In this document: positions 1 through 64,000 of the stretch, piece after piece
Layout: the number at the start of each line of letters is the position of its first letter
Position numbering within the stretch: the first letter of the stretch is position 1
NCBI RefSeq assembly: GCF_014237455.1
Contig: NZ_JABZFL010000016.1
Coordinates: 1 to 64,000 of the forward strand
Direction of reading: 5' to 3'
Length of the DNA stretch: 64,000 nucleotides
DNA from: Desulfobacula sp.
GTDB taxonomy: Bacteria > Desulfobacterota > Desulfobacteria > Desulfobacterales > Desulfobacteraceae
Made by a program: the position numbers and the translations under genes
The notes under the pieces: model-generated
Told to the model about the DNA's origin: nothing
Database searches by the model: none
The model's input: the letters and a program-made list of their open reading frames with translations, nothing else

Positions 1-65
1 ATGTTAGGCTTCAAAATCATAAAGAAAAAAGGATGACTCAAATGAGTCTCTGGAAATAATAACTT

Positions 66-108
66 GACCCTTTTAGGGTCTCCATTATGCCACCCTTTTT
101 AGGGGTGG
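66..108. other. Two tandem hairpins 5' of the PARIS cassette
   Basis: Two short inverted repeats lie next to each other: GACCC-TTTTA-GGGTC at 66-80 and CCACCC-(7 nt)-GGGTGG at 90-108. Neither is followed by a convincing T-run, so a terminator for an upstream gene or an operator/leader of ariA are both possible. The rest of 1-188 shows no gene. Confidence 0.4.
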
Positions 109-188
109 TTGTTAACTATTAATTATTAGAGTATTCATGAATTTATATATTTATTTTCTATTATCCATCATTCACTGGGGGATTAAAA

Positions 189-1613
189 TTGAAAAATTAT
201 ATCCGGCGAGTAAGGGTCACAGATTTATTTGATCAACAGAATGACTTGGTTATAGACTTTGATCAATCTATCAATTGTATCTTCGGTGTTAATGGCACTG
301 GGAAAACGGTGTTGATTAACCTAATTGTTAATGCACTCTTCATTAATTCTCAGGATCTATTCAAAACACCTTTTTCCTCTATATCTATTTTGACTGCACC
401 CGATGGTAAAAAACAGCCTGAAAAATTCCTAAATGTTTCTTTTGATGGTCATAAAATTAATTATTTGTTTTTCAAACGCTTTGAAATTAAGCTCGATACA
501 CCCAAAATTCACTATGTAGTGGAAGCAAATAAAAACTACTCTATCACTAATGAAAGTCCCCAGGCACTTTATGGGCCTGAGAAAGAAATGCTACCGAAAT
601 GGATATTGCAATACTTTATAGATCAACATGTTTCCTTAACTTACGTGCCATTATGGAGACATTCTACATCGAGTGGCTTGCTGGGTGATGTATTGGATAC
701 TCAATGGCAATCTTCTGATAAAAAAGACGATAGTTTTCCAGATCCAACAATAAAAGTTTTAGAAATACTACAATTAGATTTTTCTAGACAATATGCATCT
801 GCCCAATCAGAGATTGCTAGACAGCTTGAATCGTTAAGTTCAGTAATTTTCGAAAAGCTATTATTGGACAAAACGATAGTAGGTCGTTCTACCTCTGCTG
901 CCACTTCAATAGTATACAAGGTTCTTAATGAAAGGGGCATTGAAGAGAAAGATTTAAAGGTTGATTCTGTGATAGCACAAATTACTGATTTGAATCTTAA
1001 TATCCCTGAGTGGAAAATAAGAGAAAGTCAGAAAGCATGGACAGATCTTAAATTGAGATTAATAGAATCAAAAGCGAACCTTGGCGGATTGAACAAGGAT
1101 TCTGATGCAAAAAAATATGACGATGCAAATGCCGAATATACATCCGCATATTTTAACTTATTAGCATCGGCAAGAATAAATATGAGATTTCAAGAAGCCA
1201 TCAGAGAAATTCAAAATGTTCATACGCAAAAGCAGCGTATAATGAATCCATTTGATAAATTTAAGTATGAAATTAATAATTTTCTAGCTAACAACAAAAC
1301 ATTTACTTTCAACGATTCAGGAGAGTTCGAATTCTACCATAACAGACGTAAAATCGGTATATCTAAATTATCATCAGGAGAAAAACATTTATTCGCTATT
1401 TTAGGAAAGGTTTGCTTTTCACCAAGCGATATTTCAACGTTTATTGCCGATGAACCAGAATTATCCTTGCATTTAGAATGGCAAAGAGAAATCCTGTCAT
1501 CAATTAGGCGTTTGTCACCTAACACACAAGTAATAGTTGCAACTCATGCACCTGCTATTATAGCGATGAAATCAAATAAAATTGATATTGAAAAGTGTTA
1601 TACAAATGCATAG
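189..1613 (+). CDS. ariA: PARIS-type AAA/ABC ATPase (AriA-like)
   Basis: This is a 474-residue ABC-type ATPase of the SMC/RecF-like class. Visible motifs are Walker A GVNGTGKT (33-40), the signature LSSGEKH (394-400), Walker B FIADEPE (418-424) and the switch histidine in ATHAP (451-455). The middle is a helical insert of about 200 residues. Translation starts at TTG behind a good ribosome site (GGGGG at 177-181). The next gene overlaps its end and encodes a DUF4435 protein, the combination that defines PARIS. In PARIS the ATPase holds the AriB toxin and senses phage anti-restriction proteins. Base composition is more AT-rich than the housekeeping block. A generic overcoming-lysogenization-defect-like ATPase is the alternative. 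Confidence 0.75.
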   Translation: MKNYIRRVRVTDLFDQQNDLVIDFDQSINCIFGVNGTGKTVLINLIVNALFINSQDLFKTPFSSISILTAPDGKKQPEKFLNVSFDGHKINYLFFKRFEIKLDTPKIHYVVEANKNYSITNESPQALYGPEKEMLPKWILQYFIDQHVSLTYVPLWRHSTSSGLLGDVLDTQWQSSDKKDDSFPDPTIKVLEILQLDFSRQYASAQSEIARQLESLSSVIFEKLLLDKTIVGRSTSAATSIVYKVLNERGIEEKDLKVDSVIAQITDLNLNIPEWKIRESQKAWTDLKLRLIESKANLGGLNKDSDAKKYDDANAEYTSAYFNLLASARINMRFQEAIREIQNVHTQKQRIMNPFDKFKYEINNFLANNKTFTFNDSGEFEFYHNRRKIGISKLSSGEKHLFAILGKVCFSPSDISTFIADEPELSLHLEWQREILSSIRRLSPNTQVIVATHAPAIIAMKSNKIDIEKCYTNA

Positions 1614-2460
1614 ATTCCCACAATTAACACCTGAAGAAAACTTGATTAGCGTTTTGATGGATAAAAACAACCAATATTTGGTTGTAGAAGGTGCCTCAGA
1701 CATGTCAATTTTTTCTGAATTGATGGATTTAATATTCTACAATATAGAATTTGATAAAAAGGTTATTACTGTATTTGGTGGTGGAAAACCCAAAATTTTA
1801 GATTGGATTGAAACAGAGAGTCCGACAAATGTATCAGTTATTCTCGACATGGATTTTGACGATTTTAACAACGATTTAAATAACCCTATCATTTTTCCAT
1901 TAAAACGATATTCTATTGAAAATTATTTTTTTAACGAGTCTGTTGTAATACCACTTTTAGCGAATTTGTTAAAATTAAATATTAATGATATTGAAGCTCT
2001 TTTTTCTTTAGATGAATTAAAAACACATTGGCTTGAAAACCTTACGGAATTAATGCCTGTATTATATTATTACCAAAAAATATATGCCGGGAATAGGAAT
2101 AAGTGGTCTTCAGTTTTTATCAATCAAAATCATGGATATTGGCAATTATCTAAGAGTAAAATAGAAGCTTTTCAAACTCAATTATTAACCGAAATGGGAG
2201 TCGATTTTCAAACTTGTAAAGAGGTGTTCGAAAATTCATGGTGCTCTCAATGGGAAGCAAGTATCAATTTCCCTGGAAAAATTCTATTTGAATCATTTCA
2301 TCGATATTTAAAAAATTTATGTAATGAACAAAAAAAGAAAGCTTATAGTCCAGTAACAAGTAAGAATTCGCTAAAGGCTCAACTAATTCCAAGACTATTT
2401 AGAAACGATGAATTAAAAGAAATATTGCATCAATCTATTCAGTGCTGCTTACCCATTTAG
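1606..2460 (+). CDS. ariB: PARIS-type DUF4435 / TOPRIM-like effector (AriB-like)
   Basis: The protein has 284 residues from the ATG at 1606, which overlaps ariA by 8 nt; an in-frame TTG at 1582 is less likely. It shows the DUF4435 pattern: a TOPRIM-like acidic motif VVEGASD (glutamate 28), a glycine-rich stretch VFGGGKP, the acidic cluster LDMDFDD (81-86) and the hallmark RYSIENYFF (101-109). The C-terminal 150 residues are helical and not recognised. In characterised PARIS systems AriB is a nuclease held inactive on AriA and freed on phage trigger recognition, then cleaving host tRNA. The acidic residues expected for such a nuclease are present here. The assignment rests on the gene pair and motifs, not on a search. 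Confidence 0.72.
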   Translation: MHRFPQLTPEENLISVLMDKNNQYLVVEGASDMSIFSELMDLIFYNIEFDKKVITVFGGGKPKILDWIETESPTNVSVILDMDFDDFNNDLNNPIIFPLKRYSIENYFFNESVVIPLLANLLKLNINDIEALFSLDELKTHWLENLTELMPVLYYYQKIYAGNRNKWSSVFINQNHGYWQLSKSKIEAFQTQLLTEMGVDFQTCKEVFENSWCSQWEASINFPGKILFESFHRYLKNLCNEQKKKAYSPVTSKNSLKAQLIPRLFRNDELKEILHQSIQCCLPI

Positions 2461-2745
2461 ATAATTTCATTTGGCGTCAAAAATCATGTCATTTCTTTTA
2501 AGGAAAACTTATCATCAAAATAAATCTTTTTTTCACTTTAAAGTCATCAATAAATTATGGTTTTTATTAAAATAAAATTTTGATCTATCTGAACAAGCTC
2601 AAACTCAAGTATAATTATCCCTGTACGTAACTTTTCTTTAGCTCTCCAATTATCAACAATACAAATTTTATTCATGATACAGTTGTGAACTTTAGGATTA
2701 AAAGATTTATTTCCACGGACAGCAGATCTTTATTCAGTCTGTCAG

Positions 2746-3528
2746 CTACTTGCCTTGAAAATTCGGGTTTCGTTTTTCAAACAGCGCGTTTATCCCTTCT
2801 TTTGCATCTTCCATTTCAAATGTCCGGGCCTGATAAAGGGCTTCCATCTCAGCCGCTTTTACAGGATCCCAGTCAAGCCCTCTGTATATGGAGTGTTTCA
2901 TCATCTGAACTGCGGCAGGGGCACTCTTTGCAATTTCATCTGCAAGCGCCATTGCTTTTTCCATTACCTTATCTTTGTCGACAGCATAATTTACAAGACC
3001 TGTTAAAGCTGCCTCTTCACCGGTTATCAGTTTGCCGGTAAACAGCAGTTCGTTGGCTTTTGCCAGGCCCACCAGCCGTGGTAAAATATAAGATACTGCC
3101 ATGCCTGAATGTAACCCAAGGCGGGCAAACGTAGCACCCAGTTTTGCCTTTCTGTTTGCGACCCGGATATCACACATGAGTGCAATTCCAAGTCCTCCGC
3201 CAATTGCATGCCCGTTGATTGCCGCAATAACCGGTACTTTAAGATTTCCGATATCAAGAAAGGGTCTGTAGAAATCCATGAGAACTTCATTTAAACGGGG
3301 GCCGCCATTTTTTTCAAACCCGCTCCTGAAATCAGCACCACCGCAAAATGTTGTACCGCTCCCTGTAATAATCAGACAGCGCAATTCCCTGTCATTCTTG
3401 ATGTGATCTATTACTTTCTGGAAAGCCGAAACCGTTTCTTGATTCATGCTGTTCAGGTTATCAGGGCGATTGAACGAAATCTGACCGATTTTATTATTTT
3501 TTTCATAGCGTACTGGTTTGTTTTCCAT
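2746..3528 (-). CDS. Enoyl-CoA hydratase/isomerase family protein
   Basis: A 260-residue crotonase-fold protein of normal length. It has the oxyanion-hole segments TFCGGADF (about 61-68) and NGHAIGGGLGIALMCDIRVA (about 105-124), and the C-terminal ending EGINALFEKRNPNFQGK typical of the family. It would act on acyl-CoA thioesters in fatty or aromatic acid degradation; the substrate cannot be told. It is the last gene of the minus-strand block, 30 nt after a hotdog thioesterase, so the two probably work on related CoA esters. The 285 bp beyond its 3' end, towards ariB, hold nothing recognised. Confidence 0.88.
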   Translation of the reverse strand: MENKPVRYEKNNKIGQISFNRPDNLNSMNQETVSAFQKVIDHIKNDRELRCLIITGSGTTFCGGADFRSGFEKNGGPRLNEVLMDFYRPFLDIGNLKVPVIAAINGHAIGGGLGIALMCDIRVANRKAKLGATFARLGLHSGMAVSYILPRLVGLAKANELLFTGKLITGEEAALTGLVNYAVDKDKVMEKAMALADEIAKSAPAAVQMMKHSIYRGLDWDPVKAAEMEALYQARTFEMEDAKEGINALFEKRNPNFQGK

Positions 3529-3558
3529 AGGGTGTTTCCTTAGAATTTGAGAAAAGCT

Positions 3559-4017
3559 TCAACCAATGAGATAGGTTGCGGTGCCGGTGGCTATCCGGGT
3601 TTCTTTCTCATTATACAGGTCTATTTTGGCAACAACAATTCTGGAACCCGCTCTGATAATCCGGCTTTTGCATTGAAATGATTTTCCTTTGCCAGGCCTT
3701 AAATAATCCACGCGCATATCTATGGTAGCTGAGGATGTCAGTTTTTTCCCAACGATATCAAGAGATTCGCCTTCATGAAATTTTGCACAGGAGATGAATG
3801 CGGAGAGTCCCCCGGTTAAATCAATGACAGATGCTGTCACCCCACCGTGCAGGATACCAGCGGTTGGATTTCCGATGAGATCTTTTGTCATATTAAAACT
3901 TGTGACGGCTTCGCCGGTTTCATAATCAAGAAAATCAATGTCTATGCCCAGAACTTTGTTAAACGGGAGCATCTCAAGATAATATGTTTTAATTTTTTCA
4001 AGAACAGATTCGATCAT
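3559..4017 (-). CDS. PaaI-type hotdog thioesterase
   Basis: A 152-residue single hotdog-domain protein. The segment NPTAGILHGGVTASVIDLTG (about 48-67) carries the HGG pattern and following acidic residue of PaaI/YbgC-like acyl-CoA thioesterases. The C-terminus has the usual beta-strand pattern ending in GTATYLIG. It likely hydrolyses an acyl-CoA in the cytoplasm. It lies between a methyltransferase and an enoyl-CoA hydratase gene on the same strand, consistent with a small acyl-CoA operon. Confidence 0.85.
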   Translation of the reverse strand: MIESVLEKIKTYYLEMLPFNKVLGIDIDFLDYETGEAVTSFNMTKDLIGNPTAGILHGGVTASVIDLTGGLSAFISCAKFHEGESLDIVGKKLTSSATIDMRVDYLRPGKGKSFQCKSRIIRAGSRIVVAKIDLYNEKETRIATGTATYLIG

Positions 4018-4030
4018 AATGAAGTATTCC

Positions 4031-4660
4031 TTATTTTTTTTTCAAAACGCCTAAGGTTTTTGTCATTTCTAGCGCTTCATACCGCCCTGATTCAAGAGCA
4101 ATTTTATAGACCTGCCATGGGGCCTGTCCCCCTTTTTCCGGGTTCTTGAAAATATCATGAATCACCAGAAACCCATTAGATTTAATATGGCAGGCCCAGG
4201 TCAAATAATCATTGTGGACTGCCTCAAAGGAATGCCCCCCATCTATAAACAGCATTGAAACAGGTGTCTGCCACATTTTCCCGGCTGTACGTGAAGTGGC
4301 AACAATGGGCACCACTGTATTTTCAAGGAATGTCTGGGTGATTGTTTCCCGGAAAAAAGGGAATGTATTCACTCTTGACAGTTTCGGGTCAAACAGATCC
4401 GGGTCAAAATATTCTTCTCCGGGCTGCTGCTCTTCGGATCCCTTATGATGGTCAATGGAGAAGAGGATGGAGTCTTTTTCTTTACATGCGGCTCCAATAA
4501 TATAGGCGGATTTGCCGCAATAACTCCCTATTTCAAGGACAGGGCCGTTAACTGCCGCTTTAAGAGCAATGCTGTAAAGCCTTTTGGCTTCATCGTCATC
4601 CATAAAGCCCTTAATACTGTCCCATACATCAAAATCAATCTTCATCATAACTTCTGACAA
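4031..4660 (-). CDS. Class I SAM-dependent methyltransferase (Methyltransf_24 type)
   Basis: A 209-residue Rossmann-fold methyltransferase-like protein. Motif I is VLEIGSYCGKSA (about 41-52), and MLFIDGGHSFEAVHNDY (about 135-151) gives the acidic loop and HDI pocket seen in Methyltransf_24 proteins. The substrate is unknown. Its start overlaps the 3' end of ftsK by 26 nt. A start at the internal methionine pair (residue 5 or 6) is equally possible. Confidence 0.8.
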   Translation of the reverse strand: MSEVMMKIDFDVWDSIKGFMDDDEAKRLYSIALKAAVNGPVLEIGSYCGKSAYIIGAACKEKDSILFSIDHHKGSEEQQPGEEYFDPDLFDPKLSRVNTFPFFRETITQTFLENTVVPIVATSRTAGKMWQTPVSMLFIDGGHSFEAVHNDYLTWACHIKSNGFLVIHDIFKNPEKGGQAPWQVYKIALESGRYEALEMTKTLGVLKKK

Positions 4661-6893
4661 GTATTTCTCTGGGTTTGGAACCGATCTGAGGGCCTACTAT
4701 CCCTTCGTACTCCATCATTTCAACCAGCCGTGCCGCCCGGTTATAACCAATACGAAGACGACGCTGTACAAAAGAGATGGATGCCTGACGGGTCTTGGTG
4801 ATCAGGGAAACAGCTTCATCATATTTTTCATCATAGTCAGACGCATCAAAGTTTTTGGCATCATCATCACTGTTACCGATGGTAATCTCTTCAATATAAT
4901 CCGGCTCTTTCTGGGCTCTTAAAAACTTTGTAATCCTGGCGATCTCTTTTTCAGAAATATAGGCACCCTGAATCCTGACAAGCTTTCCTGTCCCAGGCGG
5001 GCAGAACAACATATCCCCGTTTCCTAAGAGGCTCTCAGGTCCCCCGCCGTCAAAGATAGTTCTGGCATCAACCTTGGAAGATACCTGAAATGAAATCCGG
5101 GTGGGAAAATTGGCTTTAATACTTCCTGTAAGCACGTCAACAGAAGGTCTCTGGGTGGCTACGATCAGATGTATTCCTGCCGCCCTCGCCATCTGGGCAA
5201 GCCGGGTCAATGCAAACTCAACGTCTTTTGATGCCACCATCATGAGATCTGCCAGCTCATCCACGATCACGACGATATAGGGGAGTTTTTTAAGCTGGTC
5301 TTCATTGGTTTCATCCGGGTCTTCACCCTTTGCGTTATCTTTCGATATCACCATATTGTTATACTGAACAATATTTCTCAATCCTACCTGTTCCAGCAGT
5401 TCATACCGCCGTTCCATCTCCCTGACCGCCCAGAAAAGGGCATTGGTTGCCTTTTTCATATCTGTTACCACAGGGGAAATCAAATGAGGAATATCATTAT
5501 ACACGGAAAGCTCAATCCTTTTGGGATCGATCATGATCATTTTAACATCATCGGGTGTGCCTTTGTACAGCAGGCTGATAATCATTGAGTTTAGCCCCAC
5601 GCTCTTACCTGTTCCCGTGGCGCCGGCGATCAACAGATGGGGCATGGAATCCATTTTTGTCACCAGGGGTCTGCCCAGAAGGTCTTTTCCCAGCCCCAGG
5701 GTCAGCAGGGATGAAGACTGAACAAACTCTTTTGAAACAATCAATTCCCTTAAATTAACGACTTCCCTTTCTTTATTGGGGATCTCAATCCCTACAACAT
5801 CCCGGCCCGGGATAGGTGCGACGATTCGAATGCTTATGGCACTCAAGGCCAGAGCCAGGTCATCGGACAAACCGGCAATCTTACTGATCTTGATTCCGGA
5901 TGCCGGCTTATACTCAAAGGTTGTAATCACAGGACCCGGCAGAATTTCAACCACCTCTCCAAATACGTTGAAATCATTAAGCTTGCTTTCCAGAATTTTG
6001 GCTTTCCCTTTCAACAGGTCTATATCAATGTTTTTTTCAACCTTTTTTTGCTCATTCAAAAATGAAATCAATGGCAGGTTAAATTCAACTTTTTCCCGGA
6101 TATCAACGAATCCCACATCCGGTTTAAAGTCTGAATCGTCTTCTTCCAGTTCCACTATGACCGGGTCAAAAATATCTTCAGGGTCTGATAATGCTTCTCT
6201 TTCAGGAATATTTTCAGGAATTTTAATAAGGGTCTCTCCCTTAAAGGAAACAGGGGTGATATCAATTTCTTTTTGGGCCTGCTCTCTTTTTTCCTGCCAT
6301 TTCTTATACTTTTCCTTGAAAAAATTAATAACGTCCTGAAAATTCTCTCTCATACTTTTTAAAAGTTCAATGGTTTTCTGCCTTAAAAACAGTCCCAGAG
6401 AGATGACGGATATCCCTGTGGCAAGGATAAGGCCGATGATCAGGAAAAACGTCAGGATAATAATACAGCCGGTGATATTGGTATATTTTAACAAAAATGA
6501 AGTAAAGGCGATTCCAACGACACCACCGGATGAGATAATTGTACTCAAAACCGAATAGTCGTCTTTAAAAAGGAAAAACATACCGCCGGTGCAAATCATT
6601 AAAAAAAGACCGCCCAGCAGTGTCAGCCAGATTATTTTTAACGACCTTCCCTTTAATAACCAGACACTGATAAAGCCCAGGATAACCGGAATCCAAAACG
6701 CACCCAACCCGAACCCGAAGATAAAAGAACCGGCAAGATGGGCGCCTAAAAGTCCGAAAGCGTTGTGAATATGATCAGGAATGGTGAAAAAATTATTCCC
6801 CACACAGGGATCTGAAATATGATAGGAAAAAAGGCTGACCGCAGTTAAGACAATAAGGAAAAAAAGGAGTATACCGTAGAGTTCTTTTTTCAT
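4635..6893 (-). CDS. ftsK: DNA translocase FtsK
   Basis: 752 residues in the FtsK/SpoIIIE layout. There are four to five N-terminal membrane segments within about 1-175, an acidic linker, an alpha/beta motor with Walker A GATGTGKS (about residue 422) and Walker B IVVIVDELADLM, and the LIVATQRPSVDVLTG region. A C-terminal winged-helix gamma domain (about 690-750) recognises KOPS. It pumps chromosome ends through the septum and activates XerCD at dif. The linker is shorter than in E. coli, as is usual outside enterobacteria. It overlaps the RNase J gene by 4 nt, implying coupled translation. Confidence 0.96.
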   Translation of the reverse strand: MKKELYGILLFFLIVLTAVSLFSYHISDPCVGNNFFTIPDHIHNAFGLLGAHLAGSFIFGFGLGAFWIPVILGFISVWLLKGRSLKIIWLTLLGGLFLMICTGGMFFLFKDDYSVLSTIISSGGVVGIAFTSFLLKYTNITGCIIILTFFLIIGLILATGISVISLGLFLRQKTIELLKSMRENFQDVINFFKEKYKKWQEKREQAQKEIDITPVSFKGETLIKIPENIPEREALSDPEDIFDPVIVELEEDDSDFKPDVGFVDIREKVEFNLPLISFLNEQKKVEKNIDIDLLKGKAKILESKLNDFNVFGEVVEILPGPVITTFEYKPASGIKISKIAGLSDDLALALSAISIRIVAPIPGRDVVGIEIPNKEREVVNLRELIVSKEFVQSSSLLTLGLGKDLLGRPLVTKMDSMPHLLIAGATGTGKSVGLNSMIISLLYKGTPDDVKMIMIDPKRIELSVYNDIPHLISPVVTDMKKATNALFWAVREMERRYELLEQVGLRNIVQYNNMVISKDNAKGEDPDETNEDQLKKLPYIVVIVDELADLMMVASKDVEFALTRLAQMARAAGIHLIVATQRPSVDVLTGSIKANFPTRISFQVSSKVDARTIFDGGGPESLLGNGDMLFCPPGTGKLVRIQGAYISEKEIARITKFLRAQKEPDYIEEITIGNSDDDAKNFDASDYDEKYDEAVSLITKTRQASISFVQRRLRIGYNRAARLVEMMEYEGIVGPQIGSKPREILVRSYDED

Positions 6894-8539
6894 ACTTCAA
6901 TAATTACCGGTACAATTAAGGGTCTGCGGTTTATGGTAAATGCAAAATATTGTTTCAGGGCTTTTCGCAGTTTTTTTCTGATCAGGTCAACTCGGGATTC
7001 AAGGCCTGCCTCTATCTCTTCTACAATTTCAAGAATAACACACTGGGCATCATCAACCAGGTATCCGGTGGCAGAATCAAAGACAAACCCTTTTGAAATT
7101 AATTCCGGCCCGTAAAGGACAACGCCGGTCTCCTCATCAATAACCATGGTGACCACAACAAGCCCGCCTTCTGAAAGTTCTCTTCTCTCCTTTAAAACAC
7201 TTCTTCCCACATCACCGATCCCTTTACCGTCAACAAGGACTCTGCCGGTACGGACACGGCCCTCTATCCCGCCGCCATTCTTATCAAAGGCAATGATCTT
7301 GCCATCCTCGGCCACAATGACCTTTTCCCGGGGCATACCCATTTTTTCGGCCAGCCTGGCATGAACTACCAAATGGCGGTATTCCCCGTGAATAGGAATA
7401 AAATATTCGGGTTTGGTTAAATTCAGCATCAATTTAAGCTCTTCCTGATGGGCATGACCGGATGTATGGATCTGTGCGATTTTTGAATACACCACATCCG
7501 CACCCCTGCGGTACAGCTTGTTGATCATATTAGCAATGGCTTTTTCATTTCCCGGAATATCTTTGGATGACAGAATCACAGTGTCACCCTTTTTAACCTT
7601 AACGTGCTTGTGTATGCCCGAGGCCATCCTTACCAGAGCCGACATAGGCTCCCCCTGGCTGCCGGTGGTGATAATAATAAGTCCATCTTCCCCGTATTTA
7701 CCCATTTGTTTTATATCCAGGGTGGTATTGGGAGGACACCGGATGTGCCCAAGTTCGGTGGCCACAGCAACAATTTGCTCCATACTCCGACCATTGAAAA
7801 TGACCTTACGATGATTACGGACGGCTATATCAATCACCTCTTGTATTCTGAATACATTTGATGCAAACAGGGCAACAATCACCCTGCCATCGGCAGCAGC
7901 AATCTGTTTCTCAAGATTTTTTGACACCTCCTGCTCAGACATTGTATACCCTTTGACTTCTACATTGGTGGAATCCGACAACAATGCCAGAACACCTTCT
8001 TCACCAAATCTTGCAAACCTTGATATATCCGTATTCTTCATCTTATCTGCATTATGGCTGATTCTAAAATCACCGGTATGAATAATCACACCTTCAGGGG
8101 TTTTTATGGCAAGCCCGACACCATCAACCGTACTGTGACTGACACGGATAAATTCTATTTCAAAGGGATCTATTGAAAGGGTTTCCCCTGGATTGACCAG
8201 GTTTAAATCAATATATTTATTGAGATCAAACTCAACAAGTTTATTTCTGATAATCCTCAAGGTAAAAGCCGTGCCATATACAGGAAGTCTGATTTCTTTT
8301 AACAGGTAAGGCAAAGCCCCGATATGATCTTCATGGGCATGGGTGAGGATGATGGCCTGAATCTTATCACGGTTTTCCCTGATATAATCCATTGCCGGGA
8401 TCACAATATCCACACCCAGCATATATTCTTCAGGAAACATAAGTCCCGCATCAATGATGAATATGACATCATCGTATTCAACCACCATCATGTTAAGACC
8501 GATTTCGCCAAGCCCGCCGAGAGGAATAATTTTAAGCAT
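6890..8539 (-). CDS. rnj: Ribonuclease J
   Basis: 549 residues, matching RNase J. It contains the metallo-beta-lactamase signature THAHEDHIGALPYLL (about 66-80), HTGDFRISHNAD, a beta-CASP insertion and the later SGHAHQEEL and PIHGEYRH motifs. A C-terminal domain of about 100 residues follows. It combines 5'-3' exonuclease and endonuclease activity on mRNA and rRNA, replacing RNase E functions in many deltaproteobacteria. It is co-transcribed with ftsK (4-nt overlap). Confidence 0.95.
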   Translation of the reverse strand: MLKIIPLGGLGEIGLNMMVVEYDDVIFIIDAGLMFPEEYMLGVDIVIPAMDYIRENRDKIQAIILTHAHEDHIGALPYLLKEIRLPVYGTAFTLRIIRNKLVEFDLNKYIDLNLVNPGETLSIDPFEIEFIRVSHSTVDGVGLAIKTPEGVIIHTGDFRISHNADKMKNTDISRFARFGEEGVLALLSDSTNVEVKGYTMSEQEVSKNLEKQIAAADGRVIVALFASNVFRIQEVIDIAVRNHRKVIFNGRSMEQIVAVATELGHIRCPPNTTLDIKQMGKYGEDGLIIITTGSQGEPMSALVRMASGIHKHVKVKKGDTVILSSKDIPGNEKAIANMINKLYRRGADVVYSKIAQIHTSGHAHQEELKLMLNLTKPEYFIPIHGEYRHLVVHARLAEKMGMPREKVIVAEDGKIIAFDKNGGGIEGRVRTGRVLVDGKGIGDVGRSVLKERRELSEGGLVVVTMVIDEETGVVLYGPELISKGFVFDSATGYLVDDAQCVILEIVEEIEAGLESRVDLIRKKLRKALKQYFAFTINRRPLIVPVIIEV

Positions 8540-8559
8540 TTGAGTACCCCGGAATATGA

Positions 8560-8892
8560 TTAAATGCGAATATCAAGTTTTTCAAGAATTGCATCCGCCT
8601 GGTCGATGAGCCAGTCACGCTGCTCCCTTGTTGCATAATCCATGCAATCGCATTTTATATTTTTTTTAATTCTTACAAGAAATTCACAAGATAGATACGT
8701 TTCTTCCAGCATCAAGGCAAAAACATGGGGATAACACTCTTCATGATTTTTTTGAATGGGTGTTAATAATTCTTTGTCCAGTTCAAGCCAGTAAATTCCA
8801 CCAAGGGGCGAGGATTCCAGATATTTATCCAGATAAGTCTTTAATTTACGGTAATCTTCAAGCCCCAACCCATCTATTAAATACTGCTTCAT
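8560..8892 (-). CDS. Conserved hypothetical protein
   Basis: I do not recognise this protein. The likely start is the methionine at 8892 (110 residues, MKQYLIDGLGLEDYRKLK); an in-frame upstream ATG at 8943 would add 17 poorly coding-like residues. It is acidic and helical, with four cysteines (C65, C82, C101, C103), two in the motif KCDCMDY. No membrane segment is seen. It sits between the transporter and RNase J genes on the same strand, with 20 nt to RNase J, so it probably shares their transcript. Confidence 0.6.
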   Translation of the reverse strand: MKQYLIDGLGLEDYRKLKTYLDKYLESSPLGGIYWLELDKELLTPIQKNHEECYPHVFALMLEETYLSCEFLVRIKKNIKCDCMDYATREQRDWLIDQADAILEKLDIRI

Positions 8893-8954
8893 AACGAATC
8901 TAATTAACACACATCCATTGCGATATGCAAGGGTGTTGATCATAAATTAAAGGC

Positions 8955-9839
8955 TCAGGCAGAAGAAAGCCGTGGTTTGCTCAAGGCCAGAAAATTGCCG
9001 CCAACAACGAGTAACAAGCCCAGAATTGATGAGAAATTCCAGGAATACCCTTCAAAAAACGTTGAAAGGATCAATGCCACCAACGGAACCAGCATAATAG
9101 TATAAGATGCCTTGTCAGCCCCTATGGAACCGATAAGGGTCAGATAACTTCCAAATGCAATGATTGATCCGAAGACGGACAAATAGAACAGCGAACTGAT
9201 ATAAGGAATAGAGACCGTAAAGGAAAACTCTTTGCCTAAAATTAAGGCAATCAACGCCAGCAGGATGGTCCCATATCCCATTCCAAATGCATTTGCCTGG
9301 ATTACCGGGATATTATTTTTGGTATTCCTGGCTGATGTAATATTACCGAATGAGGCAAGAAGAACACTTATAAATCCAATAGAAAGTCCAAAAACCCCTT
9401 TATCGGATAAATCAAAAGCCTCTATTTCAGGCATAAAAATCATAATAATCCCGATAATCCCCAGGACTGCCCCGGCAATCATTTTCCTTTCAACTGCCGT
9501 GCCAAGAAAGATAGATCCGTTGGCAATATTCATAAATACAATTGAGGAAAACAGAACAGCCACAAGGCCGCTTGTCAGATATAACTCCGCTACATAGACA
9601 AGCCAGTAGTTAACAGAGAACAGCAAAACGCCTAAAAGAGCCATAAACAAATGTTCTTTCAAGGAAAATTTAAGATTTAACCCTTTCACATAACAAAAAA
9701 TCATCAACAGCGCTGTTGCAAGCCCGAACCTGTAAATAACAGATACCATGGGATCCACAGAACCCAGTTGATATTTAATGGCAAGCCAGGTTGAACCCCA
9801 TACTAGAACAGTAATAATATAGAGTGTAATATTTCTCAT
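8955..9839 (-). CDS. EamA/DMT-family transporter
   Basis: 294 residues with ten predicted membrane helices in two repeated EamA domains. The N-terminal motif VWGSTWLAIKYQLG is characteristic of the drug/metabolite transporter superfamily. Members export amino acids, metabolites or drugs across the inner membrane; substrate cannot be deduced. It is in line with the minus-strand block, 35 nt after the DUF554 gene. Confidence 0.88.
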   Translation of the reverse strand: MRNITLYIITVLVWGSTWLAIKYQLGSVDPMVSVIYRFGLATALLMIFCYVKGLNLKFSLKEHLFMALLGVLLFSVNYWLVYVAELYLTSGLVAVLFSSIVFMNIANGSIFLGTAVERKMIAGAVLGIIGIIMIFMPEIEAFDLSDKGVFGLSIGFISVLLASFGNITSARNTKNNIPVIQANAFGMGYGTILLALIALILGKEFSFTVSIPYISSLFYLSVFGSIIAFGSYLTLIGSIGADKASYTIMLVPLVALILSTFFEGYSWNFSSILGLLLVVGGNFLALSKPRLSSA

Positions 9840-9874
9840 TTTACTCTTGCTTTCTATTCGTTCTTCTCGTCGCC

Positions 9875-10570
9875 TTATATACCCGTCGTTAATCCTGATT
9901 TAATAAGAAAATAGATTAAAGGAATAAAAATAGCCGGGAGCATATTCCCCACTCTAAGTTTCTTTTCCCTTATCATATTTAATCCAATCGCCACGATTAA
10001 AAGGCCTCCGATTGCAGACATCTGGCTGATAACGGCCGGGATCAGCAATGGTTTGATAAGTCCTGCCATCAAGGTAATGGAGCCTTGATACAACAGCACC
10101 GGAACTACAGAAAAAAGCACACCGATGCCTAAGGATGAACTTAAAATAATGCTGACAATACCATCAAGGGTTGCTTTGGCAAACAAGGTGGCATGGTTTC
10201 CGGTAAGACCACTTTCAAGTGATCCCACAATAGCCATGGAACCCACACAATACATTAATGAGGCAGTGACAAATCCTGCTGAAAAACTGGAGGATGTTTT
10301 TGAAAATTTGGTTTCAAGATACTTTCCCAGCCCTTCAAGGTAATTTTCAATGCCAATCCATTCTCCAATCAGAGACCCTGTGGCAAGACTGATAATAATA
10401 ATCAAAAGATCATTACACCCAAGAGCACTTTTCATGCCAACCAAAATAACAGCAAGACCGATGGCCTGCATTATCGTCTGGTTATATTTTTCCGGGATTC
10501 CATTTCTAAACAGGATTCCGACAAGGCTGCCTGCAATAATTGTCAGGCAATTTACAATTGTTCCCAGCAC
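9875..10570 (-). CDS. DUF554 family membrane protein (YqgA-like)
   Basis: A 231-residue hydrophobic protein with about seven helices. It begins MLGTIVNCLTIIAGSLVGIL, typical of DUF554/YqgA proteins, and contains the glycine-rich TKFSKTSSSFSAGFVTASLM segment after residue 90. The role is unknown; a transport function is often assumed. Its start is 23 nt after the purQ stop. Confidence 0.85.
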   Translation of the reverse strand: MLGTIVNCLTIIAGSLVGILFRNGIPEKYNQTIMQAIGLAVILVGMKSALGCNDLLIIIISLATGSLIGEWIGIENYLEGLGKYLETKFSKTSSSFSAGFVTASLMYCVGSMAIVGSLESGLTGNHATLFAKATLDGIVSIILSSSLGIGVLFSVVPVLLYQGSITLMAGLIKPLLIPAVISQMSAIGGLLIVAIGLNMIREKKLRVGNMLPAIFIPLIYFLIKSGLTTGI

Positions 10571-10593
10571 AAGTTTTCCCCACGTCTCCGGTT

Positions 10594-11418
10594 CTAAAAG
10601 AAATATTCTTTAATATAATCAACCCCGTTTTTAAACAGGTTGACACCTATGGTCATCTCCTGATCAAGGGTTTTGCCCTCTCTCTTAAGAAATTGAGTCT
10701 TACGTGTCCAATCCGGATGATTTGTAAAATGATTATAGGCCTCGGGATGTGGCATCAAACCGAAAATTCTTCCTGTAGGGTCACAGATACCTGCGATATC
10801 CTCCATGGAACCGTTTGGATTTAATGGGAAGGCCCCCTTTGCCGGTACCCCCTGGATGTCGGCATACTTGAACACCACCTGGTTGTTGGCCAAAAGGGTA
10901 TCAATCACTTCCTGGTCTGCAATAAATTTCCCCTCTCCATGACGAACCGGATAATCAGCCGTTTGAATATCCTTTGTAAACACACAGGGGCTTTGAAGAT
11001 TTGCAGCCAGATGGACCCATTGATCCCTGAAGTTCCCGCAGTCATTAAATGTAAGACAAACCGTTCTCTTTGTATAGTCATTATCCAGCCCAGGTAACAA
11101 CCCTAAATTAACCAGGGCCTGGAATCCGTTACAGATACCGATGATAAGCTTCCCCTGAGCCACAAAGGACAAGAGATCGCTGCCAATATGATCTTTAAGC
11201 TTTAATGCCTGAATCACGCCGGCACCATGATCATCCCCCCATGAAAACCCCCCGCCAAAGGCAAGGATATGGAAATCTTCCAGTTTGATTTTCCCGGACA
11301 CCAATGCATTTATATGTATTTTTTGGGCATTAGCGCCGGCAAGCTCAAACACATGGGCTGTTTCATTATCACAATTTAATCCAAACCCTGTTAATATCAG
11401 TGCGTTAACCTTTTTCAT
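10594..11418 (-). CDS. purQ: Phosphoribosylformylglycinamidine synthase, glutaminase subunit PurQ
   Basis: A 274-residue class I glutamine amidotransferase. The nucleophile elbow is GICNGFQALV (cysteine about 96), and the catalytic His/Glu are in MPHPEAYNHF near 226-235. It supplies ammonia to PurL for FGAR to FGAM conversion in purine synthesis. The gene overlaps purL by 4 nt. It is slightly longer than the short PurQ of Gram-positive bacteria, resembling forms paired with long PurL subunits. Confidence 0.93.
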   Translation of the reverse strand: MKKVNALILTGFGLNCDNETAHVFELAGANAQKIHINALVSGKIKLEDFHILAFGGGFSWGDDHGAGVIQALKLKDHIGSDLLSFVAQGKLIIGICNGFQALVNLGLLPGLDNDYTKRTVCLTFNDCGNFRDQWVHLAANLQSPCVFTKDIQTADYPVRHGEGKFIADQEVIDTLLANNQVVFKYADIQGVPAKGAFPLNPNGSMEDIAGICDPTGRIFGLMPHPEAYNHFTNHPDWTRKTQFLKREGKTLDQEMTIGVNLFKNGVDYIKEYFF

Positions 11419-14400
11419 ATCATGTCTCCAAAGGTTTTGTTGAATGCTTTCTCAAGTTCTTCCATTGAAAGGTCTATCAGTGTTTCCTTGTTCAAGGCTG
11501 AAATTTTCAAACGATCATGCAGATCTGTTACGAAACCTATGCAACTTGCCGCCATCCCTTTGAACAATTTTTCAAAAAAGTTTTTGTTTTCCGGAGAAAC
11601 CGTAACAATAAACCTGCCGGCGGATTCTGAAAACAATACGGTTTCGTTAGAAAGCTCGCCACGGCTCGCATCCATTGGAAGGTCTGATAAATTAACTTCA
11701 AGGCCAAGCCCCCCTGCCATTGTTATGTAAGACAAATGAGCACCAAGGCCGCCTCTTGCAACCGCATGACAGGATGCCACAAGTTCATTTTCAATGGCGG
11801 TCTGAACTGCCTTATACACCACTTTAAATTTATCAAAATCAACATGAGGAACATTTAAGCCCGTCTTATCAAACGCCTCATAATATTCTGATGCTCCCAG
11901 TTCATTGGTGGTAACACCCAATACATAAACAAGGTCCCCCGAAACCTTCGGGTCCATGGTCACACATTTTGAAATATCATCAATAACAGAGGTTGCTGAA
12001 AACTGAACGGTTTCAAGCGCAGAGACTTTAACTCTTTCACCAAACTCACCCACAAGATGGCCGTCCACATACATGCTGTCTTTGCCGGATAACAGAGGGA
12101 TTTCGTATTTTTCACACGTCTCCTTCAACGCCCGGCATGCGCGAACAAGCTGGGCTGCCTTAAATGTTCCATCCGGATTTTTCCTGGGATCAAATTGTAT
12201 GTTTGGCCAGCAAAAATTATCTAACCCGCCGATGTGATCAAAATTACCACCCACAGCCATCACCCTTCTCACAGCTTCGTCAATGGTGCAGGCCATCATA
12301 TGATAAGCATCTATCTTTGAGTACCAGGGCAAAAGGCTTTGTGAAAAAGCAAGTCCCTTTTGGGATGTAAGGACCGGCCGCGTCACAGAGGCATCAGACG
12401 GGATATTATGCTTAACACCCACCAGGGGTTTTATCACGGAACCGCCCTGAACTTCGTGATCATACTGCCTGAGGATCCATTCTTTGGAAGATAGATTAGG
12501 TCGCTCAAGCAGCTTAAGCAACAATTTATTAAAATCAGATGGCGAACTGATAACCGGTTCTGTCAAACCCCTGATTTCAGGAGAAAGCCAGGTTGCATCA
12601 AATTCCCAGGAGGGAAATCCCTTATCCAGAAGATCCATATCCACATAGGCACAAGTTTCATCCTTATATTTGATATGCAGCTTGCCTGTATCCGTATATT
12701 CTCCGATCACGGTACTTTCAACTGCATGTTCTGCTGAAAGTTCCATAAACCGGCCCAGATTTTCAGGTTTAACGGCAATGGTCATGCGTTCCTGGGACTC
12801 TGAAATCCAGATCTCCCACATATCAAGCCCTTCATATTTCAAGGGCACTTTATCCAGCCAGACCACACACCCGTTGGAGATCATGGCGGATTCACCAATG
12901 GATGAAGACAGACCGCCTCCGCCGTTATCAGTGATAAACGGAATCAACCCTTCATCACGGCAGATTAAGAGAAAATCATGCATTTTTTTCTGGGTATAGG
13001 GATCACCAATCTGGACATGCCCTGCGGGTGTATTCTCCGAATAACTTTCCGAAGAGGCGGTAACCCCATGGATACCGTCTTTTCCAACTCGTCCGCCGCT
13101 CATGATAATCAGTTCTCCGGGGGATGTTTTCTTTTCATGGCTGGGCTTTCCCTTGACCTGGTTGGGCATTATTCCCAGAGCTGTAACAAATACAAGGCTC
13201 TTGCCCATGTATCCGGGATTGAACAATGTCTGGCCAAGGGTAGTGGGAACACCGCTTTTATTCCCCCCGTCCTTTACACCTTCTATTACGCCGTCAAGAA
13301 GCCGTCTGGGGTGAAGCGGGGGTTTTAACGGGCCATTATAATTTATGTCTCCCACACAATACCCAAAACTGCCCATGAACAATTTGGACCCAAGTCCCGT
13401 TCCCATGGGATCACGGTAAACACCTACAATACCTGTTATCGCACCGCCATAGGCTTCCATATTGGAGGGTGAATTATGGGTTTCTCCGGTGACCACATAA
13501 TTATTTTCACCATCAAACCTGCCAACTCCTGCATTGTCCCACAATACAGAGACCACCCACTCTTTTTTATCTTTAAGCTTTAACGTTGGGTCCTGAATAT
13601 AGGTTTTAAACAGGCTGTTTTCGATCACTTCTTCATTGTTCGAGGCATCCTTGTACCTGAAGATTCCCTGGAAGGTATTATGATTGCAGTGATCGCTTCT
13701 GGCCTGGGAAATGTATTCCAGTTCCAAATCAGTCGGTTCACAAAGGCCCACTTTTTTTCTGGAATCCATTACTTTCGAATCCAGAAAATACTCTCGAATC
13801 ACAGGAATATCCCTTGGATTCAATGCCAGGTTTCTTTCATCTGAAATTTTTGCAAGCTGTTCATCCGACTCAATATTGATAACTTCAAAACAGGGAGTAT
13901 GATCAAGGATAACCTTGGCAGGTTTAACATCAGCCCCGATATCCTTATTCCATTCATCAATGGAAAAAACTTTGAACTGTTGAATAATAGTGTTTGATAA
14001 AAGTTCGGAAGCCAGTTTTTCTACATCTTTACGGACAAGCGTATCCCCTTTCAGACAATATCGTTTTGACGTATATATGCCCTCATCAGGTCCAAAGCTT
14101 TTCCCCAAATGGTCTGCAACGGCTTCCATTGCCGTTGCACCGGGGTTATCTTTTACCCCCGGTCTGAATCCAATCCAGATACACCAGTGAAAGCCGATAC
14201 TCAGGGGTTTTAAGCTTGAAACCTGGGTCACAGGATTGGTGAGAATTTCGTCTTTTACCACTTGAAGCTGCGAATGATCAAGACCTGACTCAATGGTCAC
14301 GATATTGATGCATCGCGCCTCTTGAATGTTAATTCCAAAATAAGAATCCGCCTTTTTTATCAGAGAAGTGCCTTCGGCATCCCTCAGCTCTTTTCTAAGA

Positions 14401-14423
14401 GCAATTTCAATACAATAAATCAT
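11415..14423 (-). CDS. purL: Phosphoribosylformylglycinamidine synthase, synthetase subunit with PurS-like N-terminus (PurL)
   Basis: Using the ATG at 14423, one base after the rseP stop, the protein has about 1002 residues; an upstream in-frame start at 14468 lies inside rseP and is unlikely. Residues 1-80 resemble PurS. Then come an FGAM-synthetase linker and two AIR-synthase-like halves with GETHNSPSNMEAYGGA, TDNGGGGLSSSIGES and LLSGKDSM. It uses ATP and PurQ-derived ammonia. Its length (about 1000) with separate PurQ marks the fused PurSL type, unlike short PurL (about 740) or enterobacterial PurL (about 1300). Confidence 0.93.
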   Translation of the reverse strand: MIYCIEIALRKELRDAEGTSLIKKADSYFGINIQEARCINIVTIESGLDHSQLQVVKDEILTNPVTQVSSLKPLSIGFHWCIWIGFRPGVKDNPGATAMEAVADHLGKSFGPDEGIYTSKRYCLKGDTLVRKDVEKLASELLSNTIIQQFKVFSIDEWNKDIGADVKPAKVILDHTPCFEVINIESDEQLAKISDERNLALNPRDIPVIREYFLDSKVMDSRKKVGLCEPTDLELEYISQARSDHCNHNTFQGIFRYKDASNNEEVIENSLFKTYIQDPTLKLKDKKEWVVSVLWDNAGVGRFDGENNYVVTGETHNSPSNMEAYGGAITGIVGVYRDPMGTGLGSKLFMGSFGYCVGDINYNGPLKPPLHPRRLLDGVIEGVKDGGNKSGVPTTLGQTLFNPGYMGKSLVFVTALGIMPNQVKGKPSHEKKTSPGELIIMSGGRVGKDGIHGVTASSESYSENTPAGHVQIGDPYTQKKMHDFLLICRDEGLIPFITDNGGGGLSSSIGESAMISNGCVVWLDKVPLKYEGLDMWEIWISESQERMTIAVKPENLGRFMELSAEHAVESTVIGEYTDTGKLHIKYKDETCAYVDMDLLDKGFPSWEFDATWLSPEIRGLTEPVISSPSDFNKLLLKLLERPNLSSKEWILRQYDHEVQGGSVIKPLVGVKHNIPSDASVTRPVLTSQKGLAFSQSLLPWYSKIDAYHMMACTIDEAVRRVMAVGGNFDHIGGLDNFCWPNIQFDPRKNPDGTFKAAQLVRACRALKETCEKYEIPLLSGKDSMYVDGHLVGEFGERVKVSALETVQFSATSVIDDISKCVTMDPKVSGDLVYVLGVTTNELGASEYYEAFDKTGLNVPHVDFDKFKVVYKAVQTAIENELVASCHAVARGGLGAHLSYITMAGGLGLEVNLSDLPMDASRGELSNETVLFSESAGRFIVTVSPENKNFFEKLFKGMAASCIGFVTDLHDRLKISALNKETLIDLSMEELEKAFNKTFGDMI

Positions 14424-14424
14424 A

Positions 14425-15495
14425 TTACCCACCATTGAACATTCTAAGAATGTCATTATAAAAAACAAAAACCATGAGTGCTACAAGCACTGCTGCGCCG
14501 AATTGAATCAATTTTTCGCGTAATTTATCACTGACAGCTTTGCCTGTAACTGCTTCAATACCGAAAAATAACAGATGACCACCATCTAATACCGGAATCG
14601 GAAAAAGATTGATGATACCAAGATTTACGGAAAGCAGTGCAATAAACCAGACAAAATTCATAATTCCTTCTTTTGCCTGTTCGCCCGCTATTTGGGCAAT
14701 CATCAAAGGACCGCCCAGATTGTTTGCCGAGATACTCCCACTGAGCATTTTCCCAACAGAGAGTACGGTTAACTTTACAAGTCCGTAAGTATCCTTAACA
14801 GAACGCCACATAGCCTGAAAAGGGTTAAGAGTTTTGTTAAAAGACTCTCCGGTACCAACGATACCAATGACATATTTTTCAATTTCTTCGCCAAACAGAT
14901 TTTTGCCGGGTCTTAGAGCTGGAGAAAGAACAATCCCTTTGAGTCCTGTGTCACGCTCTACAATAATATCTAATTGTTCGCCATTACCCTCACCAATAAT
15001 CCGGGCAATATCTTCAAATGATTCGATCTTGTTTTGGTTGATCTCTTTGATCACATCTCCCGGTTTTATTCCTGCTGTTAAGGCTGGGGTATCTTCCATG
15101 ACTTTACCCACAACCGGTTTAGCCAGATAAATTCCTGAAAACTGGTAAAGGACATAAAAAATAAAAATAGTAAGAAAAAAATTAAACAAAGGTCCTGCAG
15201 CAACGATGATGCTTCTTTGCAACAATGATTTATGAGTAAAAGATAACTTAATATCTTCAGGGTCGATGGCAGTTCCCGGTTCTTCTCCCACCATTTTAAC
15301 ATACCCGCCAAGGGGTATGGCGGACAGACAATACTGGGTACGACCATATTTTTTTTTAAAAATTTTCGGCCCAAACCCGAGGGAGAATACGTCAACTCCC
15401 ACCCCACATAATCTTGCCGCAATAAAGTGTCCAAATTCATGAATAAAAACAAGAACACCAATAACAATTATGAATGCAATAGCAGAATGCCCCAT
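14425..15495 (-). CDS. rseP: Site-2 intramembrane protease RseP
   Basis: 356 residues with the zinc site HEFGH (about 19-23) in the first membrane helix. One PDZ domain (about 110-190, AGIKPGDVI) follows, then the second metal ligand motif PIPVLDGGHLL near residue 300, and a final helix. It cleaves membrane-embedded anti-sigma factors and remnant signal peptides. The order uppS-cdsA-dxr-rseP is the common envelope-biosynthesis gene string. It has one PDZ domain where E. coli RseP has two. Confidence 0.95.
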   Translation of the reverse strand: MGHSAIAFIIVIGVLVFIHEFGHFIAARLCGVGVDVFSLGFGPKIFKKKYGRTQYCLSAIPLGGYVKMVGEEPGTAIDPEDIKLSFTHKSLLQRSIIVAAGPLFNFFLTIFIFYVLYQFSGIYLAKPVVGKVMEDTPALTAGIKPGDVIKEINQNKIESFEDIARIIGEGNGEQLDIIVERDTGLKGIVLSPALRPGKNLFGEEIEKYVIGIVGTGESFNKTLNPFQAMWRSVKDTYGLVKLTVLSVGKMLSGSISANNLGGPLMIAQIAGEQAKEGIMNFVWFIALLSVNLGIINLFPIPVLDGGHLLFFGIEAVTGKAVSDKLREKLIQFGAAVLVALMVFVFYNDILRMFNGG

Positions 15496-15507
15496 AAAAC
15501 CTCACTT

Positions 15508-16656
15508 TTATATCAGAGATTGCGCTTTGTCACGTGCCCAACAATCCGCTTCAATAATACCTGAAAGATCGGGATTGTCAATCCGTGTATGAAGTTCCAT
15601 TGTTCTGGAAATAAGATTAAAAATATTTAAAAAATTGATGCGCTTTTCAAGGAATGCCTTAACTGCCACCTCATTGGCGGCATTCATGACCGCCGGAAGT
15701 GTCCCTTTTTGCTTACAGGCCTCAACTGCAAATAAGAGGGAAGGAAACTTTTGGGTATCCGGATTTTCAAATGTCAGAGAATGAAGGCTTGTAAAATCAG
15801 GAAAATCCATCTGCAGATCAATCCGATCAGGCTCTGATAGGGCATAGGAAATAGCCCCTTTCATATCAGGCTGTCCCATTTGTGCCATGATACTGCCGTC
15901 TTTATATCCTACCATGGAATGGACAATACTCTGGGGATGAACAAGCACCTTAATTTCTTCATGGGTGACATCAAACAAATGGACAGCTTCAATGATCTCA
16001 AGGCCTTTGTTCATCAAAGTGGCTGAATCTATAGTGATTTTATGTCCCATATTCCAGGTGGGATGATGAAGTGCATCTTTCAGGGTAATATTTTTAAATT
16101 CATCAAATGGCCTTTCTCTAAAAGGCCCGCCTGAGGCAGTCAAAAATATTGTTTTCAAATCTTTCTTCCGGTTTCCTTTAAGGCATTGAAAAATGGCACT
16201 GTGCTCGCTGTCCACAGGCAGGATCGAAACATTATTTTCCAATGCTTTGGCCATTATTATTTCACCGGCCATGACCAGGGTCTCCTTATTGGCAAGGGCG
16301 ATCTGTTTTTTTGCCTCAATGGCGCAAAGGGCCGGTTTTAGGCCTGCCGCGCCTACCATGGCCAAAAGAACCATATCACAATCCCCATAAGAGGCTGCTT
16401 CGTTAAAACCTGTCTCGCCAAACAGAATTTCAGGCCTGTTACTTCCCTTTAAGGCTCTGGAAAGTTCCAGGGCTTTTTTTTCATCAAACACCGCGACCAG
16501 TTCAGGCTTAAATTCATCAATCTGTTTAGAAAAAAAATCTATATTATTGGCGGCTGTCAATGCCTTTACCTGGAACCGGTCAGGATGCATCCTGACAATA
16601 TTCAAAGCACTGGTGCCGATGGAGCCTGTTGACCCTAAAATTGACAAGCGTTTCAT
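15508..16656 (-). CDS. dxr: 1-deoxy-D-xylulose-5-phosphate reductoisomerase
   Basis: 382 residues. The N-terminus ILGSTGSIGTSAL (6-18) binds NADPH. The metal site is in PVDSEHSAIFQCL, and the flexible-loop and catalytic region is HPTWNMGHKITIDSATLMNK. It performs the first committed step of the MEP isoprenoid pathway. It overlaps cdsA by 4 nt and lies in the standard uppS-cdsA-dxr-rseP order. Confidence 0.96.
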   Translation of the reverse strand: MKRLSILGSTGSIGTSALNIVRMHPDRFQVKALTAANNIDFFSKQIDEFKPELVAVFDEKKALELSRALKGSNRPEILFGETGFNEAASYGDCDMVLLAMVGAAGLKPALCAIEAKKQIALANKETLVMAGEIIMAKALENNVSILPVDSEHSAIFQCLKGNRKKDLKTIFLTASGGPFRERPFDEFKNITLKDALHHPTWNMGHKITIDSATLMNKGLEIIEAVHLFDVTHEEIKVLVHPQSIVHSMVGYKDGSIMAQMGQPDMKGAISYALSEPDRIDLQMDFPDFTSLHSLTFENPDTQKFPSLLFAVEACKQKGTLPAVMNAANEVAVKAFLEKRINFLNIFNLISRTMELHTRIDNPDLSGIIEADCWARDKAQSLI

Positions 16657-17468
16657 AAAATAAACACCAGATAGACATACAAAACAGGAATGGCTAAAAG
16701 CAACCCGTCTATTCGATCGAGCATCCCACCGTGTCCCGGAAGAATCCGGCCTGAATCTTTAATGTTTGATGCCCGTTTCATGGCAGACTCAAACAAATCC
16801 CCTATCTGCCCGGAAATGGCAATCAGGAAAGACGCCGGTACGGTAAGAAATGCCAATGACAGATCATCAAAAAAAATCTGACAAAAAATGAATCCTATCA
16901 CCATGGCAGCGGCCATGCCGCCCAACGATCCTTCAATAGTTTTATTGGGACTGATGTTAGGAGAAAGCGCCCTTTTCCCAAAGAATGTACCCGTATAAAA
17001 TGCACCGGTATCATTCGCGAAAACAACAAACAACAGCCAGATAATCCAAAATGTGCCACCATTAAATTCCTTAATAAAAACCAGCAGGGATAAGGAGACC
17101 GGGATATAAACAATCCCCAGGACTTGCTTTGCGGCAATGTCGAATATGGCATGATTATCGGCAAACCGTGACAATACAAAAATGGATAAAGCCAAAAGGT
17201 TCATGGCAAGAATTAAAAATAAAACCTCCCAGGATCCCAGGCAGGCACTGATAATCAATGTCATTGAAACGGTATAGGAGATGATATTAAGGGTATTGGA
17301 GATAGATCCTTCATCATTCCGGAAAATGATTCTCAAATATTCCCGAATGGCAAATATGGCAACAACCGAAACCAGTACAGCAAACAATAATGTACTGCCC
17401 TTGATGAGAATCCATAAAAGTATGGGGACGAGTATAAGTGCGGTTATCCATCGTTTGATGTGCTGCAT
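16653..17468 (-). CDS. cdsA: Phosphatidate cytidylyltransferase
   Basis: 271 residues, multi-spanning, with the CDP-diglyceride synthase signature SAMKRASNIKDSGRILPGHG followed by GMLDRIDGL at the C-terminus. It makes CDP-diacylglycerol from phosphatidate and CTP at the inner membrane. The start overlaps the end of uppS by about 25 nt. Confidence 0.95.
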   Translation of the reverse strand: MQHIKRWITALILVPILLWILIKGSTLLFAVLVSVVAIFAIREYLRIIFRNDEGSISNTLNIISYTVSMTLIISACLGSWEVLFLILAMNLLALSIFVLSRFADNHAIFDIAAKQVLGIVYIPVSLSLLVFIKEFNGGTFWIIWLLFVVFANDTGAFYTGTFFGKRALSPNISPNKTIEGSLGGMAAAMVIGFIFCQIFFDDLSLAFLTVPASFLIAISGQIGDLFESAMKRASNIKDSGRILPGHGGMLDRIDGLLLAIPVLYVYLVFIL

Positions 17469-18205
17469 GCCACCTTACCGAAACGTCGGTCCCTTTCCTG
17501 ATAATTTTTTAAAATTTTAATAAATTCATTTTTGGTAAAATCCGGCCACAAGGTATCACAAATATAAATTTCAGAATATGCGGCCTGCCACAACAAAAAA
17601 TTACTCAATCTATACTCCCCGCCTGTGCGGATAATCAAGTCGGGATCAGGCATTGCTTTTGTATAAAGATGGTCTGAAATAAGATCCTGGGTAACATCAT
17701 TGGAATCCAAGTCTTTTGATTCTATCTTTTCAGCAATCTGTTTAACAGCAGTTGTGATCTCTTCTCGTGAACCATAACTCAATGCGAGATTCAACAGCAT
17801 TTTGTTGTTGTCTTTTGTCAACTCCATTGTGGCCTCCACTTCTTTTTGAACATCCAGAGGAAGCTTGTATTTCTGGCCGATGATATTGAGACGAATATTG
17901 TGCTTTGAAAGTTCTTCTCTTTCCGACACAATGAACTTTTTTAAAAGCATCATTAAAGCTTTTACTTCGAGTTCCGGTCTTGCCCAATTTTCCGTGGAGA
18001 ATGCGTATAATGTAAGCGTATCAATCCCCAGTTCCCTACAGGCGGTCACGATGGAGCGAACGATTTGTGAACCCTGTTTATGCCCTTTGATACGGTTCAT
18101 CATTTTTTTTTTAGCCCATCTGCCGTTGCCATCCATGATAATGGCCACATGGGGTGGAAGTGTTTCAGGATTAAGGATCACATTTTGTGTTGAGTTAGAC
18201 TTCAA
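17444..18205 (-). CDS. uppS: Isoprenyl transferase (undecaprenyl diphosphate synthase)
   Basis: 253 residues of cis-prenyltransferase. It has the catalytic motif HVAIIMDGNGRWAKKK (about 19-34), the LTLYAFSTENW region and the C-terminal RTGGEYRLSNFLLWQAAYSE signature. It makes the C55 lipid carrier for peptidoglycan and O-antigen. It overlaps frr by 11 nt. Confidence 0.95.
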   Translation of the reverse strand: MKSNSTQNVILNPETLPPHVAIIMDGNGRWAKKKMMNRIKGHKQGSQIVRSIVTACRELGIDTLTLYAFSTENWARPELEVKALMMLLKKFIVSEREELSKHNIRLNIIGQKYKLPLDVQKEVEATMELTKDNNKMLLNLALSYGSREEITTAVKQIAEKIESKDLDSNDVTQDLISDHLYTKAMPDPDLIIRTGGEYRLSNFLLWQAAYSEIYICDTLWPDFTKNEFIKILKNYQERDRRFGKVACSTSNDG

Positions 18206-18752
18206 GAATTTCCTTTTCTTTTTTTGAAAAGATTTCGTCTAATCGCTTAATATATTCATCAGTGGCTTCCTGGACCTGCTTTTGAGCCTTAAAACTGTCA
18301 TCCTCTGAAATATCCCCCTCCTTTTGAAGTTCTTTTAACATTTCGTTGGAATCTCTCCGGATATTTCGAATAGCCACTTTATAATCTTCGCAGACCTTGG
18401 CCGCACTTTTTACAATCTCTTTTCGTCTCTCTTCTGTCAAAGGCGGTATTGAAATTCTGATTAATTTACCATCGTTAGAAGGTGTCAGGCCAAGGTTGGC
18501 TTTCAAGATCGCCTTTTCGACTTCATTTATCACACTGACATCCCATGGTTTTACAGCAATAAGTCTACTTTCAGGGATGGATACGGTTGCCATTTGCGGC
18601 AAAGGTGTCTGAGTCCCGTAGTAATCAACTTTAATACCATCAAGTATTGCCTGGGATGCCCTGCCGGTACGAACTTTTGATAATTCCTTTTCAAAAGCAT
18701 TTTCAGATTTACCCATTCTTTCTTTGGTTTCTTGAAGCACTTCATTTATCAT
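18195..18752 (-). CDS. frr: Ribosome recycling factor
   Basis: 185 residues, the normal RRF length. It contains KVRTGRASQAILDGIKVDYY, the SIPESRLIAVKPWD core and the C-terminal helix repeats ending in KRLDEIFSKKEKEILEV. With EF-G it splits post-termination ribosomes. The gene order pyrH-frr-uppS is widely conserved. Confidence 0.97.
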   Translation of the reverse strand: MINEVLQETKERMGKSENAFEKELSKVRTGRASQAILDGIKVDYYGTQTPLPQMATVSIPESRLIAVKPWDVSVINEVEKAILKANLGLTPSNDGKLIRISIPPLTEERRKEIVKSAAKVCEDYKVAIRNIRRDSNEMLKELQKEGDISEDDSFKAQKQVQEATDEYIKRLDEIFSKKEKEILEV

Positions 18753-18779
18753 AACAATCCATCCTCAGTTAATGGTTAC

Positions 18780-19502
18780 TTATTTGTTATAAATCCGAGT
18801 ACCAATAGCCTGGCCCCTTACAGCCTTAGAAATATTATCTTCCTTATGAAGATCAAACACCTGCACTGGCAAATCATGTTCCATTGCAAGGGAAATTGCG
18901 GTCATGTCCATTACGTGAAGTTGTTTTTCAATGACCCTCATATAAGACAATTCATCAAACATGACAGCATCATCATGAACCACCGGGTCTTTATCATAGA
19001 CACCATCAACCTGGGTGGCTTTAAAAAGAATCTGGGAACGGGTTTCATGGGCCCGTAACACAGCTGCCGTATCCGTTGTAAAATACGGATTCCCCGTACC
19101 TGCTGCAAAAATAACCACCCGATCCTTTTCAAGATGTCGAATAGCTTTTCTGCGGATAAACGGCTCTGCAATCCTGTCCATTTGAATGGCAGACTGAACC
19201 CTTGTTGGAACATCACACTTTTCAAGGGCATCACAAAGAGCCAGACTGTTTATAACCGTGGCCAGCATTCCCATATTATCTGCAGAGGTTCTGTCCATAC
19301 CGGCAGAACTTCCTGCAACACCTCTGAATATATTTCCACCGCCTACAACAACACAAATTTGCACGTTAAGACGGTAAACTTTTGCAATTTCCTCTGCAAC
19401 ATAATGAATCATTTCAGGGGTAATACCAAAGCCCTGATTTCCCATCAGGGCTTCTCCGCTCAGCTTAATTAAAACCCGTTCAAACTCCGGCTCTTTGTTC
19501 AA
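18780..19502 (-). CDS. pyrH: Uridylate kinase
   Basis: 240 residues of the amino acid kinase fold: [18 protein letters not shown] (about 10-27), [11 protein letters not shown] and [16 protein letters not shown] near 130-145. It phosphorylates UMP to UDP. Only 4 nt separate it from tsf, so translation is probably coupled. Confidence 0.97.
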
Positions 19503-19506
19503 GATT

Positions 19507-20103
19507 CTATTCTCCTATCTGGAAACGTACAAATCTTTTTATCTGAATATTTTCACCAATTTTACCAATGGTCTCTTTTAATAAATCCGTAATGGTTTTC
19601 TGAGGATCTTTTACATACTGCTGACTCATCAGGCAGATATCTTTGTAAAATTTTTCCACTTTACCCTCGACAATTTTATCAATAATGTTTTCGGGTTTGC
19701 CTTGTTCAAGCATTTGTGCCCGAAAAATCTCTTTTTCCTTTTCAACCACTGCCGGATCAACATCCTCAGGATTCAGGCCAGCAGGATTTGTTGCTGCAAT
19801 ATGCATGGCAATATTTTTTACAAAGGCTTTGAAATTTTCTGTCTTGGCAACAAAATCAGACTCACAGTCCACCTCAAGAAGAACACCCAGTTTGGCACCC
19901 GTATGAATATAAGAATAAATAATACCCTCAGTGGTTGAACGTCCGGCTCTTTTAGCAGCCTTTGCAAGCCCTTTTTTTCTCAAAAGCACTATTGCTTTTT
20001 CCATATCACCTTCTGCTTCGGCAAGGACTCTTTTACAATCCATTATACCTGAGCCTGTTGCCTCACGAAGCTCTTTTACCATTGCTGCGGAAATTTGCAC
20101 CAT
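19507..20103 (-). CDS. tsf: Elongation factor Ts
   Basis: 198 residues, the short EF-Ts type. The N-terminal UBA-like module [20 protein letters not shown] is followed by the TDFV-equivalent [12 protein letters not shown] and a C-terminal helical region. It exchanges GDP on EF-Tu. It follows rpsB directly with 1 nt between the genes, the universal rpsB-tsf pair. Confidence 0.96.
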
Positions 20104-20104
20104 T

Positions 20105-20980
20105 TTATTCTACTCCTTCATCTTTGACTTTGCCGCTCTCTTTTGTCTCTTCAACGGGTGTTGTTCTTCTTTTAATCTTTTCAACGACAGGGCCATCAGT
20201 ACCATCGGAAACAACCTCAATCAACACTTTTTCATCGGAAGAATCTTTGCTTTCTCCTGCGCCTTTTTTATCGGATTCAGCCTTTTGTTTTTCATCATAA
20301 GATGCCCTTCCCTCGATGCAGGCATCGGCAATACGGGAAGCAAAAAGGCGGATAGCTCTGATGGCATCATCATTTCCAGGAATCACGTAATCAATATCAT
20401 CAGGATCACAGTTTGTATCAACAACAGCAATAATTGGAATCCCAAGCCTTTTACCCTCTTTCACTGCAATGGTTTCATTCTTAGGATCAATAACAAAAAT
20501 TGCCCCTGGTAATCTTTTCATATGGCTGATACCGCCAATGGCAAACTCCAGCTTGGTTTTTTCTTTGAGCATTTTTGCCTGCTCTTTTTTCGGATAATTT
20601 TCAAGGGTTCCATCATTTTCAATTGAATTTAAAAAATGAAACCGGGTGATATTATTCTTAATAGTCTGAAAGTTGGTCAGCATGCCGCCAAGCCATCGAT
20701 TTTGAACATAAAATCCTTCAGCACGGTTTGCTTCTTCATAGATCGCCTCGGATGCCTGTTTTTTTGTACCGACAAAAAGGACATCCTGACCTTTGGCAGC
20801 CACACTTTTAATAAAATCATGGGCCTCTTTGAATAGTTTTACGGTCTGCTGCAGATCAATGATGTAAATTCCGTTTCTCGCTCCAAAGATATACTTTTTC
20901 ATCTTTGGGTTCCAGCGTTTGGTCTGATGCCCGAAATGCACACCAGCTTCCAAAAGTTCTCTAATTGTAATGTAAGCCAT
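20105..20980 (-). CDS. rpsB: 30S ribosomal protein S2
   Basis: 291 residues. The S2 core spans about 1-230, with [20 protein letters not shown] (8-27) and [21 protein letters not shown] charged, Glu/Lys/Ser-rich extension of about 60 residues follows (about 231-291), absent from E. coli S2. Similar tails occur in other deltaproteobacteria. The start follows TTTGGAGAACAA, a good ribosome site. Confidence 0.96.
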
Positions 20981-21129
20981 TTGTTCTCCAAATTAATTAA
21001 TGGTTTTATCCACCATTCAGATCATTCCTGAAATTCGACTTTTCCCAAAGCACCTGATTTTCAAGTCCCTGAATGTGAGTTTTTTACTATCCAACAAAAA
21101 TCCTAATTTATATATCAAAAAAAAAAAAG

Positions 21130-22017
21130 TTAATCAATTGATTTTTTAATTAAAACCACCCTGATATGCCTGGCCAAATCCCTTATGAATTCAATGGATT
21201 GATACTGAAGATATTGTTTTGAAATATTTTGAACACTCTCTTTCTGATCAAAGCCCATTTCAAGCAAAATTATTCCACCCGGGACAAGATAGCGATGAGC
21301 GCCATCTAAAATGGATCTCAAACAGGCAAGCCCGTCCCTGCCGCCATCAAGAGCAATACTGGGTTCAAACTGCCTTATTTCAGGCTGCAGATTTTGAATA
21401 TCCCTGGTCGGAATATAAGGTGGGTTTGAAACAATCAGATCAAATTGTGGAATTTCTTTTAATGATGAAAACCAGTCACCGGCAAAAAAATGAATCTTTT
21501 CATTAATTATTTTTGGGGCTATCTTTTCCGCATTTTTTTTTGCAATCGAAAGTGCCATTACAGAAATATCGCTGGCAAAATAGAGATGATCCGGAGCCGC
21601 TTTTGCCAAAGAAACAATAATCGCCCCGGAACCTGTCCCCAGCTCAAGAACGGTTTTGGGTTTTAAGTTGCCTTGACAGGCATTTAATACGTTTAATGCT
21701 TCTTCAACAATGGTTTCCGTATCGGGCCGGGGAATCAAAACCTCGCTTGCCACCTTAAAATCAGATTCAAAGAACCCTTTTTCCCCGATGATATATGCTG
21801 CGGGCTCGTTTTGAATTCTTCTTCTGATTAAAGCTTTAAAATCGGACAGCTCATTTTTTTGAAGGGGACGGTCATGCTGAAGATAAAGATCAAGCCGCTT
21901 TATGCCAAGGCTATGGGCAAGCAGCATTTGGGCAGTCAACCTGGGACTGTCAATGGAATGGTCTTTAAAATAGGATTCAGTCCAGGCAAGAATCTTAATG
22001 ATTGTCCAATCATTCAA
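21130..22017 (-). CDS. prmC: Peptide chain release factor N5-glutamine methyltransferase
   Basis: 295 residues. The N-terminal helical domain contains QMLLAHSLGIKRLDLYLQ; the SAM domain has VLELGTGSGAIIVSLA and the substrate motif SNPPYIP. It methylates the GGQ glutamine of release factors. It follows prfA by 5 nt, the standard prfA-prmC pair. Its stop is followed by a 12-T run in the RNA sense (about 21118-21129) after only a weak AATCAATTGATT palindrome. Confidence 0.95.
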   Translation of the reverse strand: MNDWTIIKILAWTESYFKDHSIDSPRLTAQMLLAHSLGIKRLDLYLQHDRPLQKNELSDFKALIRRRIQNEPAAYIIGEKGFFESDFKVASEVLIPRPDTETIVEEALNVLNACQGNLKPKTVLELGTGSGAIIVSLAKAAPDHLYFASDISVMALSIAKKNAEKIAPKIINEKIHFFAGDWFSSLKEIPQFDLIVSNPPYIPTRDIQNLQPEIRQFEPSIALDGGRDGLACLRSILDGAHRYLVPGGIILLEMGFDQKESVQNISKQYLQYQSIEFIRDLARHIRVVLIKKSID

Positions 22018-22022
22018 TTTTT

Positions 22023-23087
22023 TTAGGCAATTTCCTTTAATGCCTGGGCCTGGTTATATGTTTTAAGCTCATCAATGATTTCCTGGATATTACCTTCCAT
22101 AATACTGTCCAGTTTGTAAAGTGTAAGACCGATTCGGTGATCTGTCATCCGCCCTTGCGGAAAATTGTACGTCCTGATCCTGCCGCTTCGGTCACCTGTT
22201 CCCACCTGCCCTTTTCTCTCAGCTGCTCTTTTCCCTTCCTCTTCCCTGACTTTGGCGTCAAGGATACGGGACTTAAGAACATTCATGGCTTTGGCTTTGT
22301 TTTTATGCTGGGATTTCTCATCCTGACATGTGGCCGTAACACCGGTTGGGACATGGGTAATCCTGACCGCAGAATCTGTTGTGTTTACCGACTGGCCCCC
22401 AGGCCCCGAAGATCTGAACACATCAATTTTAAGATCTGCAGGATTAATATCAATATCAATATCTTCAGCCTCGGGAAGAACAGCTACGGTAACAGCAGAT
22501 GTGTGAACCCTTCCCTGGGTCTCCGTTTCTGGGACTCGCTGGACACGATGCGTGCCGCTTTCATATTTAAAACTGCTGAATGCACCCTTCCCTCTCACCA
22601 GGAATACAATCTCCTTAAACCCGCCCGAGCTGGAATCATTCTTCTCAACAATCTCCAGGGTCCAGTTTTTGGATTCAGTATACCTTGAATACATTCTAAA
22701 CAAGTCGCCGGTAAAAATACCTGCCTCTTCTCCACCGGTTCCAGCCCGGATCTCAAGGAGAACATTTTTATCATCTCTGGGATCTTTTGGCATCAAAAGG
22801 ATATTGAGTTGTGATTTTACTGCTTCAATTTTTGAGTCAAGACCCGGAATCTCTTCTTTGGCCATGGCCCGTATTTCGAGGTCAATGTCCTTTAAAAGTT
22901 CCTTTGCCTCTTTGTGCTCCTCCAAAAGTTCTTCATATTTCCTGAACATTGGAACAATTTTATTGAGCTCCCCATGTTCTATCAGATAGCTCTGATACTT
23001 TTTTTGATCGCTGATGACGACCGGATCACTCAAAAGCTGCTCAAGCTTAATAAATCTTTCTTCAATGCCTTTTAATTTTTCTATCAT
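22023..23087 (-). CDS. prfA: Peptide chain release factor 1
   Basis: 354 residues. The domain 3 motif [20 protein letters not shown] contains the catalytic GGQ. The stop-codon recognition tripeptide of RF1, PxT, is visible in the segment around residues 185-195 ([17 protein letters not shown]). It terminates translation at UAA and UAG. Recognition of UGA is not its job, which fits the presence of UGA-encoded selenocysteine elsewhere in the window. Confidence 0.96.
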
Positions 23088-23100
23088 AATTCAGAAACTC

Positions 23101-23132
23101 AAAAGGGGTTCTTTTGTTAAGACCCCTTTTTG
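23101..23132 (-). terminator. Hairpin terminator between rpmE and prfA
   Basis: The arms AAAAGGGGT (23101-23109) and ACCCCTTTT (23122-23130) form a 9-bp stem with a 12-nt loop. On the minus strand the stem ends in a short T-run. It would terminate the rpmE transcript ahead of prfA, at least partially. Confidence 0.65.
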
Positions 23133-23153
23133 ATTACAACTTACTAAAAAGTG

Positions 23154-23372
23154 TTAAATAAGTTTTGTCGCGTCAAACCCTGCATATTTCTTCTTGAAAC
23201 GATCGATTCTTCCGGCAGTATCAACCAGCTTTTGTTTTCCAGTGAAGAAAGGGTGACACTGGGAACAGATTTCCACTTTGATATTCTCTTTTGTTGAGCC
23301 AACTTCAAACGTTGCGCCGCAAGCACAAGAAGCCGTAGATCTTGTGTATTTTGGATGTATCTTTTTTTTCAT
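23154..23372 (-). CDS. rpmE: 50S ribosomal protein L31
   Basis: 72 residues. The four zinc-binding cysteines of the C+ form are present: CACG at residues 16-18 and CSQC at 36-39. The HPFFTGKQK signature follows. Positioned between rho and prfA, the order seen in many proteobacteria. Confidence 0.95.
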
Positions 23373-23427
23373 TTTCCTTAAAACTCCTTACCATGCCATA
23401 TCCCTGGCAATTATTTAATTCTTACCT

Positions 23428-24675
23428 TTATGAATTCATCAAATCAAGAAACTCTTTATTATCCTTTGTTCCTTGCATTTTTTCAAGTAAAAATTGCATG
23501 CTGTCCACAGAATTTAAACTTGACAGCAATTTTCTTAAGATCCACACACGGTTCAAAACCGTTGGATCAAGCAGCAATTCTTCTTTTCTCGTACCTGATT
23601 TATTCATATCAATGGCAGGGAAAACCCTTTTGTCAGAAAGCTTTCTATCCAGGACAAGCTCCATGTTTCCCGTACCCTTAAACTCTTCAAATATAACTTC
23701 ATCCATACGGCTGCCCGTATCAACCAAAGCGGTTGCGATAATGGTCAGACTGCCGCCATCTTCGATATTTCTTGCCGCACCGAAAAATCTTTTGGGCCTG
23801 TCAAGGGCGTTTGAATCCACACCGCCAGACAGAATTTTGCCGGATGGCGGCATTACAGAATTATATGCCCTTGCAAGCCTTGTAATACTGTCAAGCAAAA
23901 TCACGACATCCTGGCCCTGCTCAACAATTCTTTTAGCCTTTTCAATGACCATCTCAGCCACCTGAACATGGCGTTCCGACGGTTCATCAAAGGTTGAGCT
24001 TACCACTTCGGCATCAACATTTCGTGCCATATCGGTCACTTCTTCGGGGCGCTCATCAATCAGAACAATCATTGTAACAATGTCTGGATGGGCTTTAACC
24101 ATGCTATTGGCAATATTCTGAAGCAACATGGTTTTACCGGCTTTTGGCGGAGACACAATCAACCCGCGCTGGCCAAAACCTATGGGTGACATCAAATCTA
24201 TCACCCGCATGGAATAATTATCTGATTCAGCCTCAAGATTCATTTTCTGCTCAGGATAGAGAGGTAATAAATTATCAAAAAAAATAGTTTCAGCAGCAAG
24301 TTCAGGATTTCGAAAATTAACAGCCTCAACCTTAAGCAATGCAAAATATCTTTCAGAATCTTTGGGTTGCCGAACCTGACCGGAAATTGTATCACCGGTT
24401 CTCAAATTAAACCTTCTGATCTGTGAAGGGGATACATAGATATCATCAGGGCCGGGAAGATAATTATATCCAGGCGCTCTTAAAAATCCAAAACCATCAG
24501 GAAGGATTTCAAGCGTACCTTCACCATAAACCTGGCCGCTCTCTTCAATGTTTGCCTGGAGCAAGGCAAAAATTAACTCCTGCTTTTTAAGGCCACTGAT
24601 TCCTTTAATTTTGTATTCCTTAGCAAGCTTGGTCAACTCACTAATCTTCATCTTATTTAAATCGACAAGGTTCAT
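23428..24675 (-). CDS. rho: Transcription termination factor Rho
   Basis: 415 residues. The N-terminal SAP-like helix ([20 protein letters not shown]) is followed by a cold-shock-like RNA-binding domain ([20 protein letters not shown]). The ATPase has Walker [11 protein letters not shown] (about 176-185), [10 protein letters not shown], and Walker [18 protein letters not shown]. It is a homohexameric RNA helicase. It has its own promoter and a 135-nt leader, compatible with autoregulation. Confidence 0.97.
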
Positions 24676-24809
24676 TCATTCTCCCAAATTTGTTTATTAT
24701 TTTTTACAGGCTAAAGTTTGTTATTGAAATACACCTTTTTGAAGTCTGAAAACCAAAAATGACATGGAAAAATTGTCAGGTATTCTGAAATTCCTTATTT
24801 AACGTTTGA

Positions 24810-24838
24810 TTAATAAGGCAAAAATATCACATTGTCAA
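24810..24838 (-). promoter_or_regulatory. Sigma-70 promoter of rho
   Basis: On the minus strand: -35 TTGACA (24833-24838), 17-nt spacer, -10 TATTAA (24810-24815). The -35 box lies inside the 3' end of coaE. It implies a leader of about 130 nt before the rho start. Confidence 0.65.
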
Positions 24839-25441
24839 GAATTCTTTTTGGATTTTATTAAAGAGATTGTCAACAGATTCAAAGAGTTCAGACCTTTTCC
24901 CCTTGTTGAGGATAACATGGTCCGCTCTTGTCATTTTATTTTCCTGGGACATTTGAAGATCCAGTATCTTTTGGGCATCTTTCTTTGTAACATTGTCCCG
25001 ATCAGAAATCCTTTTGACAAGATCCATATCCTTTGCCATGACGGCAATCGTGACATCAAATTGTTTCTCCATACCCAATTCAAACAATAAGGGCACCTCA
25101 ACGACCACCGCTTTTTTGCCCTTACCTTCTGCCTTTTCTATCTGAAAAACCATTTCTTTGAGAATTTGAGGATGTAAAATATTCTCCATTTTTTGTCGAA
25201 GTAATGAATCATTCACAATGATATTTCGCAGCCTTTCTCTGTCCAGAGTTCCCTCTTTTCGGACCACCTTTTGGCCAAACGATTCAACTATTTTTTTAAA
25301 GGCCTCCTCTCCGGGCTCCACAACCTGTCTTGCAATTATATCACAATCCAAAGTGACCCAGCCTATCTCTCTAAATCTCTGACATACAAGACTCTTTCCT
25401 GAGCCTGCCGATCCTGTGACTGCAATCCTTAAAATTTTCAT
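24827..25441 (-). CDS. coaE: Dephospho-CoA kinase
   Basis: 204 residues. P-loop GSAGSGKSLV (11-20), the CoaE LDCDIIARQVVEPG motif, and a lid with the arginine-rich DRERLRNIIV region. It makes the last step of CoA synthesis. It diverges from ndk, with 123 bp between the two starts. Confidence 0.95.
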   Translation of the reverse strand: MKILRIAVTGSAGSGKSLVCQRFREIGWVTLDCDIIARQVVEPGEEAFKKIVESFGQKVVRKEGTLDRERLRNIIVNDSLLRQKMENILHPQILKEMVFQIEKAEGKGKKAVVVEVPLLFELGMEKQFDVTIAVMAKDMDLVKRISDRDNVTKKDAQKILDLQMSQENKMTRADHVILNKGKRSELFESVDNLFNKIQKEFLTM

Positions 25442-25494
25442 ATCATTTAAAACTTTGATGTTCTGTGTATTGTTTTAACCCGGCTGCATAGATA

Positions 25495-25522
25495 TTGACT
25501 TATAATACGGTTTTATGATAAT
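25495..25522 (+). promoter_or_regulatory. Sigma-70 promoter of ndk
   Basis: -35 TTGACT (25495-25500), 16-nt spacer, -10 GATAAT (25517-25522), 42 nt before the ndk start codon. Confidence 0.55.
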
Positions 25523-25564
25523 TTTCAAGCCCGTTTTTAATAATAATTGAAAGGACTAAAGATT

Positions 25565-25984
25565 GTGGAAAGAACTTTATCAATAATCAAACCCGATGGG
25601 GTTGCAAAAAACCTGATCGGTGAAGTGATCAAACGATTTGAAACCAATGGTATTCAAATTGCCGCTATAAAAATGATCCGGCTTACAAAAACACAGGCGC
25701 AAGGATTTTATGCCGTTCATAAAGAACGTCCGTTTTTTAACAGCCTGACAGATTTTATGACTTCCGGCCCTATTGTTGTCATGGTTCTTGAAGGCGAAAA
25801 TGTAATTGCAAAAAACAGGGAGCTCATGGGGGCTACCAATTTTGAAGAGGCTGAAGAAGGCACTATCAGAAAAGAGTATGCAACAAATATAGAAAAAAAT
25901 GTTGTTCATGGTTCTGATGCGCCTGAAACAGCCGCTTTTGAAATTGGATATTTTTTCAATGATCTTGAAATCCAGAAAAAATAA
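25565..25984 (+). CDS. ndk: Nucleoside diphosphate kinase
   Basis: 139 residues from a GTG at 25565, chosen because AAAGGA lies 8-13 nt upstream and family members begin with [11 protein letters not shown]. An upstream in-frame TTG at 25547 would overlap the ribosome site. The catalytic histidine is in the [16 protein letters not shown] signature. It balances NTP pools by phosphate transfer. Confidence 0.96.
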
Positions 25985-26003
25985 TCCACACCATTAATAA
26001 ACC

Positions 26004-26046
26004 AAAATCCGCAGTCTGTAATTAAATTTTATGGCTGCGGATTTTT
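26004..26046 (+). terminator. Terminator after ndk
   Basis: AAAATCCGCAG (26004-26014) pairs with CTGCGGATTTT (26035-26045), ending in five T. The A-run on the other arm allows function in both directions, serving ndk and the convergent larE gene. Confidence 0.7.
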
Positions 26047-26856
26047 ATTGTCTGAAATTTCATAATTCATCTTCCCTGTTTTATAACCATCAATATCAAT
26101 ACTGGTATGCTCAAATCCTATTTTTCGAAATTCCTTTGATATCTTTTGTCTGATATCACTATTCAATATCCTGTCTACCAGCCCAGGTTCAACTTCAACC
26201 CTCGCTATTTTCCCATGGCATCTCACCCGCACCTGGGCAAATCCCAACTCCTGTAGAAAAAATTCTGCTTTATCAACCATAATAATATTTTTAGCCGTTA
26301 TCTTTTCATGATATGGAATCCTTGTCGCCAGACAGGATTGGGAAGGCTTATCCCATGTTTCGAGCCCTAATTTCCTTGAAAGCTTCCTGATATCAGCTTT
26401 TGTATACTTTGCATCTACCAGAGGAGAATAAAAGCCAAGCTCTTTAGCCGCCTTTAATCCCGGCCGAAAGTCTTTTAAATCATCCAGGTTAACAGCATGA
26501 ACCAAAGATTTAACACCCAGATTTTCAGCCGTCTCTTTTATCAGTGAAAACATTTGTTTTTTACAATAATAACACCGCTCCAAAGTATTGCGAACCACCT
26601 CTTCATTTTCAAGGATATCCACATCAAGACAGATATGTTGAACCCCAATTGAACGGGCGATTCTCTTTGCAAACTCAATTTCCCTTTCCGGCACAAACTG
26701 TGAAGAAACAGTAATGGCAAGTAACTTTTTCGGATTTATTTTTTTTGCCGCTGCCAGAAGAAAGGTACTGTCAACACCGCCAGAAAAAGCCACTGCAACT
26801 GCGGACAATTTTGTTAATTTTTTTTCAAAATCCTTAAGTTTTTTATTGTAATTCAT
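26029..26856 (-). CDS. larE: ATP-dependent sacrificial sulfur transferase LarE
   Basis: 275 residues from the ATG at 26856, which has AAGGA 9 nt upstream; the open frame continues further upstream through the neighbouring gene without coding character. PP-loop AFSGGVDSTFLLAAA (about 22-36), the CYYCKKQMF cysteine motif and the SCLATRIPYHEKIT segment identify LarE. In LarE the sacrificial cysteine sulfur is delivered to the nickel-pincer nucleotide precursor. No larB or larC lies nearby, so a role in another sulfur transfer is possible. Confidence 0.88.
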   Translation of the reverse strand: MNYNKKLKDFEKKLTKLSAVAVAFSGGVDSTFLLAAAKKINPKKLLAITVSSQFVPEREIEFAKRIARSIGVQHICLDVDILENEEVVRNTLERCYYCKKQMFSLIKETAENLGVKSLVHAVNLDDLKDFRPGLKAAKELGFYSPLVDAKYTKADIRKLSRKLGLETWDKPSQSCLATRIPYHEKITAKNIIMVDKAEFFLQELGFAQVRVRCHGKIARVEVEPGLVDRILNSDIRQKISKEFRKIGFEHTSIDIDGYKTGKMNYEISDNKNPQP

Positions 26857-26863
26857 TTCATCC

Positions 26864-27151
26864 TTATTGATGGATATAAACCTCAAATTTGGTTTCAGCA
26901 CTGGTAAGGGTATCAATCTGTTCCTGGTATACTCTTCTTTCTTTACTGACAAGCCATTTTGACCAGTCATCAATATGCTGCCATTTACTGATGACAAGAA
27001 GTTCGCCTTTTATATCTACCCGTTTTAAGGTTTCAGCCCCGATATAGCCTTTCTGATGCAAAGCTGCCCCTCTCATCTCCCGGTACAGCTCTTCCAGCAA
27101 GCTTTCGTTTCCAGGCATAAACTTTCTTTTAATCAATACTGTAACCGTCAT
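26864..27151 (-). CDS. Antibiotic biosynthesis monooxygenase (ABM) domain protein
   Basis: A 95-residue ferredoxin-like alpha/beta-barrel protein with the ABM pattern: an N-terminal VTVLIKRKFMPG strand, a helix, KGYIGAETLKR and ELLVISKWQHIDDWSKWL. Such proteins are often quinone or heme-related monooxygenases or simple ligand binders. It is 7 nt upstream of larE on the same strand. Confidence 0.8.
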   Translation of the reverse strand: MTVTVLIKRKFMPGNESLLEELYREMRGAALHQKGYIGAETLKRVDIKGELLVISKWQHIDDWSKWLVSKERRVYQEQIDTLTSAETKFEVYIHQ

Positions 27152-27304
27152 TTTCCCCTCCCATATATCATAGTTTTTATGAAAAAATACGGAACACCGA
27201 ATGTCCTATATACCACAATCCACCTGCCTTTAACAAACCCGGCATCCAAGATAATTCTTGACTAAACAACAGGCTTGCTATATATAAATCCATCATTATT
27301 TTGC

Positions 27305-27378
27305 TGGGTGATCGTCCAACGGCAGGACTACGGACTCTGACTCCGTCAATTAAGGTTCGAATCCTTATCACCCAGCCA
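27305..27378 (+). tRNA. tRNA-Gln (anticodon CUG)
   Basis: A full cloverleaf can be drawn. The acceptor is TGGGTGA/TCACCCA, the D stem GTCC/GGAC and the anticodon stem ACGGA/TCCGT. The loop CTCTGAC has CTG at 27337-27339, and the T stem is TAAGG/CCTTA with loop TTCGAAT. The G discriminator and CCA are encoded. The weak U1-A72 pair and G73 are glutamine tRNA identity features. Confidence 0.95.
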
Positions 27379-27560
27379 TTTAATAGCAAGGGTTTTTGGC
27401 TTTTATGTTGAAAGCCTTTTTGCTTTATACGGCTATTTTAATGTTGTTTTTAATGTGGTTTTCACTTTCTATGTATCCATAATATTTAAAAACCCAGCCA
27501 AAACATGACCAGGTTTTTTCTTTACAATAAAAATTATTATTTCTATGATGCGGTTGAATG

Positions 27561-27591
27561 AAATGAAGAATCTTTTTTGATTCTTTCATTT
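27561..27591 (+). other. AT-rich hairpin downstream of tRNA-Gln
   Basis: AAATGAAGAATC (27561-27572) pairs with GATTCTTTCATTT (27579-27591) with one bulge and a six-T loop. It precedes the stronger terminator-like hairpin at 27603. Confidence 0.4.
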
Positions 27592-27602
27592 TGTTCCCCT
27601 TT

Positions 27603-27637
27603 ACCCCTGGGGGCCATTCACCTCTGGGGGTTTTTTT
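27603..27637 (+). terminator. Probable rho-independent terminator
   Basis: ACCCC-T-GGGG pairs with CCTC-T-GGGGT around loop GCCATTCA, and is followed by seven T (27631-27637). It would end transcription through tRNA-Gln. The stretch 27379-28024 contains no credible gene; it holds only the hairpins and the palindrome listed separately. Confidence 0.55.
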
Positions 27638-27958
27638 GCTCCTGAGATTGGATAGAATTGTTTTGCAGGGGACAATAACCACCCGCCAGTTAACACTAAA
27701 AAGGCTTTATTTGTTGGCCAAGGCTGTAATCAACTTGGTCTCCAATAAAGATTATTCTGGCAGATTCTTTCTGAATCAATTATATTTTTACTAAAACTTA
27801 TTTTTTAAATATCTTTACTGATTTCTGAAATATTGTTATAGAATTCTCGAATCAGATTTTTTTATTTATCTGGTCGGATACCATTCAAATTTACAAGATA
27901 CACAGAACCATATAATTATTTTTCTCAGCGTCTGAACGAAGTTAGCACTGCATTAAAC

Positions 27959-27980
27959 AGGTTCCTATTAATAGGAACCT
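27959..27980. promoter_or_regulatory. 22-bp perfect palindrome upstream of an orphan gene
   Basis: The half-site AGGTTCCTATT is followed immediately by its exact reverse complement. It lies 44 bp before the start of the DUF6623-like gene, a position suited to an operator; a transcript hairpin is the alternative. Confidence 0.55.
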
Positions 27981-28024
27981 ATAATCAATGGCGAGTCAAT
28001 TTTTTTTAAAAAGGAGATTTACTT

Positions 28025-28681
28025 ATGGGTAAAGAATTCTACCGGGTGTGGGTACACGGACACAATGCAAAACTGGACAGGCCTCACGAATTTTCACTGG
28101 AACGAAAAGCGGGTTGCGCACTTATTCAATCCCCTGCGCCCTTTCAAACCGCCTACTATGCCGAATTCTATCAATGGCAGACTGTTCGTAATTGGGTGCA
28201 TTTCGAGGTACCCACCGCCTCTTTGTGCAAGCAGGTGAAAGAGGAGGAGGATAAGCGCAAAACCACTTACGGGAATTTGCAACCATTATCCATCGAACTG
28301 GTAAAGGTCCATGTTAGGTTCGTTAATCCCTGGGCCAAAGATGCAGTGGACGCGGATTGGGCCATGGGAGAGATCTATGGTATTAAGGTGTGGGACGCCG
28401 AGACCATGATATGGGACGAACAATTTGATTGGAGTGTCAAACAGCAAACTCCCACCGGGAAACAATACCCCTATAAAAATAATTCTATGATAGGTTATGC
28501 TGTAACAGACTGGACCACAGTCACCTGGCCGGATATCGGTAGGAATTCGAAAAAATGGGGCAAAAAGCTCGTTCATTTTGGTGTGGGCATCTCCCTGGAT
28601 ATTGGACTGACACAAAGTTGGTCGAAACCCGGTGCTATCTGGATCAGCGCGGTGGGCTGCGATTTCCTGGTGGATACCTAA
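28025..28681 (+). CDS. Hypothetical protein resembling DUF6623 family
   Basis: 218 residues behind an excellent ribosome site (AAGGAG, 6-7 nt spacing). It starts with a short strand and WVHGHN (9-14). It then shows NWVHFEVPTAS (about 58-68), KVWDAETMIWDEQFDWS and, near the end, HFGVGISLDIG and ISAVGCDFLV. From memory, this strand-rich pattern with an opening WVHG and closing VGIS...AAGCDF resembles DUF6623 proteins of unknown function. No signal peptide or membrane helix is evident. GC is visibly higher than in the flanking AT-rich DNA, suggesting recent acquisition. Confidence 0.55.
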   Translation: MGKEFYRVWVHGHNAKLDRPHEFSLERKAGCALIQSPAPFQTAYYAEFYQWQTVRNWVHFEVPTASLCKQVKEEEDKRKTTYGNLQPLSIELVKVHVRFVNPWAKDAVDADWAMGEIYGIKVWDAETMIWDEQFDWSVKQQTPTGKQYPYKNNSMIGYAVTDWTTVTWPDIGRNSKKWGKKLVHFGVGISLDIGLTQSWSKPGAIWISAVGCDFLVDT

Positions 28682-28801
28682 ACTGAGCCTGCAAAGCCAC
28701 CTGTAATTGTATTTCCAAAAGGTGATCATGGGTTGAATACACATCGCTCTGAAAGAAACAGAAGAATTTTCGAATGGTTTGATAGATATTTGAAACAATG
28801 A
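28682..28801 (+). pseudogene. C-terminal remnant of a prolyl-oligopeptidase-type (S9) hydrolase
   Basis: Directly after the stop of the preceding gene, and in the same frame, 39 codons read VIVFPKGDHGLN (from 28703) and then IFEWFDRYLKQ before a stop. This matches the end of S9/alpha-beta hydrolases, where the catalytic histidine sits in a GDHG-like motif followed by an FFxRYL helix. No upstream hydrolase coding is left. The rest up to 28961 is AT-rich with nothing recognised. Confidence 0.5.
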
Positions 28802-28962
28802 TCGATTTATTTTAAAAAAGTATCTACCAACCGAATGAACTCGGACGCGGGACGTTCAACTATATTTTCTGACAAAATTATTTCAAATCATTTTTCAAAA
28901 CAAACTCTATATAGTAAATTTATTTTGGGATAATATTTTCAAGTTTGACACAAAATCAGGTT

Positions 28963-28983
28963 AGTCTCCAACTTGACGTAACA
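28963..28983. repeat. Left attachment-like end (attL)
   Basis: The direct repeat AGTCTCCAA (28963-28971) abuts the element end CTTGACGTAACA (28972-28983). The same two blocks recur in mirrored order at 34645-34663. Confidence 0.65.
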
Positions 28984-29061
28984 AAATCATAATTGACCTT
29001 TGATCGGCAAAGGGTGATTATCTGCTTGATATTTCTACAAAAAATAGAAATGGAGGTCGAT

Positions 29062-29184
29062 ATGAACCCTGACTTAATGTTACACCAAACAGAGTATAAA
29101 TTTGTTCCTTTTCGAGAAAATACTCACTATCAAGATCAGACAGCTTTTAAAAAACGTAAAGTTGAACTGGAAACAGCGGTTTAA
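29062..29184 (+). CDS. Small hypothetical protein (40 residues)
   Basis: A 40-codon frame starting MNPDLMLHQTEYKFVPFREN behind a strong ribosome site (GGAGG 6-7 nt upstream). The C-terminal half is basic (FKKRKVELE). I do not recognise it. It is the leftmost gene of the inserted element and faces away from the istB end. The longer frame from 28993 lacks a ribosome site. Confidence 0.4.
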   Translation: MNPDLMLHQTEYKFVPFRENTHYQDQTAFKKRKVELETAV

Positions 29185-29217
29185 AATCCAGCCAAAATCA
29201 CCGTTTAAAAACCAACC
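29179..29217. repeat. Imperfect direct repeat at the istB end
   Basis: GTTTAAAATCCAGCC (29179-29193) and GTTTAAAAACCAACC (29203-29217) repeat with a 24-bp period. IS21 elements carry several short repeats at each end that bind IstA, so these may be part of the left IS21 terminus. A matching copy at the other side was not found. Confidence 0.35.
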
Positions 29218-29321
29218 ACCCAAGTTCATGAACGTACCTGTGCGGCACTGGCAATAAACCAAAGTTAAAAGTCCCTATTTAGGCCCGGATAGATGGCCCT
29301 TATCTGTTTTCAGTTATTTTT

Positions 29322-30047
29322 TTATAATTTTTTTCGATAGCTATCTCCTTCCATAATAAGGATATCAGAGTTGTAAACGAGGCGGTCGGCAATCGCTGTG
29401 GCAACAGTGGTTCCGTCAAAGATGTCTCCCCATTTGGCAAACGGTAGATTTGTCGTTATGATAGTGGACTTTTTTTCATGCCGGGCGCTGATGACTTGGA
29501 AAAACAGGTTTGATCCCTGCCTGCCCAACGGAAGGTAACCGATCTCGTCACATACAAGAATGTCCTGTGATTGATAGTATTGCAGCTTTTTCAACAAAGT
29601 GTGGTCTGTTTTTGCGACAACAAGCTGATTGATCATATCCATAGCTGTTGTAAAAAGGGTTTTAATCCCTGCCTGGGTGGCGGCATAGGCAATGCATCTG
29701 GCTATAAAAGTTTTACCTGTGCCTGGATTGCCGATCAGGATAATATCTTTTTTATTCTGGATAAACCCAAGATCCATCAGGTTCAAAATCAGGTTTTTTT
29801 GTTTTTGCCGGGATTCATGGTGGGTGAAGTCAAATTGGTCTATGGTTGTTTTTTCTCCCAGCTTTGACTGTTTGAACCTTAAAATGATCCTGGCTTGTTT
29901 CCTACAGGCAATCTCGATTTCAAGCAGTCGATCAATGGTCTGAAGGACCGATAGATTATTCCTGACACTTTGATCTAAAATATCGGCCAGATTCAGCGCA
30001 CAGTTTTTCAGGCGAAGTGATTTGAATTTATCAATTACGGCTTCCAT
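29322..30047 (-). CDS. istB: IS21-family helper ATPase IstB
   Basis: 241 residues. The N-terminal helical region precedes an AAA+ domain with Walker A LIGNPGTGKTFIA (about 102-114), Walker B ILVCDEIGYLP and the sensor region STIITTNLPFAKWGDIF. IstB binds target DNA and directs IstA. It overlaps istA by one base. Full length with all motifs, so it looks intact. Confidence 0.93.
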   Translation of the reverse strand: MEAVIDKFKSLRLKNCALNLADILDQSVRNNLSVLQTIDRLLEIEIACRKQARIILRFKQSKLGEKTTIDQFDFTHHESRQKQKNLILNLMDLGFIQNKKDIILIGNPGTGKTFIARCIAYAATQAGIKTLFTTAMDMINQLVVAKTDHTLLKKLQYYQSQDILVCDEIGYLPLGRQGSNLFFQVISARHEKKSTIITTNLPFAKWGDIFDGTTVATAIADRLVYNSDILIMEGDSYRKKL

Positions 30048-31519
30048 TATTTTTTCCTCCTTTGCAGTGCAATGGCATCATAGTCAGCAAGATTGGGCTT
30101 TAGTAGACGGATTTTGTTGAGATTTTCGTCTTTTAAGGCCACTGGCTGGTGGCGGATTGTCGGAGTTCTTTCCTGATAGAGGATATTTTGGATATAAGCA
30201 AATCCATAGAGTTTATGTGTTAGAGCCTTTTTCAGGGCATATATCAGCGATGACGTGCCATAGTCATCATTTAAGATTAACAGACGGTCCACTGTCTTTT
30301 TTAATGGCTGTGATGCATATGCAAGCTTCTCAAGGTAATCCACGGCTTCCTGGCCCAATGACATGAACACCATCATCTGTTTACCCATGAACACTTTTTT
30401 TCTGAGCTTGCGAACCTGTTCACTGTGGGACGGTAGATCAATGCGTTTTCGTTTTTCCCAGTTTCTCAAATGGCTTGCCACCAGCTTTTCTTTGTAATAG
30501 ACAGATAGGGTCCTGGCATCCGCTTTAAGGGTTATTGATTTGCCAACCAGTCTTGGCGGCACCGTATATACATTTGTGTCAAAACGGATGCCAAAATCTT
30601 TGTATACCTTCAGTGTCTCAGTCTCCCGGAAGTCAGGCAGTGGATCTATCAACGGCCTTAGGGCATCCTTTACAAATCGATGGGCGGGCCTCTCTCCAGT
30701 GGTCTGGTGCTGCCTTTGATTGGCCGAGGTATCAAGCCATGCCAGGACCTGATGGTTGACATCATCCAAATCTATAAACGTCCTGAGGGGCCAAAAATTG
30801 TATCGTAGATATTTAATACTGCTTTCGACCTTTCCTTTTTCATGGGGGGCCCTGATATTGCAAGCCACAGGGGTAATGCTAAACTGTCGTAAAAAATTTA
30901 AAAAGGATTCGTTAAAACGGACCATGGACCCCACACGTTCAGTCACTGCTGTCAGCATATTGTCCACGACAATTTCTTTGGGTGTGCCTCCAAAATAATT
31001 GAAGGCTTCAACAAGGGATTGATGGAGTGCCTCCTGTTTTTGACTGTGGGTAAAAACCACATAAAGCATTCTGCTGTGGGATTCAATTACGGCCAGGGCA
31101 TATAGCTTCCTTGAGCTATTCCCATATGCAAGGCTGCCAAAATGGCCCCAGTCAATTTGTATCTGTTGGCCTGGCCCGGACTCAAAACGGATAAAGGCTT
31201 CTTTATAAACATTATGTCTAAGGTGCTTGAGATAATCCCGGACAATGGTTATTTCTCCATCAAACCCTTTATCGTGTATCCGCCGCAATACAACGGGAGC
31301 CTTGACCTTTGGATATTGCGTCATCATCTCTTTGATAAGTTCCCGGTATGGGTCAAGTTTTGAAGATCTTCCTTGCCTTGGTTTATAAGTTGTATCCGGA
31401 TGCTTGAGATATTTGCTAACCGTGCCCCTGTCCAGATTTAAAGTCTGGGCAATCTGTCGTTTGGAAAACAGCATCTCTTTTAGCCGGTGTATTTCAAAAA
31501 CAGTTCGTCTGTCTATCAT
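30047..31519 (-). CDS. istA: IS21-family transposase IstA
   Basis: 490 residues. The N-terminal helix-turn-helix is in SKRQIAQTLNLDRGTVSKYL. The RNase H-like DDE core has aspartates in QIQIDWGHFG and EIVVDNMLTAV and a glutamate in HEKGKVESSIKYL. A C-terminal beta-barrel and helical tail follow. It catalyses cut or copy-out transposition with IstB. No frameshift is seen. It follows the passenger gene at 31532 by 12 nt, so the transposase seems to sit in a four-gene operon. Confidence 0.94.
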   Translation of the reverse strand: MIDRRTVFEIHRLKEMLFSKRQIAQTLNLDRGTVSKYLKHPDTTYKPRQGRSSKLDPYRELIKEMMTQYPKVKAPVVLRRIHDKGFDGEITIVRDYLKHLRHNVYKEAFIRFESGPGQQIQIDWGHFGSLAYGNSSRKLYALAVIESHSRMLYVVFTHSQKQEALHQSLVEAFNYFGGTPKEIVVDNMLTAVTERVGSMVRFNESFLNFLRQFSITPVACNIRAPHEKGKVESSIKYLRYNFWPLRTFIDLDDVNHQVLAWLDTSANQRQHQTTGERPAHRFVKDALRPLIDPLPDFRETETLKVYKDFGIRFDTNVYTVPPRLVGKSITLKADARTLSVYYKEKLVASHLRNWEKRKRIDLPSHSEQVRKLRKKVFMGKQMMVFMSLGQEAVDYLEKLAYASQPLKKTVDRLLILNDDYGTSSLIYALKKALTHKLYGFAYIQNILYQERTPTIRHQPVALKDENLNKIRLLKPNLADYDAIALQRRKK

Positions 31520-31531
31520 CGGATTTCCTCC

Positions 31532-31852
31532 CTACGCTGTATGAGTGCTTTTTGGCAATGAAAGGACCTGGAACAAGGTGCCGTCATACATGATAAGATC
31601 TTTATGGATCAGACTGCTCCGGGCAAAAATATAATCGCCTTCCTTGAGTCCCAGGGTGGCGCAAATGGTTCTGTCACCGTAAAAGGAAAGCCCATTTTGG
31701 TCCGAAGCCAATACCAAAAACAGATAAAGAGCAAGTTCCTGCCAGCTCAAGGATTGTAAAAAACCATCAGTCAAGAAACGATGGGGGATGAAGCTAAAGC
31801 CTTTGCCTGTAGTGCGAATCCGGTCATGAGCAAGCACTTTTTTTCTTATCAT
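31532..31852 (-). CDS. IS21-associated passenger protein, replication-HTH-like
   Basis: 106 residues from the ATG at 31852, preceded by AAGGAGGG; the frame is open further upstream without a ribosome site. The stretch FIPHRFLTDGFLQSLSWQEL followed by ALYLFLVLASDQNGLSFYGD resembles the winged-helix found in replication initiators and helix-turn-helix proteins of mobile elements. It could be a regulator of the IS operon. Position directly upstream of istA, same strand, supports a transposition-linked role. Confidence 0.6.
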   Translation of the reverse strand: MIRKKVLAHDRIRTTGKGFSFIPHRFLTDGFLQSLSWQELALYLFLVLASDQNGLSFYGDRTICATLGLKEGDYIFARSSLIHKDLIMYDGTLFQVLSLPKSTHTA

Positions 31853-31916
31853 GTTGCCCTCCTTATTTATTTGGATTTTGACCTGTGTAACACAAACATT
31901 CTTCCTTTGTCCCCGA

Positions 31917-32058
31917 GTCCATCTTTGCAATTATGAGGGATTGATTGGTACTGTAGCGATAAAAATTTTTACCGCGTCCATCTTTGCAACGGTTGGTATA
32001 AGCCAATATTGCCCGGAAAGGCTTTGTAGACTGGATTTTCTCGAGTCCATCTTTGCAA
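31917..32058. repeat. Three copies of a 14-bp repeat
   Basis: GTCCATCTTTGCAA occurs at 31917-31930, 31976-31989 and 32045-32058 (steps of 59 and 69 bp). On the minus strand the two copies at higher coordinates encode the peptide (I/V)AKMD at the C-terminus of the zinc-finger passenger protein. The copy at 31917-31930 lies just beyond its stop and would encode IAKMDS in another frame. Confidence 0.7.
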
Positions 32059-32365
32059 TACCAAAGGTTTTTGATGGTTTGGGCGGATGCTGTTGTTTCA
32101 TGTTTCTGATTTTCTGGAGAACACGATTTCTGTTAGCTTTTTTCGGGTTCCTGCGGCGATATTTTTCCCAGTAATCAGGGTTGTTTTGAAGCCATTTTTT
32201 TTGTGATAGACGTTGGCCTTCCTTGTAATCCGGATCAGATGCAAGCTTTTGTTTTTGCCACAGGGCTTTTCGAATCCGCTGGCAAGCCGGTTTTGAACAA
32301 AAACCTTGGGATTTATTTCTTGGAACGAAAAAAGTGCTGCAAGCTGGACAGGGAACAGATTCCAT
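31931..32365 (-). CDS. IS21-associated passenger protein with zinc-finger-like N-terminus
   Basis: 144 residues from the ATG at 32365, chosen for the AGGAGGG ribosome site. The N-terminus has CPAC (6-9) and, downstream, CSKPAC, a four-cysteine zinc-ribbon-like module. It is followed by a basic helical region (KKWLQNNPDYWEKYRRRNP, KKANRNR). From memory, proteins with this arrangement accompany IS21-type transposases in deltaproteobacteria. The C-terminus contains two AKMD repeats encoded by the DNA repeats listed separately and seems to end in a frameshift relative to a third. DNA binding is likely. Confidence 0.6.
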   Translation of the reverse strand: MESVPCPACSTFFVPRNKSQGFCSKPACQRIRKALWQKQKLASDPDYKEGQRLSQKKWLQNNPDYWEKYRRRNPKKANRNRVLQKIRNMKQQHPPKPSKTFGIAKMDSRKSSLQSLSGQYWLIPTVAKMDAVKIFIATVPINPS

Positions 32366-32578
32366 ACTCCCTCCTGAAGGCAAATATCAATACGAGGTGA
32401 ATTAAATAGAGGGAATTATAGAATTAAAAAAGATATTTAAGGGAATGAAATGGAGGGAATTAGATTGATGGCGGGTTATTTATCCTGAAATTGGCTGGGA
32501 AAAAATCCCTCAGGATGGCAGGGAATTAAATCCCCGTTTCCAGTTGAACATTATCTAAAAGTATTTGATACCACAGGC

Positions 32579-33493
32579 ATGCCGTCGTCGATGCTTGAAT
32601 ATATATCAAAATTTTTTCAGTCTTTAGTTAGACGTAATCTGAGTATGGGCTCTTTGGTGCAATATTTTCATGCTTTGAAGAGATTCTTTTTGTTTTTTAA
32701 ATCATTGGGTATGAGCAGGCTTGAATTTGTTGATAGAGAACATTTAGGTGCATTCATCGAATATTTGCAAGATGATAATTTGATGTCATCTTCCATTAAT
32801 AGTTACTTAAGAAGCTTATATGCGATTTTTGGATTTTTGGCAGAAAGAAATGTGATCAGCTCCGATATCATGAAAAATAAATTCAGATTGAAAATGCCGG
32901 ATATACTCCCCAAAGCAATTGATCCGGATGATCTCAAGCTTTTTCTATCTGTTATAAATACTGCCCGGGAACGAGCATTAATCCTGGTCCTTTTAAGAAC
33001 GGGTATGAGGATAGGAGAGCTACTGGGAACAAAAATTATAGATATTGATTTTTCAGAAAAAAAAATTGAGATTCCCCAGGCTCAAAAAACTTATGAGGGT
33101 CGGATAGTATACATGGGTGATGATGCTTGTTCTGCTTTAAAGAACTGGTTAAAAGAAAGGTTGCCTGGTAAGGAATACATCTTTTATGGCAGTGGAAACC
33201 GTGAAAAGCTATCGTATCCCATGGCCAGGGTTCTGTTTGTTAAACATATGCAAAAAGCAGGATTGTCTCACAAAGGGTATACGTTGCATTGTCTGAGGCA
33301 CACATTTGCCAGTGAATTGCTAAATGCTGGAATGCGGCTCGAATGTCTGCAAGTTCTCTTAGGACACAAGGATATTGAAATGACAAGGCGTTATGCCAGG
33401 TTGACAGATATCACCAGGAAACATGAATATTTTAAAGCAATGGAAATAATTGAAAAGGGAGAAATTGATGGACATTATAGATTCCTTAATTAA
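32579..33493 (+). CDS. Tyrosine recombinase (XerC/XerD-like), first of a tandem pair
   Basis: 304 residues. The N-terminal SAM-like core-binding domain covers about 1-100. The catalytic domain has the first arginine in LRTGMRIGELLG, HCLRHTF (His-x-x-Arg), LLGHKDIEMT and the nucleophile tyrosine in TRRYAR. The reading frame is open for another 80 bp upstream, with coding-like residues but no usual start codon, so the true start may lie there. It is shorter than phage integrases and lacks an arm-binding domain. It probably acts with the next gene on the element ends. Confidence 0.85.
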   Translation: MPSSMLEYISKFFQSLVRRNLSMGSLVQYFHALKRFFLFFKSLGMSRLEFVDREHLGAFIEYLQDDNLMSSSINSYLRSLYAIFGFLAERNVISSDIMKNKFRLKMPDILPKAIDPDDLKLFLSVINTARERALILVLLRTGMRIGELLGTKIIDIDFSEKKIEIPQAQKTYEGRIVYMGDDACSALKNWLKERLPGKEYIFYGSGNREKLSYPMARVLFVKHMQKAGLSHKGYTLHCLRHTFASELLNAGMRLECLQVLLGHKDIEMTRRYARLTDITRKHEYFKAMEIIEKGEIDGHYRFLN

Positions 33494-34337
33494 TTTTCGT
33501 CGTTTTTTAAAGAGAAGAAACTGTGCCAAAGGAACAGTTAAAAACTACATGAACTCTCTGAAAAACTTTGTCATTTGGCTTGATCTTCCTATTGAAGATG
33601 TGACCAATCAGCATATATTGGCGTATATCGATTGCCTTTTAGATAAAAGACTTCGTGCAAAGACAATCAATAATAATTTGGATGGCATACGCGGTTTTTA
33701 TAATTATCTTCAAAATGAAGAAAAAGCTGTTAATAGCAATCCTGTAAAAAAAGGTTATTGCCTGCGTTTAGGCAGACCCTTACCAAAGCACCTGAGAGAT
33801 GAGCAGGCACAAGAAATCTTCAAATTCATTAAATCTATTCGTGATCGGGCGATTTTTATGTTGATGCTGCGCTGTGGATTAAGAGTGGAAGAAGTTGTTA
33901 ATCTTACTTTGAATGCGATTGATTTGAAAAGAGGTCAAATCCTAATATTCAAAGGGAAAGGAGCAAAAGGACGTATCGTTTATTTCAGCCAGGACACGTA
34001 TGATGCACTTGTGGCCTATATGAAAAAAAGAAAATCTTCAAAGACTCAAAATCTTTTCCTTGTTGAAAAAGGAACTTACAAAGGAAAAGCGATTTCAGTC
34101 CGGGGCATTCAAAAGCGTATTGAGTACTACTCCAAAAAAAGCGGGATAAAAGTATCCTGCCACCATTTACGGCATACGATGGCAACGCAATTGTTAAATG
34201 CAGGCGCAGATCTTGTAACAATACAGGACCTGCTGGGACATAGCAAAATTACCACTACTCAAAGATATTGCAAGGTGTCGAATTTAAGGGTTCAAAGGGA
34301 TTATTACAAGGCAATGGATTGTGTGCTGCAAAGATAA
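33468..34337 (+). CDS. Tyrosine recombinase (XerC/XerD-like), second of a tandem pair
   Basis: 289 residues from the ATG at 33468 (AAGGGAG 8-14 nt upstream), overlapping the first recombinase by 26 nt. Catalytic residues are complete: arginine in LRCGLRVEEVV, CHHLRHTM, LLGHSKITTT and tyrosine in TQRYCK. The two proteins are clearly different sequences, as in heterodimeric XerC/XerD-type pairs. There is no third recombinase, so this is not a RIT trio. Confidence 0.87.
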   Translation: MDIIDSLINFRRFLKRRNCAKGTVKNYMNSLKNFVIWLDLPIEDVTNQHILAYIDCLLDKRLRAKTINNNLDGIRGFYNYLQNEEKAVNSNPVKKGYCLRLGRPLPKHLRDEQAQEIFKFIKSIRDRAIFMLMLRCGLRVEEVVNLTLNAIDLKRGQILIFKGKGAKGRIVYFSQDTYDALVAYMKKRKSSKTQNLFLVEKGTYKGKAISVRGIQKRIEYYSKKSGIKVSCHHLRHTMATQLLNAGADLVTIQDLLGHSKITTTQRYCKVSNLRVQRDYYKAMDCVLQR

Positions 34338-34358
34338 AAGGAATTTAACCCGATTATA

Positions 34359-34507
34359 ATGGGGCTCTGCCCCAAACCCCGGGATTTAACGCTTTACCGA
34401 CAAAAACATGATGAAGCAAGGGCAGTACAAGAAGTACTGCCCCATGTCTTCGTCACCAGCTTCGGTGCTCGGGTTGCTTCCCAGCAGAGCCCTGTCCTCC
34501 GAGCTGG
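34359..34507. other. Highly structured non-coding segment next to the recombinases
   Basis: Within 150 bp lie several inverted repeats. TGGGGC-TCT-GCCCCA is at 34359-34373. A 9-bp stem GGGCAGTAC with loop AAGAA is at 34419-34441. GGGCTCTGC (34361-34369) can also pair with GCAGAGCCC (34483-34491), and ACCAGCT (about 34454) with AGCTGGT (34501-34507). No T-run follows. The rest of 34338-34842 has no gene. It could be a recombination site fold, a structured RNA or a mobile repeat. Confidence 0.5.
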
Positions 34508-34644
34508 TAAAAACACAATAGCAAAATGGTGAAAGAATACAATAATGTTGTTTCAAACAATTATGAAATGTGGTAAATAATATCAAAATATCTTGTTTGC
34601 TCAATGATACACAAGTGATTGATTTAACAAGAAATATCAAGATA

Positions 34645-34663
34645 TGTTACGTCAAGTCTCCAA
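34645..34663. repeat. Right attachment-like end (attR)
   Basis: The element end TGTTACGTCAAG (34645-34656) is followed by the direct repeat TCTCCAA (34657-34663), mirroring the left end. With the shared AG the direct repeat is 9 bp. Confidence 0.65.
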
Positions 34664-34842
34664 TAAAATTTAACGGGGAATGGATTTATTCGTTTTTGCT
34701 TTTTTCTATATAATTGAATATTTCTTTACATAAATTTGAAACACTGGTACTGATTTACAGATCATTTTTTTATCATTGCAGGTCAGATAACATTTCAAAT
34801 CACATAATATCCAGATCTGCACGATAGCTGGTTATATTTTAA

Positions 34843-35682
34843 ATGGATATAGAGCACACACGATATAGATTTGTAATCCATCATTTGAATTCCTCAAACT
34901 CGATTGATTCTGAGGAAATATGCTTTTCATCACCACACTTCCCATCAACAAAAAAAGATGAAGATTTTATTGAGGGAGAGCTTGTAATAAAAAATCCTGA
35001 TTGCCAGGCCATTCCAGAAGAGAAGGTAAAAATATGCCTGGAAGCATCATTTTCTCTGTCAAGTCAAATATATTGCCCAGTAGAATTAAAAAAATTTTAC
35101 CCCATTTCACTTTCAATTAATTTAAATGCAACTGGACATTGCACATATCTTTTAACAAATCCAAACGAAGTACGACTGATTTGGGAGAAGTATTTACCTC
35201 TAATATTACAAAAAAATCATGAGTTCCATCATGCAATAAATTGGTTTATGCGTTCACTCAAATCCAATGACTCAATCGATAAATTTATCTATGCCTGGAT
35301 CACGTTAAACTGTTTGTACGGTTATTTATCAAATACTAAAGGACATCATAATGGTATTCGTAGTCTAATATATAACAATATCCCAACAATGCCGGTTAAG
35401 GAGGATATTGTAAGAAAACATAGAACTATTTTTGAATTTCTTGCATCTTTAGATTTGGTAGATAAACGTAACCTTACAAACTGGTCTACAAAACTAAAAG
35501 ATTCTTTAGTAAACAATAATATCAACGAAATAATTGAAAATGGCGTGTCAGCAATCGCAATAGTCCGACATACAATATTTCATGGAAATGTAATTGACAG
35601 AAATACTGAGGCAGAACGATGTATATGGCCCTTAAACCATCTAAATGCTGAGATACTAAAAAATAGATTATTAAAACAATAA
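34843..35682 (+). CDS. HEPN-domain protein (Apea-like), putative ribonuclease
   Basis: 279 residues. The N-terminal 120 are strand-rich and unrecognised. The C-terminal half (about 125-275) is all-helical and resembles Apea-type HEPN domains, with AINWFMRSL and FIYAWITLNCLYGYL. The HEPN catalytic motif R-x4-H is present as R242-HTIF-H247 in VRHTIFHGN. HEPN proteins with this motif are typically metal-independent RNases in toxin, CRISPR and phage-defence settings. The next gene starts 20 nt downstream and encodes a cyclase-like protein, so the two form an AT-rich bicistron. No clear ribosome site precedes the ATG. Confidence 0.6.
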   Translation: MDIEHTRYRFVIHHLNSSNSIDSEEICFSSPHFPSTKKDEDFIEGELVIKNPDCQAIPEEKVKICLEASFSLSSQIYCPVELKKFYPISLSINLNATGHCTYLLTNPNEVRLIWEKYLPLILQKNHEFHHAINWFMRSLKSNDSIDKFIYAWITLNCLYGYLSNTKGHHNGIRSLIYNNIPTMPVKEDIVRKHRTIFEFLASLDLVDKRNLTNWSTKLKDSLVNNNINEIIENGVSAIAIVRHTIFHGNVIDRNTEAERCIWPLNHLNAEILKNRLLKQ

Positions 35683-35702
35683 AAAATTGACGGGATCTTA
35701 AA

Positions 35703-36557
35703 ATGTCTTCACAAAAAGGATTAATTGGTTTTTTTGACGTGCTAGGATATCAAAATTTACTTGAGAATAATAAACCAGAAATTGTGGCGGAAACAGTAAT
35801 ACCGATTATGCAAGGTTTAGACAATTCCATTATAAAATTTTTCATGACATGTTTAGATAAGGTAATGCCAGAAATCAACCCTGAAACTCTCGTAGAAGAG
35901 GTTTTCCACAAAAAACATAAAATTAAAATAGATGAATCAACAAAACAAAAAATCATTGAAGAAATATTTAATAAAAAAAAAGATGGCTCATTAAAATTTA
36001 ATTTTGATAAAAAAATCAAAGAAATAGATTGGTTAGTTTTTTCTGATACAATTTTATTAAATATGCCAATCGAAGAAATTGGAAAGGCCAGAAATCAAAT
36101 CGCCATTTTTTTTATGGCATGTAAAATACTAATGGTAACTATGTTTATGCATGGATTGCCCTTAAGAGGGGCTGTCGATTTTGGAGATTATTATATCAAT
36201 AAAAATTGTTTTGCGGGTTTCCCAATAGTAGATACATATAAATTGTCCAATATGTTGGAACTGTCTGCATGTGTCGTGTCAAAAGAATTAGAGGAGAAGT
36301 TAAATAAAAATGATTTCTTGAAATTTTTTAAGCACTATTCATCACCCAAGCGGGATTATTTATATAGCTATCTTGTTCCACTAAAAGACAAAGAAGAACA
36401 ATATCAAACAATAGCCTATGCTCCCCCCTTATTAGAGGGTGAGAATTTAAGACAATCAATTTTATCATCTTTTGGGAAACACAACAAAACCATACCACTC
36501 GCAATACAGGACAAAATTCGAAATACTGAACAATACTTTTATTTCACTTCAATATAA
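35703..36557 (+). CDS. Class III nucleotidyl cyclase-like protein
   Basis: 284 residues. It begins GLIGFFDVLGYQ, matching the first metal-aspartate motif of class III cyclases (D12), and has WLVFSDTILL (D115), the expected second aspartate. A later segment GLPLRGAVDFGDYY (about 151-164) and the following TYKLSNMLELSACVV match the RG-xxx-GxxY and helix region of the fold. Residues 40-105 form an insertion with charged helices. Purine-specifying lysine and aspartate residues of true adenylyl cyclases are not obvious, so it may be a divergent cyclase or a non-catalytic relative. It pairs with the HEPN gene upstream. Confidence 0.5.
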   Translation: MSSQKGLIGFFDVLGYQNLLENNKPEIVAETVIPIMQGLDNSIIKFFMTCLDKVMPEINPETLVEEVFHKKHKIKIDESTKQKIIEEIFNKKKDGSLKFNFDKKIKEIDWLVFSDTILLNMPIEEIGKARNQIAIFFMACKILMVTMFMHGLPLRGAVDFGDYYINKNCFAGFPIVDTYKLSNMLELSACVVSKELEEKLNKNDFLKFFKHYSSPKRDYLYSYLVPLKDKEEQYQTIAYAPPLLEGENLRQSILSSFGKHNKTIPLAIQDKIRNTEQYFYFTSI

Positions 36558-36713
36558 ACAATTCCGTGAATACCATATTTATTTCTAACAAAACGATGCA
36601 TTGGAAAGACCGGTTATTTCCATATTAAAATTCAACTATATTTCCTGCCAATTTTAATCACCCACATTTTTTCAGAATGTTCTTTATAATATATATTGCT
36701 TATTCCATACATT

Positions 36714-37061
36714 CTAACCCCAAAAGCAACCGTATTGATCCTGGTCAATAGCTTCTAAAACTTCTTCTAAAGATTCAGATTCCCCAAAAGGTTCATACCA
36801 GTGCCATTTCATATCAGCTCTTTTCCAATAGAGTTTCCAATTTTTTGATTTTTTAATATAAGTTGCTTTAGCGACAGAACCCTCAATTTTTTTGCTTGGA
36901 TCATCCCATCTTGAACGAATTTCAAAAATTTCAAAACTTTGACCTGAAATTCTGAAAGAAATATCAAAGTCATCTCTTAAACTGAGTTTGGGTCTTCTTT
37001 GCTCAATATATTTACCAACCAGTTTTTCGATTCTTTTTATTTCAAATTCACTTAGTGCCAT
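36714..37061 (-). CDS. DUF3024 domain protein
   Basis: 115 residues that fit DUF3024 along the whole length: PKLSLRDDFDISFRISGQSF, IEGSVAKATYIKKSKNWKLY, WKRADMKWHWYEPF and the closing DQYGCFWG. Function unknown; often found near DNA-metabolism or accessory genes. It converges with the cyclase-like gene. Confidence 0.85.
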   Translation of the reverse strand: MALSEFEIKRIEKLVGKYIEQRRPKLSLRDDFDISFRISGQSFEIFEIRSRWDDPSKKIEGSVAKATYIKKSKNWKLYWKRADMKWHWYEPFGESESLEEVLEAIDQDQYGCFWG

Positions 37062-37099
37062 GGATTGCCCTTTTTTCTGAGTACATAGATCTATCTACC

Positions 37100-37651
37100 T
37101 TAGCTAATTCTTTTTCGAAGCCAATCAACATATTTATTGTAGCCGTTGTAGTTAAAATTTTTTGAATATTTATTCATAAACCCATGTAAATATGAAGTGT
37201 TATGGAGTGTTACATTCTTTTTTGTTGTCAATTTCTCAGATAGTTCCTCAATGGAAAATTCTGGTTCATAAGCTGGCAGTATGAAATCAACTTTGACACT
37301 CGGATTGATAGTCGTGAAGTGCCTTATTTGAGAACTATAGACGCAAAATATATGATTTATTTGTTTGGTGTTAACAGATTCAGAAATTTTCCATAGGGCA
37401 GTCCCCCCAACACTAAAACCGATTAAATTTAAAGAAGAAATTTCTTTGTTCAAAATAGATTTCACTACCTGACAATATTCATTTACTCCAACTTGCTTCA
37501 TAAAATAATTATACGCTTCCTGTTCATTTTGGAAATCCATAAATTTACCATAATATGGATCAATTATCCTTGTGCCAGTCAATAAAGAACGGCATAATTT
37601 ATCTAATGCAGGAGTTTTTCCAAAAATATCCGAGACAATAAAATTAATCAT
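37100..37651 (-). CDS. Dienelactone hydrolase-like protein
   Basis: 183 residues of a short alpha/beta hydrolase. The nucleophile elbow is GFSVGG (serine about 81), the acid region is around DFILPAYEPEFSIEE, and the histidine is in SYLHGFMNKYSKNF, as in dienelactone hydrolases. The protein lacks the usual N-terminal strand region of larger family members. It overlaps the next upstream gene by 8 nt. Confidence 0.75.
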   Translation of the reverse strand: MINFIVSDIFGKTPALDKLCRSLLTGTRIIDPYYGKFMDFQNEQEAYNYFMKQVGVNEYCQVVKSILNKEISSLNLIGFSVGGTALWKISESVNTKQINHIFCVYSSQIRHFTTINPSVKVDFILPAYEPEFSIEELSEKLTTKKNVTLHNTSYLHGFMNKYSKNFNYNGYNKYVDWLRKRIS

Positions 37652-37877
37652 TTTTTTTATAAAAAGTTAATTCCCATATACTTTTTTCTTCATCATATCT
37701 AATAATATAAATTTCTTCATCAGACCCCAAAATTTTGAAGTACCGATGGGTGGGTGCCAACCACATTTCTAAAACCTTCTTCACCTTTATTTCTTTGTCA
37801 TCCAGAAAAATGGATTGGGGTGTTTCTTCTCCTCTGTAACCAGAGTAACACTTCACCTTTATTTTAAAGCCGTTCAT
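37644..37877 (-). CDS. Conserved hypothetical protein (77 residues)
   Basis: A small strand-rich protein with SGYRGEETPQSIFLDDKEIK and WLAPTHRYFKI followed by EIYIIRYDEEKSIWELTFY. I remember similar small proteins in sulfate reducers but no named function. It is translationally coupled to the hydrolase gene (8-nt overlap) and 2 nt from the RNase H-like gene, so the three form one operon. Confidence 0.7.
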   Translation of the reverse strand: MNGFKIKVKCYSGYRGEETPQSIFLDDKEIKVKKVLEMWLAPTHRYFKILGSDEEIYIIRYDEEKSIWELTFYKKND

Positions 37878-37879
37878 TC

Positions 37880-38707
37880 TTAATATGAAAATGGTAGGTA
37901 CATATTAACAATTGACTCATCAACTTCAAATGGATTGTCCTTTTTGGGCGGTATCTCCAACCCACCCAATTCAAGAGGAAGACCCTGAATTTTTTTGTTA
38001 TATGCTGTGATCATCAGATATTCAAGATTTAAAACATCCTCTATGTTATAGGCAAGCAGCGTTTCCAAAGCTTTTTTATCTTTCCGGCGCCGATAATGAT
38101 TCCATATTAGAACCGCCATAAAACCATCAACACCATCCAGGTCATCGCCTCTACCGATACCCAATTGTTTTTCACAGGATTTTAAACCGCCAGAATAACC
38201 CAAACTTTTCAAAATATATCTTAAATCCAAGTGACAATGAGATATCTCGATATTAAAAAAACTTTCAATAAATGGGACGTCAAAGGTTTTACCGTTGTAG
38301 GTTACTATGACATTATAATCACAAATGTCTTTTTTGAATTCATCCAAATTGATCCCATTCACATAGTGCTTAATATTTTCACCATCATACAAAGCAATGG
38401 TTGTGATTTTATCCCGATATGTATCGAGACCAGTTGTTTCTATATCAATATAAGCTGTATTTTTCTGAAACCTTTTGAAGATTCTCCATTGTTCACTCGA
38501 TGGCAAATTGTCATAATATTGATGAGGATCTTCCATGTTAGATCTGGATGTATTGATATGATTTATTATTTTTTCCCTGGTTCTTGGTGGTATAGAATTA
38601 GTCGGCGATTTTATAAATTCTTCATTGGTTCTAATTTCATTTTCCCAGATCTTTCTTTCCGTTTTTTGTCCTATCGATGGAATATGAAGAAAACTACAGT
38701 TCAACAT
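37880..38707 (-). CDS. RNase H-like 3'-5' exonuclease domain protein (YprB-like)
   Basis: 275 residues. The DnaQ/RNase H-like core starts at TAYIDIETTGLDTYRDKITT (about 85-104), where DIE gives the first acidic pair. It continues with IVTYNGKTFDVPFIE and HLDLRY, and ends with LAYNIEDVLNLEYL, matching RNase_H_2 (YprB). It probably processes nucleic acid 3' ends; the substrate is unknown. The first 80 residues are helical and basic. Confidence 0.82.
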   Translation of the reverse strand: MLNCSFLHIPSIGQKTERKIWENEIRTNEEFIKSPTNSIPPRTREKIINHINTSRSNMEDPHQYYDNLPSSEQWRIFKRFQKNTAYIDIETTGLDTYRDKITTIALYDGENIKHYVNGINLDEFKKDICDYNVIVTYNGKTFDVPFIESFFNIEISHCHLDLRYILKSLGYSGGLKSCEKQLGIGRGDDLDGVDGFMAVLIWNHYRRRKDKKALETLLAYNIEDVLNLEYLMITAYNKKIQGLPLELGGLEIPPKKDNPFEVDESIVNMYLPFSY

Positions 38708-39189
38708 TGATTGAATTCCTTATTTAAAGTTTAGCACGTTATTCAAACATAAAAATATAAAAAATACGAGAAATTTTAAAAAATTAAATCCTTTATAAAA
38801 TACGAGTCAGATCCATTTTCAAAATTGGAGTACATTTTTTTTTCAGATCGATTTTTCAATCCGGGATGTATTTTTTGGATTTATGTACAAAGGCAAGGAC
38901 ACCATGACAAAAAATTTTTGTATATTATTTGAAAAAGCGGATTTGATTTTCTAAAAGATCATGTCCATTAAATCTTAATGAGTCACTTGTAATTATTTTA
39001 AGTGAGTTGTCTGAATTTATAAAAGATACCTTAATTATAGTTAAGGAACCAGGGGGGCAATGATTATGCAAGTTATGCCGCGAATTTTTTCTATGCTGGA
39101 GATCCATCAGCTTATAAAAGTTTATGGTAAAAAAACAAAACTTCAATTGAAAAGTTTATTATTTTATAAGAGTTTGGTATTGAGACCCT
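38708..39189. other. AT-rich intergenic stretch
   Basis: About 480 bp with short AT repeats and a G-run ribosome-site-like AGGGGGG at 39051-39057. Beyond the doubtful small frame at 39066 I see no gene, RNA or clear terminator. Confidence 0.4.
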
Positions 39190-39290
39190 ATGTTAAATAC
39201 CACCTCAAATACCTTAATAAAACTGGCAGCACTGGTTTGGTACACTGGGGTTGTTGTTTTAATCGCAAAAAGTGGCACCTTATTCCTTGA
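39066..39290 (+). CDS. Doubtful small basic protein
   Basis: A 74-codon frame with AGGGGGG 8 nt before its ATG. It encodes a lysine-rich sequence (MQVMPRIFSMLEIHQLIKVY) that I do not recognise. Its 3' third overlaps the better-supported membrane-protein fragment in another frame, so only one can be real there. It could be a short leader or part of a decayed gene. Confidence 0.2.
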   Translation: MQVMPRIFSMLEIHQLIKVYGKKTKLQLKSLLFYKSLVLRPYVKYHLKYLNKTGSTGLVHWGCCFNRKKWHLIP

Positions 39291-39412
39291 GGCGGCGAAG
39301 GGTGGGGCTGATCAACTATTCATCTTGATGGCGATTTTATGTGGAATTGTGATCGAAAAAATTAAAGCAAAATATCTATTTAGAGAGATGTGTAAACCAA
39401 AGAATTTGAAAC
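39190..39412 (+). pseudogene. 5' fragment of a small membrane protein gene
   Basis: The frame reads LIKLAALVWYTGVVVLIAKS and LFILMAILCGIVIEKIKAKY, then LFREMCKPKNLKHR. From memory this is the N-terminal half of a conserved three- to four-helix protein of about 120 residues that continues with an aromatic FFRP-type region. Here it breaks off after KNLKHR and runs into the 3' end of a convergent gene. It looks truncated. Confidence 0.45.
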
Positions 39413-39724
39413 ATCGTTGTTTCTTTGCCCGGCTATTTTTAATGCAGCCGTAATGGCATATAGACCCTTTTCATCAACTCCGACCGCTACTTGTCTTTTG
39501 TCTTTAAAAATCATTAATAGATAAACCAAAGGAAGATCTGAAGAGACTTTTTTGGCAATAGTCGGCATTTCTTTTATCGATTCAAGCTGATCTAAATCAA
39601 AACCAACCATTCTTTTCTCAATGAGTCGTTCTTTGATATTTGGCTTTACCCAGAAGCGATTTTCGGCTTCATCAAGAGTTACCATTCGGCACTGATGTTT
39701 TTTATTGACATAAACTATCTTCAT
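39380..39724 (-). CDS. Hypothetical protein
   Basis: 114 residues, no family recognised. It is mostly beta-strand then helix: MKIVYVNKKHQCRMVTLDEA, DLPLVYLLMIFKDKRQVAVG, ending in an alpha segment AITAALKIAGQR. The last 15 residues overlap the truncated membrane-protein gene, so the C-terminus may be extended by the rearrangement. Confidence 0.5.
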   Translation of the reverse strand: MKIVYVNKKHQCRMVTLDEAENRFWVKPNIKERLIEKRMVGFDLDQLESIKEMPTIAKKVSSDLPLVYLLMIFKDKRQVAVGVDEKGLYAITAALKIAGQRNNDVSNSLVYTSL

Positions 39725-39851
39725 TTTAAATCTCCTGCTTGTTCGACAACCTATTTGTCTTGAAACATTTCAGATGACTCTGTCTTTCAGTTTTTGTTTA
39801 AGGTTTCAGATCCTCATAGTCCCAAGCATAGTCATTTTTAACACCTCTTTC

Positions 39852-39901
39852 GGAGAGTTGGTAGAAGTCTAATCATATTTGCAGACGTCTACCCAATCTC
39901 C
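39852..39901. other. Long imperfect hairpin
   Basis: Arms of 19 nt (39852-39870 and 39883-39901) pair at 16 positions around a 12-nt loop. It lies between the hypothetical gene and the LUD-domain gene, just beyond the 3' end of the latter, so it may act as a terminator without a T-run or be a repeat. Confidence 0.4.
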
Positions 39902-39919
39902 CAATAAGAGAGTCGGTTT

Positions 39920-40573
39920 TTATAATCCCAGATCTTCATTTATTAATACAATTTTAGTTCTCTTTTTTGGGAAAGATTTTTGTGTGATTGTCCATGTATT
40001 ACAGATTCTGGCACTGCTTTTACATTCGGAACATTCTCCGGTTTTAATACATGGTGTTTTCATATCAAGACGCATGGCATTTGCAGGAGCGACATAATTT
40101 TTAATCCGTTCCATGGCAAATTCTATATCAGGAACAATCTTGTTTCTTCCAGTGAGAACCAGAACATTTTTTGGACCGAACGTAAGGGCACCAACCCTGT
40201 TACCAACCATATCGAGATTAACCAGATATCCATCTTCAGTTACAGCATTGGTTCCAGTTATAAAAAGGTCAGTTAAAAGCGCCGCCCTTCTCATCTCTGT
40301 CTTTTCATCATTTGACAAAAATTTGTCATGTATATCAAGGACCTTAAAATTCTTTTGGTTTTTAAGGTTATCATAAAGACCTGTGTTTATAAAAGTCATG
40401 GAGCCTCCCCATGATATACTTTTGATATCCAATGCCGGTATGATATTTTCTAAAACGATTTTTGAAGCGTCGGCTGAATTGTCAGCAATAAATACTTCAA
40501 AGTTATTTGATTCAAGTGCCTCTTTCACATTCTCAATCTTTAGTTTCCAAAAATTCTTAATTGGATCTTTCAT
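39920..40573 (-). CDS. LUD-domain (LutC/DUF162) protein
   Basis: 217 residues of the LUD fold: SWGGSMTFINTGLYDNL (about 54-70), LFITGTNAVTEDGYLVNLDM and GPKNVLVLTGRNKIV. Four cysteines near the C-terminus (IKTGECSECKSSARICN) could bind a cluster or zinc. LUD proteins are linked to lactate use, but stand-alone members like this often have other unknown roles. No lutA or lutB is nearby. Confidence 0.85.
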   Translation of the reverse strand: MKDPIKNFWKLKIENVKEALESNNFEVFIADNSADASKIVLENIIPALDIKSISWGGSMTFINTGLYDNLKNQKNFKVLDIHDKFLSNDEKTEMRRAALLTDLFITGTNAVTEDGYLVNLDMVGNRVGALTFGPKNVLVLTGRNKIVPDIEFAMERIKNYVAPANAMRLDMKTPCIKTGECSECKSSARICNTWTITQKSFPKKRTKIVLINEDLGL

Positions 40574-40641
40574 TGGCGTTTCCTTTATTTATTAATTTGA
40601 TTCGACCTGTTAATATAATTTTGTCCCATGTTAATCCTTTT

Positions 40642-41679
40642 TTATCCAAATTGATCATACAGATCGTCAGCAACTTCTTCAATTAGCTCTTTCAACTCAA
40701 GTTCAGACAGCCAATTTTCAGGGAAAATATCAATTCCATATAAAGCACCCAAAATATTCCCTGTAATAGATCCGGTTGAATCACTATCTCCAGAATGGTT
40801 AACCGATAAAAGAACACCTTTTTTGAAATCATCATCGGCTACCAAACTACAATAAAAACTTATCGCTAATGCTTCTTCTGCAATCCATCCGGCGCCAATT
40901 TTCTCAATCACTTCAGGTTCAGGAATTTCTTTGCCAACTATATCAACCGCATCACCAATTGCTCTTAGAGTCTCTTCATGGTTTTTATCAGCTTTTAAAA
41001 TCAGAGTAGAACCTTCGATTGCTTCAGTCAAAGAATTACCAGAAATTATCAAAGAAGTCAGAGCTGCAAAAGTGCCAGCAGCTAAATATCCTGTTGGATG
41101 TCCATGTGTAAGAGCAGCTAATTTACAACCAAAATGAAATGCTTTGTCTGGATCATCATATGCAAGTCCCACCGGTGCCATACGCATTACACCACCACAA
41201 CCTTTACTGTTATTAATAGGATCTCCAATGGTACTTATTTTTCCAGATTTCAAAGGAGACAAACAACTGTTCCCAGGTGCTCTTGATGAAAAAAGTTCCT
41301 TATGACCCGTCAATACGCCATCGACGATTGAGCAGGTGCCGTGATTCCGAATAAGATTATCCTGGAGATTTATTTCTTGAGTATATAACCATCTCAAAAG
41401 AGCATGATACCCAGCAGAGATGACACCTTTATCTCGTTCATATTCTTGTCGTACTTTTGATAAAATCAATCCTTCTGCTGTGAATAGGGTCATCTGAGTA
41501 TCATCGGTAATGGCACCGTTTCGACCATAAGCTTCCGAATAATCAGTCAAACCCATTTCTCCAAATTCGGATCTGATCTGATCAATTGACATGAATTCAA
41601 TGGGTGCGCCTAAAGCATCGCCTATGGCACCACCAAGGATGCAACCCTTAAAGTGTTCTGCGGTTCTTTGATTTGTCAT
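40642..41679 (-). CDS. ADP-ribosylglycohydrolase family protein
   Basis: 345 residues of the DraG/ARH fold. Metal-binding motifs are visible: GAIGDALGAPIEF (about 15-27), TDDTQMTLFTAEGLI (about 59-73), and NHSGDSDSTGSITGNILGAL near 290-310. These proteins remove ADP-ribose from proteins or small molecules. No partner ADP-ribosyltransferase is seen nearby, and it is followed after a gap by LUD and other accessory genes. Confidence 0.9.
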   Translation of the reverse strand: MTNQRTAEHFKGCILGGAIGDALGAPIEFMSIDQIRSEFGEMGLTDYSEAYGRNGAITDDTQMTLFTAEGLILSKVRQEYERDKGVISAGYHALLRWLYTQEINLQDNLIRNHGTCSIVDGVLTGHKELFSSRAPGNSCLSPLKSGKISTIGDPINNSKGCGGVMRMAPVGLAYDDPDKAFHFGCKLAALTHGHPTGYLAAGTFAALTSLIISGNSLTEAIEGSTLILKADKNHEETLRAIGDAVDIVGKEIPEPEVIEKIGAGWIAEEALAISFYCSLVADDDFKKGVLLSVNHSGDSDSTGSITGNILGALYGIDIFPENWLSELELKELIEEVADDLYDQFG

Positions 41680-41691
41680 TTTTATTGTTTG

Positions 41692-42249
41692 CTATTCTTT
41701 ATTATTCTGTTTAATAAAACTTTCGGCTATTGGACCACTCCTACGCCATGCCCAACAGGTATCTATTAAGTATTTCCCTATGTCAAACTCAGAATTCTCT
41801 ATTCTGTCCTTATCACGTGCTCCGAATATCCAGTACCCCTGAAGTGCTGCTGGCGCCATAGATAAAAGCAATGTTGTCAAATGGACACATCCTTTTATAC
41901 CACCCGCAATCTTTTTGACTTTGGATGTGAATCCCGGGGCAATGTTAAGTCCCTTTATTTTATCAAGACTGTTTTCCATTTCTCTGCAAACATTATCATG
42001 GGGAGCGCATGGAATTTTCGCATGAATATCCACTATTTTTAATTCAGAAATTTTGACAAGTAATTGAATTTGCATATGATGAAATACATTAGGTTCAATA
42101 GGTTCACCAGATCTCTCATAAACTGTTATGAGATTTTTTTCTTTGAACTCACCTGTAATTAATATGTGCTCGCCATCAACAATATAGCTGGATATATCCA
42201 AATTTCGATTATGTATTTTTTCAAGATTAGCTGTATCTAAATATTCCAT
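41692..42249 (-). CDS. DUF2889 family protein
   Basis: 185 residues matching DUF2889: an N-terminal strand-rich part with [11 protein letters not shown], and a later [20 protein letters not shown] segment typical of the family. Function unknown. It is 12 nt upstream of the ADP-ribosylglycohydrolase gene, so the two are likely co-transcribed. Confidence 0.8.
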
Positions 42250-42674
42250 TAAAATATTTTATCCTCCTGAATAAAAAACCGCTAATTTTTTAAGAATTAA
42301 AAAAGTATATCAATATACCAATTCCAAGTTGAAATTAAAAATTTATATTAAGCACTCATATCAGCATAATCAAGTTGGCAAACACAGCTACACTTTGAAA
42401 GCTCAAGCCCTGTATCGTTCCAAACTCTATCAAATTCTTTAAAAAGAATAATTTTACAGTCAGAGTATTTCCGGATCTCATCAATTATTTGTTTTAGCAA
42501 GTCTTTTGGCCAACGGGTCTTTGACCTCCCTATGTGTCAGGATAGTTGTCCATTAGCCGCAAAAATGTTTTAATCATCGAAACACGGCGGAAATGGAGGA
42601 CCAAATGCACTACAGTAAAAAACGAAAGAAACTGTTTTAAAAAAAATGATGCCCCCAAACAATAAGAGCATTCC
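42250..42674. other. Degraded intergenic stretch
   Basis: Apart from the receiver-domain fragment next to it, this stretch holds an open minus-strand tail (42348-42530) reading RWPKDLLKQIIDEIRKY and CSCVCQLDYADMSA with no start. It may be the end of a decayed gene; I cannot name it. Confidence 0.3.
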
Positions 42675-42806
42675 TCAGATATCCCAGGAAGACGGTATCC
42701 CGGAAAAAGAACAATCCACCGTAAACCCTCTCTGACGAAGTCGTTGCGCCAGAGTTTCAATAAACAGCTTTTCGCCATCGACAAGAAGAATATTGAATGG
42801 GGTCAT
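42675..42806 (-). pseudogene. N-terminal fragment of a response regulator
   Basis: From an ATG at 42806 with AGGAGA upstream, 43 codons read MTPFNILLVDGEKLFIETLA and FTVDCSFSG, the first beta-alpha-beta of a receiver domain, then hit a stop. The second acidic residue of the usual DD pair is a glycine. No phosphoacceptor region remains, so it is a truncated gene. Confidence 0.55.
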
Positions 42807-42832
42807 GTATTTCTCCTAATAAAGGCTTCCGG

Positions 42833-43621
42833 TTAATTCAAATCTTTTTTAACGCTTAGATATGTATAGGGTAATTGAATATAGTTTGCGATTTTTGATG
42901 TTTTTTTCATTGAAAGGTCATTAAAAATTTTCGAGAGGTTTATGCCAACTCCAACATATATATTTCTTTTTTTATTTATACCATTTGAATATCCCCGTGT
43001 GTAATATCCAACATGCAATTCAAGATATTTTAAATACTTTTTTTTAACACAATCAAACCCGTCAAGCTTCAATGCCATAAGATATTTTGAATGCTCATAA
43101 TCTGTAAAAAAATCCACAGAATCAAAGTTTGGAATATATTCAACCCTGAAGTCAATTTTTCTTGATAATTCAGGATTTGTGTAAAGAACATAGCCGGCAA
43201 TACTGCCGATACAATTCATAATAAAATCTTCTGAAGAAAAACCATAACTGGAAAATGAATCCCCCATCTCCATAAAGCTCATAAGGCCAAAAGAAGACCA
43301 TGAGCCTAATAATGCCCCTTTCTTATGGGAATACCCCCAATTTTCATAGAGACTGCCAAGAGCATGTGACAATGTGTAGCTAAGATAAAAATGAGCCAGT
43401 TTATCTGCACCCCCTTCTTTAGTGTTCTCAGAAAACCAACCTTCATTTGCTTTGGAAGGCGAATTCCCAAAATAATCCCAGTTTGCGACACCCCAGGCTG
43501 TAACAGCAGCCAATCCTGCAATATTTGTCATTACCACCTTTTCTTCTTTTGAAAAATCAGTATCAAACCCTGATACTGTTAAAGGATAAAACAGGATACA
43601 TATTAAAAGGATATATCGCAT
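42833..43621 (-). CDS. DUF2279 family periplasmic protein
   Basis: 262 residues from the ATG at 43621 with GGAGG upstream. A signal peptide (MRYILLICILFYPLTVSG) is followed by the DUF2279/YfiM-type region ADKLAHFYLSYTLSHALGSL, SWSSFGLMSFMEMGDSFS and SSEDFIMNCIGSIAGYVLY. The C-terminal part is strand-rich (YLELHVGYYTRGYSNG), possibly a small outer-membrane-like barrel. Function unknown. Confidence 0.75.
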   Translation of the reverse strand: MRYILLICILFYPLTVSGFDTDFSKEEKVVMTNIAGLAAVTAWGVANWDYFGNSPSKANEGWFSENTKEGGADKLAHFYLSYTLSHALGSLYENWGYSHKKGALLGSWSSFGLMSFMEMGDSFSSYGFSSEDFIMNCIGSIAGYVLYTNPELSRKIDFRVEYIPNFDSVDFFTDYEHSKYLMALKLDGFDCVKKKYLKYLELHVGYYTRGYSNGINKKRNIYVGVGINLSKIFNDLSMKKTSKIANYIQLPYTYLSVKKDLN

Positions 43622-43872
43622 GATGAACCTCCAGGATAAATTTTTAACCCGGTCTTTAATTTGAAATAATCTTTTTGATTTATAAAAGCAAGAGGTTATG
43701 ACTGTCATTTTCAATTTTTATCATATAAATCACCCAACTTGATTACTGTGAATAATAACGGTCATAAAAAACGATATTTGAAAAGATGGGTTGCGAAACA
43801 TCCTGACGTGGTATAAGAAAAATTATCCCATCGGGGTTGAATGGCTTGAACTTAACAAAGAATGGAGAAAAA

Positions 43873-44277
43873 ATGGGTGGATTTAAAGTAACATTTCCCA
43901 ACAATAAAAAGATAGATGTCGAATTTAACAATTTTAAAATTAAAACCGACCAGTCCAAAGAGAATGGAGGGGATGAGACTGCACCCGAGCCATTTGATGT
44001 TTTCATCTCTTCCCTGGGAGCCTGCGCCGGAATCTATGCAAAATCATTTTGTGATGTAAGGAAACTTCCTACAAGCAATATGCATATTTTTGTTGACGTC
44101 TTGTTCAACGAAGGAAAAAAGCTCATGGATCAGGTGAATATCACTCTCCATGTCAATCAACACTTCCCTGAAAAATATATCAAACCGATTATAAAAGCCA
44201 TGAATGGGTGTGCGGTTAAAAATCAATTTCATCCGGATATAAAAACCAGTACGGCTGTGGTTTTTCTGGATCAATAA
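43873..44277 (+). CDS. OsmC-family protein
   Basis: 134 residues from the ATG at 43873 (ribosome site TGGAGA). It has the OsmC/YhfA pattern PEPFDVFISSLGACAGIYAK with the first redox cysteine, and NGCAVKNQFHPDIKT with the second. OsmC proteins reduce organic hydroperoxides or handle sulfur species. It converges on the selenoprotein gene, overlapping its stop by 7 nt. Confidence 0.85.
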   Translation: MGGFKVTFPNNKKIDVEFNNFKIKTDQSKENGGDETAPEPFDVFISSLGACAGIYAKSFCDVRKLPTSNMHIFVDVLFNEGKKLMDQVNITLHVNQHFPEKYIKPIIKAMNGCAVKNQFHPDIKTSTAVVFLDQ

Positions 44278-45221
44278 TAATCCTGGATGGTTCCGTTCCG
44301 GTCTGCTCTTTCAAGTAATTGTATTGCTCTGTTTAAAATAGTTATCTGTAATTTTTCGTTAAACGGATTTCCCAAAGGCCGTCCCAAAAGTTGTGGCGTG
44401 AGTAATACTCTTGGCAAAGACATCATTCTCATCCGGGTTTCAAAAGATTTGACCGCAATAACAATCGTGGCGATTTTAGCTTCTTCCAATACCCTTGCGA
44501 CATGTCCCACGGACATGTGACAAACAGGTCAGACCGGAACCAGTACCGCGGCGTCAACTCCCAGGTTTACAAATTTATCCACCCAATCCGGCAGTGTTTT
44601 TTTCAGCAGTCTTTTCTGAGAACACGCACCAACAAATGAATATGCATTAACCGTTAAATCAGCGAATACCCCCTGATCTTTTAAATTTACCATCCTCTGA
44701 TATGGGAAAGAAACATTAGGATCTTTCAGTGCTGCTCTGATATCATATCCACCGTGGCGAACCACCAAATCTTCGGACTTTGAATCAAATGGAATCTCAG
44801 AAAGCTGAGGCGCCTCCTTTAAAGAATCAAAAATTCGACGTTCTGCTTCTTCCTGAGTCATATTCTCAACCCCCAGTGGTTTTGAATCACGCCCTTTTAA
44901 AAAATGACCGCTTGATGTCAGAAGAGTTAGTTTTATGGAAGACAATGGTTTTTGTAAAGGATGGAACGGTCCGTCATCGTATTCAAAATTTTTTTGCTCT
45001 TTATATCCCTCTACCTGGCCCTGCAGCAGTCTTTGCCTCACTCGTTCCAGGTCATCGTCATCAAACGAGTCCATCAGGTCTTTGAACAGGCCTTGAATAA
45101 ATATTGAGGCATTTTCCGGAGTCAGCTCGGATATAAATTTAAAAGACAGATCCGAGCGTTTACCGTAAAAAAAAGACTTGATGAACGCTTCAAAGGATTC
45201 CGGTCTGTTTTCTTTTTGCAT
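44271..45221 (-). CDS. Selenoprotein of the glycine/betaine/sarcosine/D-proline reductase B family
   Basis: 316 residues if the in-frame TGA at 44529-44531 is read as selenocysteine (residue 231). Sequence before the TGA (GVDAAVLVPV) and after it (PVCHMSVGHVARVLEEA) is continuous in one frame. It matches the family motif in which U/C-P-V-C is the redox site (Sec231-Cys234). A hairpin follows within 10 nt of the TGA. The C-terminal FETRMRMMSLPRVLLTPQLL is also family-typical. No GrdA or GrdC genes are nearby, so this is likely a stand-alone reductase-like protein. Annotating it as two genes would be wrong. Confidence 0.85.
44492..44528 (-). promoter_or_regulatory. Bacterial SECIS-like hairpin
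   Basis: On the minus strand the perfect 8-bp stem ACATGTCC/GGACATGT (44511-44518 with 44500-44507) closes a GTG loop and starts 10 nt after the TGA. A lower stem of CC...TTTG with CAAG...GG extends it to 44492-44528. The distance and the G in a tight apical loop suit SelB binding. Confidence 0.7.
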
Positions 45222-45281
45222 TTTTTTACTCCCTCGAAAATTTATATAATGAATATTGGCAACACTCTTGAATTAAAATTG

Positions 45282-45980
45282 TTAAATCGTTTTAATACTT
45301 TTTTCCTTATTAATTTTCTCAATACTGATGATGGCATGCTCTTTGACATTTGAAATATGTTGTTTTAAAATTCTGACCGCACCATCAAGATCAGAATCAG
45401 TAACATATTCATATAATTTAATGTGTTCCGAATCAACGGTATCCATAGGTGTTACAAAAAGGATATTGCCCCGGTATTTAAGGTATAAAAGATCAAAAAG
45501 CGATTTTAAGGTATTGATTTGTATCGTGCATCCTGAAAGCTTTGCAAGGATAAGGTGAAATTCCATATCCTTTAAAAGTCGTTCTTTTAAATAAATGTCT
45601 CGAACAGCGTCAAGATGGCAGTCCAGGGCTTTTTTCAGTATTTTCAGCCCTTTTTTATCAATTTGGGATATGGTTTTTGGTAAAAGTGAGGTTTCGATTA
45701 ATTCCCTGAATTCATATATCTCTGTAATTTCTTTTAGACTGATGTTTTCAGTATAATACCCGCGATTGGGTTCATGCCGGACAAGACCTTGATACTCCAG
45801 CCGTTTCAATGCCTGGATAACCGGTGTCGTACTCATTTCAAGGCGCTTTGCAAGATCTCCATAGGATATTTTCTGCCCCGGTATAATTTCATTCAAAAAA
45901 AACATCCGGCGAATACCCATATAGGCTTCCTGAGTAAAATCATCTTTGCTCTTTTTCTTCTTTTTTATTTTTTTCTCCAT
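45282..45980 (-). CDS. GntR-family (FCD) transcriptional regulator
   Basis: 232 residues from the ATG at 45980. The lysine-rich start is followed by a winged helix (about 17-80) with SYGDLAKRLEMSTTPVIQAL and RLEYQGLVRHEPNRGYY. An all-helical FCD ligand domain follows, with EIYEFRELIETSLLPKTI and metal-type histidines (DMEFHLIL, ISNVKEHAI). It diverges from the 2-oxoacid oxidoreductase operon, and a 40-bp palindrome sits between them, so it most likely controls that operon. Confidence 0.88.
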   Translation of the reverse strand: MEKKIKKKKKSKDDFTQEAYMGIRRMFFLNEIIPGQKISYGDLAKRLEMSTTPVIQALKRLEYQGLVRHEPNRGYYTENISLKEITEIYEFRELIETSLLPKTISQIDKKGLKILKKALDCHLDAVRDIYLKERLLKDMEFHLILAKLSGCTIQINTLKSLFDLLYLKYRGNILFVTPMDTVDSEHIKLYEYVTDSDLDGAVRILKQHISNVKEHAIISIEKINKEKSIKTI

Positions 45981-46084
45981 AAACAAAATAAATATACCAA
46001 GCCTTTTATAAAATCAATTATAAAAACAGATAATTTCAAAATCTAATAATCGCTCTATCTACTTGAATATCGGTCATTTTATTC

Positions 46085-46113
46085 TTGACATACAAACCGA
46101 AAAGAGTTATATA
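46085..46113 (+). promoter_or_regulatory. Sigma-70 promoter of the 2-oxoacid oxidoreductase operon
   Basis: -35 TTGACA (46085-46090), 17-nt spacer, -10 TATATA (46108-46113). The predicted start near 46120 lies inside the palindrome at 46113-46152. Confidence 0.65.
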
Positions 46114-46152
46114 ATTATAAATCTGATCAAATATTTGATCAGATTTATAATT
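46113..46152. promoter_or_regulatory. 40-bp perfect palindrome, probable GntR operator
   Basis: All 20 base pairs of the two half-sites match, centred between 46132 and 46133, with core CTGATCAAAT and its complement. It overlaps the -10 box and start region, so a bound repressor would block RNA polymerase. Confidence 0.8.
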
Positions 46153-46194
46153 TAAGTTAACAAAAGCTTTTATTAAACCCAAGGAGAAAACGAG

Positions 46195-47310
46195 ATGGCT
46201 TTGTCATTTATGGAAGGGAATGAGGCACTTGCCAGGGGGGCAATTGCTGCGGGCTGTGATTTTTTTGCAGGCTATCCCATCACACCGGCAACAACTATTT
46301 TTAACAATATGCTAAATATGCTGCCACCCAAAGGCGGTATTTGTATTCAGGGAGAAGATGAAATTGCATCCATGGGATATTGCATCGGGGCATCCATGGC
46401 AGGCAAAAAAGCACTAACCGCAACATCCGGCCCCGGCATCAGTCTTTACAGCGAACAGCTTTCCTTTGCCATAGGCAGTGAAATCCCTCTGGTGATTGCA
46501 GATGTGCAACGCCTGGGGCCTTCAACCGGTTCAGCAACCAGAGGCGCTGACAGTGATATCCAATTTTTAAGATGGGGCAGCACAAGCGGTGTTCCGGTGA
46601 TCGTGCTTGCCCCTAAAGATGCTCTTGACTGCTATGTCCTTGCTGTCCATGCCTTTAACTATGCTGAAGAATTCAGGTGCCCCGTTTTTATTGCTTCCAA
46701 TAAAGAAATCGGGATGACCAGGGAAAGCTTTGATCTTGATTCTGTCACCCTTCCCCCGATTGTTGAAAGGAAAATGTTTTCAGGAGATTCGTATCTTCCG
46801 TTTGAAGCAGAGCCAAATGCAGCCCCGCCATTTCTTCCCATTGGCGGAGAAACCCTTGTCAGACAGACATCATCAACCCATGGACCGGACGGCTATATCA
46901 CCATTGATCCTGACGTAATTGCGCAAAACCAGGCAAGGCTGAGAGAAAAAATCCATAGTGCCCGGAAAAGAATTACACTTTTTGAAAAAGATATCAAAGA
47001 GAATAGTGATACACTGATCATCAGTTATGGTGTCACCGCCCGTGCAGTTGAAGATGCCGGCAAAACACTTGAAAGTAAAGGGAAACCGGTCTCCACCTTA
47101 ACCCTTAAAACCCTGTGGCCGGTACCGGAAGAACTTTTGATAGAAACAGCAAAACCTTTTAAGCGCATTGTTGTCATCGAAATGAACCTGGGTCAATACG
47201 TCAATGAAATAAAGCGGGTGCTTTGTGATAAAAAAATAATGTTTTATGGACAGATGAACGGTGTGTTGATCACGCCTGCAAAGATTATGGAGGTCATTGA
47301 AAATGAATAG
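46195..47310 (+). CDS. 2-oxoacid:ferredoxin oxidoreductase, alpha subunit
   Basis: 371 residues. The N-terminal pyrimidine-binding domain has EGNEALARGAIAAGCDFFAG and YPITPATTIFNNM (about 27-39), then EDEIASMGYCIGASMAGKKA and TATSGPGISLYSEQ. The C-terminal transketolase-like domain contains YGVTARAVEDAG. It belongs to the KorA/VorB-like subunits that oxidise 2-oxoacids to acyl-CoA with ferredoxin as acceptor. No separate 4Fe-4S subunit gene is seen. It has a strong ribosome site (AAGGAGAAA). Confidence 0.88.
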   Translation: MALSFMEGNEALARGAIAAGCDFFAGYPITPATTIFNNMLNMLPPKGGICIQGEDEIASMGYCIGASMAGKKALTATSGPGISLYSEQLSFAIGSEIPLVIADVQRLGPSTGSATRGADSDIQFLRWGSTSGVPVIVLAPKDALDCYVLAVHAFNYAEEFRCPVFIASNKEIGMTRESFDLDSVTLPPIVERKMFSGDSYLPFEAEPNAAPPFLPIGGETLVRQTSSTHGPDGYITIDPDVIAQNQARLREKIHSARKRITLFEKDIKENSDTLIISYGVTARAVEDAGKTLESKGKPVSTLTLKTLWPVPEELLIETAKPFKRIVVIEMNLGQYVNEIKRVLCDKKIMFYGQMNGVLITPAKIMEVIENE

Positions 47311-48592
47311 TTATTTGAATAAAACCAGGCCCTCTGTCTATTGCCCCGGATGCACCCATGAAAAAATCACCAAAGGCCTTGATAAAGCCCTCGTCAAATT
47401 GAACCTTCCGGCGGACAAAACCGTCATTGTTACTGATATTGGATGCTCCGGCCTTTTTGACACCTTCTTCAACGTACACGCTCTCCATGGAATTCACGGC
47501 CGGGCTCTGACCTATGCATCGGGTCTCAAACTTGCTAATCCCGAACTGAACGTGATTGTTACAATGGGAGACGGGGGCTTGGGTATCGGTGGCGCCCATG
47601 TATTGGCTTCCTGCAGAAAGAATCTTGATCTTACACTGATTATTCTCAATAATTTCAACTTTGGCATGACCGGCGGACAATACTCTGCCACTACACCAAC
47701 AGATGCAATAGTGGGATCGGAATTTCTCAATCATGCTGAAATTCCCCTTGATATCTGCGCCATTGCCCAAAGTGCCGGTGCTACTTATATTGATCGATGC
47801 TCAGGCCATGATGAGCGCCTGCCCGGAAAAATTGCCAGCGCCATTGAGCATAAAGGGTTTTCAATCATTGAAACCCTTGGTATGTGCACTGGTCGTTATA
47901 CCAAAAAAAACCCGCTGACCCCAAAAGCCCTTGATCAAATGATAACCGATCTTCCTGCCAAAAACGGTATCATAGAAAAAAACAAAAGGCCTGAATACGG
48001 TGACCGTTACAGGGCACTTGCCAAAGAGAGAAAGACCTTCCCCGAAGCGGTTACCATAGAAAAACAAACCGATCTTAAAAATTACCAACAGCAAGAGGTG
48101 GTTATCTTAGGCAGTGCGGGAATGAGAATCGTAACAGCTGGTGACATTGTCTGTTATGCAGGCCTTTGCGCGGGCATGAATGTGTCAATGAAAAATGACT
48201 ATAATATTACCGTTCTCAGGGGACAGTCTGTTAGTGAAATCTTGATTTCACCCGAAAAAATAGGCTATCCCGGCATTGAATCTCCTTCCGTTGTTCTGGC
48301 ATTGAGTGATGAAGGCGTGCAGCGAAGAAAAAAAATATTTGCAACCCTTAAACCGGACACGTTTGTCTTAAAAGAAAGAAGCGTTACCATTCCGGAAACC
48401 AACGCGGATGTTGTTGAAATCGACTTCCGGAAATTTAAAATCAAAAAACAGGATTGGGCTTTGGCTTCCCTTGGTGTAATGGCAAAAAAAGAAAAAGCTA
48501 TTAATAAAGCAATGCTAACGTATGCGTTAAAGTCCCGTTTCAATGAAAAAGTCTATCTGATTGCAATGGAGACCATTGAAAAAATGATTTAG
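47303..48592 (+). CDS. 2-oxoacid:ferredoxin oxidoreductase, fused beta and gamma subunits
   Basis: 429 residues from the ATG at 47303, overlapping the alpha gene by 8 nt. Residues 1-240 are the TPP-binding beta subunit: CPGCTHEKI, TDIGCSGLFD, TMGDGGLGIGG, NNFNFGMTGGQYS and the segment around ETLGMCTGRYTKKN. The C-terminal 180 residues match a gamma subunit: VVILGSAGMRIVTAGDIVCY, TVLRGQSVSEILISPEKIGY. Beta-gamma fusions are less common than separate genes. Substrate cannot be named; the induction by a GntR regulator hints at a catabolic amino acid or aromatic intermediate. Confidence 0.85.
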   Translation: MNSYLNKTRPSVYCPGCTHEKITKGLDKALVKLNLPADKTVIVTDIGCSGLFDTFFNVHALHGIHGRALTYASGLKLANPELNVIVTMGDGGLGIGGAHVLASCRKNLDLTLIILNNFNFGMTGGQYSATTPTDAIVGSEFLNHAEIPLDICAIAQSAGATYIDRCSGHDERLPGKIASAIEHKGFSIIETLGMCTGRYTKKNPLTPKALDQMITDLPAKNGIIEKNKRPEYGDRYRALAKERKTFPEAVTIEKQTDLKNYQQQEVVILGSAGMRIVTAGDIVCYAGLCAGMNVSMKNDYNITVLRGQSVSEILISPEKIGYPGIESPSVVLALSDEGVQRRKKIFATLKPDTFVLKERSVTIPETNADVVEIDFRKFKIKKQDWALASLGVMAKKEKAINKAMLTYALKSRFNEKVYLIAMETIEKMI

Positions 48593-48631
48593 GCTTCAAA
48601 TCCTATGTCAGGATCAGTCTATGATGAATTT

Positions 48632-48669
48632 AAAAAGGGCTCTCGCACATAAGTGCATGAGCCCTTTTT
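48632..48669. terminator. Bidirectional terminator
   Basis: AAAAAGGGCTC (48632-48642) pairs with GAGCCCTTTTT (48659-48669), with an inner GCAC/GTGC stem and ATAA loop. It lies between the convergent 2-oxoacid oxidoreductase and glutamate synthase genes and has A- and T-runs on both sides. Confidence 0.85.
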
Positions 48670-48689
48670 AATTCAAACAAATATCCCTT

Positions 48690-50348
48690 TTATGCGTTCA
48701 ATATCTTTTTTGCACTTTCGTTATTTACATCAGACACATGAGGAATGCCGGTTTCAATTGCTGTTTCCCGATTACCTGAAAAAATCTCCTGGCGTGTGAT
48801 TTGATTCAGAGAAAATTTTCTCGCTCCGGCCATGAGCTGCTGCAGGCCACATCCCAGCTTATCCGCCAGTGTATAGAATGCAATGGCACCATAAGGAATA
48901 TTCTTCATTTCCTCCTTGCCCATTTTTTTCTCAAGATCATGGTACCCTACAAAAATTTCATCCGCAGTTTTCCCAACTTCCAAAACCGTTTTCGGCAATT
49001 CATTCCAGTTACCGCTCACTGCCGCCCGCTGCTCAGGATTGATGGCTCCCTCTATGTTTGCCCCTAAAAATCCAGGAATCATAATCGCTCTTCCCATACA
49101 AATTAGTTTTGTATAGGGAGCACCTAATGCAAGTGATTTAAAAAGATGATCTTCAAGGGCGAATCCGCCGGCAAAGGACATGTCCACAACATTTTTCCCT
49201 TTTGCCGATAAAATACTGGCATATTCATGGGCTTTTGAATGAAGAATAATAGAAGGGACACCCCAGCTTTGCATCATATTCCACGGACTCATACCCGTCC
49301 CCCCGCCGGAACCGTCAATTGTTAAAAGATCAAGCTCGGCATCTGTTGCAAACTTAATGGCCATTGCCAGCTCTTCCATGCCATAGGAACCTGTTTTTAA
49401 AGTAATCCTCTCAAACCCGATACCGCGAAGATATTCCACTGTGTTCATGAAATCTTCCTGAACCTTGCTGACCGTATTGAGATTGGTGGCACCCAAACGG
49501 CTGTGTCGGGCAAAAGACTTAATTGCACCCTGCTCAAATCCCTGCTGTACTTCAGGCAGAGACGGGTCCGGATCAACCACATACCCTCGTTTTTTCAGAA
49601 ACAGGGCATATTCAAGGCTTCTGACCTGTATTTCCCCGCCAATATTCTTTGCACCCTGACCCCATTTTAATTCAATGATACACTTGTTGCCATATTTATC
49701 CACAACATACTCTGCCACACCATTTCGGGTATCCTCAACATTGAGCTGGACAATGATGGCACCCATCCCATGGAAATACCTTAAATAGGTCTCTATTCTC
49801 CGGTCAAGTTCAGGTGCTTTAACAATTTTACCTTTTTTATCTGCCTGTGGGCCGATTTCAGAATTTCTATCCACGCCCACCACATTCTCACCGATCACCA
49901 CGGGGATACCAATCAAAGCACCACCAATGGCAAAGGAATCCCAATATTTCTCTGCGATAAGAGTTGACCCCAAAGCGCCTGTCATCATGGGCATGCTGCT
50001 TTTTGTCTTAATTTTGCTCCCAAACTCGGTTTCGAGGCTGACATTTGGAAAAACACAGTCATCCGGGCTGTTGGTCATGTCTTTCGTAAGCCCGGCAGAG
50101 CCATATGCATACCCTTGAATTCTCAGAGAATTATAGGATACCCCCACGTGGTTGGTATTGTTTGCACCGGCGGTGACCAGTCCAAAGCTTCTTGGATATA
50201 ATAATTTTCTTCCAACCATGCTGGACAGCCATGTTTCACACTTCCCATTACAATCTGCACGGCATAATGTACAAAGGCTAGATTCACAGACATTCCCACG
50301 GTTTTTTGTTCCCAGGGCATCATTTCCTTTTGAAAATCTCATTTCCAT
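48690..50348 (-). CDS. FMN-binding glutamate synthase-like protein (archaeal GltB type)
   Basis: 552 residues. A cysteine-rich N-terminus (CESSLCTLCRADCNGKCETW, about 21-40) precedes the FMN barrel. The barrel has IELKWGQGAKNIGGEIQ, LLTIDGSGGGTGMSPWNMMQ and a later MGRAIMIPGFLGANIEGAIN. This is the central FMN domain of glutamate synthase without a glutaminase, as in archaeal and deltaproteobacterial versions. Such proteins may use ferredoxin or another donor. The ribosome site AAAGGAGAG is 6-8 nt upstream, after a structured leader. Confidence 0.88.
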   Translation of the reverse strand: MEMRFSKGNDALGTKNRGNVCESSLCTLCRADCNGKCETWLSSMVGRKLLYPRSFGLVTAGANNTNHVGVSYNSLRIQGYAYGSAGLTKDMTNSPDDCVFPNVSLETEFGSKIKTKSSMPMMTGALGSTLIAEKYWDSFAIGGALIGIPVVIGENVVGVDRNSEIGPQADKKGKIVKAPELDRRIETYLRYFHGMGAIIVQLNVEDTRNGVAEYVVDKYGNKCIIELKWGQGAKNIGGEIQVRSLEYALFLKKRGYVVDPDPSLPEVQQGFEQGAIKSFARHSRLGATNLNTVSKVQEDFMNTVEYLRGIGFERITLKTGSYGMEELAMAIKFATDAELDLLTIDGSGGGTGMSPWNMMQSWGVPSIILHSKAHEYASILSAKGKNVVDMSFAGGFALEDHLFKSLALGAPYTKLICMGRAIMIPGFLGANIEGAINPEQRAAVSGNWNELPKTVLEVGKTADEIFVGYHDLEKKMGKEEMKNIPYGAIAFYTLADKLGCGLQQLMAGARKFSLNQITRQEIFSGNRETAIETGIPHVSDVNNESAKKILNA

Positions 50349-50381
50349 AACTTACTCTCCTTTTTTAAATCTTGTTATTTT

Positions 50382-50465
50382 TTACATTTCCTCATTGAAA
50401 TGAATCCCTAAAAATACAAAAAGGCATCCTCCCCGGTTAGAACCCGGAGCAGACACCTTTGTCAT
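50382..50465 (-). promoter_or_regulatory. Structured leader with possible leader peptide upstream of the glutamate synthase gene
   Basis: A hairpin with outer arms 50420-50428/50452-50460 and inner arms 50429-50438/50441-50449 lies 70-110 nt before the start codon, with a T-rich tail on the minus strand. A 27-codon frame from an ATG at 50465 (MTKVSAPGSNRGGCLFVFLG) spans it exactly and stops 33 nt before the gene. The rest of 50349-50674 holds nothing recognised. Attenuation or an unknown riboregulator is possible. Confidence 0.45.
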
Positions 50466-50674
50466 GGAAAAACCTATTTTTACGCCATTGTAAAAACAAA
50501 TTGAATCAAGGCAAAAAGTATCTTGAAAAAATTTTAATGTCAACTTAATATTTAAAAGAGAATTGTTTTATGTGACTTACCTGTATTGCATAGTTCTTGA
50601 CAATCTACCGCAATAAAAGTAAATATCCCATTAAATTTTAAAGGCTTAAAAAAAATTTGGAAAATTCTTACTAA

Positions 50675-51433
50675 ATGAAAATCCTTCTTACAAACGATGA
50701 TGGATACCGTGCTCCGGGAATTCAAATATTGTACGAAACACTTCGATCGTATCATGAAATTATTCTGGCAGCACCCGATAGAGAGAAAAGTGCCGTGGGG
50801 CACGGTATTACCCTTAATGAACCCATAAGGATTGACAAAATAAACTTAAATGGTGGCGGTGAGGGATATGCGGTTACAGGAACTCCGGCAGACTGTGTTA
50901 AACTGGGCCTGTTTAAACTTTGCACCACACCACCAGATCTGGTTATTTCAGGGATTAATCCGGGCAGTAACACTGGAGTCAATATCAACTATTCGGGTAC
51001 CGTGGGAGCTGCCAGGGAAGCAGCATTAAATGGTTTATCAAGTATGGCCGTTTCGGTAAAACGAGGAAAGACAGTAGATTTTCAGGGTATGTCCCGATTC
51101 ATAGGTGACTTGGTGGACAAAGTATGTGATTATGGACTTCCGGCCGGCACATTTTTAAACATCAATGCGCCGGATATTTCATTGGATGACGTTCGTGGCG
51201 TCAAAATTACCCGGCAGGCTTCCAATAACCTTTCAAAACAATTTGAAAAACGGATTGATCCAAAGGACAGGTCTTATTACTGGTATGACAGCATAAACCA
51301 GGTGGATGGTGAGCCAGATACAGATGTCAATGCATTATCGCAAAACTATATTTCCATAACGCCAATTCAATGCGATATCACAGATTATAAGGCAATGAGG
51401 GAATTATCGGGGTTGACTTGGAAGCAGATATGA
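50675..51433 (+). CDS. surE: 5'-nucleotidase SurE
   Basis: 252 residues. The N-terminal MKILLTNDDGYRAPGI carries the metal DD pair (D8, D9). Further motifs are APDREKSAVGHGIT and VISGINPGSNTGVNINYSGT. It dephosphorylates nucleoside monophosphates and acts in stationary survival. The ribosome site is weak. Confidence 0.95.
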   Translation: MKILLTNDDGYRAPGIQILYETLRSYHEIILAAPDREKSAVGHGITLNEPIRIDKINLNGGGEGYAVTGTPADCVKLGLFKLCTTPPDLVISGINPGSNTGVNINYSGTVGAAREAALNGLSSMAVSVKRGKTVDFQGMSRFIGDLVDKVCDYGLPAGTFLNINAPDISLDDVRGVKITRQASNNLSKQFEKRIDPKDRSYYWYDSINQVDGEPDTDVNALSQNYISITPIQCDITDYKAMRELSGLTWKQI

Positions 51434-51508
51434 AACAAGAAAAACTAAAGAAGCTATTGAAAATAGCCCGTCAATTCACAGAGTAAATCTTTTTTAACAG
51501 TCAGAATA

Positions 51509-52384
51509 ATGAAAATACGACGAATCCAAGAGAACTGTACAAACTGCATGTTATGTGCAAAAGACTGCGTTTCTGCCGTGTGGAGAGACATAGACGGTAT
51601 TCCTGAAATAGTTGCACCTGATGATTGCAACCGCTGTAGTCATTGCCTTGCCGTATGCCCTCAGGGGGCTATCGAGCATGACGGTCTTGATCACATGCAA
51701 ATAAAAAAAACAGACGTCAATCTTATTAATCCAGAAATTTATGAAACCATAGCCAGGGGAAGAAGAAGTATAAGACGGTATAAAGACAAAAATGTTCCAA
51801 ATGAATTAATTGAAAAAATAATCCGTCTTGTCAACCATGCGCCCACTGCAAGCAATTCTCAAAATGTTGGGTATCTGGTTATCTCCGATAAAAAAATTTT
51901 ACGTAAAATTTCAAAAGCGATTTTTGTCTTCAGCACAAAAATCTTTTACCTTACAAAAAAATTCCCCGGCAACCTCATATATAAAACAATAAAACTGTTC
52001 CCGATATCAGATACCATCACAAGATATATAGACCCAATGCAGTATTATATTGACGAAACAAAAAAAGGCAGAGACTTTATCCTTCATAATGCACCTGCTT
52101 TACTTCTTGTCCATGCCCCGAAAGGAGCTGTATTCTCTAATGAAAACTGCAATATTTCAGCAGGCAATATAATGAATTATGCATATTCATTAGGGCTTGG
52201 AACCTGCTATATCGGTTTTTTAAACCTGTCGTTAAAGTACAATAAAAAACTCCGAAATCTTGTTAAACTGCCTAAAGGCCGTATGATTTATGCCTGCATT
52301 ATTATGGGGTATCCAGCATATAAACACGCCAATACAGCATCAAGAAAAAAACCTGGAATAAAGTGGGTTCAGGAACAGAGTTAA
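51509..52384 (+). CDS. Nitroreductase with N-terminal ferredoxin domain
   Basis: 291 residues. Two 4Fe-4S motifs begin the protein: CTNCMLCAKDC (10-20) and CNRCSHCLAVC (44-54). A nitroreductase domain follows with RRSIRRYKDKNVP, NHAPTASNSQNVGYLV and later SAGNIMNYAYSLGLGTCYIG, where FMN is bound. Such fused proteins reduce nitro or flavin substrates with ferredoxin-type electrons. It is 75 bp downstream of surE. Confidence 0.88.
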   Translation: MKIRRIQENCTNCMLCAKDCVSAVWRDIDGIPEIVAPDDCNRCSHCLAVCPQGAIEHDGLDHMQIKKTDVNLINPEIYETIARGRRSIRRYKDKNVPNELIEKIIRLVNHAPTASNSQNVGYLVISDKKILRKISKAIFVFSTKIFYLTKKFPGNLIYKTIKLFPISDTITRYIDPMQYYIDETKKGRDFILHNAPALLLVHAPKGAVFSNENCNISAGNIMNYAYSLGLGTCYIGFLNLSLKYNKKLRNLVKLPKGRMIYACIIMGYPAYKHANTASRKKPGIKWVQEQS

Positions 52385-52460
52385 CTTATCATAACTATTT
52401 GTGGAGGATTTCATAAAAATTCACAAAAGGTTAATTTTGTTCATACTCTATTTTCCATTG

Positions 52461-53441
52461 TCATCGGTTCAGCAACCCTGACAATTGTTGTTCTGCATTC
52501 TTCATCAGGGTATCAAACAGATCTTTTACACTGGGAATATCATGGATCAGGCCAATGCCCTGGCCGCAGGAAATCACCCCCACATCCGTTTTCCCCTCAT
52601 TGAACATCAATCTTGCCTTGTCGCCTGTCACTATGGAAAGCACTTCATCAAAGCTGCCATTATTTTGTTCAATTTCAAAACATTTTTGAGCGGCAGCATT
52701 GTTCCAGACCCTGTGGGTCGCCCCGATAGATCGCATGATAAGCATGGTATCCAACTCAGATGCGTCAAACAGGGCCTGTTTTAAATTGTCATGAATGGGG
52801 CATTCTTTGGTCAACAAGAGACGGGTCCCTATTATCACAGCGCCTGCACCAAGGGATAAGACAGCGACAATTCCTCTGCCATCTGATATGCCACCGCCGC
52901 CGATCACCGGAAGCTTGACCGCATCTACAACACTTGGGACCAAAACCAGTGTTCCGATATCCAGCTTGCCTGTGGCACCTCCATTTTCATATCCCACCAC
53001 AGTAACAATATCTGCTCCCATTTTTTCCACTTTTCTGGCATACCGGATGCCCACACATTTATGAATCCAGATCATGCCTGCATCCTTGAACCGTCTGCAT
53101 AACTCATCGGGTGCGGAATGCCCGGAGGTCTCAACAATCTTAACCCCTTTTTCAATCAGAACATCCAAATAGTCATTGTTATCAATAGGCCGCATGGAAG
53201 GAAAAAGATTGAGGTTCACTGCAAACGGCTTGTCCGTCAGTTGCTTGACCCTGTCAATGGCCCGGGCAAATTCCTCTTTTGTCTGGTAAATGGCCGATGC
53301 CAGGATACCAAGCCCGCCGGCATTGGATATGGCTGCGACAAAATCAGCCTTTGAAATAGACATCATAGCGCCGCCGATGATGGGGTATTTTATGCCAAGT
53401 AGTCGTGTAACACTGGTTTGTAACATGGTTCTCCTTTTCAA
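52461..53441 (-). CDS. Nitronate monooxygenase / enoyl-ACP reductase-like FMN protein
   Basis: 326 residues of the 2-nitropropane dioxygenase fold. Motifs include YPIIGGAMMSISKADFVAAI (about 19-38), DIVTVVGYENGGATGKLD, VIGGGGISDGRGIVAVLSLG and an FMN phosphate site GAGAVIIGTRLL. The substrate is uncertain; similar proteins detoxify nitronates or act as FabK-like enoyl reductases. It ends the polyamine-region minus-strand run. Confidence 0.85.
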   Translation of the reverse strand: MKRRTMLQTSVTRLLGIKYPIIGGAMMSISKADFVAAISNAGGLGILASAIYQTKEEFARAIDRVKQLTDKPFAVNLNLFPSMRPIDNNDYLDVLIEKGVKIVETSGHSAPDELCRRFKDAGMIWIHKCVGIRYARKVEKMGADIVTVVGYENGGATGKLDIGTLVLVPSVVDAVKLPVIGGGGISDGRGIVAVLSLGAGAVIIGTRLLLTKECPIHDNLKQALFDASELDTMLIMRSIGATHRVWNNAAAQKCFEIEQNNGSFDEVLSIVTGDKARLMFNEGKTDVGVISCGQGIGLIHDIPSVKDLFDTLMKNAEQQLSGLLNR

Positions 53442-53442
53442 A

Positions 53443-54375
53443 TTAATTCATCGGGGTAAAAGTAAGGCTGTACGGGGTGATCAATTCCACAGGATCATAT
53501 GACATTTTAGCCTGGCGAAGGCCTTTAACTCCAAGGTCCTGCTCCCGGTTCAGATATTGACATTTATATTTAAGATATTTGGCTGTCTCATGGTTGATCA
53601 CCTGAGCCGCCCCCTTAAAATCCATATCAGATTTCTCAAACTGGATATCATAAGTTGAGTGGTTCAACTCACTGAAAACAGAAAAAGAAACCACCTTGTT
53701 CCCCACTGTTATGACAAGTCCCTCCAGCCTCAATTCCTCAAAATGATCAAATGATATCTCTATGGCCCGGGACTCCCGATCGAGTGTTCTGGATCGTCTT
53801 TCGCGCCTGTTCAGTTGAACCTGTGCTAACTCCAGGGCTTTTTGCCTGTACTCACCCTTTAACAAGTGTACTTCAAAATCAGGATTGTCTCGTTTGAACT
53901 GAGAGATCAGGTTCCTTTTTTTGTGGAGTTTTATCCCGGTAAGTTCACACAGACTGTCAACATCATAAATGTATTCTGAATGATCACGTTCTTCTTTGAC
54001 GATATAATAATTTCCAATTTCAGGAAATTTTTTTAAATAATCTGATGTTAAAAGACTGAATCCGGGCGTAAGGCCCACATTTTTCAAGTTTAATGATAAA
54101 ATGACAAGTTCTTCAGGACAAAGGTCTTCGCCCAAAGGCATAAATGCACATTGAGAAATCGCATCATAAATCAAAAGCCGTTCCTGGTACAGGGTCCATG
54201 ACAGTTTGTAAGCATCCTGCCAGGCATAAAGATTTGAAAAATTATACTCACAGGAAAAGGGCTTGAACGTATCAATATATGTTTGAATGAGTTCCTGGTC
54301 TTTTAATGCAAATCGATTAAATTTTGAAAATTTTATTTTTTGCGGTTCTTGTAAAACCGCTCCTACCGCAACCAT
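53443..54375 (-). CDS. DUF2156 / phosphatidylglycerol lysyltransferase C-domain-like protein
   Basis: 310 residues with the DUF2156 acyltransferase-like fold. Characteristic segments are YNFSNLYAWQDAYKLSWTLY (about 45-64), KKRNLISQFKRDNPDFEVHL and a late KGAAQVINHETAKYLKYKCQ. Function is likely transfer of an aminoacyl or acyl group, but no membrane flippase domain is attached. The true start may be internal, as the first 14 residues are atypical. It lies 4 nt after the GNAT gene. Confidence 0.75.
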   Translation of the reverse strand: MVAVGAVLQEPQKIKFSKFNRFALKDQELIQTYIDTFKPFSCEYNFSNLYAWQDAYKLSWTLYQERLLIYDAISQCAFMPLGEDLCPEELVILSLNLKNVGLTPGFSLLTSDYLKKFPEIGNYYIVKEERDHSEYIYDVDSLCELTGIKLHKKRNLISQFKRDNPDFEVHLLKGEYRQKALELAQVQLNRRERRSRTLDRESRAIEISFDHFEELRLEGLVITVGNKVVSFSVFSELNHSTYDIQFEKSDMDFKGAAQVINHETAKYLKYKCQYLNREQDLGVKGLRQAKMSYDPVELITPYSLTFTPMN

Positions 54376-54379
54376 TTTA

Positions 54380-54808
54380 TCAATCCTTATATCTTAACGG
54401 AACATGACCTTTAAGGTGTTCAAATCCAAGTTCTTTATAAAAAGAAGATGTTCCCGGCTGGGCGATAAGGCCGATCCAGTCAACATTGCTTTCCTTTAAT
54501 TTTTCTATTAACGTTTGAATAATTTTTTTACCGATCCCTTTACCCCTGAATTCCTTTAACACCGTAACATCCTGAATATAAGCATCACTTGCAAGATCGG
54601 AAAGGGCCCGACCCATCCCGATAAGCTTTTTTCCCAAAAAAGCCCCCACGAAAAGAGCTGAATTTTTCACAATATGATTTAAGAATTCAGGCTGGCTGTC
54701 GTAAGAAGACTCCCACCATCCAGCTTCCTTGTAGAGAAGGATCAAATCGTTCATTGAAACGGATTTAATCGTTTTTATGATAAGTTGTGTTGAAGGATCA
54801 TCCGACAT
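54380..54808 (-). CDS. GNAT family N-acetyltransferase
   Basis: 142 residues with the acetyl-CoA binding motif VLKEFRGKGIGKKIIQTLIE (about 82-101) and the C-terminal GTSSFYKELGFEHLK. The acceptor is unknown, but overlap by 11 nt with speE suggests a polyamine or related amine. Confidence 0.85.
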   Translation of the reverse strand: MSDDPSTQLIIKTIKSVSMNDLILLYKEAGWWESSYDSQPEFLNHIVKNSALFVGAFLGKKLIGMGRALSDLASDAYIQDVTVLKEFRGKGIGKKIIQTLIEKLKESNVDWIGLIAQPGTSSFYKELGFEHLKGHVPLRYKD

Positions 54809-55694
54809 TTTTAAACACTTTTTTCGATTTTATGAATTTAAACATCTTCTGGGCAAAATAAGGCAAAACAAAAGAGGCTTCATGTATTTCGGGGCAATAA
54901 TATTTTAATTTTTTTTGAAAATTTTCAGAAATAGCTCGACACGGCTTTTTTAGTTCCGGCCCCAGAGATCCCAGGCAAATACCGAGATGACCACCCGGAT
55001 ACGTGGGCACCAAAAAATATGAATATGCCTGAACCTGAAACAGATCTTTTGTGATCTTCACAAGATTGGTAACACACTCCTTATGGAGGAAAAAAGATTC
55101 ACCCTGGGTAGCAATAATACCGTTTTTTCGGAGGGCCGCTTTTAATCCTTCGTAAAACGGTCGTTCAAACAAAACTTCACCCGGGCCGATGGGATCGGAT
55201 GAATCCACAATAATCACATCATATTTATTTTTTTGTTCCTGAACCCAGGCATTGCCATCTGCTATATAAACCTTGAGCCTGGGATCATTAAATCCGCAGG
55301 CAAGATCGGGCAGGAATTCTTTTGATACCTTGATAACATCTTCATCAACTTCACAAAAATCAATATTCTTTACACAGTCGTGGCGACCAACCTCCCTTAA
55401 TATACCCCCATCACCCCCCCCGATAACCAGAATATTTTCAGGATTGGGGTGTGCAAATAAGGGGACATGGGCAAGCATCTCCTGATATACAAATTCATCT
55501 GATTGGGTCAACTGAATAATTCCATCCAGAACAAGCATTTTCCCATGATTTTTGGTCTGATACATGTCGATCTGCTGAAATTTACTTTTTTTGCTGTAAA
55601 GGACCTCTTCTATCTCAAGGGATAAGGATATCCCGGGCCACATGGGACAAATTTCCGAAAACCAGCCATCATTTATTTTACTATAATTTTCCAT
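54798..55694 (-). CDS. speE: Spermidine synthase
   Basis: 298 residues. The aminopropyltransferase core has LVLDGIIQLTQSDEFVYQEM (about 53-72), ENILVIGGGDGGILREVGRH with the SAM-type glycine loop, and VIIVDSSDPIGPGEVLF with the catalytic aspartate. It transfers aminopropyl from decarboxylated SAM to putrescine. It follows speD by 7 nt. Confidence 0.94.
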   Translation of the reverse strand: MENYSKINDGWFSEICPMWPGISLSLEIEEVLYSKKSKFQQIDMYQTKNHGKMLVLDGIIQLTQSDEFVYQEMLAHVPLFAHPNPENILVIGGGDGGILREVGRHDCVKNIDFCEVDEDVIKVSKEFLPDLACGFNDPRLKVYIADGNAWVQEQKNKYDVIIVDSSDPIGPGEVLFERPFYEGLKAALRKNGIIATQGESFFLHKECVTNLVKITKDLFQVQAYSYFLVPTYPGGHLGICLGSLGPELKKPCRAISENFQKKLKYYCPEIHEASFVLPYFAQKMFKFIKSKKVFKNVG

Positions 55695-55701
55695 CTATAC
55701 T

Positions 55702-56538
55702 TTATTGTCTCAAAGCAATCTGCATTTTATAATGATCGCCCTTGAAAAACGACATAGCAAATTCTGCAACCTCACGGGGTTCATAAAATTTGCAACTGAA
55801 TATATCCAGGTATATTGAATTTGAGGCATTGGCAAAATGGCCTGAAATCAAGGAGGTTTCAATGAACTGCATCATGCTGAACCCTTCAACTTTTTCATCT
55901 TCTCCAAAATGGACTATCTGGCATTCCCCAAACCGCTTCATACCGATCAAATCACACAATTGGCATACAAATCGTTCGATGCTTTTTGCATCCCTGATAA
56001 TTTTCGGATCACTTTTATAAATATCAACAGAGGTTAAAACCCCCCATGGATTTTTTTCTTTATATTCTTTTTTCCAGGAGATCGGATAGATCTTTGAATT
56101 TTTAATAATCTGGCCAACTTTTTTTTGCTCAAACGGTTTGGAAATAATTCCCCTATTTTGATCGGAAGAGATGACAACATTTTCAGATTCAAAAGAATCT
56201 TTCATGGAATTGATGGCAATTTCCAGGTCTATCTTGTCTCCGCAAGTAAATATATCGACGGCAGCATAGTCATGTTCAGGCCATGCGTGGACTGTAAAAT
56301 GTGACTCTGCTATAACAACAACACCGCTGATTCCCTGGGGTTCAAATTTATGAAATGAAGAGCTGATAATCTTTGCGCCACTCTCTTTTGCAGCTTTCAA
56401 CAACGCTTTTTCAACCCAGTCCTTGTCTAACAGGGCTTTCCTCCCGCATTCATAATACTCAATAGTTAGCTGTCTTCCCAGAGCAAAACATGCATCCTGA
56501 TTAGAATCACCAACAAATTTAATATTTTTACCAAGCAT
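55702..56538 (-). CDS. speD: S-adenosylmethionine decarboxylase with second degenerate SpeD-like domain
   Basis: 278 residues from the ATG at 56538 (GGAGAC upstream). Residues 1-125 are a standard prokaryotic SpeD, with the self-cleavage site in VVVIAESHFTVHAWPEHDY (serine gives the pyruvoyl group) and DIFTCGD. Residues 150-278 look like a second SpeD fold: MMQFIETSLISGHFANASNS and YLDIFSCKFYEP align to the active-site region. They lack the ESH motif, so this half is probably non-cleaving and may be regulatory. It supplies decarboxylated SAM to speE downstream. Confidence 0.9.
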   Translation of the reverse strand: MLGKNIKFVGDSNQDACFALGRQLTIEYYECGRKALLDKDWVEKALLKAAKESGAKIISSSFHKFEPQGISGVVVIAESHFTVHAWPEHDYAAVDIFTCGDKIDLEIAINSMKDSFESENVVISSDQNRGIISKPFEQKKVGQIIKNSKIYPISWKKEYKEKNPWGVLTSVDIYKSDPKIIRDAKSIERFVCQLCDLIGMKRFGECQIVHFGEDEKVEGFSMMQFIETSLISGHFANASNSIYLDIFSCKFYEPREVAEFAMSFFKGDHYKMQIALRQ

Positions 56539-56678
56539 TAATGCTGTCTCCAATAATGAATAAAAAAATATCCGGCACATCCTGCAAACCCACAGGACTC
56601 TCAAAAAAAAATGTTGGCCCTAATGATAAGACCGAAACAATGAATGATCAAGGGCAACAATCTATGTAAAACTTTAAA

Positions 56679-57377
56679 TCAATATATTTCCATTATTGAT
56701 TTAAATCTGGCAAACTCTGTATTTGTCAGCATCTTCCTTTTCTGTAAATTATGTATCATACTTTGGGCATTAAATCTTACATAGGGATTAGCCCGTAATT
56801 CATCGTCCAAAGTTGTCACAATTAACCCGGGATTATATTTTTTAATATACCCCTCAATGTGCGGGTTCTCTTTTTCAATGATTTTTGCCATTTTCATGGA
56901 TTCAATCACATAATCATGTCCGCCATAAACTTTGGTATCTTTCGGCAAAGAAATCAGCCGTTTCAAGGATTGAAAAAAAGCATTAAGATCACCAGAAAAA
57001 CAATTGCCTATGGTCCCGTTAAACAAGGTATCACCAGTTACTAAAAAATCATCCGCCCTGAACGTCACCGAATCTTCCGTGTGACCAGGGGTGTGAAACA
57101 CTTCCAGAATTTCATGATCCAGGTATATGGTTTGATCTGATTTGATCTGTCTGCAGTCAATGAATTGAGCTGTTGTTTTTTTGAGCAAATCCTCGTTGCC
57201 AGAGGTATGATCATAATGGGAATGGGTATTGGTGACATGCTTGATATGGATATTATTCTTTTCAGCAAAAGCCACTATGGCTTCTACCCCTCCTGCATCA
57301 ATGGCGATACCTTCACTTGTCGAATATACCAGATAGCCCAAATTATCGGTTGAATATCTAAACTGCTGAATAAACAT
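56679..57377 (-). CDS. MBL-fold metallo-hydrolase (glyoxalase II-like)
   Basis: 232 residues from the ATG at 57377, 5 nt after the universal stress protein stop. The metal motif is THSHYDHTSG (about 51-60), with HTPGHTEDSV, VTGDTLF and GHDY as the later ligands. It may hydrolyse a thioester such as lactoylglutathione-like or persulfide substrates. It is the last gene of the tmc-linked transcript. Confidence 0.87.
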   Translation of the reverse strand: MFIQQFRYSTDNLGYLVYSTSEGIAIDAGGVEAIVAFAEKNNIHIKHVTNTHSHYDHTSGNEDLLKKTTAQFIDCRQIKSDQTIYLDHEILEVFHTPGHTEDSVTFRADDFLVTGDTLFNGTIGNCFSGDLNAFFQSLKRLISLPKDTKVYGGHDYVIESMKMAKIIEKENPHIEGYIKKYNPGLIVTTLDDELRANPYVRFNAQSMIHNLQKRKMLTNTEFARFKSIMEIY

Positions 57378-57382
57378 ATTTT

Positions 57383-58267
57383 TTAAACCTGCTGGTTCAC
57401 ACTTAGCACAGGACATGCCGATCGAAAAACCACCTGCTCAATTGTATGCCCCAAAAATGCCTTTTCAGGATCACTATCTTTTGTGTGAGGGGCTATCACA
57501 ATAAGATCACCGCTTGTTTTCCTTGTAAATTTTAATAATTCAATATAGGGGACTCCCTCCCAGACAGCAATATCATAATTATCAAAATTCTCCATTTGAG
57601 AAACATACAACTCCTTTATCTTCGCCCTTGCTTTTTTTATTTGATCTTCAATCTGTTTTTGGCCGGGGCTGGCAGAAGGCTTGGATGATTCAATATCCAG
57701 CGCATGAAAAATATGCAGTTTACACCCGATATAATCGGCCAATTTATAGGCGAATTGAAAAGCGGACATGGAAGCTTTGGAAAAATCTGTTCCAAAAACA
57801 ATCTGATTAAAATACCAGAAACATGTTTCACAAGGCCTGGCAATACTCAATACCGGGCAATTTGCTTTTTGTACGATTTTTTTCAGGATCTTTCCAACAG
57901 ATTCTTCCTTTTGAGCATGGGCACCCAAAATTATGCAGTCCACTTTGTTTTTTAGTGAAAATTTAAGAATCTCTTCCGAAGATTTTCCTTCAATAAGCTT
58001 ATATTCAGGGTCTCTTGATTTTTTAGACAGAGAATCATATCTCTTTTTCATTCCTTCTTTGACTATCGCTATATAATCAGGCCTTAAAAATTTCTTTTCT
58101 TTTGCCGACGTATCTGGAACAAATGGACAGGTTCCCTGCGAAAAATCCGTATCAATGTGGAGCAAAATGAGCTCAGAACCATATTTTTCAGAGAGTTCAA
58201 AAGCTGTCTTTGCAGCTATATCGCAGACAGGAGAAGCATCTGTGGCAAATAATATCTTTTTAAACAT
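57383..58267 (-). CDS. Tandem universal stress protein
   Basis: 294 residues with two Usp domains: MFKKILFATDASPVCDIAAK at the start and IVFGTDFSKASMSAFQFAYK from about 160. The nucleotide-loop pattern appears weakly as ILGAHAQKEESVGKILKKI (first domain) and VIAPHTKDSDPEKAFLGHTI (second). Usp genes accompany tmc in other sulfate reducers, from memory of the Desulfovibrio cluster. The role is likely stress or energy sensing. Confidence 0.88.
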   Translation of the reverse strand: MFKKILFATDASPVCDIAAKTAFELSEKYGSELILLHIDTDFSQGTCPFVPDTSAKEKKFLRPDYIAIVKEGMKKRYDSLSKKSRDPEYKLIEGKSSEEILKFSLKNKVDCIILGAHAQKEESVGKILKKIVQKANCPVLSIARPCETCFWYFNQIVFGTDFSKASMSAFQFAYKLADYIGCKLHIFHALDIESSKPSASPGQKQIEDQIKKARAKIKELYVSQMENFDNYDIAVWEGVPYIELLKFTRKTSGDLIVIAPHTKDSDPEKAFLGHTIEQVVFRSACPVLSVNQQV

Positions 58268-58300
58268 AATGACCTCATCGGAACAAATAGCGCGATGTCT

Positions 58301-58654
58301 TTAACTCAAAAGGTCTGAAATTTTTTCTATAAGCTTTTGAGCATCAAAGGGCTTACTAAAAACAGCCGCCGCCTTGGGGATTGAATACTTATGACTTGAC
58401 AAACCACTAATAACGATAACAGGTGTATTAAACCCCTTTGATTTGCTGACTTTTCTGAAAAACCTGGGGCCCCATTCTTCAGGCATTTCAAGATCAAGTG
58501 TAATCAAGTCTGGCTTTTCAGCCTTAAACACATCAAGCGCTTTCTTACCATCAACCGCAATACAGATTTCATACCCATTATCAGCAAAAAGTGTTCCCAG
58601 GTATTTTGTTATGGCCGGGTCATCATCCACGATCATAATTTTTTTGCTCATCAT
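58301..58654 (-). CDS. Single-domain response regulator
   Basis: 117 residues, a CheY/DivK-like receiver only. Acidic pair in MIVDDDPA, phosphoacceptor aspartate in DLITLDLEMPE (about 56), and the conserved lysine in VFSKPFD. No output domain. It sits 8 nt from tmcA, and the pair of regulators in this cluster suggests phospho-signalling tied to Tmc. Confidence 0.9.
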   Translation of the reverse strand: MMSKKIMIVDDDPAITKYLGTLFADNGYEICIAVDGKKALDVFKAEKPDLITLDLEMPEEWGPRFFRKVSKSKGFNTPVIVISGLSSHKYSIPKAAAVFSKPFDAQKLIEKISDLLS

Positions 58655-58662
58655 GTTCCTCC

Positions 58663-59043
58663 TTACTCTTTAATATGGCATTCACCACAAAGTACCGGTC
58701 CCTTGTTTTCCTCAAAATGACAGTCCCTGCATTGTTTATGATATGCGACCTCCAGAGAAATTAAATTTTCCTGATTTGCCTTTAAAAAATGACAGTCAGA
58801 ACAAAAGCTGTCTTCGCTGGATTCATCCTCAACCAATTTTTTATTTTCATACACATGATGACAAACGGCACAATCATCTATCTCTGCCATTTCATTATGA
58901 TCGTCATGTTCAAATACGGCACCCGGCCTATGCGGCTTTTCAAAGACAGAATTGTCAAGTCTTTCAAGCTCAGTATTGGAAAATGCAACTACTGCCGTGA
59001 ATAAAAACAATATGAAACCCATAAAAATAACTTTCTGTTTCAT
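58663..59043 (-). CDS. tmcA: Tetraheme cytochrome c3 of the Tmc complex (TmcA)
   Basis: 126 residues from the ATG at 59043 with GGGAGAC upstream. A signal peptide (MKQKVIFMGFILFLFTAVVA) directs it to the periplasm. Four CxxCH heme sites are present: CAVCH, CSDCH, CRDCH and CGECH. The acidic mature protein fits type II cytochrome c3, which takes electrons from hydrogenase/type I c3 in the periplasm and passes them to TmcC. Confidence 0.92.
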   Translation of the reverse strand: MKQKVIFMGFILFLFTAVVAFSNTELERLDNSVFEKPHRPGAVFEHDDHNEMAEIDDCAVCHHVYENKKLVEDESSEDSFCSDCHFLKANQENLISLEVAYHKQCRDCHFEENKGPVLCGECHIKE

Positions 59044-59044
59044 C

Positions 59045-60403
59045 TTAGTCTCCCGGTTTATAGATTTTCTTTTCCATGGTTTCATAAATGATATCTCCTA
59101 AAAACTTTACTTCCATGTTCAGATCATAATGATGGACAATATCTTCAAGCCCGCTGTGGCAGTTATGGCAAGGGGCGATCAAGACTTCTGCACCGGTTGC
59201 CTTTAATTGTTCTGCCTTGAACTTATTGTTTATCATTCGTTCACCTTTATAGGGAGGGCCGCAATTGATCACACCGCCGCCGGCACCGCAGCAAAAATTA
59301 TGTTCACGGTTCGGGGTCATATCAATAAAGGATTCGCACAACATGTTTGTCACTTCTCTTGCCATGTCATGCAATCCCCTTCCTCTGGAAACGTTGCAGG
59401 GATCATGAAGCGTGACGGTTTTCTTAAATTTTTCGGCAATCGTGATCCGGCCCGATGTCAGCAGTTCATGATAAAACTCCAGGGCATGGACTACCTCAAA
59501 AGGCGGCATTGCCCAACCGATCCAACGGTTTCCCACATCATAGGTTGACCGGAAAGCATGACCGCACTCACCCATGACAATCTTTTTCACTTTAAGCCTT
59601 GCCGCTGTCTCATAAAATGCTCTTGCAATGCGGCCTGAAATTTCATTATCCCCTGTAAACATGGCCATATTGCTGTTATCCCACCCCGGACTTGAGGGCA
59701 TGGTCCAGCTAATCCCTGCTGCATGCATAATGGTTGCAGCCTGGTACAGGAGACCTGCCTGGAACTTGGGTTCCGGTGCAATGACCGAATACATGATATC
59801 CGCACCCTCTTTGTCCAGCGGGATTCTCAAATCCTCAAACTCTTCTCTTGCATCCTCTTCCTGCCATTGAAGGGTATCAATCCATTCATCCTCCTTCACC
59901 CACATCTGGTTCATAGTGGCAGAATGGCTGTTCACCGTATCCTGGATATATAAAGGGGTTATCTCAAGCTTGTGACAGATCCTTCTGACCATCAGCATCA
60001 AATAAGCAATATCAATACCAAAGGGGCAGTACATGGAGCACCGCTTACAGACATTGCATTCTGTATGGGCAATATGGACGGCTCTCCTCAAAAACTCTAT
60101 TGATACTTCCCCCTTTTTATCCAGCATTTCCCAGATGGTCTGTTTTACCTTTCCTGCCGGGGAATATGACGGATCACGGTCATTTGAAAGAAAATACAAG
60201 CAGGCCTCGGCACAGAGTCCGCAGTGCATGCAGGTTTCAACATATGCTTTAAACCTGGGACCGGTCTCCTTTTGAAGCACCTGGTTAATGGTGTTCTTTA
60301 TTCTTTCCGGTGTCAATTTTGCCAATCCTGCTTCAACTGCCTCATCTGTATTTTTTTCTTTCACAACAGAAGGTTTGTCCTTTATTTCCATGTCATTTGA
60401 CAT
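59045..60403 (-). CDS. tmcB: Tmc complex iron-sulfur subunit (TmcB)
   Basis: 452 residues, HdrD-like. Two 4Fe-4S motifs are CMHCGLCAEAC (about 58-68) and CNVCKRCSMYC (about 116-126). Two CCG-type cysteine domains follow, with GECGHAFRS and LHDPCNVSRG, then NFCCGAGGGVINCGP and APCHNCHSG. It is the cytoplasmic subunit that would use electrons from TmcA via TmcC, possibly reducing a disulfide such as DsrC. It is 20 nt downstream of tmcC. Confidence 0.92.
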   Translation of the reverse strand: MSNDMEIKDKPSVVKEKNTDEAVEAGLAKLTPERIKNTINQVLQKETGPRFKAYVETCMHCGLCAEACLYFLSNDRDPSYSPAGKVKQTIWEMLDKKGEVSIEFLRRAVHIAHTECNVCKRCSMYCPFGIDIAYLMLMVRRICHKLEITPLYIQDTVNSHSATMNQMWVKEDEWIDTLQWQEEDAREEFEDLRIPLDKEGADIMYSVIAPEPKFQAGLLYQAATIMHAAGISWTMPSSPGWDNSNMAMFTGDNEISGRIARAFYETAARLKVKKIVMGECGHAFRSTYDVGNRWIGWAMPPFEVVHALEFYHELLTSGRITIAEKFKKTVTLHDPCNVSRGRGLHDMAREVTNMLCESFIDMTPNREHNFCCGAGGGVINCGPPYKGERMINNKFKAEQLKATGAEVLIAPCHNCHSGLEDIVHHYDLNMEVKFLGDIIYETMEKKIYKPGD

Positions 60404-60423
60404 TTTTATCTCCTTATCGCCTG

Positions 60424-61083
60424 TTACCAGTCTTTTGCATGTCTGACATTTCCGAATTCAGATCCCATATAAGCCCTTGTCAGAGGAGCCACAATCATGT
60501 GTGAGAACCTTGAGAACGGAATGAGAATAAGCATGATTTCGCCGGAAATCACATGGGCTATGACCATCGCTTTATAGAGAAAAAACTGATGATATGCCAG
60601 AAAGCCTGTAATAAAAGGTAATGCAATAATTAAGATTAATATATAATCTTTATAGGATGTTAGATACTTTACTTCCGGAACCGTGTATCTGCGGATGGCA
60701 AAAAATACCAGGGCAATGATGACAACGAGTGTTAATATATCGGCCAGGCCGTCATCCAGCGCTACCCAAGAGACCTGGAAAGCCTCGTTCACTAGAACAA
60801 TATGGGACATCAAGAAAATGGGTACAATAAAGAGGAGCAGATGGAAAATATAGGATATTGAATAAAAGACCGGGCTTTGTTTTGTACTTTGGGGAAAAAA
60901 TGGGATTAACCAGGCAAAGATTGATCTTAAGCTGTGCTTCAGGGTCAAATATGAATAAATATATGACTCCCTATCATTCACATCTTTGATAATGATAACA
61001 AGTTTAAATATCAGGCCAAGTATGAAAATCAGAAAAGCAATCCAAACCATTGGCCCCATAATAAAATCGATAAAGGCATTCAT
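60424..61083 (-). CDS. tmcC: Tmc complex membrane cytochrome b (TmcC)
   Basis: 219 residues with about five or six membrane helices. Histidines in helices (YIFHLLLFIVPIFLMSHIVL and VIAHVISGEIMLILIPFSRF) suit NarI-like b-heme ligation. It moves electrons across the membrane between TmcA and TmcB. The 27-nt gap from tmcD indicates one operon. Confidence 0.9.
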   Translation of the reverse strand: MNAFIDFIMGPMVWIAFLIFILGLIFKLVIIIKDVNDRESYIYSYLTLKHSLRSIFAWLIPFFPQSTKQSPVFYSISYIFHLLLFIVPIFLMSHIVLVNEAFQVSWVALDDGLADILTLVVIIALVFFAIRRYTVPEVKYLTSYKDYILILIIALPFITGFLAYHQFFLYKAMVIAHVISGEIMLILIPFSRFSHMIVAPLTRAYMGSEFGNVRHAKDW

Positions 61084-61110
61084 ATTTATCTCCTTTGGTT
61101 GAACATCCTT

Positions 61111-62367
61111 TTATAAAATCTTGTCCATTGACAGAATCAGCCGTTGATACACACCATCTTTCACTGCTTTTTGTAAAATTTTCGTGTTATCGGGACTGAT
61201 CACAGGTGTTGCCATAAAATCATATCCATTGGGGATCACTATATTGTTTACAACCAGAAAGTATTGTCCCTGCCGTTCAATTACAACTGAAACAATGTTG
61301 CCATCCGAACTGACACACGGAGTAAACACCTTGTCTGCGCCAAGATTCCATTTTTTTTGATTGACCGCAAGCGTCCAGAACCCCTTATCTTTCAGAACGG
61401 CAACCAGGGTAGAACCATCTTTGGAATACACAAGATCTGAAATCATCTGATCCGCTGCCATATTCCAGGTTACATCGTTTTCAGCAATGGTCCATTTTCC
61501 AAACTTGTCGGATGCAATCGCGGCAATATTCCCGGTCTTTTGGGAAACCACAAGGTGCCAAATCTGGTTGTATCTCTTGTTCCAGAAGGGCTGGCCGTCT
61601 TTATAAAGCATCCATTTGCCGCCTTCTTTGACCGGTGCGATGACTGATTCATCTCCTGAAATAAACAAAGGTTTCCATACAGATTGAAATTGTTTATCCC
61701 AGGCAGTATCATTGACGGCAATGCTATATTTAGTTCGGTCAAGCCGGACACCATAGGCAACATTTTTACCGGCTGAATCAAAGCTGATATCCCAGATATT
61801 CAAAAACTTTTTATCAATTGCCTTTCCATTAACTGCACAGGAAAAAATTCCATTTTTAAAAACTTCAATGTCAGCCTGTACCATTGATGTCACCTGCACG
61901 ACAGCAGCAGAGCTGCCCGTATCACTCAACACCATTTCATTGATATTTTCATACATCTGGTCCCAGGGCTTATCATTGACAGCCATTCCATATTCCATAT
62001 CTTTCTGGACTGCCAGACTCAGGCTTGAACCGTCTTGATTCACCTGTAAATTCCAGATAAAATCAAACCAGTTCTCCCATTCATTGCCGCTGATGCTCAA
62101 TGTCCATTCCTCATCACTGCTGACACAGGCGGCAAACTTGCCGTCCGGCAATGGTCTCAAATTCCAGGCCTTGTCATACTCCTTATCCCAGGTTTCACCA
62201 TTTTCACACACTGTGAACACGCCTTCCTCGACATTTACAATGCTGGCGATGGTTTCCCCGTCCGGACTGACATAGGGTTCCTCCACCCAGGTAAACCGGT
62301 CTTCCCACTCCCGGACAGGCACTTCCTTTAAATCCGTACTCCAGTCAAAAGATTTGTTCTCTTCCAT
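61111..62367 (-). CDS. tmcD: Tmc complex subunit TmcD, repeat-rich beta-propeller-like
   Basis: 418 residues from the ATG at 62367 (GGAGAC upstream); a longer frame begins at 62400. It is soluble, without a signal peptide, and built of about seven or eight repeats. Each contains a pattern like V-N-x-x-x-W-D-x-x-F/Y...W...S-x-D-G, for example NDTAWDKQFQSVWKPLF and NDVTWNMAADQMISDLV. A beta-propeller is likely. It is known as part of the Tmc operon, role undefined. Confidence 0.88.
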   Translation of the reverse strand: MEENKSFDWSTDLKEVPVREWEDRFTWVEEPYVSPDGETIASIVNVEEGVFTVCENGETWDKEYDKAWNLRPLPDGKFAACVSSDEEWTLSISGNEWENWFDFIWNLQVNQDGSSLSLAVQKDMEYGMAVNDKPWDQMYENINEMVLSDTGSSAAVVQVTSMVQADIEVFKNGIFSCAVNGKAIDKKFLNIWDISFDSAGKNVAYGVRLDRTKYSIAVNDTAWDKQFQSVWKPLFISGDESVIAPVKEGGKWMLYKDGQPFWNKRYNQIWHLVVSQKTGNIAAIASDKFGKWTIAENDVTWNMAADQMISDLVYSKDGSTLVAVLKDKGFWTLAVNQKKWNLGADKVFTPCVSSDGNIVSVVIERQGQYFLVVNNIVIPNGYDFMATPVISPDNTKILQKAVKDGVYQRLILSMDKIL

Positions 62368-62419
62368 TTTTGTCTCCGAATTTTTCTGATAAACGCTCAT
62401 TATCTTTCAGATTCGTTGT

Positions 62420-62797
62420 TCATTCTCTTAATTCATTAATAATTGTATCTAAAGATGCTACGGTCAGCGGTTTTTCAATGAAGCGATCTATTCCTGCCTT
62501 GAGTATTTCAAGCTTAAGATCATCATTGACAATTGTTGCCATTAGAATTCTTGCAATGTCCGGATTCTTTTTTGCAACCTGCTTCAAAAATTCAACACCA
62601 TTCATATCCGGCAAAAAATAATCTGAAATCACCATGTCAATTTTCTGATATTTGAGAGAATTTAAGCCTTCAGCCGCTGATTTAAATATTAAAAAATCCG
62701 TCTGGCTGCTGTCAAATAAAATTTTTAAGGAATCCCGAACATGCTCATCACTATCAATAAGCATGATCTGAGGTGACTTTTTATGTTGTTTCGCCAT
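62420..62797 (-). CDS. Single-domain response regulator
   Basis: 125 residues. Receiver with IDSDEHVRDSL as the acidic start, MVISDYFLPDMNG with the phosphoacceptor aspartate (about 57) and FIEKPL with the lysine. No output domain. First gene of the tmc transcript, 19 nt before the longer tmcD frame. Confidence 0.88.
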   Translation of the reverse strand: MAKQHKKSPQIMLIDSDEHVRDSLKILFDSSQTDFLIFKSAAEGLNSLKYQKIDMVISDYFLPDMNGVEFLKQVAKKNPDIARILMATIVNDDLKLEILKAGIDRFIEKPLTVASLDTIINELRE

Positions 62798-62840
62798 TTA
62801 ATCCTAATAATTAATTGTTAAATACTTTATAGCATTGCAA

Positions 62841-62855
62841 GCAGAAACCATGCCA
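62841..62855 (-). promoter_or_regulatory. Sigma-54-like promoter of the tmc operon
   Basis: On the minus strand the sequence TGGCATG-N4-CTGC matches the -24/-12 consensus TGGCACG-N4-TTGC at 9 of 11 fixed positions. The -12 element is about 45 nt before the first gene of the operon. No enhancer site was identified. Confidence 0.6.
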
Positions 62856-62978
62856 GAAAAAAGGATTGTGAATTTAATTTATAAAACCAGTGTCTTAGGA
62901 TATTTGGCGTTGACTATTTGGTTGAAAATATATGAATATTTATAAAAATTCGAAACTTATTTAGAAATCTTTCTAAAT

Positions 62979-63836
62979 TTAGAAAATTTTAGAAATTTTG
63001 CCTATCCCAAAATCAGTGGTAACTGCTTTAAAAAAGGCCATGATCTGTTTTGTTTTTTCTCCTGGCCGGCCCGATGCAATGGTTATATCATTGACCTTGA
63101 TGACGGGCACGATTTCCTTGTTCGATGCACTAATAAAAATTTCATCCATTTCCAGAAGCCCCACAAGCTCCATATGGCGCATCTCAAGCTTAAGGTCTTC
63201 CGGAATCAGCTTGAGGATAATACCTCTTGTAATCCCCGGCAGGATGCTGTCTGGAGGCGTAATGATGGTGGTGCCTTTGATTCCAAAAATATTGGTGGTG
63301 GTGCCCTCCAATACCCGCTGATTCCGATCAACATAGACAGCTTCCACAGCCCCGGTCTTGTGGGCTTTTTGTAATGCAGACACGGCTGATAAATAATTGG
63401 TGCTTTTGGCGGTGGGGATAAATCGTTCTATGTCAACGGTGATAATGGATGCACCGTCCGTATACCACCAGTCCGGCAACCGAAGTTTGGGGGTGACCAT
63501 GACCATGAGAACCCCGTTACCCTGTGGCGTCACCCCGTCCGGGCTCACACCGCCGGTATAAACTATCCGGACATTGGATTCATCATGATGGGGGTTCCTG
63601 TCAATAGTTTCCTGAACAATTTTACATATTTCTTCAGTGGTATGCAAAAGTTTCAGACCGATTTCCTTTGCTGAATTTTCAAGACGTTTAACATGCTCTT
63701 TAAGATAAAAAGGGCGTTTGTTGTAGGTAACCAGAAAGTCAAACACCCCGAATCCCCTTAAAACAATAATATCTTTGGCAGATATCCGGGCATCCTCATC
63801 ATCAATAAATTCTCCGTTAATATAATATATGTCCAC
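62979..63836 (-). CDS. Class IV aminotransferase (branched-chain / D-amino acid type)
   Basis: 285 residues of the fold-type IV PLP family. Motifs include MDIYYINGEFIDDEDARIS, VYTGGVSPDGVTP, TAKSTNYLSAVSALQKAHKT with the PLP lysine, and TTTNIFGIKGTTIITPP then ILPGITRGIIL. It probably handles branched-chain or D-amino acids. The gene stands between tmc and proB. Confidence 0.9.
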   Translation of the reverse strand: MDIYYINGEFIDDEDARISAKDIIVLRGFGVFDFLVTYNKRPFYLKEHVKRLENSAKEIGLKLLHTTEEICKIVQETIDRNPHHDESNVRIVYTGGVSPDGVTPQGNGVLMVMVTPKLRLPDWWYTDGASIITVDIERFIPTAKSTNYLSAVSALQKAHKTGAVEAVYVDRNQRVLEGTTTNIFGIKGTTIITPPDSILPGITRGIILKLIPEDLKLEMRHMELVGLLEMDEIFISASNKEIVPVIKVNDITIASGRPGEKTKQIMAFFKAVTTDFGIGKISKIF

Positions 63837-63863
63837 TTTTTTACTCCTGTTTATTGATGTTCT

Positions 63864-64000
63864 CTATTCTGTAAGCACAAGATTGTTTCGATGAATGATC
63901 TCATCATAATGTTTACCACCAAGACACGCTTCTATTTGGAATGTTTTTAATCCCTTTATCAAATTGATATCAAAAGATCTGTAATTGACCAGCCCAATTC
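63864..64000 (-). CDS. proB: Glutamate 5-kinase, C-terminal part (partial at window end)
   Basis: The minus-strand frame from 63998 to 63864 gives 44 residues ending the gene: GLVNYRSFDINLIKGLKTFQ then GGKHYDEIIHRNNLVLTE. This is the end of the PUA domain of ProB, where YDE-hydrophobic-HRDNLV is typical. The kinase part lies beyond the window. It starts the proline pathway from glutamate. Confidence 0.7.
   Translation of the reverse strand, partial: IGLVNYRSFDINLIKGLKTFQIEACLGGKHYDEIIHRNNLVLTE

Follow-up and report, generated by a model that had tools for sequence, protein, structure and literature searches.

The closest described relatives of the protein analysed here are PrdB of D-proline reductase (TIGR04483) and the selenoprotein B subunits of the glycine-type reductases, GrdB, GrdF and GrdH (PF07355; TIGR01917, TIGR01918, NF040794 and NF040795), with which it shares a Sec-x-x-Cys motif. 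For D-proline reductase, the route proposed in PMC10298544 involves a covalent adduct between the substrate and a pyruvoyl group, followed by attack of the selenolate. Selenoproteins labelled as "proline reductase" are known from surveys: they are tabulated for Anaeromyxobacter and Geobacter uraniireducens in PMC1794560, and 42 sequences are filed under this name in the selenoproteome survey PMC1088965. These proteins were filed as PrdB and come partly from Deltaproteobacteria and seawater.

The stretch of Desulfobacula sp. DNA that was analysed, 64,000 nucleotides long and referred to below as the window, contains a gene of this kind (Table 1). The present analysis adds three points: the proteins form a clade of their own, all the sequences examined have selenocysteine (Sec) at the site, and none of the 25 carrier genomes searched yielded a pyruvoyl subunit. 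No prior report of this clade was found in the literature searched, which consisted of open-licence papers.

Table 1. Positions of the selenoprotein gene, its parts and the adjoining features in the window
Feature	Coordinates	Strand	Basis
Selenoprotein gene, 316 aa, predicted Sec231	44274..45221	-	ORF list, translation, profile matches, homologues
In-frame TGA, predicted to be read as selenocysteine (U-P-V-C)	44529..44531	-	TGA in 23/23 + 37/37
Predicted SECIS hairpin, 8-bp stem, GTG loop	44500..44518	-	Folding, covariation, codon entropy
Pre-Sec part: N-terminal helical region (~residues 1-90) and beginning of PrdB/GRDB-like domain	44532..45221	-	
Post-Sec part: remainder of PrdB-like domain	44274..44528	-	
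GntR/FCD-family regulator, 60 bp upstream of selenoprotein gene	45282..45986	-	At 10/39 window-type loci
40-bp perfect palindrome, putative operator of GntR/FCD regulator	46113..46152	.	
Divergent 2-oxoacid:acceptor oxidoreductase genes	46195..48592	+	ORF list, domain matches, neighbour comparison

Reading frame and in-frame TGA

The minus strand carries a frame of 316 codons, running from 45221 to 44274, whose sole interruption is the TGA at 44531-44529. It begins with an ATG (45221-45219), terminates at a TGA (44273-44271) and is preceded by a ribosome-binding-like AGGGAG (45234-45229), read directly from the sequence. A preliminary description of this DNA had placed the gene at 44271-45221, which is correct, but had left out the strand. 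As it had foreseen, plain annotation splits the gene, and the ORF list gives two products of 230 aa (44529-45221) and 81 aa (44271-44516). When they are joined, the sequence around the site reads ...VDAAVLVPV-U-PVCHMSVGHVAR..., with the U-P-V-C redox motif that had been pointed out at U231-P-V-C234. The presence of family sequence on both sides of the TGA is borne out by the PrdB model TIGR04483, to which the joined protein scores 94.4 bits, the part before the TGA 50.3 bits and the 81-residue part after it 22.3 bits.

The valine codon preceding the TGA (44532-44534, minus strand) is GTC in 26 of the 31 aligned valine codons, giving a near-palindromic CCGGTC-TGA-CCGG context that is seen in many relatives.

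Predicted SECIS element

A bacterial SECIS, as characterised in PMC1088965, is a hairpin just downstream of the UGA with a small apical loop containing G. The hairpin of the window fits this feature, being close downstream and having a small G-containing loop. It follows the TGA after 10 nt and has eight perfect pairs and a GTG loop, exactly as first described, with the arms at bases 14-21 and 25-32 counted from the T of the TGA (44518-44511 and 44507-44500). The fold of 48 bases from the TGA has a z of -2.14, and 9 of 200 shuffles were as good, which is modest when taken alone; the case for the hairpin is built on comparison.

Over 43 distinct sequences, 98.5% of the 343 cells of the eight-pair stem hold a standard pair, and 26 cells have changes on both sides. 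For pairing, cells changed on both sides and the covariation score, none of 500 shuffles, which ignore relatedness, was as high; two of the five covariation measures lay within the shuffle range, with 261 of 500 shuffles as high in the number of pairs changed on both sides and 485 of 500 in further pair types. Pair 16/30 occurs as A-U (21 sequences), G-C (17) and G-U (5), and pair 15/31 as C-G (30), U-A (9) and U-G (3), being unpaired in one. When partners are shifted along the sequence, no more than 53.9% of cells pair, although the covariation score at a slide of +2 is 0.166 against 0.243 for the true partners. The innermost stem pair is lost in three sequences from Acidimicrobiia- or Actinobacteria-labelled bins (L108, L109 and L111), and one pair each is lost in two others. 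A lower helix suggested by folding is weak (73.3% paired).

Synonymous choice at the serine, valine and glycine codons of the hairpin is nearly fixed. Codon entropy is 0.44 at Gly239 and 0.72 at Val238, whereas 26 other conserved four-fold columns average 1.77 and none of them is lower than 0.86; at Ser237 it is 0.52, and 16 other six-fold columns average 2.07. The two-fold codons of His235 (0.88) and His240 (0.98) are not fixed, other two-fold codons averaging 0.90; this is expected where such codons covary with a partner base. No Rfam family exceeded its gathering score at the selenoprotein gene, and three weak matches nearby are on their face unrelated.

Predicted selenocysteine decoding

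The genome that contains the window (3.48 Mb, 113 contigs, 97.8% complete) encodes the machinery whose presence the preliminary description had proposed to check: tRNA-Sec (76.5 bits, cut-off 47; anticodon tca according to ARAGORN), SelA (596.9 bits, cut-off 267.9), SelB (346.1 bits, cut-off 242.25) and SelD (370.6 bits, cut-off 125). The 37 other carriers have SelA above the cut-off in 30 cases, below it in two and no match in five; incomplete bins are the explanation proposed for these seven gaps.

The conservation of the TGA was followed in two sets. A search of 389 genomes of the order gave 119 with some relative at E 0.001 or better, 25 of which, the window's own genome counted, are carriers of the window type (at least 51% identity over the aligned part). 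All 23 sequences that span the Sec site, the window included, have TGA there; the pieces found in the remaining two carriers (G331 and G251) miss the site. In addition, a collection of species genomes was scanned with two short peptide patterns, giving 37 loci that partly overlap the 25 carriers, and TGA is at the Sec site in all 37. One of the patterns, CPVCH[MV]SV, had Cys at the Sec position and would catch Cys forms where this stretch is intact; no Cys form of the window clade was seen in either the scan or the order-level set. Homologues terminating at this codon, which would have spoken against a selenoprotein, were not encountered in either set. Cys homologues that can be aligned to the TGA do exist (L118, L121 and L119), all of them distant relatives.

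Comparison with five of six relatives (L086 left out) gave dN/dS of 0.08-0.12 before the TGA and 0.07-0.19 after it, at pS of 0.42-0.68, where synonymous sites are well towards saturation; the values after the TGA indicate that this part is under protein-level constraint. An in-frame stop in a single genome would look the same if the TGA were a nonsense mutation or a sequencing error in a gene with Cys or another sense codon, i.e. if this were a pseudogene, and the match is indeed broken or fragmented in three carriers (G375, G008 and G251). This reading is rejected as having a negligible probability, since all 37 scan loci, in records naming several phyla, have the TGA at this position, the dN/dS after it is in the purifying range and the hairpin is conserved.

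With the sel genes present, no termination at the codon and Cys in distant homologues, the selenoprotein reading of the preliminary description is upheld. The gene almost certainly encodes a genuine selenoprotein, in which UGA would be decoded as Sec231 by SelA, SelB, SelD and tRNA-Sec with the downstream hairpin as the SECIS; sequence data could hardly give this decoding better support.

The SelD match of the same genome (L019, G000:C37:10289-11212) has an in-frame TGA of its own and is probably likewise a selenoprotein. In distant relatives of the same order, Sec is replaced by Ser (SGLC; L122 and L123) or Thr (TPVC; L120), and these are perhaps forms without this redox activity.

Relationship to PrdB and GrdB

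All 20 members of one alignment (A1, made without the broken L026 and the fragments L041-L044) match the curated GrdB, GrdF, GrdH and PrdB models at E 0.001 or better. The best NCBIfam match of the window protein is PrdB (TIGR04483), although the 94.4 bits given above do not reach the cut-off of 300, which the PrdB of Peptoclostridium, used as a yardstick, does (310.2 bits). The Pfam model GRDB (PF07355) is exceeded, with 35.2 bits against a gathering score of 22, but is covered only at its end, at profile positions 265-345 of 347. Cut-offs are missed by far for GrdB (TIGR01917; 28.8 against 602.2 bits) and for the curated GrdF and GrdH models (NF040794 and NF040795), and the wider B family (TIGR01918; 26.8 against 65.45 bits) is not reached either. 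Two further clade members, L112 and L108, are also below every curated cut-off. The UGSC family (NF041046, cut-off 125 bits) is matched at E<=0.001 by two of the 20 members, the best E being 0.00041, and is absent among the listed profile matches of the window protein itself.

A second alignment (A2, 33 rows) comprised the window and 32 of the 37 scan loci, without L087, L089, L110, L111 and L114. In a tree of the C-terminal part with 60 rows, built by a quick method without bootstrap, the 33 window-type rows form one side of a branch with an SH-aLRT of 98. This clade is apart from PrdB and from related proteins of 290 and 430 residues, and two of its members, L092 and L106, are long branches inside it. 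In none of the 27 distant sequences does the best domain start ahead of profile position 70, so that, within the sequences compared, the N-terminal region of ~70-80 residues is peculiar to the clade. Sequence comparison and the structural model show the protein to be a free-standing branch of the PrdB/GRDB fold, extended at the N-terminus by a helical region of ~80-90 residues. The label "B-type reductase" of the preliminary description is loose, as the protein scores nearer to PrdB than to GrdB, is below the cut-offs of both and stands in a clade of its own.

The proteins of ~290 aa of the same order that resemble PrdB (such as L045-L049, L129-L136 and L138) have a related domain, one in-frame TGA in most of the rows listed and, in some, a visible similar stem. 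They differ from the window protein in being 27-38% identical to it (rows compared) and in forming several separate branches; a few of the proteins carry Cys, Ser or Thr where the others have Sec.

Partner subunits were searched for in whole genomes. The lack of GrdA noted in the preliminary description extends to the whole window genome and to all 25 carriers (PF04723, 0/25), while the same search was positive in G151, one of 14 other genomes of the order. The pyruvoyl-forming subunit (PF09338) was found in none of the 25 carriers, with positive controls in an Acetoanaerobium record and in G151. PrdA (TIGR04480) was also found in 0/25, by a model that was positive in no control.

True PrdB and true GrdB are both rejected on these data. 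D-proline reductase would agree with the top NCBIfam match and with the related C-terminal region, but is highly improbable, given the missed cut-off, the extra N-terminal region, the separate clade, the lack of matches to PF09338 (and to PrdA, whose model was positive in no control), and the motif, which is U-G-T-C in both PrdB yardsticks (Peptoclostridium and Acetoanaerobium) and U-P-V-C in the window. A selenoprotein B of a glycine-type reductase (GrdB, GrdF or GrdH), with its partners elsewhere in the genome, would agree with the GRDB match, but is even less probable, being contradicted by the scores against the GrdB and wider B family models and by the finding of neither GrdA nor a pyruvoyl subunit in any carrier. 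No pyruvoyl subunit was found that could form a Schiff base, and the enzyme is therefore not expected to reduce glycine, betaine, sarcosine or D-proline; in the absence of a pyruvoyl group, the D-proline reductase mechanism proposed in PMC10298544 would be unavailable to it.

Predicted structure

The AlphaFold2 model of a single chain, with Cys in place of Sec, is confident, with a pLDDT of 91.6 and a pTM of 0.91. UPVC is predicted to lie between a strand (residues 224-228) and a helix (232-247). Behind Sec, the model has more strands and helices. Cys200 of the protein is invariant. A sequence search of solved structures gave one row, a ribosomal protein at E 0.21, and no related structure, and Foldseek with the model against the PDB gave nothing at E 0.001 or better. 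VIA-align with the model gave only assorted matches to Rossmann-like and other widespread arrangements (best Z 8.1).

Distribution

The nearest relative of the window protein (83% identical) is from Desulfobacula sp. The record titles of carriers name Desulfobacula, Desulfosarcina, Olavius symbionts, SAR324, Anaerolineaceae, Thermoflexales, Chloroflexi, Acidimicrobiia, Actinobacteria and Deferrisomatales, as well as single bins of Clostridiaceae, Syntrophomonadaceae and Bacteroidales; most of these records are metagenome bins, in which the labels of single contigs may be wrong. Two carriers, Desulfosarcina widdelii PP31 (L093) and D. alkanivorans PL12 (L115), are recorded as strains with complete chromosomes. 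Among the Acidimicrobiia- or Actinobacteria-labelled bins (L108, L109 and L111), SelA is above the cut-off in two of three genomes. Plasmid records contain distant relatives only, in 24 records that each cover less than 80% of the query. On viral contigs, five stretches fit a scan pattern, and none of them is a relative.

Gene neighbourhood and regulation

Of the 52 loci left after removal of duplicates, neighbours were counted at 39, the window included, which are of the window type with a placed target; left out were loci with no placed target (L063, L070, L072, L073, L078, L093, L101, L104 and L114) and those of distant type (L074-L077). The neighbour theme differs from clade to clade. In the window, the selenoprotein gene is followed in the upstream direction by a GntR/FCD regulator on the same strand and by divergent genes of a 2-oxoacid:acceptor oxidoreductase, the alpha subunit at 46195-47310 and the beta subunit, with a C-terminal POR (gamma-type) domain, at 47297-48592. 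This order is found at 10 of the 39 loci, in Desulfobacula-like genomes, and is missing in the close relatives L051 (83% identity) and L084 (~74%).

The gap between the regulator and the oxidoreductase genes holds a perfect palindrome with arms of at least 12 bp at seven of the 10 loci, the window included, and with arms of 8 bp at one; the two loci without it have direct repeats of similar words, as judged by eye. In the genome of the window, the 20-base core of the palindrome recurs nowhere within two mismatches and once with three, and the region has no match in plasmid records. A TTGACA (46085-46090) and a TATAAT (46110-46115) with a 19-bp spacer were also read by eye; this pair was not listed by the promoter scan, which was limited to spacers of 16-18. 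The scan for promoters and terminators gave fewer promoter-like sites than shuffles and no useful terminator. Local autoregulation is predicted, which may take in the selenoprotein gene. The chances are about even that the GntR/FCD regulator ties the expression of the selenoprotein to the 2-oxoacid:acceptor oxidoreductase in Desulfobacula-like genomes.

This arrangement might point to a catabolic enzyme, a reductive lyase acting on an alpha-substituted carboxylic acid, which the GntR/FCD regulator would induce and which would be coupled to the 2-oxoacid oxidoreductase. The gene order at 10 loci, the long palindrome arms at seven of them and the lack of a near-identical second site agree with such a function, as do a cluster of MFS transporters at six loci and a cluster of aldehyde ferredoxin oxidoreductases at two (Pfam was run on one member of each). 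The link is limited to one group, however, and is absent at 29 of the 39 loci. A catabolic lyase is possible but less likely than not.

Other neighbours are related to NADPH and disulfides. Within six genes of the target at the 39 loci there are clusters of glucose-6-phosphate dehydrogenase (six loci), pyridine-nucleotide disulfide oxidoreductase (five), a DsbH-type thioredoxin-domain protein (four) and transhydrogenase beta (two), together at 14 of the 39 loci, as raw counts. Pfam was run on 3/6, 4/5, 1/4 and 1/2 of these, respectively, and the rest were assigned by BLAST clustering. These neighbours would suit an antioxidant selenoenzyme, similar to a peroxidase or a disulfide reductase, rather than a catabolic reductase. 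The same direction is indicated by a convergent OsmC-like gene at four of the 39 loci, by another candidate selenoprotein at Chloroflexi loci, which weakly resembles deiodinase and AhpC, and by a peroxidase activity of GrdB, as reported in the title of a paper cited in PMC2702500. Against it, loci of the window's own kind constantly adjoin the GntR/FCD regulator and the 2-oxoacid oxidoreductase, which points to catabolism. An antioxidant role is likewise less likely than not, and the catabolic and antioxidant versions are about equally likely.

The OsmC-like gene of the window (43837-44277, plus strand) overlaps the end of the convergent selenoprotein gene by 7 bases, and its product resembles a model of OsmC-related (seleno)proteins, below the cut-off (44 against 95 bits). 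Directly upstream of a Chloroflexi homologue there is a selenoprotein candidate split by TGA (L112:7160-7966, plus strand; U-P-Y-C), which scores just under the cut-offs of the deiodinase and AhpC Pfam models. By clustering only, its downstream half is also present at L098, L103 and L113.

Possible reaction mechanism

Taken as a whole, the locus is very probably best explained by a stand-alone reductase of the PrdB/GRDB fold with decoded Sec. Given the fold, the UxxC motif and the fact that partners were not found, a thiol-fed selenolate reductase is the most economical reading, and we infer from the sequences a selenol/thiol reductase that would be independent of pyruvoyl. It is evenly balanced whether the UxxC at the start of the helix works as a selenolate/thiol pair. 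In such a mechanism, the selenolate of Sec231 would directly attack an electrophilic substrate, Cys234 would resolve the adduct to form a selenenylsulfide, which would then be re-reduced by a dithiol system drawing on NADPH or ferredoxin.

Significance of the family

Plain ORF calling halves this gene, and its active site is lost. The retention of Sec in every clade sequence examined suggests that Cys is no ready substitute for it. The protein raises the question of what the selenolate of PrdB and GrdB may perform alone, without the pyruvoyl subunit that the proposed chemistry requires. It is conceivable, at somewhat less than an even chance, that genomes labelled as Desulfobacterota, SAR324, Chloroflexi and Acidimicrobiia share a strictly Sec-dependent, pyruvoyl-independent family in which the PrdB/GrdB fold works alone and is fed by thiols. 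A "PrdB" label in metagenome surveys need not imply proline reduction and, if such a family exists, part of the "proline reductase" of marine surveys could belong to it, or to similar families without partners, and have another chemistry.
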